DNA of 34,443 nucleotides, taken from NCBI GenBank assembly GCA_037139415.1, contig JBAXGN010000072.1:1-34443 (forward strand). The letters run 5' to 3'. Position numbers and translations under genes: made by a program. This document shows, one piece after another, positions 1 to 34,443 of the stretch (within the stretch, counting starts at the first letter, position 1; each line of letters begins with the position of its first letter). The stretch is from Verrucomicrobiota bacterium (GTDB lineage: Bacteria > Verrucomicrobiota > Verrucomicrobiia > Limisphaerales > Fontisphaeraceae). Below the pieces are notes generated by a model that was not told the origin of the DNA, made no database searches, and worked only from the letters and a program-made list of their open reading frames with translations.

Positions 1-99
1 AATGAATCCATCGTTCCTTCAAAAAAAATGCCGCCAGTGTCGAAAGATAGGCTAACAAATCGGTGTGAATGCGCCTGGTTGGTTGTTGCCGGCGGCGTT

Positions 100-141
100 G
101 CCAAAAATAAAAAAGCGGGGCTCAGTTTCCTGAGCCCCGCT
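100..141 (-). terminator. Rho-independent terminator of the RRM protein gene
   Basis: A perfect 12-bp stem (114-125 pairing with 130-141) closes a TTTC loop. Read on the minus strand it is followed by a T-rich run (complement of 101-113). It starts 19 bases after the stop codon of the RNA-binding protein gene. Stem length, GC content and T-tract make it a textbook intrinsic terminator. Confidence 0.9.
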
Positions 142-159
142 GTGAAATTTTCCAACGGA

Positions 160-525
160 TTAATAGCGACTACGACCACCGCCGCCGCCACCGCTGCCGC
201 CGCCATAACCACCACCGCCGCCGCCGCCGCCGTATGAACGACGACCGCCGCCACCGCCGCCGCCGCCAGTGCGCTCTTCACGAGGCTTGGCCACGTTGAC
301 AGTCAGGGCGCGACCATCAATTTCCTTGCCGTTCAAGGCTTCAATGGCCTTTTGGGCCTCTTCGGGGGTGCTCATGGTCACGAAACCAAAGCCACGGGGG
401 CGATTGGTCATGCGATCCATCATTAGGTTGGTTTCGGTAACCGTGCCATGCGCGGCAAACGCGTCCTGCAGGTCATTCTCAGTGGTGTTGAAGGAAAGAT
501 TTCCAACAAACAATTTATTACTCAT
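160..525 (-). CDS. Glycine-rich RNA-binding protein, single RRM
   Basis: A 121-aa protein with one RNA recognition motif (about residues 3-80) followed by a tail made almost only of Gly, Arg, Ser and Tyr (about 88-121). RNP2 is LFVGNL (5-10) and RNP1 is RGFGFVTM (44-51), with the aromatic residues that stack on RNA present. Such small bacterial RRM proteins bind single-stranded RNA and in cyanobacteria are often cold-induced; the role here is inferred. The frame is open upstream to 612, but the ATG at 525 gives the usual [10 protein letters not shown] start. No Shine-Dalgarno is obvious. The tail is encoded by a GGC/GGT-rich low-complexity tract (about 170-275), which may vary in length between strains. 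It is transcribed alone and ends at a strong terminator. Confidence 0.93.
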
Positions 526-612
526 ACGATGTTTTACTATCCGACAAACTGCACCTTCCACAGACTGATCCCGAACACCGGGTTTAAAATCATCATAGAA
601 CCAAGTCCACAT

Positions 613-1030
613 GAAGATTCACCATGCCTAGAAAAGAAACAAGCTATCTAATAGACGAGTGCAATATGCACCCATTCCGGCATCATGGCAAGAACTATCG
701 GTAAAAATCTTTTAGTCCGATTTGGCTCAAATTTTCAGCCACCGGCGGAGTTGTACTGCGGGGAGGCCAAAAGGAAGGCTTCCTTACGTATCCTATTAGC
801 AATCATGAAATCGTCTCGGTTTTGACGCCTGCATTTGACAGGGCGTCCCGGCTTCGTATGATTTTGCATGATTTTTGCCGGAACCAGGCAAAAATGAAAG
901 TGTGGTATTGGTCCCCTCTCCCGCGTTGTTTCTCACGACCGCTCTGATTTTGCTGTGGCGGTTTGGTGTTTTGGCGTGGTCGCCGAGGCCGGGCAGGGGG
1001 ATGGCCGCAATGTGAAAAATATTATTAATT
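613..1030. other. Intergenic region between divergent genes, no gene seen
   Basis: This 418-bp region separates the minus-strand RRM gene from the plus-strand beta-barrel gene, so it should hold both promoters. No convincing coding frame is seen. Two symmetrical elements stand out: a near-palindrome around 772-787 (AAGGAAGGCTTCCTT) and an 8-bp inverted repeat at 872-894. I could not pick a promoter with confidence. Confidence 0.5.
872..894. repeat. Inverted repeat, hairpin flanked by T and A runs
   Basis: TTTTTGCC (872-879) is exactly complementary to GGCAAAAA (887-894) around a 7-base loop. The form resembles a weak bidirectional terminator or an operator. It lies 137 bases upstream of the beta-barrel gene. 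The GC core is only three pairs, so termination would be weak. Confidence 0.4.
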
Positions 1031-2401
1031 GTGCAACGTTTGATGTCATCGAACCCGGCGATCCGCCGGGCCATTTGTGGAGCCGGCCTGATTGGCGCGG
1101 GGTTGTGTGTGTTTGCCAGTTCCGCCCGGGCGGCTCAGACCATCTCACCCCTTCCGCAAAAGCCGGCTTGGCTGAATGAATTGTCACTCGGCCTTAAGGA
1201 AGGTTATGACGACAATGTCTATCTTTCCGGGGCAGATCAGCGGTTCATGCCGCCGGGGAAGGTGTCGCTGAAGGGACGCGATTCCTGGGTGACGACGGTT
1301 TCGCCCCGGATTGGGTTCGACTTTCGTCCGTTGCTGGGCGGCACCAATACCGTTCAAGCGTTGTCCTTGAATTATACGCCGGACTTTGTCACGTATCACG
1401 CTGCCAATACGGAGAGTCACCAGGCGCATCGTTTTGCCAATGCGATTAAACTCCAGCACGAGGCGTTTTCCATGCAGGTGGACCACAGCTTCTATTATAT
1501 CCATGGACCCCGCCTTGGTCCGAGTTACCCGGGGGGGCTGTTGAATGCCTATTCCACCGTGACTGTACGCGAGCGACGGGAGCAATTTCAGGACCGGGCC
1601 AAGGTGAATCTCCGATATGATCAGGATGCCTGGTTTGCCCGGCCCACCGCGTCGCTGCTGTATTATGAGTTGATGACGGTTCAGCGACCGACCACGACGG
1701 CGGAATGTTACCAGAACTATCCGGATCGCTATGATGTCAACGGCGGCATGGACATGGGTTACAAGTTCAGCCCGGATTTGGCGGCGGTCATCGGTTACCG
1801 TTATGGGCATCAATACCAGCAGCAATTTTCCTGGGATAAATACAGCACCCCCAGCGATTATCAGCGCGTGTTGCTCGGTCTGGAAGGGCGAATTGGAAAA
1901 TGGTTGAAATTTGAGGGGCTGTTTGGGCCGGATTTTCGCAGCTATCCCGGTGACACAGCCACTCACATCACCCCGGTCCGGGATCATCACCCGGTGAAAT
2001 TCTACGGGGAAGCCGGTGTGGCCATCGAACCCACCTCGAACGACACGATTACCTTCAAGTTTAAACGGCTTCAATGGGTTTCCAGCGTCGGACGCCTTCC
2101 CTGTCAGGACATGGTCTTTGACTTGAATTATCGCCGCAAACTGACCGATCAATTGTGGCTCGACTTGGGCGGGCGGGCTTTTAATTCCGATTACACGAGC
2201 GCGAGCCTGGCCTCGGGTGCACGCAGCGACTGGATGATCACCCCGGCCATTGGTCTGCGATATGCCTTCACGACCCAGTTCAGTATGGATTTGGGCTATT
2301 CCGTGGACTTGGGCCGTAATGCTCAGGATGGCATCGTCAATCCGGAAACCCGGGACTTCATCCGGCACATTGTCTCCCTTGGTGCCCAGTTTAAATTCTG
2401 A
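1031..2401 (+). CDS. Predicted outer-membrane beta-barrel protein, unknown role
   Basis: A 456-aa protein with an N-terminal signal peptide (hydrophobic GAGLIGAGLCVFASSARA, cut near AQT). The mature part is rich in alternating polar/aromatic strands and short turns, opens with LSLGLKEGYDDNVYLSG, and ends in Phe (GAQFKF), as many outer-membrane barrels do. I recognise the general fold type seen in PVC 'outer membrane beta-barrel' proteins, but no specific transport function. The frame can start at GTG 1031 or ATG 1043; neither has a clear ribosome site and both leave a usable signal peptide. It is followed after 104 bp by a secreted PQQ-type propeller gene on the same strand, so co-transcription is possible but not shown. 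Confidence 0.72.
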   Translation: MQRLMSSNPAIRRAICGAGLIGAGLCVFASSARAAQTISPLPQKPAWLNELSLGLKEGYDDNVYLSGADQRFMPPGKVSLKGRDSWVTTVSPRIGFDFRPLLGGTNTVQALSLNYTPDFVTYHAANTESHQAHRFANAIKLQHEAFSMQVDHSFYYIHGPRLGPSYPGGLLNAYSTVTVRERREQFQDRAKVNLRYDQDAWFARPTASLLYYELMTVQRPTTTAECYQNYPDRYDVNGGMDMGYKFSPDLAAVIGYRYGHQYQQQFSWDKYSTPSDYQRVLLGLEGRIGKWLKFEGLFGPDFRSYPGDTATHITPVRDHHPVKFYGEAGVAIEPTSNDTITFKFKRLQWVSSVGRLPCQDMVFDLNYRRKLTDQLWLDLGGRAFNSDYTSASLASGARSDWMITPAIGLRYAFTTQFSMDLGYSVDLGRNAQDGIVNPETRDFIRHIVSLGAQFKF

Positions 2402-2505
2402 GCTTGCCGCCTGGTTTGATGGCATGCCGGTGTTTATGCGGGTGCTGGTTGTCTGGGCGTAAACTTCGGGTTGACCTTTAGCCGCTAACGCATACCATCG
2501 GCATC

Positions 2506-3795
2506 ATGATTTTTGTCCAAGACCGATGCCGGGCCGCCATGCTTGCCGTGGCCGTGTGCGGGCTTTGCTCCGTCACTGATGTTTGCGCCAGTGACTGGCC
2601 GCAGTGGCGGGGACCGCAACGCGACGGCCACGCGGTCAGCAAGGTCAAACTGGACGCTTTGCCCAAAGATCCCAAAACCTTGTGGTCCATTCCGGTGGGC
2701 GTGGGGCAGTCTTCTCCGGTCATCGCCGGCAGTCGTGTCCTCTACCTGGACGATCAGAACGGACAGGAAACCGCTCACAGTCTGGACTTGGCGAGCGGCA
2801 AGGAACAGTGGTGCGTCTCGTTCAGTCCTTCCGAGGTTTGGGGCAACGCCTATGGTGCCGGGCCACGCTGCACGCCGGTCGTGGATGGGGATCGCGTCTA
2901 TGTGCAATCTTGCCGCGGTGAATTTCGCTGTCTGTCGCTGGCTGACGGGAAAACGCTCTGGCGCACCAGCTTTGAAAAAGAGTGGGGAGCATCCTGGTTT
3001 GGCAATGCCGGCAACAACGCCCCGGAAGCCAAAGAAACCGCTGCGCGCCGCCACGGCAATAATGGCTCGGCGGTGGTCGAGGGGGAAAGTGTCTTTGTCC
3101 CGGTCGGCAGCCCGGAAAAAGGCACGCTTGTCGCGTTCAATAAGCAGACTGGGAAAGTGCTGTGGACGGCAGGTCATGACAACGCCGGGTATTCTTCGGT
3201 TTTGGTTGCCACCATCGGTGGCGTGCGGCAGGTGGTTCATCTTACGGCCGATACGCTTATGGGGGTGGACGCCAAGAACGGAAAAATCCTGTGGAGCACG
3301 CCGGTAAAAACCGGTGCCAAACGCAACGTGCTTACCCCGATCTGTGCGGGTGACACCGTGACGATTTCTTCAACTTCGGTGGCGCTTACAAAGTTCAAGA
3401 TCACCAAGGAGGGTGGAGATTTTAAGGTCGCGCCGGTTTGGAAAAATGAGAAAGTCAAAATTACCCTTGCCACGCCGGTGCTGGTCGGCAATTACCTGTA
3501 TGGACTTGGGACTGGGCAAAAAACTGACTTGGTGTGCGTGGATTTTAACACGGGCGACGTGAAGTGGAGCCAACCCGGTTTCGGTGATTACGCTTCGTTC
3601 ATCGCGTTGGAAGACAAAGTGCTGGTGCAAAACATGACGGGTACCCTGTTACTGATGAAGGCCAGCCCGGAGAAATATTTAGAACTGGGACGCGTACAGG
3701 TTTGCGGCAACACCTGGAGTTATCCGGCCTTTGCCGACGGGTTGTTGGTCCAGCGTGACAAGACCAAGCTTTTTGCCGTGGAATTAGCGAAGTGA
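2506..3795 (+). CDS. Secreted PQQ-type beta-propeller protein
   Basis: A 429-aa protein with a signal peptide (about 1-28) and then DWPQWRGPQRDG (from residue 30), the hallmark opening of a large PVC family of PQQ-binding-like propeller proteins. Repeated blades follow, each with a G-x-x-x-W core (GKEQWCVSF, GKTLWRTSF, GKVLWTAGH, GKILWSTPV, GDVKWSQPG). These proteins sit in the periplasm or at the cell surface. Whether this one binds PQQ or is only a scaffold cannot be told, and no dehydrogenase signature was seen. The start at 2506 is the first ATG; residue 12 is an alternative. No Shine-Dalgarno is visible. Its 3' end abuts the breakpoint of a decayed SGNH hydrolase fragment on the other strand. 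Confidence 0.88.
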   Translation: MIFVQDRCRAAMLAVAVCGLCSVTDVCASDWPQWRGPQRDGHAVSKVKLDALPKDPKTLWSIPVGVGQSSPVIAGSRVLYLDDQNGQETAHSLDLASGKEQWCVSFSPSEVWGNAYGAGPRCTPVVDGDRVYVQSCRGEFRCLSLADGKTLWRTSFEKEWGASWFGNAGNNAPEAKETAARRHGNNGSAVVEGESVFVPVGSPEKGTLVAFNKQTGKVLWTAGHDNAGYSSVLVATIGGVRQVVHLTADTLMGVDAKNGKILWSTPVKTGAKRNVLTPICAGDTVTISSTSVALTKFKITKEGGDFKVAPVWKNEKVKITLATPVLVGNYLYGLGTGQKTDLVCVDFNTGDVKWSQPGFGDYASFIALEDKVLVQNMTGTLLLMKASPEKYLELGRVQVCGNTWSYPAFADGLLVQRDKTKLFAVELAK

Positions 3796-3797
3796 TT

Positions 3798-4028
3798 AAA
3801 CACCATGGGATGTGACGGTAACCCTGCAAAGTGATCGGCGAGCGCTGCGAGATCGGTGGCAAACTCCTCCTTGTGCTTCCAATTTTGTGGTTTGGAATCA
3901 CTTGTGCCCAGCTTGATGACCACCGCCTTGGGCTGAAAATCGGAAGCTTGAACAAACGCCGCCTGTTTCCAATACGGCTTATCCCCCTTATTCAGCAGGG
4001 TGGCTCCGCTGACGCCAAATAGACTGGG
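3798..4028 (-). pseudogene. Remnant of an SGNH/GDSL-type esterase
   Basis: Reading the minus strand from 4025 gives about 75 residues that look like the middle of an SGNH hydrolase: FGVSGATLL, then KPYWKQAAF, then VVIKLGTSDSKPQNW. In intact members the block III motif is GTND; here it reads GTSD. A TAA stop (4029-4031) lies just before the fragment. The similarity ends near 3800, after LPSHPMVF, where the frame runs antisense into the PQQ gene. There is no start codon, no N-terminal GDSL Ser block and no C-terminal Asp-His block, so this is a truncated relic, not a gene. The parent family removes acyl groups, often acetyl groups from sugars. Assignment is from remembered family motifs. Confidence 0.72.
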
Positions 4029-4051
4029 TTAGAAGTTGAAAGGATTTTTTA

Positions 4052-4381
4052 TCATGGATGCGGGTATCGTTCATGTCTGCCGTATCTTTCAGCAACATAT
4101 ATGGCAGCCCCCAAGACGATCAATCCGAGGCCAACTGTCCACGTATCCACCGCTTGTTCGAGTTGAAATTCATCTGGTGTGGTACTTCCCGCAGAACTTT
4201 CCCAGTTTCGTTCCAATCGCCCTGTCGTAGCATTGTGTTCCATCCAATACCGGCAACGATGAAAATTGCCAGCCTCCATATCACCGTGACCGTAAATGAC
4301 TGTGTAAAAGATACAGAACCCAAGAACCAACAGACCAAAAGTCGCAATCCCGCAGCAAATCATGGTGATGGGTTTATTCAT
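4052..4381 (-). CDS. Small predicted membrane protein, two helices
   Basis: A 109-aa protein with two clear hydrophobic segments: residues about 5-29 (ITMICCGIATFGLLVLGFCI) and about 82-97 (TVGLGLIVLGAAIYVAE). The segment between them is polar. A possible ribosome site, AAAGG, lies about 4 bases before the ATG. It begins 30 bp after the stop of the upstream GH99-like gene on the same strand, so the two probably share a transcript. I do not recognise a family. The long opposite-strand frame at 4058-4549 is less plausible because it lacks membrane or domain features. Confidence 0.55.
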   Translation of the reverse strand: MNKPITMICCGIATFGLLVLGFCIFYTVIYGHGDMEAGNFHRCRYWMEHNATTGRLERNWESSAGSTTPDEFQLEQAVDTWTVGLGLIVLGAAIYVAERYGRHERYPHP

Positions 4382-4411
4382 GCGCCTTTAACAATGCGAC
4401 TTCCACCCCAC

Positions 4412-5626
4412 CTATTTCCCCCGAAATACCTCTTTTATCGCCTCCAGATATTTCATGCCATTCACCCTGTCAGGTTCGAGATAACTGCCCTCGGTCCATT
4501 CATTCCAGCAATTGATATTCAGAATGCGCGGGCCGTTGGGCTGGGCTAGCAGACGCTGCTTCGTGCGGACCAGCGCTTCGCGGAAACGCTCCGGCGTGTT
4601 ACCGCTGATCGTGTTCATGAACGGATAGATGAAATTGCCGAACTCATCGTCCTGGTTGGCGCGCGGACTGGAATCCCAACCCATGGTCACATTCGGATAA
4701 TACGGCACTTGGAACAGGTTTTCCGCCTTGTCCCAGTATTTGAAATAGGCGTCGCGCACAAACTCATAATCCGTCTGCTGCTTCGGCAGGCCAACGTGGT
4801 GAATCCAGACATAGGATGTGACGGAATCAAACCCGAGATCCCGCACCAATTTGGGTGTATCCGCCGGCTTCTTTTCACCGGGCAGAATGGGTTGTCCCCA
4901 GACCACCGCATTGAGGTGCAGCCCGGGCAAACCAGCGGCCACGGCTTTGGCGCGGAACTTATCCAAGGCGGTGCGGGTGGCCGCCACGCTGCCGTGACTG
5001 TCCAGCAGCTTCGTCAATTCATAGAACGAGAAATACGGTTTGCCATCAATCTTCCAATAAGACGGGTGCGAGAAATAGTCTTTGATGACGTGGTCGCAGA
5101 TTTTCTCGAAATTCGCCGGGGTCACCGCGCCAGAGTAAAGGACGGTCCGGGGTGCGCCGCGCTTATATGGGTGAATCTCCTGCCAATCGTGATTGGCCCA
5201 CATGAAGGCGAACTTGAGCCGGTGATTGTTGGTGGCTTGCAGAAAACCGATGTCAATGGGGCGATCCAGATAGGGACCGTCGTTATAATAGTACCAGTCA
5301 AAGATAAAGGCATCTATGCCGTGATCGGCGGCGGCGGCAATCTTCTGGGCCATGACTCTGGGATCGGATTCATCGGTATATCCCCACGCCGGTACATTGG
5401 GCTGATGATGGCCGGGGAACCGTGGTTTGGCGGCTTTGACCAGTTCCCATTCCGCCCAGCCTTTGCCCTTCTGCTTCTCGTTGCGCGGATCGTTCGGATG
5501 GTAGTTGCCGAAATAATAACTGGCCACGGTGATGGTGTCACTCCTGGCGGCAGCTTCCGCGCCAAGCGCCGAGACGCCGCTGACGATTACTGCGGCCACC
5601 CACAAAATCAAAACACGTATTTTCAT
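4412..5626 (-). CDS. Secreted GH99-like / WbsX-type protein
   Basis: A 404-aa protein with a signal peptide (about 1-26, ending SALGAEAAA). The mature part matches the WbsX/GH99-like barrel family: ITVASYYFGNYHPND near the start, HGIDAFIFDWYYYNDG at about 107-122, and WNEWTEGSYLEPD near the C-terminus. Family members are found in polysaccharide loci and are thought to cut or remodel glycans (GH99 enzymes are endo-acting on mannose-type linkages). The exact substrate cannot be read from sequence. No ribosome site is visible at 5626, but the signal peptide fixes the start well. It is divergent from the small Cys-rich secreted protein and probably co-transcribed with the membrane protein at 4052-4381. 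Confidence 0.88.
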   Translation of the reverse strand: MKIRVLILWVAAVIVSGVSALGAEAAARSDTITVASYYFGNYHPNDPRNEKQKGKGWAEWELVKAAKPRFPGHHQPNVPAWGYTDESDPRVMAQKIAAAADHGIDAFIFDWYYYNDGPYLDRPIDIGFLQATNNHRLKFAFMWANHDWQEIHPYKRGAPRTVLYSGAVTPANFEKICDHVIKDYFSHPSYWKIDGKPYFSFYELTKLLDSHGSVAATRTALDKFRAKAVAAGLPGLHLNAVVWGQPILPGEKKPADTPKLVRDLGFDSVTSYVWIHHVGLPKQQTDYEFVRDAYFKYWDKAENLFQVPYYPNVTMGWDSSPRANQDDEFGNFIYPFMNTISGNTPERFREALVRTKQRLLAQPNGPRILNINCWNEWTEGSYLEPDRVNGMKYLEAIKEVFRGK

Positions 5627-5854
5627 AGAATGCTCTGTGCCTGCATCCTGCCGTCATGTGATCTATTTTTACAGGAAAATTTTTGCGGGATTTTGCCGAA
5701 TGCGGTGTATATTGGTTGCAAGGTGTTCATAGTGAATGCCCCAAGATTGACACAGATCATGAGTGGTAAGCTCTTGTCGGCTCCTGCTGCCATTGTGGAC
5801 GCAGAAGTTGAGAGTGGGGTTTTACCCAACGGACTGAGAACAACATACTGAAAC

Positions 5855-6136
5855 ATGAAAGCAACCTATTCCAAAATCCTTGGAACCCTGGCCGCCGTAA
5901 CGCTGGCCTTGACCCTGGCCGCCACGGCTGCCGATGAACCCAAAGCTGGCAAAGCCAAACCTTACCCGCTGGAAACCTGCATCGTAACCGGAGAAAAGCT
6001 GGGCGGCATGGGTGAAGCCTATGTGTTTGTGCATGAAGGACAGGAAATCAAACTGTGCTGCAAAGGCTGCCTGAAGGCCTTCAAGAAAGAACCCGCCAAG
6101 TATCTCAAGAAGCTGACTGAAGAACCCAAGAAATAG
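5855..6136 (+). CDS. Small secreted TRASH/YHS-like metal-binding protein
   Basis: A 93-aa protein with a signal peptide (residues 1-25, TLALTLAATA then ADEP). The mature part carries C42 in ETCIVTGEKLG and the cluster C68-C69-x2-C72 in IKLCCKGCLKAF, a layout like TRASH or YHS domains that hold heavy metals. The C-terminus is lysine-rich. Homologous domains occur in copper-handling and metal-sensing proteins; the metal here is unknown. Upstream, TTGCGG (5683-5688) and TGTATA (5706-5711) are 17 bp apart and could be a weak promoter, though about 140 bp from the ATG. No Shine-Dalgarno is seen. Confidence 0.82.
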   Translation: MKATYSKILGTLAAVTLALTLAATAADEPKAGKAKPYPLETCIVTGEKLGGMGEAYVFVHEGQEIKLCCKGCLKAFKKEPAKYLKKLTEEPKK

Positions 6137-6240
6137 TTCCGCTCGATTAATACAACCTAAAGCCACCTTTCAACTGTGCTCATGGTCGCGCTCAACTGTT
6201 CGGCCATGGGCTCAGGTTTTTACAACGGTTACCAGGAGTT

Positions 6241-7335
6241 GTGATTATAAAATCCGAAGCTCGAAATACTGAATTTCGAGAACAAACAGAAATCCAACAA
6301 ACGACCTTCGGTTGGTTACGGCCCTCGGCTTTTGGGTTTCGGGCTTTCGGATTTCTTTCAGACCTCGGTTTTCGGTTTTCGATTTTCTTGCTTTTGAGCA
6401 CGCTTGCGCTTCACGCTGCCTCACCGTCGTCCTCGTTACTGGCCGCAGGCGTCCTGCCCACTCCCATCATTTTTCGCGGCGATGCCACCACGGCGTACCG
6501 CGACCCGGCAGCAATCTACCATGCCGGAGTCTTTCACCTATACTTCACCCTCGTCCGCATCGAAGACGGCAAGCCTTATTCATACACCGCCTGGAGCAAA
6601 AGTACGAACCTGACGCAATGGACGTCACCGCAGATTTTTACCCCGCGCGATCAGCACCTCAACTACGGCAGTCCGGGCAATGTCATTCGTTTCAGCAATC
6701 AATGGGTGATGTGCCTGCAAACGTACCCGCGCCCCAATGGCGAAAAATACGGTAATGCAGATTCGCGCTTGTGGCTGATGCGCAGCGATGACCTGGAGCG
6801 CTGGAGCGCCCCGGAATTATTGGCAGTGAAAGGCCCCGATGTGCCACGTGAAAAAATGGGACGCATGATTGATCCCTACCTGGTGGAGGATAAGGATGAA
6901 CCGGGAAAATGGTGGTGCTTCTTCAAACAGAATGGCGCCAGCCGGTCGTGGTCCAGAGACCTGCAATCGTGGACGTATAGCGGACGCATCCCGGCCGGGG
7001 AAAACGTCTGCGTGATGGTGGATGGCGGTGAATACGTGATGTTTCATTCCCCGTCCAACGGGATCGGCATGAAACGCTCGCGCGACCTGAAAGTATGGCG
7101 TGATGAGGCGCTACTCACCTTGGGACAAACCGATTGGCCTTGGGCGCAGGGACGCCTGACGGCGGGCTTTGTGATGGACCTGCGCCATGAACCCGCCATC
7201 GGCAAAGCACTAATGTTCTTTCATGGATCGGATTTCCCGGAAAATGATCCGCGCGGAGGATTCGACAACTTTGCCAGTCTGGGGATTGCCTGGAGTTCGG
7301 ACTTGAAGCATTGGGATTGGCCGGGGAAGAAGTGA
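6241..7335 (+). CDS. Secreted GH43-like five-bladed propeller glycosidase
   Basis: A 364-aa protein whose mature part (from about residue 58) looks like a GH43/GH117-type five-bladed propeller: TAYRDPAAIYHAGVFHLYF holds the likely catalytic Asp, GRMIDPYLVED a second Asp, and repeats such as SKSTNLTQWTSP, SDDLERWSAP, SRDLQSWTYSG and SSDLKHWDW mark the blades. It probably acts on exported plant or algal polysaccharides; substrate unknown. The only usable start is GTG 6241, with AGGAG (6234-6238) unusually close. Residues about 4-42 are encoded by a TTCGG-rich intergenic repeat, which runs straight into the hydrophobic signal segment (FSIFLLLSTLALHAA). The true start is therefore uncertain. Confidence 0.8.
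   Translation: MIIKSEARNTEFREQTEIQQTTFGWLRPSAFGFRAFGFLSDLGFRFSIFLLLSTLALHAASPSSSLLAAGVLPTPIIFRGDATTAYRDPAAIYHAGVFHLYFTLVRIEDGKPYSYTAWSKSTNLTQWTSPQIFTPRDQHLNYGSPGNVIRFSNQWVMCLQTYPRPNGEKYGNADSRLWLMRSDDLERWSAPELLAVKGPDVPREKMGRMIDPYLVEDKDEPGKWWCFFKQNGASRSWSRDLQSWTYSGRIPAGENVCVMVDGGEYVMFHSPSNGIGMKRSRDLKVWRDEALLTLGQTDWPWAQGRLTAGFVMDLRHEPAIGKALMFFHGSDFPENDPRGGFDNFASLGIAWSSDLKHWDWPGKK
6245..6395. repeat. Degenerate TTCGG-rich repeat tract, partly coding
   Basis: The stretch contains many variants of TTTCGG/CCGAAA in both orientations (for example TTTTGGGTTTCGGGCTTTCGG around 6328-6348, and CTCGGTTTTCGGTTTTCG at 6364-6381). It resembles the purer heptamer arrays at 7344, 15122 and 33425. Here it lies inside the open frame of the GH43-like gene. 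Confidence 0.6.
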
Positions 7336-7343
7336 TGACTTCA

Positions 7344-7371
7344 ATTTCGGATTTCGGATTTCGGATTGCGG
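7344..7371. repeat. Heptamer array (ATTTCGG x3 + ATTGCGG)
   Basis: Four tandem 7-bp units: ATTTCGG at 7344, 7351 and 7358, then ATTGCGG at 7365. It begins 8 bp after the stop codon of the GH43-like gene and precedes the gltX promoter. The same unit recurs at 15122-15149 and 33425-33474. Confidence 0.9.
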
Positions 7372-7423
7372 AGAAGGGAAAGTGACCAGTTATCAAATGA
7401 TCCGTGCTTGCAGCGACGCCGCT

Positions 7424-7477
7424 TTGCGGGTAGAGTATTTGCAGCGTAACATAACGGGCAACAATCTTAACCGGGAG
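7424..7477 (+). promoter_or_regulatory. Candidate sigma70-type promoter and ribosome site of gltX
   Basis: TTGCGG (7424-7429) and TAACAT (7447-7452) are separated by exactly 17 bases, close to the TTGACA/TATAAT pattern. GGGAG (7473-7477) lies 6 bases before the gltX ATG and is one of the few clear Shine-Dalgarno sites in the window. The promoter is a sequence match only. Confidence 0.45.
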
Positions 7478-7483
7478 TAAATC

Positions 7484-8830
7484 ATGAAAGTTCGCGTTCG
7501 CTTTGCACCGAGTCCGACCGGCTACCTGCATATTGGTGGCGCTCGCACCGCATTATTCAACTGGCTTTATGCCCGCCATACCGGCGGCACATTCGTCTTG
7601 CGCATTGAGGATACCGACGCGGCACGTAATTCCGAGGAAGCCGTTTCCGTTATTCTCAACGGGCTGCATTGGCTGGGCATGGATTGGGATGAAGGCCCCC
7701 TGACGTCCGATGCCACCGGCGCCGGCAAAGGCGAGTACGGTCCCTACTTTCAATCGCAACGCCGGGAAAACTATGAGCGCCGGGTGGAAGCCCTGTTATC
7801 CCGTGGCCTGGCCTATGAGCACGAAGGGGCCGTGAAATTTAAGATGACCCGCGAGCCGGTAATCATTCACGACCAGGTGGTCGGCGAAGTAAAACGTAAC
7901 CTCACGGATCGCGAGGAAGCGGACCCGGATTTTGTCATCGTGCGCTCGGATGGCCAGCCGGTGTTCCACCTGGTGAACGTGGTGGATGACATTGAGATGA
8001 ACATCACCCATGTCATTCGTGGTGAAGACCACCTAAGCAACAGCGCCAAACACATCGCCCTCTTCCGCGCCTTTGACGTCGAACCGCCCAGATACGCGCA
8101 TATCCCCCTCATCTTAAACCAGGATGGCTCCAAAATGAGCAAGCGCGACCAAGGGGCCTCGCTGACCTCCTATCAAAAGGACGGCTTCGTGCCCGAGGCG
8201 GTCGTCAATTTCCTTTGTCTGCTTGGCTGGTCGCCGAAGAATAACCGGGAAATCCTCTCTCTCCCGGAATTGATTGAACTATTCGATCTCCCCCAGATTC
8301 TGCGGCACAACGCCCGCTTTGATTACCAGAAACTGGTCTGGATGAACGGCGAGTACATTGCAAAAATGGCGCCCGACCGGTTCTACGAACTGGCGGTTCA
8401 TACCCTGTCCCACAACGGCTTGGATACCAACACGTATCCGACCAGCTACGTCAAGGCCGCGTTGGATACCTGCATGGGCAAGATTGATCTGTTTTCCGAA
8501 TTGCCCGCGTATGCCGGATTCTATTTCAGCGACACAATCACGCAAGATCCGGAAGCAGTCAAAACGCTGTTCACGACCGTCAACCAGCCGCGCATTCAAA
8601 AACTGCGGGATGCCTTCGCCGCCTTGGGTGAGTTCAAAGCCGCCACCATTGAAGCGGCTTTGAAGGCCACCGCCGCCGAGTTAGGTCTCAAGGTCAAGGA
8701 ACTGGTTCACCCCATCCGCCTAGCCTGCACCGGAAAAACCGCCGGCCCCAGCCTGTACCACCTCATGGAAATCATCGGCAAAGAAAAGGTGCTGCAACGG
8801 CTGGACCTGGCCTTGGGCATGATTGCCTGA
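7484..8830 (+). CDS. gltX: Glutamate--tRNA ligase
   Basis: A 448-aa class I aminoacyl-tRNA synthetase that charges tRNA-Glu with glutamate using ATP in the cytoplasm. The start MKVRVRFAPSPTGYLHIGG carries the HIGH-like motif at 16-19, and KMSKR lies at 217-221 in SKMSKRDQGASL. IRGEDHLSNSAKHIALF is the conserved segment between them. The C-terminal part (about 300-448) is the helical anticodon-binding region and is a little short compared with the common 465-500 aa. Whether it also mischarges tRNA-Gln cannot be told, since GatCAB and GlnRS are outside the window. The start is fixed by the conserved N-terminus and a GGGAG site. Confidence 0.97.
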   Translation: MKVRVRFAPSPTGYLHIGGARTALFNWLYARHTGGTFVLRIEDTDAARNSEEAVSVILNGLHWLGMDWDEGPLTSDATGAGKGEYGPYFQSQRRENYERRVEALLSRGLAYEHEGAVKFKMTREPVIIHDQVVGEVKRNLTDREEADPDFVIVRSDGQPVFHLVNVVDDIEMNITHVIRGEDHLSNSAKHIALFRAFDVEPPRYAHIPLILNQDGSKMSKRDQGASLTSYQKDGFVPEAVVNFLCLLGWSPKNNREILSLPELIELFDLPQILRHNARFDYQKLVWMNGEYIAKMAPDRFYELAVHTLSHNGLDTNTYPTSYVKAALDTCMGKIDLFSELPAYAGFYFSDTITQDPEAVKTLFTTVNQPRIQKLRDAFAALGEFKAATIEAALKATAAELGLKVKELVHPIRLACTGKTAGPSLYHLMEIIGKEKVLQRLDLALGMIA

Positions 8831-9013
8831 TGTCGTATTCGCAACGTGCTGAGGCTAAAAGCGAAGAACCACTCCTAGCCTCACGCTTCCAATCTCGAAA
8901 TCTTGGAATCCATCTCTATTGATATCAACGCATTTAAATAATACAACCAGCGTGGTGCCGAATACCATTTTCTAGCATTGACGTCACGATCATTTTCGTA
9001 TGCTCTGTTTTCC

Positions 9014-10198
9014 ATGCAACGAATCATGTCCATAGAATCGAGTGCTGCACGTCCGGAAACGCTTGTGCCGCGGCGGCGTTTTCTGCGAACAGCCGGACTC
9101 ATGGTTGGCGGGCTAACCCTGGTCCGTTCATCCAGCCTGGCGGCACCGTTGAGTGCCGTGCCCAAAAGCCGGCTGGACCGGCTCTCCAAAGGTGCCAACG
9201 TCGCCAAATGGTTCCGTTACCCGCGTGCCGAAAATGCCGCGCACTTCGGCCAATACATCTCGGAGACGGAAGCGGCCCAAATTTACCGGATGGGGCTCCA
9301 GCATGTCCGCCTGTGCATTCACCCGAAAATCATGATGGATCCGACTACCGGTGCCATCCGCGAGGAAAACTTTGGTTATCTGGAAGCCGCCATCCAACGG
9401 TTTCAGCGCGCCAAACTGCTGGTGGTGGTGGATATGCATAATGAGGATCGCCCCTCCGAGTTGAATCCGACCTGGCAGGAAGCGTTCGTGAAATTCTGGG
9501 GGGCGCTGGCCACCCGCCTGGCGAAGTATGATGCGGACATGACCATCTTCGAGATCATCAATGAACCGGTGTTCAATAAGCGGGAAACCGAGTGGGATGC
9601 CCTTAATGCTCGCTTGGCTGGGACCATCCGCCAAAGCGCTCCGCAACACACCATCATTACTTCCGGCGCCAATTGGGGCGGCATTGACGGTTTGAAAAAA
9701 ATGAAGCTGCTGGAGGATAAAAACGTGGTGTACTCGTTCCACTGCTACGATCCCTTTACCTTTACGCACCAGGGAGCCACCTGGTCCAGCGAGGAAGTCA
9801 AGCCGCTGCGCGGAGTGCCGTATCCTTCCAGCCCGGAGGCCGTGGTCCCGGTGCTGGCCGCCCTCGCCGATAAACCCAAATCCCGCGGCATGGTGGAACG
9901 GTATGGCAAGGAGCATTGGAACAAGGAAAAGCTGGCGGCCCGTTTCAAACAGGGCATTGATTGGGGGGCCCGCAACGGCGTGGCCTTGTACTGTGGAGAA
10001 TTTGGCGTGTACCCGCCGCACAGTAAACCGGAACACCGCGCCAACTGGTTCCGGGACTTCGGCGAGGTGCTGGCGGAAAACCGCATCCTCTGGGCCGTGT
10101 GGGGCTGGGATGAAGGTTTCGGCCTGAACCGCAAACTGGTGGACGGCCAACCCGCCGTGGATCAAGTCGTAGCCAAAGCCCTTGGGTTGCAAACCTGA
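9014..10198 (+). CDS. Tat-exported GH5-type glycoside hydrolase (endoglucanase-like)
   Basis: A 394-aa protein with a twin-arginine signal (PRRRFLRTAGLMVGGLTL) and a TIM-barrel of the GH5 family. The acid/base Glu is E184 in MTIFEIINEP and the nucleophile E329 in ALYCGEFGVY, with WAVWGWDEGFG near the C-terminus. LLVVVDMHNED supplies the conserved strand-end residues of the family. It should cut beta-1,4- or related beta-linked glycans outside the cytoplasm; exact substrate unknown. ATG 9014 or ATG 9026 are both possible; a TTG at 8978 is less likely. None has a Shine-Dalgarno. Confidence 0.9.
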   Translation: MQRIMSIESSAARPETLVPRRRFLRTAGLMVGGLTLVRSSSLAAPLSAVPKSRLDRLSKGANVAKWFRYPRAENAAHFGQYISETEAAQIYRMGLQHVRLCIHPKIMMDPTTGAIREENFGYLEAAIQRFQRAKLLVVVDMHNEDRPSELNPTWQEAFVKFWGALATRLAKYDADMTIFEIINEPVFNKRETEWDALNARLAGTIRQSAPQHTIITSGANWGGIDGLKKMKLLEDKNVVYSFHCYDPFTFTHQGATWSSEEVKPLRGVPYPSSPEAVVPVLAALADKPKSRGMVERYGKEHWNKEKLAARFKQGIDWGARNGVALYCGEFGVYPPHSKPEHRANWFRDFGEVLAENRILWAVWGWDEGFGLNRKLVDGQPAVDQVVAKALGLQT

Positions 10199-10279
10199 CC
10201 TGGTTTCCATAGTCGAGGATACCCAATTCATCGTGTCCAAGCACGGCGTGCCACATTGGCTTGCCAAACGGTTAGAAGT

Positions 10280-11242
10280 ATGCGACATCCCTTGCCGACG
10301 CCTATGCATCATTTAAAACGAAATACGATTCAAGCGCTGGTGAGCAGCAGCCTCCTGTGTGCCCTGTTGGGCAGTGCCCAGGATACCAACCAACCACCGG
10401 CCCCGATCCAGCAGGGCAAGGGCCACCTCTTTGCCTGCACGGATTATTCCGCCGGCAAGGTTTTCATCGTCAATCCCGAGGGCAAGGTGGAGTGGGAATA
10501 CGCCGCGCCGCATTGCAATGATTTGTGGGTGTTACCCAATGGCAACCTGTTATTTAATACGGGGACCGGGGTGAAAGAGGTGACCCGGGAAAAGAAGGTG
10601 GTGTTCATGTACGAGTCGAAGAGCGAGATTTATGCCTGCCAGCGCCTGCCCAACGGCAATACGTTTGTGGGCGAGTGCAGTTTTGGGCGGATGCTGGAGG
10701 TGGCGTCGGATGGCAAGATTGTGAAGGAAGTCCGTCTGTTGCCGGAAGGCAAAAACGGCGGGCACAGTTACATTCGCAACGCCCGGCAGCTTCCCAATGG
10801 CAATTATCTGGTCACCCATTACGGCGAGGGGTTTGTGCGCGAGTACGATCCGCAGGGAAAGATGGTGAAGGAAATTCCCGCGCCGGGCGGACCGCACAGC
10901 GTCATTCGGTTGCCGAATGGGAACACGCTGATTGCCTGCGGCGATCTGGGGGGCAAGGGCCGGACGGTGTTTGAGGTAGATGACACTGGCAAAACCGTCT
11001 GGTCGGTAAGCAAGGATGAGTTGCCTGGCATCAGCCTTAAATTCATGGCGGGGCTGCAACGTTTGCCCAACGGTAATACGGTCATGTGCAACTGGCTCGG
11101 GCACGGGCAGTTTGGCAAGGCCCCGCATCTCATCGAGATTACCCCGGACAAGAAGGTGCTCTGGACGTTTGCCGACCACAAGACGATGCGCACAATCTCC
11201 AGCGTGTACCTGCTGGATGTGACGGGCGACGTCTGGCATTAA
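10280..11242 (+). CDS. Secreted beta-propeller protein with LPNGN repeats
   Basis: A 320-aa exported protein. Its signal peptide ends near LLGSAQD. Five copies of LPNGN are visible (VLPNGNLLF, RLPNGNTFV, QLPNGNYLV, RLPNGNTLI, RLPNGNTVM), one per propeller blade and about 38-50 residues apart. The blades also carry phrases such as GKVEWEYAAP, GKTVWSVSK and KKVLWTFAD, as in PQQ-like and arylsulfotransferase-like propellers. No catalytic signature was seen, so a binding or scaffold role is as likely as an enzyme. ATG 10280 is chosen over TTG 10256 and ATG 10304. It follows the GH5 gene after 81 bp on the same strand, and the Nudix gene begins 26 bp downstream, so all three may be co-transcribed. 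Confidence 0.83.
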   Translation: MRHPLPTPMHHLKRNTIQALVSSSLLCALLGSAQDTNQPPAPIQQGKGHLFACTDYSAGKVFIVNPEGKVEWEYAAPHCNDLWVLPNGNLLFNTGTGVKEVTREKKVVFMYESKSEIYACQRLPNGNTFVGECSFGRMLEVASDGKIVKEVRLLPEGKNGGHSYIRNARQLPNGNYLVTHYGEGFVREYDPQGKMVKEIPAPGGPHSVIRLPNGNTLIACGDLGGKGRTVFEVDDTGKTVWSVSKDELPGISLKFMAGLQRLPNGNTVMCNWLGHGQFGKAPHLIEITPDKKVLWTFADHKTMRTISSVYLLDVTGDVWH

Positions 11243-11268
11243 GCCGGCATCTGCGCCCACCGTTCGCC

Positions 11269-11778
11269 ATGAACCCGCCGCTTCCTTACAAGATTGCGAC
11301 GCTGTTGTATTGTTTCAACGAGCGTGACGAGGTGTTGTTGCTGGAACGCGCCCAGGAACCCAACCTGGGGTTGTGGAGTCCACCGGGCGGAAAACTAAAG
11401 ACGGATCTGGGAGAGTCTCCCTACATGTGCGCCTGCCGGGAAGCGCAGGAGGAGTTGGGAGTATCCTTGACGCCAGCGGATTTGCATCTGGCAGGTCTGA
11501 TCAGCGAGCACGGCTATCACGGGCAGGCGCATTGGCTGATGTTCCTGTTTGAAGTGAAGCAGCGTCTCCAAGTGTTGCCCCCGCCACATCGCGAGGGCCG
11601 GTTCGCGTTCTTCACGCGGGAAGCCGTATCATCCCTGCCGCAGCCGGAAACAGATCGCGCGCAACTCTGGCCCCTGTTCTGGCGTTGGCGCGGCGGCTTT
11701 TTTGCCGCGCACTGCCGATGCCATGCTGAGGGGCGTTACGAGTGGACCGCGGAAGAGGCCTATTGCGACAGGACGTAG
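11269..11778 (+). CDS. Nudix hydrolase
   Basis: A 169-aa cytoplasmic hydrolase of nucleoside-diphosphate-linked substrates. The Nudix box is GGKLKTDLGE...REAQEELGV: the REx2EExG part is intact and the spacing from Glu to Arg is the usual seven residues. The first Gly-to-Glu interval is two residues longer than the standard five. Upstream, EVLLLERAQEPNLGLWSPPGG is typical of housekeeping Nudix enzymes. The C-terminus may be poorly conserved. Substrate unknown. Its end overlaps the 3' end of the convergent cytochrome gene by 19 bp. Confidence 0.88.
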   Translation: MNPPLPYKIATLLYCFNERDEVLLLERAQEPNLGLWSPPGGKLKTDLGESPYMCACREAQEELGVSLTPADLHLAGLISEHGYHGQAHWLMFLFEVKQRLQVLPPPHREGRFAFFTREAVSSLPQPETDRAQLWPLFWRWRGGFFAAHCRCHAEGRYEWTAEEAYCDRT

Positions 11779-13664
11779 GCGGCCAAGTCGTCAATCTCTT
11801 GCGGGGTCAGGCCGGAGGTGTGGCCGTGTTTATCCCCCTTGTTGTGCTTGGTCAGCAGGTCCTTGATGGTCGCGGCGGAACCGTCGTGCAAGTAGGGAGC
11901 GGTGCGCCAGACTTCGTGCAGTGTCGGGGTGTCAAACTCAGCGACATTATCATACTCACCCTTCGTGCCGACATCATAATGGTTGAGCGTGGTAAAGAGC
12001 TTGTCCGCCGGGTGGCAGGCAGCGCAAGCCGCTTTGGGGCTGTTGAATAGTTTCTGCCCGCGCTGGGCGGAGGGCGAGAGTTTCCCATTTACCAAGTGAG
12101 GGCTGGGAGTTGGTTTCAGCGACTTGAGGTATTCGTCCATGGACGCGGGTACTTCCTCTGGTTGCACGGTGAACAGGATGTGGCGAATACCAGCCCGCAC
12201 GGCAGATTCCGCAGTTTCGCGCACGCCCTGGGACATGGCGGGGGGAGTTTTGTGCGATAGGATCATGCTTTTGGTGTTTTTCGGATTACCGATGCCGTCG
12301 TTCAGGAGGTCCCAATTTAACGCGTCCACACGGGCGTCGAAGGAGTGGCAACTGCCGCAACTTTGCCAGCCTTGAAAACAAATGGAGGCGTCATTGAAAT
12401 AAAACTCCCCCTTGCGCACGATGCTCATGGCCTTCCGTGTGCCCAGAGACAGCGAGACCGGTTTGATGTACTTGGTGTCAAAATCCACCAAGGTAAGCGT
12501 GTCCGAGAAATAATTGGCGGTGAACGCTTTTTTTCCGATGATGGCCACCCCGCGCGGCCCCAAATCGCCCTTGTTCACGTCGCGAACCCCGTATTCAGTC
12601 TGGTATCGGACGCGTTGACGCAAGCTAACGAGAAACGAGAGGTCGTTGGGGATGTCGGAGGCAATGCGAGAGGCAGCGGTATAATCCACCGTTTGGAAAT
12701 TGGTCATCGAGGTGGGCATTTTGGCCAGCTTTTCAAGTAGCCCCTTGATATCAATCACACTTAATTCATGCGTGCCGGCATGGGCAACGCACATGGTCTG
12801 GCTGTCTGCCGTCCAAGCGATGCCCCACGGGTTGGCCGCGCCGCTGTCCACGTTGTCCAGCAGGATTGTGTTGATGATTTTGCGCGTTTTCGCGTCAATC
12901 AGCGTCAGGGCATCGGTATTCATCCAGCCGCGTTCAAGCTGGGTGGTGGGCAGATGGAAACGCGAAAGCAGATGGGTTACGGCGGCATAGCGCCCATCGG
13001 GGGATACTTTCATATCCAGCAGCAATCCGCTTCCGTTGGGAAGGGTGAGTTGAGTGGCTACCTGGTTGGCCGCCGTATCAATGACGCTGACTTTGGCCGC
13101 GACGACTTCCCCATTGGCCGTCCCATCATGCAGATGGTTGGCGACAAACAGGGTCTGGCCATCCGGCGTGATCGCCGCTGCGATGGGTTCGCGCGGAAGC
13201 GGAATGCGAGCTTTGACGGTTTTATCGGCTAAATTGATCACCGCAACTTCATTGTTGAACCGGTTGCACACGTAGAGCGTCTTTTCGTCCGGGCTCAGGC
13301 ACACGTTCATGGCGGTGTGACCGGCTGGCAGGGTGGCGGTAATTTTACCGGTTCGCGTATCCACTACGGCCACACTGCTGTTGACATCCGCACAGGCAAC
13401 GTATAGCCGGGTGCCATCCTTGCTCAGTGCGAGGCTGGTGGGTGACGCTGGCATGGGGATGCTGCGCAATACTTTGCTGGAAGCCACCTCAAATACCCTG
13501 ACCTCATTGGCGGTATGGCAGGCCACATACAAGAGTTTACCCTCCGCGTCCGGCAGCAGGGCTATCGGCGAAAGATAGTCTGATTTGGCGGAAACGCGTC
13601 CGGCCAACAGCGCCAGCATTAAGCTGGTCGCCCCGAACACTCTGATCACATTAGCGACGTTCAT
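11760..13664 (-). CDS. YncE-like beta-propeller fused to di-heme cytochrome c module
   Basis: A 634-aa exported protein. Signal peptide about 1-26 (LMLALLAGRVSA). Residues about 30-400 form a YncE/YVTN-type propeller with repeats like LYVACHTANEVRVFEV, LYVACADVNSSVAVVD, LYVCNRFNNEVAVINL and LFVANHLHDG. The C-terminal third resembles MauG/cytochrome-c-peroxidase proteins: heme site C436-x2-C439-H440 (CGSCH) and C547-x2-C550-H551 (CAACH), then TPTLHEVWRTAPYLHDGSAATI, a family hallmark. It likely sits in the periplasm and passes or consumes electrons; peroxidase activity is only inferred. ATG 13664 lies downstream of a palindromic site (13703-13729). It converges on the Nudix gene with a 19-bp overlap. 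Confidence 0.9.
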   Translation of the reverse strand: MNVANVIRVFGATSLMLALLAGRVSAKSDYLSPIALLPDAEGKLLYVACHTANEVRVFEVASSKVLRSIPMPASPTSLALSKDGTRLYVACADVNSSVAVVDTRTGKITATLPAGHTAMNVCLSPDEKTLYVCNRFNNEVAVINLADKTVKARIPLPREPIAAAITPDGQTLFVANHLHDGTANGEVVAAKVSVIDTAANQVATQLTLPNGSGLLLDMKVSPDGRYAAVTHLLSRFHLPTTQLERGWMNTDALTLIDAKTRKIINTILLDNVDSGAANPWGIAWTADSQTMCVAHAGTHELSVIDIKGLLEKLAKMPTSMTNFQTVDYTAASRIASDIPNDLSFLVSLRQRVRYQTEYGVRDVNKGDLGPRGVAIIGKKAFTANYFSDTLTLVDFDTKYIKPVSLSLGTRKAMSIVRKGEFYFNDASICFQGWQSCGSCHSFDARVDALNWDLLNDGIGNPKNTKSMILSHKTPPAMSQGVRETAESAVRAGIRHILFTVQPEEVPASMDEYLKSLKPTPSPHLVNGKLSPSAQRGQKLFNSPKAACAACHPADKLFTTLNHYDVGTKGEYDNVAEFDTPTLHEVWRTAPYLHDGSAATIKDLLTKHNKGDKHGHTSGLTPQEIDDLAAYVLSQ

Positions 13665-13702
13665 AATTTAAAACGAAATCTTGGTCCATTTACCTAGCAT
13701 GG

Positions 13703-13729
13703 CTAACCCGTAAATATTAGTAGGGTTAG
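13703..13729. promoter_or_regulatory. Inverted repeat, possible operator of the cytochrome gene
   Basis: CTAACCC (13703-13709) pairs with GGGTTAG (13723-13729) around an AT-rich 13-base spacer. The site lies 39 bp upstream of the ATG of the propeller/cytochrome gene and within the 100-bp gap after the next upstream gene. It may be a dimeric regulator site or an RNA hairpin. Confidence 0.4.
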
Positions 13730-13764
13730 GACGCCGGGAACAACAAAAATATTCGGAAAAAATG

Positions 13765-15120
13765 CTATTCACCCGGTTTGCCAACTTCCGCCGGGCCGGG
13801 TCGGGCGGCTTGTTTGTTCAGGTCCAGGCGGATGTCGTCCAGCAGTAGCAGCCGCTCTAGCGCGCTGCGGACAGCCAGTTTGGGGCTATCGGTGCCGCTG
13901 TTTTTACTCGTGTTTCTTAAGGATTTCTCCCGCCGGTCCAGGTATTCAACCAGGGTCTGCCGGTAATCCTCCGTAAGGGTCAATAAGTGGGGTGAAACGC
14001 GCAACCGCAAGGCTTGAAGTTGGAGGATTTTTTGCCGCAGCAACGGTTTTTGACGGGTAGGTTCCCATCCGCTGATGATGTCCTGCAAAGACATTTCCAC
14101 GCGGAAGGTCGTGCGATTGGTTGGCGAATGGACCCGTACGGGGGTGCTTAAAATTTCCCCCAGTTTCTCCTGGCTCTCAGCCAGGCTGAAGGCCTGGCTC
14201 GGATCACGCCCGGAAAAAGCCACCAAATGCAGCGACCACCATTTTTCCACGTCGCGCAGGGAGGCAAAATGCTGGGCAAACGCCTTAAGGAAAGCGGTTT
14301 GCCAGTTCAAATGGCGTGGGGATTCACTCAGAAATTGAGCCAAACAGGCGCCGCCGTCGCGAAGCCGCAGGAGTTGATAAATGAAAAGATGAGCGCAGGC
14401 TTCATAAAAATTACCGGGCGGTCCCTGCAACCATTCTTCATCCGGCCAGTTTAACTCGTCAAAATTCAATGGCACACGTCCGCCCAGTTTGTCGCGGAAT
14501 TTGTATGGCAGGGCGTTGCGTTTATACATCCCCATCATGGGCTTGTCCGCCTCCACGATCAGATTGCCGCTGGTCACCGCGTTCAGATAGGCGGTCATCC
14601 CGGGAGCCAGCCAAGGGGGTAACTCTAACTCTCGCGGCCCGGCATTACGGCCAGCTATTTCTTGCAGGATGACTTCCACCAGCGCGGCTAGCAGGCGCAT
14701 TGGAGCGACCTCGCTGGGCACCTCCATGCGGTAAACCCAGCCGGGGTTCGTAAAGGTGGCTTTCACCAGCACCGGATCGCTGGCGCCCTTGGCTGGATAA
14801 ATTTGGAGGAAGATTCGTCCACGCCAGCGATCGGGTGCGCCCAGTTCTTGTAGTAGCGCCTGTTTGACGCGTTCGCATATCACTGCCAATCGCGCCTGTT
14901 CCAGCCGGATCAGGTTGGTGCCGACTGATGGAGTGTTGGGAAACCCGACGGAGGGAAGAGTTTCCCGTGGTCCTTGAATGATGAATTGATCCGACCGGCT
15001 GCGAACAGCAAAACCTGATTCGGCGAACGCGGGCGCGCCGCACAGCGCCAGCATCAGGCACCCGAGCAGGCACAGCCAATGGAAACTTTTGGCAGCCCTC
15101 GAGGCGAAGCGCTGGGTCAT
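13765..15120 (-). CDS. Exported protein of unknown function
   Basis: A 451-aa protein starting MTQRFASRAAKSFHWLC with a strong signal peptide (LLGCLMLALCGAPAFA, cut before ESG). The mature part has a mixed alpha/beta stretch, then a helical segment RLLAALVEVILQEIAGRNAG followed by PPWLAPGMTAYL, which recalls the peptidase-MA-type layout, but no HExxH is present, so I assign no activity. The C-terminus is charged and helical (about 370-450). The frame is open further upstream to 15426, but the signal peptide fixes the start at 15120. Four heptamer repeats lie directly before this ATG. It sits 175 bp downstream of the FmdB gene on the same strand and may share its transcript. Confidence 0.7.
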   Translation of the reverse strand: MTQRFASRAAKSFHWLCLLGCLMLALCGAPAFAESGFAVRSRSDQFIIQGPRETLPSVGFPNTPSVGTNLIRLEQARLAVICERVKQALLQELGAPDRWRGRIFLQIYPAKGASDPVLVKATFTNPGWVYRMEVPSEVAPMRLLAALVEVILQEIAGRNAGPRELELPPWLAPGMTAYLNAVTSGNLIVEADKPMMGMYKRNALPYKFRDKLGGRVPLNFDELNWPDEEWLQGPPGNFYEACAHLFIYQLLRLRDGGACLAQFLSESPRHLNWQTAFLKAFAQHFASLRDVEKWWSLHLVAFSGRDPSQAFSLAESQEKLGEILSTPVRVHSPTNRTTFRVEMSLQDIISGWEPTRQKPLLRQKILQLQALRLRVSPHLLTLTEDYRQTLVEYLDRREKSLRNTSKNSGTDSPKLAVRSALERLLLLDDIRLDLNKQAARPGPAEVGKPGE

Positions 15121-15121
15121 T

Positions 15122-15149
15122 CCGCAATCCGCAATCCGCAATCCGCAAT
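15122..15149. repeat. Heptamer array (CCGCAAT x4) touching a start codon
   Basis: Four perfect tandem copies of CCGCAAT on the plus strand, i.e. ATTGCGG four times on the minus strand, ending one base before the ATG of the exported unknown protein (15120). It occupies the place of the ribosome-binding site. Same unit as at 7344-7371. Confidence 0.93.
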
Positions 15150-15295
15150 CTCCGCCGGCCGTCTCCTTGCCCCAGCAGCTCCCTGGCGTGGCCAATTCAG
15201 AATGGCGATGACGAATACGCGGGAAGACGGTTTGGCGTTTCTGCTTGCTGCGGAAAACCGGTGGCGCGGATTGAAGCGTGCTGCCGAGGGCAGGC

Positions 15296-15646
15296 TTATT
15301 TGGATGGTTTCGCTTCAGACTTGGCGGGCGGGCTTTGGGACTTGCCCTCCGAGGGTTTACTGGCGGTGCTGGAACTGGCCGGCGTGCTGGCTGGAGCGGT
15401 GGCCGGTGCCACATCTTTTTTAGCACTGGCTTTGTAGCCTTCGCTGCGGTAGTCGGTGATGTAAAAACCGCTACCTTTGAAAATCAGCCCGGCGCCAGTG
15501 CCCACGGCGCGCTTGACCTTACCCTTGCCCCAGCGTTTTTGTGGGCAAACATCTTTCGGACACACCTTCAGGGGTGCGTCCTTCATGGATTGAATGTGTT
15601 CAAACTGGTGACCACACTTTTCACAAATATAATCGTACGTCGGCAT
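15296..15646 (-). CDS. FmdB-family zinc-ribbon protein
   Basis: A 116-aa protein with the FmdB/regulatory zinc-ribbon N-terminus MPTYDYICEKCGHQFE and four zinc-ligand cysteines C8, C11, C29 and C34. GSGFYITDYR at about 59-68 is a conserved family segment. The remaining 45 residues are a low-complexity Ala/Ser/Pro/Lys tail (about 72-116), likely disordered. Members are small cytoplasmic proteins, often linked to formamidase or methylotrophy genes in other bacteria, but none are near here. It is first in a same-strand pair with the unknown exported protein. Confidence 0.92.
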   Translation of the reverse strand: MPTYDYICEKCGHQFEHIQSMKDAPLKVCPKDVCPQKRWGKGKVKRAVGTGAGLIFKGSGFYITDYRSEGYKASAKKDVAPATAPASTPASSSTASKPSEGKSQSPPAKSEAKPSK

Positions 15647-16296
15647 AAAGACTTGGCGATGCTGGCATGAAATGAATGGAAGTTTAAGAAAAAAATAACC
15701 CCGCCATGGCCGTGTGCAAACAGTTCCTTTGAACTGCGACGATACAGGTGGAACCCGATCACTGTCTCTCGACTTCCAATTAAGGCATGTCGGCGGACTT
15801 AGAAATAGAGGCTCCGCGTTTAGCTTACTTACGGTTCAAGGACTTAGTTTCGAATCACGAACCGGGCAGGGTTAAAACCGAATACCCGATAAATTTTTTT
15901 CTCAAAGAAACCGGCCAACCACCATCTACCACTTGCAGTCACCGGCCACGCTTTCAATATGGACCAGCCCTGCGCCGTTCGCAAGAAAAAAATCATTATA
16001 TTTTGAGTCGAACGAGGACGAAGTTGTGCGGAAAATGGGCCGCACGGAAAATCGTAAAAACATAGCGGTGGATAAATTGCGAAAAAGCGACAAATCAGCC
16101 GCGGTCAGAAAAAAAACTTTTCCGCTTGCCACCAGGCGAAAGATTTGTTCTATTACGCGTCCTTTGCGGGTTCGCGTGAGTGAGCCGTTGGGTCCAATAG
16201 TCTGGTGTTCATGAGCACAGACGGGGATCGTGAGGGATGCAATGGGCGGATAAAACGAAAGCACAAAGCGGGTGTAAGTGCTAAAAAAAATCGGTT
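15647..16296. other. 650-bp gene-free spacer upstream of tRNA-Lys
   Basis: No convincing gene. Several frames are open (for example 15787-16065 plus, 15926-16264 minus) but their proteins lack recognisable domains or ribosome sites. Base composition is more A-rich than the neighbours, with A runs at 16109-16116 and 16283-16290. It may hold the tRNA promoter or an unannotated RNA; I recognise no known RNA family. Confidence 0.5.
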
Positions 16297-16372
<76 letters not shown>

Positions 16373-16481
16373 CTTCTTCAGCGGGCCGAAGTATTTCCAA
16401 TTACCACTCAGTAATCAGCTCGAAGGCCGACTCGCATGGCGATTCATTTGGCACCACCACTGTCACAAACAGAAATGGCAC

Positions 16482-17264
16482 TCATTCCACGAAGGGCGCA
16501 GGCCAAGGGTTGTTATTGCTTGGGTCCGTACCGTGCTGTTCGATCCAGATATGATCGTTAGCGCTGAAATCAGGCGCAGTTGCAGTCGTGCCGGGAGTGT
16601 GAAGTACGGTTGGAGAGTGCCAGCGTTTCATCCCAGCATGCCCATCCGCATAGGACATCCCCGCTGCTTCACCGTGGTAGGTGGCTGGTTTGTCAATCCA
16701 CATAAAGGCGCTGTACGTAGCTGTGTAATCGATCCGGAAATAACCATCGTTGATGCTGGTATCATTTTCATCAATCAGCACGAAAAAGGAAGAAGGTCGG
16801 GTGATGCTGACCGATCTTCTGAACGCGAGGCCACCACTTACAGTGTTGTTCGTATTGCCTATGGCGCAATTCATGGTGATGCCACGCACCACACCCTGTT
16901 GGTTGCCCGGGCACTTGTAGATTTCAGTGCTGTTGACGTAGCGATAGAGCAGACCGTTGATCAGGAGCGCGGTGTTGGTCTTGTCTGCGGCGGTTTGCAT
17001 GTTGCCCACACACCACATAAGGTTTGTAGCGGTAATGGGTTGGCTGCCCATGTTCGGTACCAGCACCCCTTCATTGTCGTCCGCGTACATAATCCAACCC
17101 AAGCCAAGCTGCTTTTGGTTATTCATGCACATGGTGCCTTGCGCTTTTCTTTTGGCATTGGCCAAGGCAGGGAGTAGGAGACCGGCGAGAATGGCGATGA
17201 TGGCGATCACCACCAAGAGTTCAATCAGGGTGAACCCCCGTTTACTGGTAAATCTTGTGTTCAT
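16482..17264 (-). CDS. Prepilin-type N-terminal methylation protein (DUF1559-like)
   Basis: A 260-aa type II secretion/type IV pilin-like protein. [17 protein letters not shown] has the prepilin cleavage site after G10 and the Glu at F+5, followed by a hydrophobic helix ([18 protein letters not shown]). The next segment [18 protein letters not shown] is typical of the large PVC family of such proteins, and the C-terminus has [12 protein letters not shown], the H-x9-DG-type motif. They form pseudopilins or surface proteins; this one has no pilus assembly genes nearby. The start is at 17264; the frame upstream to 17312 would place extra residues before the cleavage site. It is transcribed toward the tRNA gene and divergent from the CotH gene. 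Confidence 0.92.
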
Positions 17265-17568
17265 AGTCTTGGTTATAAGTATAGTTTTTGATAGCCACGC
17301 AAACAAGTTCAATTTTTACAAAAGTAACATGCGTGATTTTCACGCATAACGGGCAAACCTCACGCATACTACCCGCATTAAATCCTGTTTCTACAAGACC
17401 GCATAAATCATGCCAAATAGTTGGTGAACCTTGGTTCAATTCGTTTTAGGTCTTGACCACTCATTTCGCAGGCCTACCTTTCTGCACATGAACCAGCAAT
17501 TCAACCACGGTTTGGCGGGAATGGACGGAATAACAATCCGATGCCATGCTCCGCAATGGGGGGCTCCC

Positions 17569-19902
17569 ATGCCCGTTTCTGTGCCCTTAACTGCCTTGGT
17601 TCAGCAATTTTTCAAACTGCGCACCTTTTTGATTGGTTGGGGTATGCTGTTGGGACTGGCATGGGGAAGTCAGGCAGCCAATCCGCTGGAATCGGTTTGT
17701 ATCACGGAGTTTCTGGCTGTTAACCAGCATGGATTGCGGGATGAGGAAGGCAAGCGTTCCGGTTGGATCGAGCTTTACAATGGCGGCCATACCGCCATCA
17801 GCCTCGAAGGGTGTTACTTGACAGATAACCGCACAAACCTGGCACAATGGCGTTTCCCAAAAGTGGTGCTGCTGTCCGATACATATATGGTGGTGTTCGC
17901 TTCCGGCAAGGATCGCACTAACGACTTGGCGCATCTCCACACCCGTTTTCAGTTGAACCCGCAAGGCGGTTACCTGGCGCTGGTGAGTCCAGCCAAGGCA
18001 ATGCTCTCGGAGTTCGCCGGCTATCCCAAACAAGTCTCCGATGTTTCATACGGGCGACTGCGCGGGGAGTTGGCGCTCTGTGGCGCGTTTTTGCATCCCA
18101 CGCCCGGCAAGCCGAACGGGTACCGAGGACCGGAGTTCGCCCCAGAAGTCACATTTTCGAAGTCCAGCGGCGGTTTTACCCTTCCGTTCCCGCTCCAGCT
18201 TTCATGCGCGACACCCAAAACGGTGATTCGCTACACGCTGGACGGTTCGCTGCCGACGAGTGCCGCGCCAATCTATACCGCCCCGTTGCTCATCACGAAC
18301 TCAATCCAGGTCCGCGCCCGGGTTTATCAGGATGGTTTGCTTCCGGGCCCGCCGCAAAGTGAGGCGTTCCTCCTGCTGCATACCAACGTGGTGGAGTTCA
18401 CCTCCACGCTGCCGGTGATCGTGATAGACACGTTCGGCAAGGAACTGCCGGCTTTATCGCATTCCATGTACGCCAACCTGCTATTCTATGAGCCGGTCAA
18501 TGGAAAAACCTCGTTCACTAACCCCCCCGCGCTGGCAATACGCGGCGGTTTTCATGGGCGTGGTTCCAGCACCCGTGATATGCCCAAAGCCAGCTTTGCG
18601 GTGGAACTCTTGGATGAGTTCAATCATGAGCAGCATCACGCGGTGCTCGGTCTGCCATCAGAGTCGGACTGGGTACTCTATGCGGTGGACAACTATGAAC
18701 CGGTGATGATTCATAACCCGTTTGTTCACCAGTTAAGTCGTTCCATGGGGCGCTATTCTCCGCGAACCCGCTTCGTAGAAGTGTATTTATCCCGCAAAAA
18801 CGGCCCACTGACCAGCACTCACTATAATGGCATTTACGTGCTTGAGGAAAAGATCAAGGTGAGCAAGCACCGCCTGGTCATGGATCGGGTTGGCCCTGAT
18901 GATTTAAAGCCGCCGGAGGTAACCGGTGGGTATCTGCTCAAGGTGGATCGGCTGGGGCCAGACGAAGCCGGGCTGAGCGCCGCTGGCACCACCATGGCCT
19001 ATATCGAACCCAAAGAGCGGGTTATTAACCTGCCACAACGTGCCCCGCAAAAGGAATATCTCAAAACCTATTTCACAGACTTTGAACATGCGCTCCATGG
19101 TCCCAATTGGAAAGATCCAATTAAAGGGTATCGGGCCTTCATTGATGTGGATTCATGGATAGATTTTCATGTGCTGGAGGTGCTCAGTGGTAACGTGGAT
19201 ACCCTGGTGTTGAGTACCTATTTTCATAAACCGCGCAACGGAAAACTCATCTTTGGCCCGCATTGGGATTTTGACCGCGCGTTGGGCTCGACGGATGGCC
19301 GCGACGACAATCCCCGCCAGTGGAATACCGGCCCGTTCTTTGACGCAGCCTGGTGGAACCGGCTGTTCAGCGACCCAGATTTCTGGCAATTGTGGGTGGA
19401 CCGCTGGCAGGAGTTGCGCCAGAACCTGTTCTCGCTGGACAGCCTGAATGCCTTGACGGACCGGCTGGCGGGCGAACTGCGGGAGGCCCAACCGCGCGAG
19501 ACCAAGCGATGGGGTGTCCCATTGCGCGGTGGCAGCTACCAATCAGAGATTGATCTCATGAAACGCTGGCTCGCTAGCCGGGTGGATTTCATTGATCAAC
19601 AACTGGTGCAACCGCCTCGTTTCAGCCAACTGGGCGGCAAAATCACCCCAGAATTTAGTCTGACCATCGCTGGGCCCACCAATGCCACCGTCTATTATAC
19701 CCTCGACGGCTCCGATCCACGTCTGTCGCAAGGCGGCATCTCCTCCAACGCCATTGCATACACTGGCCCGCTGCAATTCAAGGCGAGTACCTTTGTCACG
19801 GCGCGGGCGCATAATCCTAACCAGCGGCAAACTGGTGGTCCCCCCACTTCCACCCCCTGGTCTAGCAGAGTCATGGCAAAGTTTACAGTTACGAAAAAAT
19901 AG
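17569..19902 (+). CDS. Exported lamin-tail / CotH kinase-like protein
   Basis: A 777-aa protein with a signal peptide (about 1-37, GWGMLLGLAWGSQAA). Domains in order: lamin-tail domain (about 40-145, ITEFLAVNQHG... SGWIELYN), a chitobiase/hexosaminidase C-terminal-like beta domain (about 190-262, IRYTLDGSLPT), a CotH kinase-like region (about 280-600, GRGSSTRDMPKASFAVEL, YNGIYVLEEKIKV, FGPHWDFDRALGS), and a second chitobiase-type beta domain (about 690-775, VYYTLDGSDPR). CotH-type kinases phosphorylate spore-coat protein in Bacillus; in PVC bacteria these large secreted versions are of unknown role. Start is unsure: TTG 17431, ATG 17488, 17521 and 17569 are in frame; the last gives the best signal peptide. 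It ends 2 bp from the convergent PA14/TPR gene. Confidence 0.85.
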   Translation: MPVSVPLTALVQQFFKLRTFLIGWGMLLGLAWGSQAANPLESVCITEFLAVNQHGLRDEEGKRSGWIELYNGGHTAISLEGCYLTDNRTNLAQWRFPKVVLLSDTYMVVFASGKDRTNDLAHLHTRFQLNPQGGYLALVSPAKAMLSEFAGYPKQVSDVSYGRLRGELALCGAFLHPTPGKPNGYRGPEFAPEVTFSKSSGGFTLPFPLQLSCATPKTVIRYTLDGSLPTSAAPIYTAPLLITNSIQVRARVYQDGLLPGPPQSEAFLLLHTNVVEFTSTLPVIVIDTFGKELPALSHSMYANLLFYEPVNGKTSFTNPPALAIRGGFHGRGSSTRDMPKASFAVELLDEFNHEQHHAVLGLPSESDWVLYAVDNYEPVMIHNPFVHQLSRSMGRYSPRTRFVEVYLSRKNGPLTSTHYNGIYVLEEKIKVSKHRLVMDRVGPDDLKPPEVTGGYLLKVDRLGPDEAGLSAAGTTMAYIEPKERVINLPQRAPQKEYLKTYFTDFEHALHGPNWKDPIKGYRAFIDVDSWIDFHVLEVLSGNVDTLVLSTYFHKPRNGKLIFGPHWDFDRALGSTDGRDDNPRQWNTGPFFDAAWWNRLFSDPDFWQLWVDRWQELRQNLFSLDSLNALTDRLAGELREAQPRETKRWGVPLRGGSYQSEIDLMKRWLASRVDFIDQQLVQPPRFSQLGGKITPEFSLTIAGPTNATVYYTLDGSDPRLSQGGISSNAIAYTGPLQFKASTFVTARAHNPNQRQTGGPPTSTPWSSRVMAKFTVTKK

Positions 19903-19904
19903 GG

Positions 19905-22025
19905 TTATTTGCGCTTTTTATCCGCGGGCAAGGAGATACCCCATTTATCCTTGGCTTTGGCGGTGGCCTCGCTATACGGATAATCTTTCAGCAACTTGGC
20001 CAGCACCCGGCCCGCTTCCTCGTCCTGCCCCAGGGCTTTATAAATTTCGGCCTGGTAATACATAAGTTCGGAGCGGTGAATGTCCACCACCGCCACGTGG
20101 AGCAACTGCTCGCAACGGGTCAGGGCGCGGGGATATTCCTTACGGCCCAGATACAATTGAATGCGGGTGGTGCCCGCCTCCATGGAGATGCGTTCCAAAG
20201 GCGTTTCCCACTCAAGTTGGCGCAAGACCTCCTCGGCCTTGGTGTATTCAAAGCGCCGCACAAAATCACGGGCACTTTCCAGACGCGCTCGGTTGCGCAT
20301 GTTTTGGGTGCGACTCAGTTCATTGACAAGGTTGCCGACGGTTTCATAAATTTTCACCGCCTCCGGCACCTTGCCTTGCAGCCAAAGTGCGTCGGCCTGC
20401 GTCAACGTTTTCAGGCGGACCTCGGTGGTTTCCAGAAAAGTCGGTTCAATCCTCTCCAGCAACCGCAAAGCCTCCTGCGGTTTCCCGGCAATGTTCACTT
20501 GGAAAATGGCATTGCGCAGACGCGCCTTTTCGCGAATGGATGGCAGCGCGCGTTCCATGGCCAGCCGCCAGCATAATTCCGCCATTTTATAGTCGCGCAT
20601 CTCGGGATGCTCGTAATGAAATCCGAGCAAATAAAAGGCTTCCGCCTGCACCTGGTTAAACTGCTCCTGCGCTCGCACACACGCGGTGCCCAGTGCCGTG
20701 AGCAAGGCGCGATCCTCCACGCGATCCGCAAATTTAACCAGCGTCCGCAAATCCTCCGGCTGCATTTGCGGCACATTATTGGAACCCACGATCATCTTTT
20801 TTTGTTTCTCGAACAGTGGGTCTGACCATTCCGGCGCCAGCAACCAGTTCGGTTGCACATTGACGGCTTGTCCCAGCGTGATTTTGTGCCCATCCTGATC
20901 CGTCACCTCCAACGTAGCCCGCCGCAGATCGCGCGCTGCCAGCGGATGCAAGAGCTGCTTGCCCTGTCCTTTATAGCCATCCTCCAATTCCCATTGGTAG
21001 GTGATTGCATCTGCCAGACCAAAAGCACGGAACCCAACGTTGACCAGCGCCATATCATCCACCATGTTGTGGTCCACCATTTCCCATTCAAAGTAGGCAC
21101 GCCGCGGCGCGCCCGGCGCGGTTTCAAATTCCACCACCTCGAATTGGCCCACCGGCTCGTACACCCTGCCGGGCATGAGGTCCAGGTACTTGGCCCCCGG
21201 CGGCTTCCAACCCACCTCGGCCAGCCATTCCCCGCCAGTATGCATGAACAAATATTCAATCTGATGGCGTCCGGCGGCGAGCCGCGCTTTGCCGCTGAAC
21301 TGTCCGTGGGTGCCGCGTCCCCGTTCTTGCGGCCCGCGGTTCACCACCAGTTTGTTATCAATGCGCAGATACGACGGACTCGATGAAACAATGCAGAACT
21401 CATACTCATCGGCCTTGGGAATTTTGATGTATCCGGAATAATACCCCATGAAATTGGTGGCCGCGCCATGGGGGTGAATCCCTTGAAAAATCAGGGAGAC
21501 CGGGCTGCGGCCCAAAATAGGGCCGCTGGAATTAAATTGACGCAAAGCCCGATCCCACTCATCGAACCGGCCAGGTTGGGCGCGTCGGGTTTCCAGAAAC
21601 AAGCCAGCGGTCGGGCGCCAGGTATTGATCTCGGGTTTGGCACTTTCTTGCAGATAGACGAGAAAGGAGGAACCGCTAAACGCCGTGCCGGTATCAAAGG
21701 CGATTTTGAACATGTCGCCATTGGTCGCCCAGAGTAACCCCGCATTTACGCGAGTACCGTCCGCCGTGTACACGCTCACCTTGCAACGGGCGGCGTCAAT
21801 TCCGCAAGGAGCCACCGAAACCACGCTGACCGGCGCACCGCCCGGGGAATTCTTGACGGGATGGACCCGCACGCGCCATGAGGCCCCGGCATCATGCCAG
21901 GTATCCGCCCTTAAGGGCGCACCGGCAAGTACCCCCAAGACCAGGAGCAACCCGACGCGCCAGCCAGTGGTTTTTAACCACGCTTTATGCGCCATCACCC
22001 GAATCAAGTTGCGGTCGTGTTTCAT
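19905..22025 (-). CDS. Exported PA14-like / TPR-rich protein
   Basis: A 706-aa protein with a signal peptide (VGLLLVLGVLAGAPLRA). Region about 170-280 resembles a PA14-type beta domain (MGYYSGYIKIPKADEYEF, YLRIDNKLVVN, GRHQIEYLFMHTGGEW), which often binds glycans. A PKD-like beta segment follows (about 305-395, ITYQWELEDG). The C-terminal 250 residues are helical and repeat-like (EVLRQLEWETPLERIS, YPRALTRCEQLL, MYYQAEIYKALGQDEEAGRVL), matching tetratricopeptide repeats. Probably a surface or periplasmic binding protein. The start could be 22025, 22028, 21995 or 22097; 22025 is chosen for its AGG just upstream. Divergent from purB. Confidence 0.75.
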   Translation of the reverse strand: MKHDRNLIRVMAHKAWLKTTGWRVGLLLVLGVLAGAPLRADTWHDAGASWRVRVHPVKNSPGGAPVSVVSVAPCGIDAARCKVSVYTADGTRVNAGLLWATNGDMFKIAFDTGTAFSGSSFLVYLQESAKPEINTWRPTAGLFLETRRAQPGRFDEWDRALRQFNSSGPILGRSPVSLIFQGIHPHGAATNFMGYYSGYIKIPKADEYEFCIVSSSPSYLRIDNKLVVNRGPQERGRGTHGQFSGKARLAAGRHQIEYLFMHTGGEWLAEVGWKPPGAKYLDLMPGRVYEPVGQFEVVEFETAPGAPRRAYFEWEMVDHNMVDDMALVNVGFRAFGLADAITYQWELEDGYKGQGKQLLHPLAARDLRRATLEVTDQDGHKITLGQAVNVQPNWLLAPEWSDPLFEKQKKMIVGSNNVPQMQPEDLRTLVKFADRVEDRALLTALGTACVRAQEQFNQVQAEAFYLLGFHYEHPEMRDYKMAELCWRLAMERALPSIREKARLRNAIFQVNIAGKPQEALRLLERIEPTFLETTEVRLKTLTQADALWLQGKVPEAVKIYETVGNLVNELSRTQNMRNRARLESARDFVRRFEYTKAEEVLRQLEWETPLERISMEAGTTRIQLYLGRKEYPRALTRCEQLLHVAVVDIHRSELMYYQAEIYKALGQDEEAGRVLAKLLKDYPYSEATAKAKDKWGISLPADKKRK

Positions 22026-22149
22026 CATGCCTGCGAACCGGCACATCATGCAAACTACGGCAGGAAAAGGAAATGGCAAAATAACGCGTTTACCCATGCC
22101 CCTTCATTCCGCACTCGACGCCCAGCCGATCAGCCGTTAGCATGGGCTT

Positions 22150-23466
22150 ATGATACAACGTTATTCGCGTCCCGCGATGCGGGAAATTTGGACAGAACAG
22201 CGCAAACTGGAAATCTGGTTGCAGATCGAACTGCTGGCCACCGAGGCATTGGTGCAGGAAGGCGTCGTGCCCGCCGCTGATTTCGCGATCATGCGCTCCA
22301 AAGCCGGCTTTAATGTGGAGCGCTGCAAGGAACTGGAAAAAACGCTCAACCACGACGTCATCGCCTTTACCACGTGCGTGGCTGAATATATCAACGCTCC
22401 CGCCAGCCGTTGGTTTCACTTTGGCCTGACCAGCAGCGATGTGCTGGACACCGCCTTTGCCGTGCAAATGAGCCAATCGGCAGACATCCTGTTGCAGGAT
22501 CTCAAGGATCTGCGCGCAGTGATTGCCAGGAAGGCCAAGGAACATATCAATACCCCCTGCATCGGGCGCAGCCATGGCATCCATGCCGAACCCACCACGT
22601 TCGGACTGAAGCTGGCGCTGATGTACGATGAATTTGGCCGCGCCATCCGGCGGTTGGAAGCCGCCCGGGAAACAGTGGCCGTCGGCAAACTTTCCGGCGC
22701 GGTGGGCACCAGCGCGCATCTTTCGCCGAAGATTGAAGATTTTGTCTGCAAGAAACTCGGGCTGAAAGCCGCGCCGCTGGCCACCCAGGTGATTCAGCGG
22801 GACATTCACGCGGAGTTCATGTCCGCCATGGCCCTGGTCGGCGCCAGCATCGAGCGTTGGGCCACGGAGTTCCGGCATTTGCAGCGCACCGAGGTGCTGG
22901 AAGCGGAAGAGTTTTTCGCCAAAGGCCAGAAAGGGTCCAGCGCGATGCCGCACAAGCGCAATCCAATCACTGGCGAGCGGTTGACAGGTTTGGCCCGCGT
23001 GTTACGCGGCAACGCCCTGGCCGCCATGGAAAACGTGGCCCTCTGGCACGAACGGGATATCAGCCACAGCAGCGTCGAACGCATTATTTTCCCCGACTCC
23101 TGCACCTTGCTGGATTACATGCTGGCGCTACTGACGAAACTGACGGAAGGCCTGATCGTTTATCCCGAGAACATGAAGAAGAACCTGGGGCTTTCCCTGG
23201 GCATGTGGAATTCCCAGACCGTGCTGCTGGCCCTGATCAAGAAAGGCCTGACGCGCGAACAAGCCTATGAATTGGTGCAACGCAGCGCGATGAAGACCTG
23301 GGCCACCAAGCATGCGGGCCGCGATGACGCCAATTTTCTGGAAGAGCTGCGCAAAGATCCGGAAGTGGCGCAACACTTTGCCGCGGGAGAATTGGAGAAG
23401 CTCTGCTCGCTCGACTTTCATTTCAAACAGGTCAAGGCACGCTTTAAGAAGGTCGGGATTGTCTAA
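22150..23466 (+). CDS. purB: Adenylosuccinate lyase
   Basis: A 438-aa fumarase/aspartase-superfamily lyase that releases fumarate from SAICAR and from adenylosuccinate in purine synthesis. It opens MIQRYSRPAMREIWTEQRKL, typical of PurB. TSSDVLDTAFAVQM and IGRSHGIHAEPTTFGLKLA supply active-site residues, and the superfamily signature GSSAMPHKRNP lies at about 262-272. Length is normal. It is a single housekeeping gene here, not in a pur operon, and has no obvious Shine-Dalgarno. A small hairpin at 23642-23655 downstream may end its transcript. Confidence 0.97.
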   Translation: MIQRYSRPAMREIWTEQRKLEIWLQIELLATEALVQEGVVPAADFAIMRSKAGFNVERCKELEKTLNHDVIAFTTCVAEYINAPASRWFHFGLTSSDVLDTAFAVQMSQSADILLQDLKDLRAVIARKAKEHINTPCIGRSHGIHAEPTTFGLKLALMYDEFGRAIRRLEAARETVAVGKLSGAVGTSAHLSPKIEDFVCKKLGLKAAPLATQVIQRDIHAEFMSAMALVGASIERWATEFRHLQRTEVLEAEEFFAKGQKGSSAMPHKRNPITGERLTGLARVLRGNALAAMENVALWHERDISHSSVERIIFPDSCTLLDYMLALLTKLTEGLIVYPENMKKNLGLSLGMWNSQTVLLALIKKGLTREQAYELVQRSAMKTWATKHAGRDDANFLEELRKDPEVAQHFAAGELEKLCSLDFHFKQVKARFKKVGIV

Positions 23467-23818
23467 TGCCCGCCGCCACACTCTCCGGTGATGCCCAGCG
23501 TGTCACCGGGAGTGCGCGGGGGAGTCCTGGCGGTTCTTGGAAAGCCACGTGCGGCGATTCGCATTGAGCGGTGGATTCTGGTTGAACCCAATCACCCAAT
23601 CAAACCACCCCACTACACCGCCCGCACCGGTGTAATTTTGGACTCCTTTTGGAGTAGTTTTTCATATTGGCATCCTGTCCATCGCGTCTCCGCTCGCCGC
23701 TGGCTTCCAACTCCAAGCTCCTATCTTACGAGATTAATTTTTTTGCCAACTGATCTTTTTGCCATGTCGGTGTTTGATTTTTCTGCAAAATTTTGGTTTT
23801 CCATTTTCTGCTATCGCG
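23467..23818. other. 352-bp intergenic region between convergent purB and aminotransferase
   Basis: No gene is supported. Just after purB an imperfect hairpin (CTCCGGTGA at about 23480-23488 against TCACCGGGAG at about 23503-23512) is seen. At 23642-23655 ACTCC-TTTT-GGAGT is followed by AGTTTTT, a weak terminator-like hairpin on the plus strand. Nothing else was recognised. Confidence 0.5.
23642..23662 (+). terminator. Weak terminator-like hairpin after purB
   Basis: A 5-bp stem ACTCC/GGAGT with TTTT loop, followed by AGTTTTT. Short and 176 bp from the purB stop, so only a candidate. Confidence 0.3.
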
Positions 23819-25201
23819 TTAGGTCTTCGCCAGGACAGCCACGGATTCCTGAACCGCTTCCGCCAGCACCGCGAGGCCTTCGCGCAGGGCGGCTTCGGGG
23901 ATGGTGAGCGGCGGGGCGATTTTTACTGTCTGGCCCCAGGCACCCACGGGCGCGAAAATGAGCAGCCCCTTCTGGAAACAGCGTTCAATGATCGCGTGCG
24001 CCAAGTCGTGGTTCGGTTCCTTGCGTCCGGGCTGGACGATCTGCAAGCCAGCCACCAAGCCGCGCGCGGTCACGTGGCCAATGACGTTGGGATGCTGGGC
24101 CTGAATGGCGCGCAAACCGGCGAGCAGGATGGGTTCCAGCTTGGCGGCATTTTCGGTCAGGTGTTCGTCCAGAATCTTTTTGATGCTGGCCATTGCGGCA
24201 GCGCAGCAGACGGGGTTGCCGGTGTGGGTGCTGGTCATCGAGCCAGGACCGAACTGGTCCATGATCTCCGGTTTGCCAAGCACGGCGGAAAGGGGCAGGG
24301 AACTGCTGATGCCCTTGCCGCAGCAGATCAGGTCCGGCACCACGCCGTAATGTTCAAACGCCCAGAATTTACCGGTGCGCCCAAACCCGGCCTGTACTTC
24401 GTCAAAGGTCAGCACGACGTTGTGCTTGGCGCACCAGGCGTGCAGTTTCTGCACGTACTCCACCGGTGCGAAATCCGGGCCGACGCCCTGATAGGTCTCC
24501 ATCATCACGCCCGCCACATCTTCCGGCGCCAATCCCTTGCGCACGAGCACGGCCAGGAAGGCGTCGAAGCTGGTGTCGGTGGTCCAATAGCCATCGGGGA
24601 ATGGCATTTGGATAATGGCTGGGTCTTCATTGACGATCCATGCCTTTTGTCCGGCCATTCCGCCGGCCTGTTGCGAGCCCAGGGTGCGTCCGTGGAAACC
24701 GCGCTCGAAGCTGAGAATGGCAATTTTCCGTTTGCCGCCCACCTGGATGCCGTGGGCGCGGCTCAGCTTGATGGCGCATTCGGTGGCCTCAGAACCGGTG
24801 GTGAGCAAAAAGACTTTTTTCAGCGGCTCCGGCGCAACACCCGCCAGGCACTGCACGAGCGCCGCCCGTTCCTCGCTGGGAAAACAGTAATTATGGATCA
24901 GCCCGCTGTTGACTTGGTCCACGATGGCCTGGCGGATTTCCTTGACGCCATGCCCCGCGTTGGTGACGAGCACGCCGGAACTCCAGTCGAGCCAGCGGTT
25001 GCCGTATTTGTCATAGACAAAGATGTCTTCTGCGCGCTCCCACACAATCGGCGGCTGGCCGCGCATGGATTGCGGCTCAAACTGGCGCAGGGTTTCCAGC
25101 GTCGGCACGGAATCCGGATGCGGAACCGGGGTGACAATGCGGCGATATTTGGTTTCCACCCGGGCAACTTCCCGGGGAATAATGCTGAATTCTTTTCCCA
25201 T
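23819..25201 (-). CDS. Class III PLP-dependent aminotransferase
   Basis: A 460-aa fold-type I enzyme of the GABA/ornithine aminotransferase group, moving an amino group between an amine substrate and a keto acid. The PLP lysine is K296 in LICCGKGISSSLPLSAVLG. Other family marks: LLTTGSEATECAIKLSR (phosphate cup), ILSFERGFHGRTLGS, and VVLTFDEVQAGFGRTGKF (Asp binding the pyridine nitrogen). Substrate cannot be assigned; the extended N-terminus (about 1-60) resembles diaminobutyrate/GABA-type members. It follows the Gfo/Idh/MocA gene by 27 bp on the same strand, so the two are very likely one operon. No Shine-Dalgarno seen. Confidence 0.94.
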   Translation of the reverse strand: MGKEFSIIPREVARVETKYRRIVTPVPHPDSVPTLETLRQFEPQSMRGQPPIVWERAEDIFVYDKYGNRWLDWSSGVLVTNAGHGVKEIRQAIVDQVNSGLIHNYCFPSEERAALVQCLAGVAPEPLKKVFLLTTGSEATECAIKLSRAHGIQVGGKRKIAILSFERGFHGRTLGSQQAGGMAGQKAWIVNEDPAIIQMPFPDGYWTTDTSFDAFLAVLVRKGLAPEDVAGVMMETYQGVGPDFAPVEYVQKLHAWCAKHNVVLTFDEVQAGFGRTGKFWAFEHYGVVPDLICCGKGISSSLPLSAVLGKPEIMDQFGPGSMTSTHTGNPVCCAAAMASIKKILDEHLTENAAKLEPILLAGLRAIQAQHPNVIGHVTARGLVAGLQIVQPGRKEPNHDLAHAIIERCFQKGLLIFAPVGAWGQTVKIAPPLTIPEAALREGLAVLAEAVQESVAVLAKT

Positions 25202-25228
25202 AAATTATTGTATCGTAAATGTTCTGGT

Positions 25229-26497
25229 TCAGCGGCGCGAGGCCACACTGGGATGTGTACCGTACGCAATGTCCACCCACGCGCCATCATTGACGATGGA
25301 AATGCGGGCCGCCTCGACGACGAGTTCGTTGATGAAACTGTTGGCCGGGGTGGCCAGAATGCCCTGCTGATCCACTTCAGCGAGCAGTTCGCGCCGGCGG
25401 CGCAAGGCGTGATCGCCGGTCAGGGCGGCGGTCTCCGCTTCGATCCGGTTCATGGTATCGAGCAGCGCGGCGACGGAATCGTAGCCGTAGCCCACCGGCT
25501 TGAAGCCGGGGCCTTCCCACGGTACGAGGCGGAAATAATCCGGGCTGACATAATTATACTTGGAACCGCCGCAGCCGATGCCTTCCAGATAGCTGTGGCG
25601 CACGCCGCGATCATTGTCACGGTGTTCAATCATGCCGCTGGCATTCTTGCCCTCGCAATACATGAGCAAGCCCTGGTCGTTGCTGCCGGCGGCATCATCG
25701 GGATAACCCAGGCCGTCGGTCACGGAAAGCAGCGCGCCGTTTTCATAGCGCACGCGGCCGTTGGACCAGAGGTAGCCTTCCTTGCCATTGGGGAAACGTC
25801 CTTTCACGCCGGAAACGGAGAGCGACGCCGGCTTCAGCCCGGTGATGAAATAGACGAGGTCCACGTAATGGCAGCCGACATAGACAAACGGATCGGTCAT
25901 GTCGCAGGTGAACCAGTTCTGAAAATTCGAGTGCCGGTAATAGTACGGCTCGATCAGCTTGGCCTCGCCGAGGGTGAACTCACCGAAGTGGCCCTGCGCA
26001 TACTGGCGCTTGGCCATGAGGGAACGGTGATCGAAACGCTTGTGATACTCGACGCCCACGAACAGCCCTTTCTCGCGGGCGAGCAGTTCAATTTCGTGCG
26101 CCTGTTGGTATTTCAGCACCAGCGGTTTCACGCAAAGAACATGTTGGTCCCGCTTTAACGCTTCCAGCACCACGGGGTAATGATGCTGATCGGGCACCGC
26201 CACAATCACCGCCTGGCGGGGGGCCAGCCGGGCCAGCGCTTCCTTGTACAAATCGGGATACATGCGATCCGGCGGTTCATCCAGTCGCGGCATGGGCACA
26301 AAGTCCTGTCCCGGGAACGCCTGTTGCAGGGACGCGCTGGCTTTGAGCGCGTTGAGTGAGGTGCTATGCTGCGCGCAAATATACAGTTTACCCACCCGTC
26401 CCAGCCGTTGCAGGTGATACACGGAGGGGAGGATTTGGTCGTGGACGATCATTCCGCCACCGATGAGGACCACATCCAGACTGTTTCGATGGTTCAT
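25229..26497 (-). CDS. Gfo/Idh/MocA-family oxidoreductase
   Basis: A 422-aa NAD(P)-dependent dehydrogenase-like protein. The N-terminal Rossmann fold starts MNHRNSLDVVLIGGGMIVHDQI (GGGM in place of the classical GxGxxG), then AVIVAVPDQHHYPVVLEAL and HVLCVKPLV with the family's conserved CKPL-like lysine, and GVEYHKRFDHR. The C-terminal domain has beta-sheet segments such as YVGCHYVDLVYFITG, with the family His. Such enzymes oxidise or reduce sugars and cyclitols. It is the first gene of a pair with the class III aminotransferase. The frame extends to 26548 but ATG 26497 matches the fold start. Confidence 0.9.
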   Translation of the reverse strand: MNHRNSLDVVLIGGGMIVHDQILPSVYHLQRLGRVGKLYICAQHSTSLNALKASASLQQAFPGQDFVPMPRLDEPPDRMYPDLYKEALARLAPRQAVIVAVPDQHHYPVVLEALKRDQHVLCVKPLVLKYQQAHEIELLAREKGLFVGVEYHKRFDHRSLMAKRQYAQGHFGEFTLGEAKLIEPYYYRHSNFQNWFTCDMTDPFVYVGCHYVDLVYFITGLKPASLSVSGVKGRFPNGKEGYLWSNGRVRYENGALLSVTDGLGYPDDAAGSNDQGLLMYCEGKNASGMIEHRDNDRGVRHSYLEGIGCGGSKYNYVSPDYFRLVPWEGPGFKPVGYGYDSVAALLDTMNRIEAETAALTGDHALRRRRELLAEVDQQGILATPANSFINELVVEAARISIVNDGAWVDIAYGTHPSVASRR

Positions 26498-26620
26498 AGG
26501 TTTTACAAAATATAGTGTGGCATAACCATCGTCACCTGGGCCCGCCATAAACGACGGTACAACTGAAGGCGAAAACCAGTGCGCTCATGAACGTTTTATT
26601 TTGCCCTAAACCTGGCCGCT

Positions 26621-28156
26621 TTAAGCCGTCCGTCCTTGCGCAAACGTTTCTGCCATGGCCACGGCCTTGAGCATGGCTTTGGATTTGTTCACCGTTTCCG
26701 TGAACTCCGCCTCGGGGGTGGAATCGTTCACCCAGCCGCCGCCGGCCTGCACGTACGCCCGCCCGTCTTTCAGCAGGGCGGTGCGGATGGTGATGCAGCA
26801 ATCCAGATTGCCGTTGAACGAGAAATATCCCACGCACCCGCCATAGGGACCGCGCGCGGTCTGTTCCAACTGGGAGATGATTTGCATCGCGCGAATTTTT
26901 GGCGCGCCGCTCAGGGTGCCGGCGGGGAACGTGGCGCGCATGAGGTCGTAGGGCGTGCGATCAGCGGAGAGTTGTCCCTCCACCTGCGAAACGATGTGCA
27001 TGACGTGGCTGTACCGCTCGATAATCATCAGGTCCCGCACTCGCACGGAACCGTATTCGCAGACGCGGCCCAGGTCGTTGCGGGCCAGGTCCACCAGCAT
27101 CACGTGCTCGGCGCGTTCCTTGGGATCGGCCAGCAGTTCTTTCTCCAGTGCCTGGTCCAGTTCCTCCGTTTTTCCCCGCGCGCGGGTGCCGGCGATGGGC
27201 CGGATTTCCACGCGGCGGTCTTCGCAGCGGACGTGAATTTCCGGCGAAGCGCCCACGAGGGAAAAGCCGTTCAGTTCCAGGAGGAACATGTACGGCGAGG
27301 GATTGATGGTGCGCGCGGCGCGATACACTTCCATGGGCGACGCCTGAATGGTGGCCGTGAACCGTTGCGAACCAACCACCTGGATGATATCTCCTGCCGT
27401 GATGAATTTTTTCGCCTGGACGACGTTGTCCATGAAGCGTTCACGGGTGAGATTGGATTCCACCGGCAAGTCCGGCGCTTCTCCGGTCACGGTCACATGC
27501 CGGTATTCCACCGGCTGTTCTAGCAGCGATACCAGGCGCTCGATTTCCGAGACCGCTTCCTCGTATGCCTCGGCGGGCGAACTGTGCTCGTTCACAAACG
27601 CGTTGACTAGGATCGTGATGGTTTGCGCCACGCGGTCAAAGACCAGCAATTCGTCGGCGATGAGGAAATACATTACCGGCGTGCCCAAATCGTCCTGCGG
27701 CGGACGCGGCACAACCGGTTCGATGTCGTGAATGAATTCGTAACCAATATACCCAATGGCGCCGCCGGTGAAACGTGGCAGTCCGGGCACGGTGACCGCC
27801 TGATAGCGCTGCAACACCCGTTCCACCACTTCAAGCCCGTCCCGCACGGTACGGTCCGTTGGCGGACCGCCGGCACCGGTGACGATAAACTGTTCCGCAA
27901 CCTTGCCATTTTCGAGCACCTCGACGCGGTTATCCGTTTGGCGGATGACCGCGCGCGGGTTGCAGCCCACGAACGAATAGCGCCCCAGGTGTTCGCCGCC
28001 TTCCACGGACTCGAACAAAAACGATTCGCCCTGGCCGCGAATTTTGCAGTAGGCCGAAAGCGGGGTTTCAAAATCCGCCAGCAGGCGGCGGGTGACCGGC
28101 ACCAGGTTGCCTTGGCGGGCCAGCGCCAGAAATTCATCAAGGTTTGGATGATACAT
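26621..28156 (-). CDS. trpE: Anthranilate synthase component I
   Basis: A 511-aa chorismate-using enzyme that, with glutamine amidotransferase TrpG, makes anthranilate, the first step of tryptophan synthesis. Clear motifs: an N-terminal domain with FLFESVEGGEHLGRYSF (the tryptophan feedback region in known enzymes), then RPIAGTRARGKT, HVMLVDLARNDLGRV, GTLSGAPKIRAMQII and GPYGGCVGYFSFNGNLD. These are the chorismate-binding core residues. Length is normal. trpG is not in this window, so subunit pairing relies on genes elsewhere. The start at 28156 gives MYHPNLDEFLALARQG. I do not see a leader peptide or attenuator upstream. Confidence 0.97.
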   Translation of the reverse strand: MYHPNLDEFLALARQGNLVPVTRRLLADFETPLSAYCKIRGQGESFLFESVEGGEHLGRYSFVGCNPRAVIRQTDNRVEVLENGKVAEQFIVTGAGGPPTDRTVRDGLEVVERVLQRYQAVTVPGLPRFTGGAIGYIGYEFIHDIEPVVPRPPQDDLGTPVMYFLIADELLVFDRVAQTITILVNAFVNEHSSPAEAYEEAVSEIERLVSLLEQPVEYRHVTVTGEAPDLPVESNLTRERFMDNVVQAKKFITAGDIIQVVGSQRFTATIQASPMEVYRAARTINPSPYMFLLELNGFSLVGASPEIHVRCEDRRVEIRPIAGTRARGKTEELDQALEKELLADPKERAEHVMLVDLARNDLGRVCEYGSVRVRDLMIIERYSHVMHIVSQVEGQLSADRTPYDLMRATFPAGTLSGAPKIRAMQIISQLEQTARGPYGGCVGYFSFNGNLDCCITIRTALLKDGRAYVQAGGGWVNDSTPEAEFTETVNKSKAMLKAVAMAETFAQGRTA

Positions 28157-28230
28157 ACATGGGAGGACAGAACGTCTCTGGTTCTGCGTTATCTACAACT
28201 CTATTTTGTATTTCGGTCACGTTGCGCCAA

Positions 28231-28794
28231 TTATTGTTCTGGACCGTCCGGGTCCGTCATGGCGTAGGTTTTAGCCGATTGCCGCCGGATGCGCCACAAG
28301 GAAAGCAGGGAATAAAACAGCACAGCAAAAGCGTACCCCACCAAGCCCACACCAATGCCAAAGGGGATCAAGTCCAGATCACAGAAAAACATCAGGCAGG
28401 CCCCAACGCCACCGACCAAAAAGGTCTGCCCGGCCAGGCAGCCCAGGTACAAGCCCAGGGGAACCCGCTCCAGATGTTCGATCATGCGGCTGCTGTACCG
28501 TAATTCCCCCAAGTACCGCATCAGCCAAGCCGATTGGAAGTTGCGGGCGGCCACCAGCAGACTGGTGGTGGTGATGATGACTGCCGCCAGCGGCCAGCGC
28601 GCAAACCCGCCGCACAGCGCCACATTCAGCAATAGCCCCCATTTCCAGCCCAGCTTGCGGGCGATGGGATTGGCCTCCAACACCAGGTTGGGCGTTGCCA
28701 CCCAAGTGCTCAGGAAATCCATCCCGCGCCCAAACGTCAGCGCCGCCAGAAAAATAAAATAGGCTTCGCTGCCCAAAGGGATGGTTTCTTCCAT
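28231..28794 (-). CDS. Predicted inner-membrane protein
   Basis: A 187-aa protein with four to five hydrophobic helices: about 9-30, 48-60, 64-80, 121-142 and 145-165 (for example YFIFLAALTFGRG, LLVAARNF and VGACLMFFCDLDLIPFGIG). LSTWVATPNLVLEANPIARKLGWKWG recalls the DUF5658-type family, but I am not sure. The ATG at 28794 has GAGG (28804-28807) nine bases upstream, which decides the start over TTG 28830. It lies between hisI and trpE on the same strand, with 74 bp to the trpE ATG and 81 bp from hisI, so it may be part of a loose operon. Confidence 0.68.
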   Translation of the reverse strand: MEETIPLGSEAYFIFLAALTFGRGMDFLSTWVATPNLVLEANPIARKLGWKWGLLLNVALCGGFARWPLAAVIITTTSLLVAARNFQSAWLMRYLGELRYSSRMIEHLERVPLGLYLGCLAGQTFLVGGVGACLMFFCDLDLIPFGIGVGLVGYAFAVLFYSLLSLWRIRRQSAKTYAMTDPDGPEQ

Positions 28795-28803
28795 GATGAT
28801 ATG

Positions 28804-28807
28804 CCTC
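28804..28807 (-). promoter_or_regulatory. Ribosome site deciding the start of the membrane protein
   Basis: GAGG on the minus strand, 9 bases before the ATG at 28794. It supports this ATG rather than the TTG at 28830. Confidence 0.5.
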
Positions 28808-28875
28808 GCGGTTGGCCGCCCGCCGCTCAACCCAAAATCGTGCCAAACGAACGGATCGTTACGCGCCGAATCGGG

Positions 28876-29265
28876 TTATTTCTTGCCGTAAATCTCTTCC
28901 GGTTTCTGGAGCTGGGGCTCGGTGACCTTGAAGGTCTCGCCCTGGTCCTCGATGCTGCGGAAGAAACAGGAATGGTACCCTTCATGGCAGGCCGCTCCAG
29001 TCTGTTCCACCTGAATCAGCAGCGTATCCCCATCGCAATCAAACGCCACATTTTTCACCACCTGCACATGTCCGCTGGATTCGCCCTTCATCCAGTATTT
29101 CTGGCGGGACCGGCTCCAAAAATGCGTTTTGCCGGTGGCGATGGTGGATTCCAGCGAAGCGCGGTTCATCCACGCCATCATCAGGACGCGTCCGGTGGAC
29201 TGCTCCTGGATGATGGCCGGGATCAGTCCGTTTGAATCAAACTTCAATTTGTCATAAAAGCTCAT
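28876..29265 (-). CDS. hisI: Phosphoribosyl-AMP cyclohydrolase
   Basis: A 129-aa enzyme of histidine synthesis that opens the adenine ring of phosphoribosyl-AMP. Conserved features: [49 protein letters not shown] with metal-binding Asp residues, and [14 protein letters not shown] with the zinc-binding cysteines. It is the standalone HisI form without the HisE domain, normal in length. No other his gene lies in the window. Start fixed by the family; no Shine-Dalgarno. Confidence 0.96.
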
Positions 29266-29338
29266 GCGGGACGCAAACTACCGCATTTTTGCGGAAATGC
29301 CAGCCTGGTTTTTTGGGATTATTGTGATCCCGGACGGT

Positions 29339-30880
29339 TCAGGTTGCCTCAATTGGGTCGATCACAACCTTGCGGCGGCACAGTCCCCAACCCAGGGCCA
29401 GCCACGCCGCCACGGAACAGGCCATGACGAAATGGCGGTCCCAGGGGATTCGGCCCGCCTCCGGCAAATGCATGTTCGACGCCAGGATGAACAGTTCGGA
29501 GCCCATCGGCGTTTGTGCCAGCGTGCTGCCATCCGGGCGCACGCATTGAGAAATCCCGGAACTGGCCAACCGGAAAATCGGCAGGCGATATTCGGCGGCC
29601 CGCAGGCGGGTAATTCGGGCATTGAGCTGGTGCGCTTTCTCGCCCCACTCCAGAGAATCCATGGCCGCCACAATAAAGCCCTGCGTGCCTTGTGCCACAA
29701 AAGCGTCGCCCACCCGTGTGTAACTCAGATCGTAGCAGATGGGAAAGGCCAGGCGTCCCCACGGGCTGGCCCAAACCTTTTTCTCCCGCGCCGGTAGCCC
29801 GTCTTTAAAGAACTGAATCGGCACACTCTTGACTTGGCGGAACACCACCTCGCCGTCCGGCCCCACGACATACACGCTGTTTTCAAAATCTTCCCCGACC
29901 GGTTCTTTGCCGCCCGCAATCACGTAACGTTGCGAAGCCTTGGCCCACGCCCGGACGGCGGGGGGAATGGGGCCGCAGAACGAATACTCACTCAGGACCA
30001 ACACTTGCAATTCCGGGTGAGCCTTCAACGTGTGGCGCAGGATTGCCAGGTTTTCATCTTCCATCGCACTCTCGGTTTGTATCCCGCCAATTTTGAAGGC
30101 ATTGGTGGCGCTGATGGGGATCGAGGCTTTGTGGCTACGAGTGTGGTTGTTGGCACCTTCCGGGGTTATCGCGGTTGGCGGATGCACGGCTGCCTTCTCG
30201 GTGGTATAGTCGCATTTCCGGGCTGTCCCCACACCCGATAATTCCATACCGATCGCCAGCACCAGTGCGGCGGCGGTGGTACGGTAGCGGCTGGGTAATT
30301 CGCCAAGTGTCGCACCGGCCAGCATGATAACTCCGCCCACTCCATAGCTGCCCAGGCTCATGGTCCAACTCAGGCATTCACGCTCCGCCAAAGTGCCGCC
30401 GAGCGTCAGCCAGGTGAAGCGCAGGTAATTTAACTCACTGCGGAAATACTCCCAACCGATCCACAACACCGGGGCAGCGATTAGCCCGACTACCGGTCCC
30501 CATCGGACGCGCACCCGGTGAAGGGTGATGGTGAACAGGCCAATGTAGACCGCCAAAATGCTCCACAAAGCCATGGCTCCCGGGCCAAAAATATTCCAGA
30601 AAAACTGGAGCTGGCCCGCGTAGCCAAGGAAGCCCACCGCCAGTCCGCCATAAAAGGCGCGGCGCGAACTGCTTTCCTTGGCGATTTCATACAATATCCA
30701 GGCATAAATCAGGATCAGCGCTTCCCAGCCCCAGTCATTATTGGCCGCATTAAAAGCCAGTGCGGCAGCGCAAATCTTCAATAATAACCAGCCCGGATGC
30801 GTGGCTTGATGCGAAGTTTGGAAGTGGTTTCCCCCGGTTTGGGACGGGTCCTCTTTTGGAATTGGCACCGCGTTTTTCAT
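29339..30880 (-). CDS. lnt: Apolipoprotein N-acyltransferase
   Basis: A 513-aa inner-membrane enzyme that adds the third acyl chain to the N-terminal Cys of lipoproteins. The N-terminal part (about 30-215) has six or so hydrophobic helices. The C-terminal part is a nitrilase-type domain with triad E298 (VLSEYSFCGP), K351 (FRQVKSVPIQFF) and C382 (FPICYDLSY). A final helix (HFVMACSVAAWLALGWGL) lies at about 480-502. A polar insertion (about 223-263) separates the two parts. In E. coli the triad is E267, K335, C387, so spacing fits. Its presence suits an organism with an outer membrane. Confidence 0.93.
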   Translation of the reverse strand: MKNAVPIPKEDPSQTGGNHFQTSHQATHPGWLLLKICAAALAFNAANNDWGWEALILIYAWILYEIAKESSSRRAFYGGLAVGFLGYAGQLQFFWNIFGPGAMALWSILAVYIGLFTITLHRVRVRWGPVVGLIAAPVLWIGWEYFRSELNYLRFTWLTLGGTLAERECLSWTMSLGSYGVGGVIMLAGATLGELPSRYRTTAAALVLAIGMELSGVGTARKCDYTTEKAAVHPPTAITPEGANNHTRSHKASIPISATNAFKIGGIQTESAMEDENLAILRHTLKAHPELQVLVLSEYSFCGPIPPAVRAWAKASQRYVIAGGKEPVGEDFENSVYVVGPDGEVVFRQVKSVPIQFFKDGLPAREKKVWASPWGRLAFPICYDLSYTRVGDAFVAQGTQGFIVAAMDSLEWGEKAHQLNARITRLRAAEYRLPIFRLASSGISQCVRPDGSTLAQTPMGSELFILASNMHLPEAGRIPWDRHFVMACSVAAWLALGWGLCRRKVVIDPIEAT

Positions 30881-31184
30881 GCAACAACTTACAGAAGCAT
30901 AACGCGTGCCACAAGTTAAGAGGAAAAATCCGAATACCGAACCCCGAAATACCGAAAAGAAAACTGAAGGATGGACCTCAAAATTCAGGCAGCAACATGG
31001 CAGGTAATCCAGTCCCCATTTTTAACCTGCCATGATGGCTGCCATCTGTTCGGGTTTTTCCGCGTCTCCCTGCGTGAAATTCACGCCTCCACCGCTAGAA
31101 TTGACGCGAACCGTTTCTCATCCTCTTCGGCGCGGACTATATACTGATTACCGATGGCGCGGTCCGTTCCGCGCGGTATCCCCG
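30881..31184. other. 304-bp spacer with inverted repeat and CCGAAT-type repeats
   Basis: No gene seen. Bases 30930-30958 hold a degenerate array of CCGAA-type units (CCGAATACCGAACCCCGAAA), related to the heptamers at 7344 and 33425. CATGGCAGGT (30996-31005) is exactly inverted as ACCTGCCATG (31025-31034), a 10-bp stem with a 19-base loop. This could form an RNA hairpin or be a protein site. Confidence 0.6.
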
Positions 31185-31568
31185 CTATTTGGCTGGCTGG
31201 ATCAACTCAATTTCATAACCCTCGGGCGCATCCACAAAGGCGATCCCGCCCCCGTCGGGCTTCAGGTGTGGCCCATCGGAGTATTTCAGATTGAATTTCT
31301 CCAAGTGTTTGGCGAAGGCCGTCAAGTCCTTCACCGCGAACGCCAGGTGGGTCAAATCCGGCTGCACCTGTACCGGGCCGCTGGCGGGGAAGTGGCAAAT
31401 CTCGATCAGCTCCTCGCTGCCGGGTGCTTTCAAGAAAACCAGTTCCGAACCGCGGAGCGACTTGTGGCGTTTGACTTCCGCCAAACCCAGCACGTCGACG
31501 TAAAAACGAATCGTTGCATCCAGGTTGTTTACCCGGTATCGCGTATGCAGTAATTGGCCAACTCTCAT
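31185..31568 (-). CDS. VOC-family protein (glyoxalase I-like)
   Basis: A 127-aa single-module vicinal-oxygen-chelate protein. MRVGQLLHTRYRVNNLDATIRFYVDVLGL carries metal ligand His8; ELIEICHF supplies a Glu, DLTHLAFAV a second His, and EGYEIELIQPAK the final Glu, so all four glyoxalase I-type ligands are visible. It could isomerise methylglyoxal-thiol adducts, but thiol type and substrate are unknown. ATG 31568 is chosen over an in-frame TTG at 31577. It is alone, divergent from the DksA-like gene. Confidence 0.88.
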   Translation of the reverse strand: MRVGQLLHTRYRVNNLDATIRFYVDVLGLAEVKRHKSLRGSELVFLKAPGSEELIEICHFPASGPVQVQPDLTHLAFAVKDLTAFAKHLEKFNLKYSDGPHLKPDGGGIAFVDAPEGYEIELIQPAK

Positions 31569-31785
31569 GGGTGACAACCATAACCGGAATTAGCCCCTTC
31601 GCCAAATCATTTTGGCGGCAGAATTCATGGGCTTGGACGGGAGTTCCCCACCCCAATCTGCGGGTGGCGGACTGGCTGCACCACGATGGCCAATCGAACA
31701 GGTAAAATTTTTATGAAAATTTTTGTGGCATATTCCCTTTTGTTTGGTACATTCGCGCACTCTTTAGGGTATCGGTTGGCAGCTA

Positions 31786-31798
31786 GCGGGATTCCCGC
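31786..31798. repeat. Small GCGGG-CCCGC hairpin in the leader of the DksA-like gene
   Basis: GCGGG (31786-31790) and CCCGC (31794-31798) around ATT. Lies 38 bases before the GTG start, in the leader. Short, so of uncertain meaning. Confidence 0.3.
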
Positions 31799-31836
31799 AG
31801 GCACAACGGAAACCATGAATTTTGTATTGATTAACT

Positions 31837-32442
31837 GTGATTACGAAGAAAAAAGTTGTCGTGAAGAAAGTCGTCGCCCCGGCCAAACCGCCGGAGGGGA
31901 AGGCTAAGCAACGCACGGTTGCCACCTCCTCCGCCATCTTGGGCCGCTCCGTTGGCCATACTAAAATTGGCAGCGCGGAAGACATCAAGCCGGAATGGCA
32001 GAAGTATCAGGTCATTTTGCTGGATTTGCGTGACCGGCTCATGCATCAGATGGACGGCTTGGCCAAGGATTCGGCGGAAGAGATGCAAAGTTACAGCTTG
32101 CACATGGCCGACTCCGGGACGGATAATTTTGACCGTGATTTCGCGTTGAGCCTGCTATCTGCGGATCAGGATGCGATTTACGAAATTGAGGAAGCCCTCA
32201 AGCGTATTGAAAAAGACACCTATGGCACCTGCGAGTTGACTGGGAAAGCCATTCCCAAGGCCCGCTTGGATGCCATCCCTTGGACTCGTTTTACCGTGGA
32301 AGCCCAGGCGCAGTTGGAGCGCGATGGCGCCCTGCGGCAGCGTCGCTTGGGTACGTTGGGCACCGTGGATAATTCAGGGGCGACGGATGTCGAAGATGGC
32401 GACTCTGACGAAGACGAAAAGCCCGTCAAGGAAAAGGAATAA
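31837..32442 (+). CDS. DksA/TraR-like regulator lacking the zinc cysteines
   Basis: A 201-aa protein. Basic N-terminus (KKKVVVKKVV), a coiled-coil domain about 55-125, then the globular domain YGTCELTGKAIPKARLDAIPW, and an acidic tail (DVEDGDSDEDEK). DksA binds the RNA polymerase secondary channel and works with (p)ppGpp. In E. coli DksA the zinc is held by C114, C117, C135 and C138; here the same-spaced positions are C132, T135, T153 and A156, so only one Cys remains and no zinc can be held by four Cys. Zinc-free DksA2-type paralogues are known in Pseudomonas. Start is GTG 31837; no clear ribosome site. The rpmG ATG begins 3 bases after its stop codon. Confidence 0.85.
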   Translation: MITKKKVVVKKVVAPAKPPEGKAKQRTVATSSAILGRSVGHTKIGSAEDIKPEWQKYQVILLDLRDRLMHQMDGLAKDSAEEMQSYSLHMADSGTDNFDRDFALSLLSADQDAIYEIEEALKRIEKDTYGTCELTGKAIPKARLDAIPWTRFTVEAQAQLERDGALRQRRLGTLGTVDNSGATDVEDGDSDEDEKPVKEKE

Positions 32443-32445
32443 TTT

Positions 32446-32613
32446 ATGCCGAGAGAAACAGTCATTATTGAATGTACGGAAGCGCGCAAAGAGGGCAAGG
32501 CGCCCTCGCGCTACACCACCACCAGGAACAAAAAGCTCAAGACGGAGAAGCTGGAGATCAAGAAGTACAATCCGAATCTGCGCCGTCGTACGCTGCACAA
32601 AGAAATCAAGTAA
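32446..32613 (+). CDS. rpmG: 50S ribosomal protein L33
   Basis: A 55-aa basic protein, [18 protein letters not shown], with the family stretch [25 protein letters not shown] and RRTLHKEIK at the end. It has one Cys (C10), not the CxxC pairs of zinc-binding L33, so it is the cysteine-poor form. It is shorter than 60 codons. A strong ribosome site, AAGGAAAAGGA, lies in the end of the DksA-like gene (about 32429-32439). Three bases separate it from the upstream stop, and 8 bases from rpsR. Confidence 0.95.
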
Positions 32614-32621
32614 ACGCTTAT

Positions 32622-32882
32622 ATGCCACGCAAAACGCATACGGAGAAGAAGGGGGAACGTAATTCCCGTTCGGCACGCAACGAGACGCGCACCCCCCGCC
32701 CAAAGCCCAAGATTGACTTCACGTTGGACGCCTTGGAGTTCAAGAACGTCAACTTGCTCAAACAATTTGTCACCGATCAGGGACGCATCCTGCCGCGCAA
32801 ATACACCGGTTTGCCCGCCCATTACCAGCGGCAGATGAACCGGGCCATCAAACGCGCCCGGCAGGCGTTGCTCATGAAATAG
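32622..32882 (+). CDS. rpsR: 30S ribosomal protein S18
   Basis: An 86-aa protein. An N-terminal basic extension (about 1-30, MPRKTHTEKKGERNSRSARNE) precedes the S18 core with LEFKNVNLLKQFVTDQGRILPRKYTGL and HYQRQMNRAIKRARQALLMK, the diagnostic C-terminus that contacts 16S rRNA. It contains no cysteine, so it is the form without zinc ligands. No Shine-Dalgarno precedes the ATG, which suggests translational coupling to rpmG. The terminator at 32930-32963 follows. Confidence 0.95.
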   Translation: MPRKTHTEKKGERNSRSARNETRTPRPKPKIDFTLDALEFKNVNLLKQFVTDQGRILPRKYTGLPAHYQRQMNRAIKRARQALLMK

Positions 32883-32929
32883 ACGGTTGTCCGTTGTTGT
32901 TCTGGATTTTAGCGCCGCGTTTGCGGCGC

Positions 32930-32963
32930 AAAAAAAGCCACGCGATGTCGCGTGGCTTTTTTT
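32930..32963. terminator. Bidirectional terminator, rpsR and the small basic protein
   Basis: An 8-bp stem GCCACGCG/CGCGTGGC (32937-32944, 32949-32956) with ATGT loop, flanked by seven A before and seven T after. It works as an intrinsic terminator in both directions: 48 bases past the rpsR stop and 13 bases past the stop of the convergent 53-aa gene. Confidence 0.93.
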
Positions 32964-32976
32964 AGGGATTCATGGG

Positions 32977-33138
32977 TCAAGCTTCTTCGCCGGTCCATTC
33001 TCCCAAATGGATGTATTCTTTGATTTTTCGCCGCTCATAACGGCTCTTTTGTGCTTTTTTTGGGCGGTTATCCGCTTTGCGGAAGGGGTGTTTTGGATTA
33101 CGAAGTGCCTCCACGATTACATCAAACGTTTTTGTCAT
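32977..33138 (-). CDS. Small basic protein of unknown function
   Basis: A 53-aa protein, MTKTFDVIVEALRNPKHPF then RKADNRPKKAQKSRYERRKIKE and EYIHLGEWTGEEA. Nearly a third of its residues are Lys or Arg, so it may bind nucleic acid or the ribosome. The ATG at 33138 has an excellent ribosome site, AAGGAAAG (complement of 33143-33150), one of the best in the window, which is why I prefer it to a longer frame up to 33216. It ends at the strong bidirectional terminator shared with rpsR. No family recognised; it is not the Chlamydia/Verrucomicrobia rRNA-associated small basic protein that I know. Confidence 0.72.
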   Translation of the reverse strand: MTKTFDVIVEALRNPKHPFRKADNRPKKAQKSRYERRKIKEYIHLGEWTGEEA

Positions 33139-33142
33139 GAGA

Positions 33143-33150
33143 CTTTCCTT
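33143..33150 (-). promoter_or_regulatory. Strong ribosome site deciding the start of the 53-aa protein
   Basis: Minus strand AAGGAAAG, 4 bases before the ATG at 33138. It argues against the longer open frame beginning at 33216. Confidence 0.6.
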
Positions 33151-33316
33151 TCTTTCGTGCGCCGCATGACGCCATGATACAGGGACACTACCACCTTGGG
33201 ATTTTCCTCGAAGCAACCTGTCAATTTAACGTTCATGACGGCCATCCATGATTGGACTGTGACACCATACACCACGTTCAATGGTTACTCAAATTTTTTC
33301 TACGCTTTTTTACATC

Positions 33317-33403
33317 CCCGTGCTTTCATCCGTGCCATCCGAGTAATCCGTGGTAAAAAAACGGGAAATTAACCACCGATAAACACCGATGGACACAGAT
33401 AAG
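33317..33403. repeat. Intergenic ATCCGTG / CACCGAT repeat
   Basis: Units CCGTG...ATCCGTGCCATCCGAGTAATCCGTGG (33317-33353 approx.) are followed by AACCACCGATAAACACCGATGGACACAG (33371-33398). It resembles the 'CCACGGATTACACGG'-type intergenic repeats common in some environmental genomes; this is a recollection, not a search. Confidence 0.6.
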
Positions 33404-33424
33404 ACCATACACCGGTCCGGTATT

Positions 33425-33474
33425 CCGCAATCCGCAATCCGCATTCCGAATTCGAGGGTTCCGAAATCCGCAAT
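33425..33474. repeat. Heptamer array (CCGCAAT-type, seven units)
   Basis: CCGCAAT at 33425 and 33432, CCGCATT 33439, CCGAATT 33446, then an irregular 8-base unit CGAGGGTT (33453-33460), CCGAAAT 33461 and CCGCAAT 33468. It is the same family as 15122-15149, with more decay. Confidence 0.88.
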
Positions 33475-33621
33475 GATAGCCCAACCAGTAGGCGTGGCCA
33501 CCTTCCTTGGCGCGACCGTTGGGGTTTTGCTCGGCGGCGGTTTGGGCTGCTTCGGCATCCTCATCCAGTTCGCCTTACAATGGCGGCGACGGGAACCTGC
33601 GGACTAGCCAGGCGCTCCGGC

Positions 33622-33737
33622 CAATCCTGAAAGGATTGCGGCATCGAAGCCCAACGGTTGAATCGGTCAGGGGTAAAAGGGCCGATTCTACCTTGGGTTT
33701 ACCGTCCACCGTGACTGGGCAACCCTGAAAGTGGTTG
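33622..33737. repeat. Pair of REP-like hairpins
   Basis: CAATCCT-GAA-AGGATTG (33622-33638) is a perfect 7-bp hairpin. A second, imperfect copy CAACCCTGAAAGTGGTTG (33720-33737) is 98 bases further on. Both are followed by CG. The shared CTGAAAG core and spacing suggest one repeated element. Confidence 0.65.
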
Positions 33738-33758
33738 CGTCAAGGGCACCGGGTATAT

Positions 33759-33989
33759 TCACGCAGCCTTGACGACAAGATGGTCGCTTCCATTCGCGGC
33801 GTAAAGCAACGCCGCTTTGATATCCTCCGCCTCAAGATCGGGAAAATCCTGGAGAATTTCCGCCGGCGTGGCGCTGTCGGCCAGCATTTCAAGAATATCC
33901 TTCACGCGGATGCGCAACCCACGAATACACGGACGCCCGCCACATTTCCCCGGTTCCACAGTTATGCGGTCCATTAAACTCATGGCCAT
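33759..33989 (-). CDS. DUF433 domain protein
   Basis: A 76-aa protein: MAMSLMDRITVEPGKCGGRPCIRGLRIRVKDIL followed by LEMLADSATPAEILQDFPDLEAEDIKAAL. These match DUF433, a small winged-helix-like family, often an antitoxin-like partner of PIN-domain or DUF5615 toxins. No such partner is visible on either side in this window, so it is a solitary copy or the partner has been lost. ATG 33989, 33983 and 33974 are all in frame; the first is used, with weak GGGG upstream. Neighbouring repeats suggest a mobile context. Confidence 0.88.
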   Translation of the reverse strand: MAMSLMDRITVEPGKCGGRPCIRGLRIRVKDILEMLADSATPAEILQDFPDLEAEDIKAALLYAANGSDHLVVKAA

Positions 33990-34443
33990 AGAAAACCCCG
34001 ATCCATGGAAAAAGTCAAGCCAGCGAATCATCGTGCAGCAAGCCAGAACAGCGCAGAGAACAGCCCAAACTATGGATTGGCTCTTCCTCGGGTAGGTTGC
34101 TCCCCCTTCGCCCCCCCCCGCAACCAACCCTGGCCCCCCCCCGAACTGCCCGGCGCCCCGTAAACGCGCCCCGCCAACCCGCGCCCCGCCGACGCCGATC
34201 CCGCCAAACTCCTCCTCCCAGTTCCGCTGGGAACCTTTCAGTTGCGGATTGACGTCCAGCGGGTGCCGAATTTACCCTTTCCCCATGAACCACGGCTCCA
34301 GCATTGCGCCGCGCGCTCTGAATCCGGGGCGCGCCAGGCCGGGCCGTCAACCACCAACCCAACCCCTATGGAACACAACCTTGTCCATGCTCAGAACACC
34401 GCATCTGCCAGATTTAGCTTGATACCAATTTGAACACCAGGCG
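33990..34443. other. Right end: C-rich low-complexity sequence, no gene supported
   Basis: Two runs of nine C (34111-34119 and 34134-34142) and GC-rich CCCGCC repeats at 34150-34205 dominate. The minus frame 34015-34362 and a 48-codon plus frame from 34283 are not recognisable. The final 150 bp may belong to the 5' region of a gene beyond the window. Confidence 0.5.

Follow-up and report, generated by a model that had tools for sequence, protein, structure and literature searches.

In the stretch of DNA analysed here, the genes encoding a DksA-like protein and the ribosomal proteins L33 and S18 probably form a housekeeping unit of zinc-free sole copies, and the importer and regulator genes located beside this trio in relatives look like a separate, probably Zur-controlled unit. 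Judging from the sequences read, a zinc-free trio is the rule in the order Limisphaerales, and in this genome it is a fixed set without a switch. In zinc-sparing as described so far, paralogues are exchanged upon induction. In the present case no forms other than the zinc-free ones were found, and it is the zinc-uptake module adjacent to them in relatives that looks like the regulated part. The window, i.e. the whole stretch, is contig C72 with 34,443 nucleotides, part of a 7.90 Mb genome in 378 contigs (98.1% completeness, 1.5% contamination).

The DksA-L33-S18 trio

The three genes are encoded on the forward strand and separated by 3 bp (dksA/L33) and 8 bp (L33/S18). The first one (31837..32442, GTG start) encodes a DksA/YteA-type RNA polymerase factor of 201 amino acids lacking the zinc site, followed by the genes for the C-minus forms of L33 (32446..32613, 55 amino acids, PF00471) and S18 (32622..32882, 86 amino acids, PF01084). 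At positions 132, 135, 153 and 156 the DksA-like protein carries C, T, T and A, exactly as the first-pass annotation had read them, and thus no four-cysteine zinc site. The single cysteine reported for L33 (C10, in IIECTEARK) and the lack of any cysteine in S18 were borne out as well, and both proteins score over the Pfam cut-offs. C-minus L33 and S18 in Verrucomicrobiae are already published and, according to Table 2 of PMC3087516, forms of both proteins without zinc ligands are the usual state across many phyla; what is new is their setting in relatives. A hisI gene (PRA-CH, 28876-29265) is located 2.6 kb upstream of the trio on the reverse strand. HisI is named among the zinc enzymes with Zur-linked paralogues in PMC2770081; its position here is probably a coincidence.

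The DksA-like protein matches PF01258 with 33.7 bits (cut-off 24.9), and stays under the cut-offs of both the DksA equivalog TIGR02420 (48.1 bits, cut-off 115.5) and the YteA subfamily TIGR02890 (72.3 bits, cut-off 134.4). An AlphaFold2 model based on 116 rows (mean pLDDT 81; 93-97 across most of the globular part and coiled coil, but 68-82 at the tip) displays the coiled coil, globular domain and C-terminal helix of the DksA fold. The best structural match is DksA2 of P. aeruginosa (4ijj; Z 13.3, 2.3 Å over 115 residues), followed by E. coli DksA (1tjl, Z 13.2) and Chlamydia DksA (Z 10.9), while the top match outside the family is a helical hairpin with a Z of 8.8. P. aeruginosa DksA2 coordinates no zinc and can replace DksA1, as stated in PMC9213440. 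Since DksA2 is active without coordinated zinc, such a fold can act zinc-free, and by analogy the protein of the window may fold and work without the metal, too. The first cysteine, C132, seems to be retained for the fold rather than for zinc.

Copy number and zinc proteins in the source genome

In a profile search, the dksA-like gene of the window was the sole match to PF01258 in the genome, and the only L33 match was the window's copy, too. For S18, one gene scored over the cut-off and four further matches were found below it. The first-pass annotation had proposed to look for zinc-binding (C-plus) copies of DksA, L33 and S18 in the complete genome; none was found, each trio gene being present once. 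Members of the FUR family (PF01475) were absent from the source genome at E <= 0.01, whereas the same search matched 14 out of 14 control genomes, 12 of them over the cut-off. A FUR gene or a second copy may have been missed in an assembly of 378 contigs and 98.1% completeness. The ribosomal proteins L31 (zinc ligands CACG and CNVC) and L36 (CENC, a third cysteine and one histidine) were each represented by a single match over the cut-off. A zinc-free ribosome in general was therefore rejected, since both proteins retain their zinc ligands. This differs from the Verrucomicrobiae entry in Table 2 of PMC3087516, in which L31 and L36 are listed as C-minus as well.

With only one copy of each gene, the trio is not a back-up set for zinc starvation. 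Of the two readings offered by the first-pass annotation, a zinc-sparing unit or an ancestral state of the lineage, the latter is favoured by the single copies, the lack of a FUR gene and the cysteine-poor proteins throughout the order genomes read. As far as can be told from the assembly, these are the only copies of all three genes, an outcome which that annotation had itself listed as speaking against zinc-sparing. A switchable cassette, in which Zur would silence the trio whenever zinc is plentiful, with zinc-binding paralogues serving in its place, is highly improbable. It would have parallels in zinc-sparing by Zur-regulated paralogues, the regulons of which include dksA, folE2 and genes for C-minus ribosomal proteins according to PMC6103462 and PMC2770081, and in relatives folE2, importer and regulator do adjoin the trio. 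Against such a cassette stand the missing C-plus partners, the missing FUR match and the copy number of S18, which was single in 50 of 50 matching genomes (58 searched, own included) and located on the dksA contig in 49 of them. S18 is essential; with its only gene in the trio, a shut-off in zinc plenty is hardly possible, and as a sole copy it needs a place outside any repressed unit.

Conservation of the trio in relatives

The gene order in relatives, raised in the first-pass annotation as a point to be checked, is conserved. Of the 59 order genomes read, the own one among them, 58 have the succession dksA-L33-S18, and the last one stops at a contig end. The same succession is present in 77 of the 80 named loci, while contig ends cut the remaining three; the named loci are the best 80 of 542 confirmed matches and hence near the window, with three copies of the own locus excluded. 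An arrangement recurring in this way is not due to chance. Outside the order, 141 of 164 matching genomes of the class were read (two of the unread ones, G048 and G364, are represented by fragments only). In these, dksA is followed by L33 and S18 in 59 cases, by S18 alone in 31, by L33 alone in one, by neither in 49 and by a contig end in one. L33 contains exactly one cysteine in all 196 rows (58 order, 78 named and 60 class rows), while S18 is cysteine-free in 57 of 58 order, 74 of 77 named and 70 of 90 class rows.

A DksA-like match was obtained in 49 of 57 near relatives, not counting the own genome. Both the dksA-like gene and the S18 gene are missing in eight of 58 genomes (G304, G316, G322, G326, G332, G336, G339 and G341), of which G322, G336 and G339 are at least 92% complete; either an assembly gap or a lineage without the locus accounts for this. 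Second dksA-like genes (L088-L098) were read eleven times in eight order genomes. Their products are 42-51% identical, all without the C4 site, and none is encoded beside L33 or S18.

The zinc neighbourhood

In many relatives, S18 is followed downstream by a ZIP gene or by znuA-znuC-znuB and then by a FUR-family gene, with folE2 upstream of the trio, as judged by Pfam in examples. Neighbours over the Pfam cut-off in the scanned examples belong to PF02649, PF02535, PF01475, PF01297, PF00005 and PF00950; the counts below were obtained with profiles built in this analysis. Of the 69 named loci offering 2.1 kb of room downstream, 49 have a zinc gene (ZIP, znuA or FUR) there; for the order regions the count is 25 of 34, a value biased upward as these regions were mostly picked for a linked FUR gene. 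Upstream, folE2 was found in 33 of 76 named loci with 1 kb of room. Outside the order, none of the 82 class loci with as much room downstream carries ZIP, znuA or FUR after S18. The folE2 gene, encoding a zinc-independent GTP cyclohydrolase, comes after S18 in some families there: among the genomes read, 23 of 25 in family f3, 6 of 6 in f8 and the single one in f15 show this position. The resulting order dksA-L33-S18-folE2 is seen, for example, in L301, L304, L310-L313 and L343. In one class locus (G422), a match to an ABC-ATPase was found after S18.

A FUR-family match was obtained in 54 of 58 genomes searched, the own genome not being one of the 54, and in about 20 the gene is located just downstream of the trio. 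Two linked regulators taken as examples score over the PF01475 cut-off. In NCBIfam, the neighbouring FolE2 scores over its cut-off, the ZIP protein has no match and the FUR protein stays under all cut-offs, being closer to Fur (118.5 bits, cut-off 220) than to Zur (28.2 bits, cut-off 167); a Fur is also the best PDB match of the linked protein. No conclusion is drawn from the FUR protein tree, in which all rows outside L377-L396 carry the label "linked" (an error in L351 and L352 at least) and L382 and L386 were added to that group by hand. From its context, namely a FUR-family gene that accompanies zinc importer genes downstream of a palindrome, we infer that the linked regulator is a Zur. 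L386 (G308) carries a linked-type FUR gene, with neither importer nor box in the 8 kb read.

Palindrome and terminator between S18 and the importer

A 7-1-7 palindrome, TTGCAAATNATTTGCAA, follows a terminator in the spacers between S18 and the importer genes of relatives. For spacer and upstream counts, named loci and G genomes, which overlap, were pooled after removal of near-identical stretches. At a working threshold of 15 bits, the box is present in 36 of the 38 distinct spacers that precede znuA and in 26 of the 35 that precede ZIP (missing in 2 and 9, respectively), as scored with a profile trained on the same spacers. An untrained dyad count gave a corresponding result: TGCAAA-N3-TTTGCA occurs in 39 of 79 S18-to-importer spacers, whereas any dyad in one shuffled set occurs at most twice (duplicates kept). 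Where no importer follows S18, the box was found in only one of 41 order loci, none of 82 class loci and none of five further short ones. A perfect TTGCAAATCATTTGCAA is located at L382:6866-6882 in G299, on the znuA side of a znuA-znuC-znuB-FUR unit that stands by itself, away from the trio. Box-like palindromes without a recognised importer adjoining were found at L390:7503 (22.8 bits) and L393:1117 (20.1 bits).

Upstream of dksA, this palindrome, the only one tested, was detected in none of 117 order and none of 84 class regions. The top dyad upstream of the first gene occurs in 6 of 107 regions, far below the spacer signal, and an operator upstream of folE2 or dksA was rejected because the dyad count there is nowhere near that signal. 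L179, with a box of 17.1 bits before folE2, was the sole positive among the 107 first-gene upstream regions. In the window, the region upstream of the trio (31579..31836, forward strand) did not reveal an operator-like palindrome. The best box scores were -4.6 bits in 31579-31900 and -10.0 bits in 32883-33300, so that the first-pass statement that no Zur-like box is visible holds for the palindrome defined here; the search for a Zur motif upstream of 31837, which it had suggested, did not turn up this palindrome. A consensus promoter scan of 31560-33300 yielded one site against 1.6 expected, and no promoter was placed.

An intrinsic terminator after S18 was predicted in 45 of 73 importer spacers (mean of 20 shuffles 0.65, maximum 2), while the other 28 have none by the strict rule. 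In all 41 spacers with both elements, the terminator stem ends 5-25 nt before the box. Terminator-like repeats after S18 are also found in 22 of 44 loci without importer, as expected for the last gene. With a terminator ahead of the box, the trio most likely ends there, the box being part of the importer unit. A single operon reaching from the trio through the importer is unlikely given this terminator. Both results weigh further against a Zur switch on the trio, since the box is missing upstream of dksA and the terminator stands before the importer unit. The first-pass intuition that the locus has to do with zinc was right in so far as znuACB or ZIP, FUR and folE2 are found beside the trio in relatives; even in these, terminator and box separate the importer from the trio.

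In the reading that we prefer, a housekeeping trio next to a separately controlled import unit, the loss of the zinc sites would lower the zinc demand permanently and not on command. In relatives, the terminator after S18 would be followed by the palindrome, the importer (znuACB or ZIP) and the FUR-family gene as a separate unit. The zinc-loaded regulator, presumably Zur, would bind the palindrome and repress only the importer and its own gene, and the trio would be always on outside the repressed unit.

The probably module-free site of the window

Between S18 and a convergent conserved gene encoding 53 amino acids (32977..33138, reverse strand), recognised by comparison with relatives as the right border of the site, the window contains no importer gene. 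An inverted repeat, A7-GCCACGCG-ATGT-CGCGTGGC-T7 (32930..32963), terminator-like on both strands, is located between the two genes. The terminator script found 10 pairs, while another scan missed the repeat, perhaps because the A and T runs pair. A longer reading frame over the 53-amino-acid gene gave merely a weak ThiC match. Among 135 genomes or loci of the order, with named loci and G genomes counted as they come and overlap kept, 45 have the border gene, convergent to the trio (e.g. L053, L199 and L365). It lies 69-411 bp after S18 in 14 of these without the module (101 bp in the window) and 624-5156 bp after S18 in 31 with it. In the other 90, many of which have little downstream sequence, it was not seen. 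Since this conserved border gene directly follows S18, the window most likely represents a module-free site and not a cut contig; a contig end as cause of the missing importer is unlikely for the same reason. In G288 and G289, both from the family of the window and among the 90, the module is absent as well as the border gene, and the FUR genes that they carry belong to other types; G289 is a single contig, of which 6.9 kb downstream of dksA were read. On the tree, module presence requires 24 changes, two of which are forced by starred branches.

Stepwise loss of the DksA zinc site

An intact CCCC site is present in none of the 59 Limisphaerales genomes read (own included; one lacks the first position due to a contig end) and in none of the 80 named loci. 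Among the 141 class genomes outside the order, 12 have CCCC. In other classes, 27 of 28 genomes read have CCCC and one CCTC, none of them linked to L33 or S18 within the sequence read; these 28 are the top-scoring PF01258 matches among those listed, which is a bias towards an intact C4 site. The one class displays CCCC, CCTC, CCDC, CSTC, CSSC, CSTE, CSTM, CTTA, CTSA and CTSG. Mixed states occur even within single families, with CCCC, CCDC, CCTC, CSTC and CSSC in f4 and CCCC, CCTC and CSTC in f120. The fewest changes on a DksA tree were 8 at position 135, 7 at 153, 3 at 156 and none at 132, on a weak tree calculated without the four zinc columns, from few columns, with a short search and with stars on 16 of its 113 inner branches. 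All 116 rows of the alignment carry C132. The zinc ligands of DksA, as they appear in these alignments, were lost stepwise within the class, and C132 is kept wherever read. C132 of DksA and C10 of L33 are alike in that each opens the former zinc site of its protein and is retained, while the other cysteines are lost; the conserved cysteine of L33 is presumably the first ligand of the C-plus form.

A tie between zinc loss and the gene order of the trio was rejected: 34 class genomes (f2, f5, f10, f11, f13 and f14) keep only C132 without linkage to L33 or S18, and G008 retains CCCC though linked to S18. The same two observations would fit a neutral loss of zinc sites in a housekeeping operon, with the zinc genes next to it in relatives being there by chance and functionally unconnected. 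We regard this as unlikely, as importers of two types and a FUR gene are found at this one position, with the zinc gene frequency in named loci given above, and folE2 adjoins the trio on either side, upstream in Limisphaerales and downstream in f3, f8 and f15. Somewhat less probable still is a take-over, in which the C-plus genes would have been displaced for good by a C-minus back-up set that was ancestrally under Zur control. The neighbourhood of folE2, C-minus DksA, L33 and S18, importer and FUR is indeed made up like a Zur regulon as described in PMC6103462. The intermediate DksA states, even within f4 and f120, favour erosion in place, however, and so does the one cysteine kept in every L33 row, which parallels C132 of DksA.

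Comparison with known systems

Besides the reading of the trio as a constitutive housekeeping unit, a wider picture can be put forward tentatively: an order whose sole S18, L33 and DksA are permanently zinc-free within a zinc locus, in which control is exerted on import only and TTGCAAATNATTTGCAA is the Limisphaerales Zur operator, and of which the species of the window dropped or never gained the regulated half. Such a locus or motif was not found in the literature on DksA or Zur in Verrucomicrobia, going by titles and abstract beginnings among the matches listed. If this picture is true, an adaptive response would have turned into a fixed trait, with living intermediates of the loss of the DksA zinc site, and an operator motif would be at hand for the prediction of zinc regulons in Limisphaerales.

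Chlamydia is a member of the PVC group, too. The DksA of C. trachomatis (6ptg) is the best PDB sequence match of the window protein (E 1.6e-20) and also lacks the full set of ligands, with C-S-T-S at the zinc positions; it differs from the window protein in that the identity in structure alignments is 23-31%. P. aeruginosa DksA2 has the same fold without zinc, its positions reading C-T-C-A compared to C-T-T-A here. According to PMC9213440, however, DksA2 is a Zur-repressed second copy beside the zinc-finger protein DksA1, whereas the gene of the window is a sole copy with neither a FUR match in its genome nor a box. The Zur-regulated zinc-sparing clusters of Pseudomonas, as described in PMC2770081 and PMC6103462, assemble the same kinds of genes, i.e. 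folE2, a dksA paralogue and an importer. In contrast to those clusters, the C-minus genes of the locus studied here are sole copies without a box, and the box goes with the importer-regulator unit.
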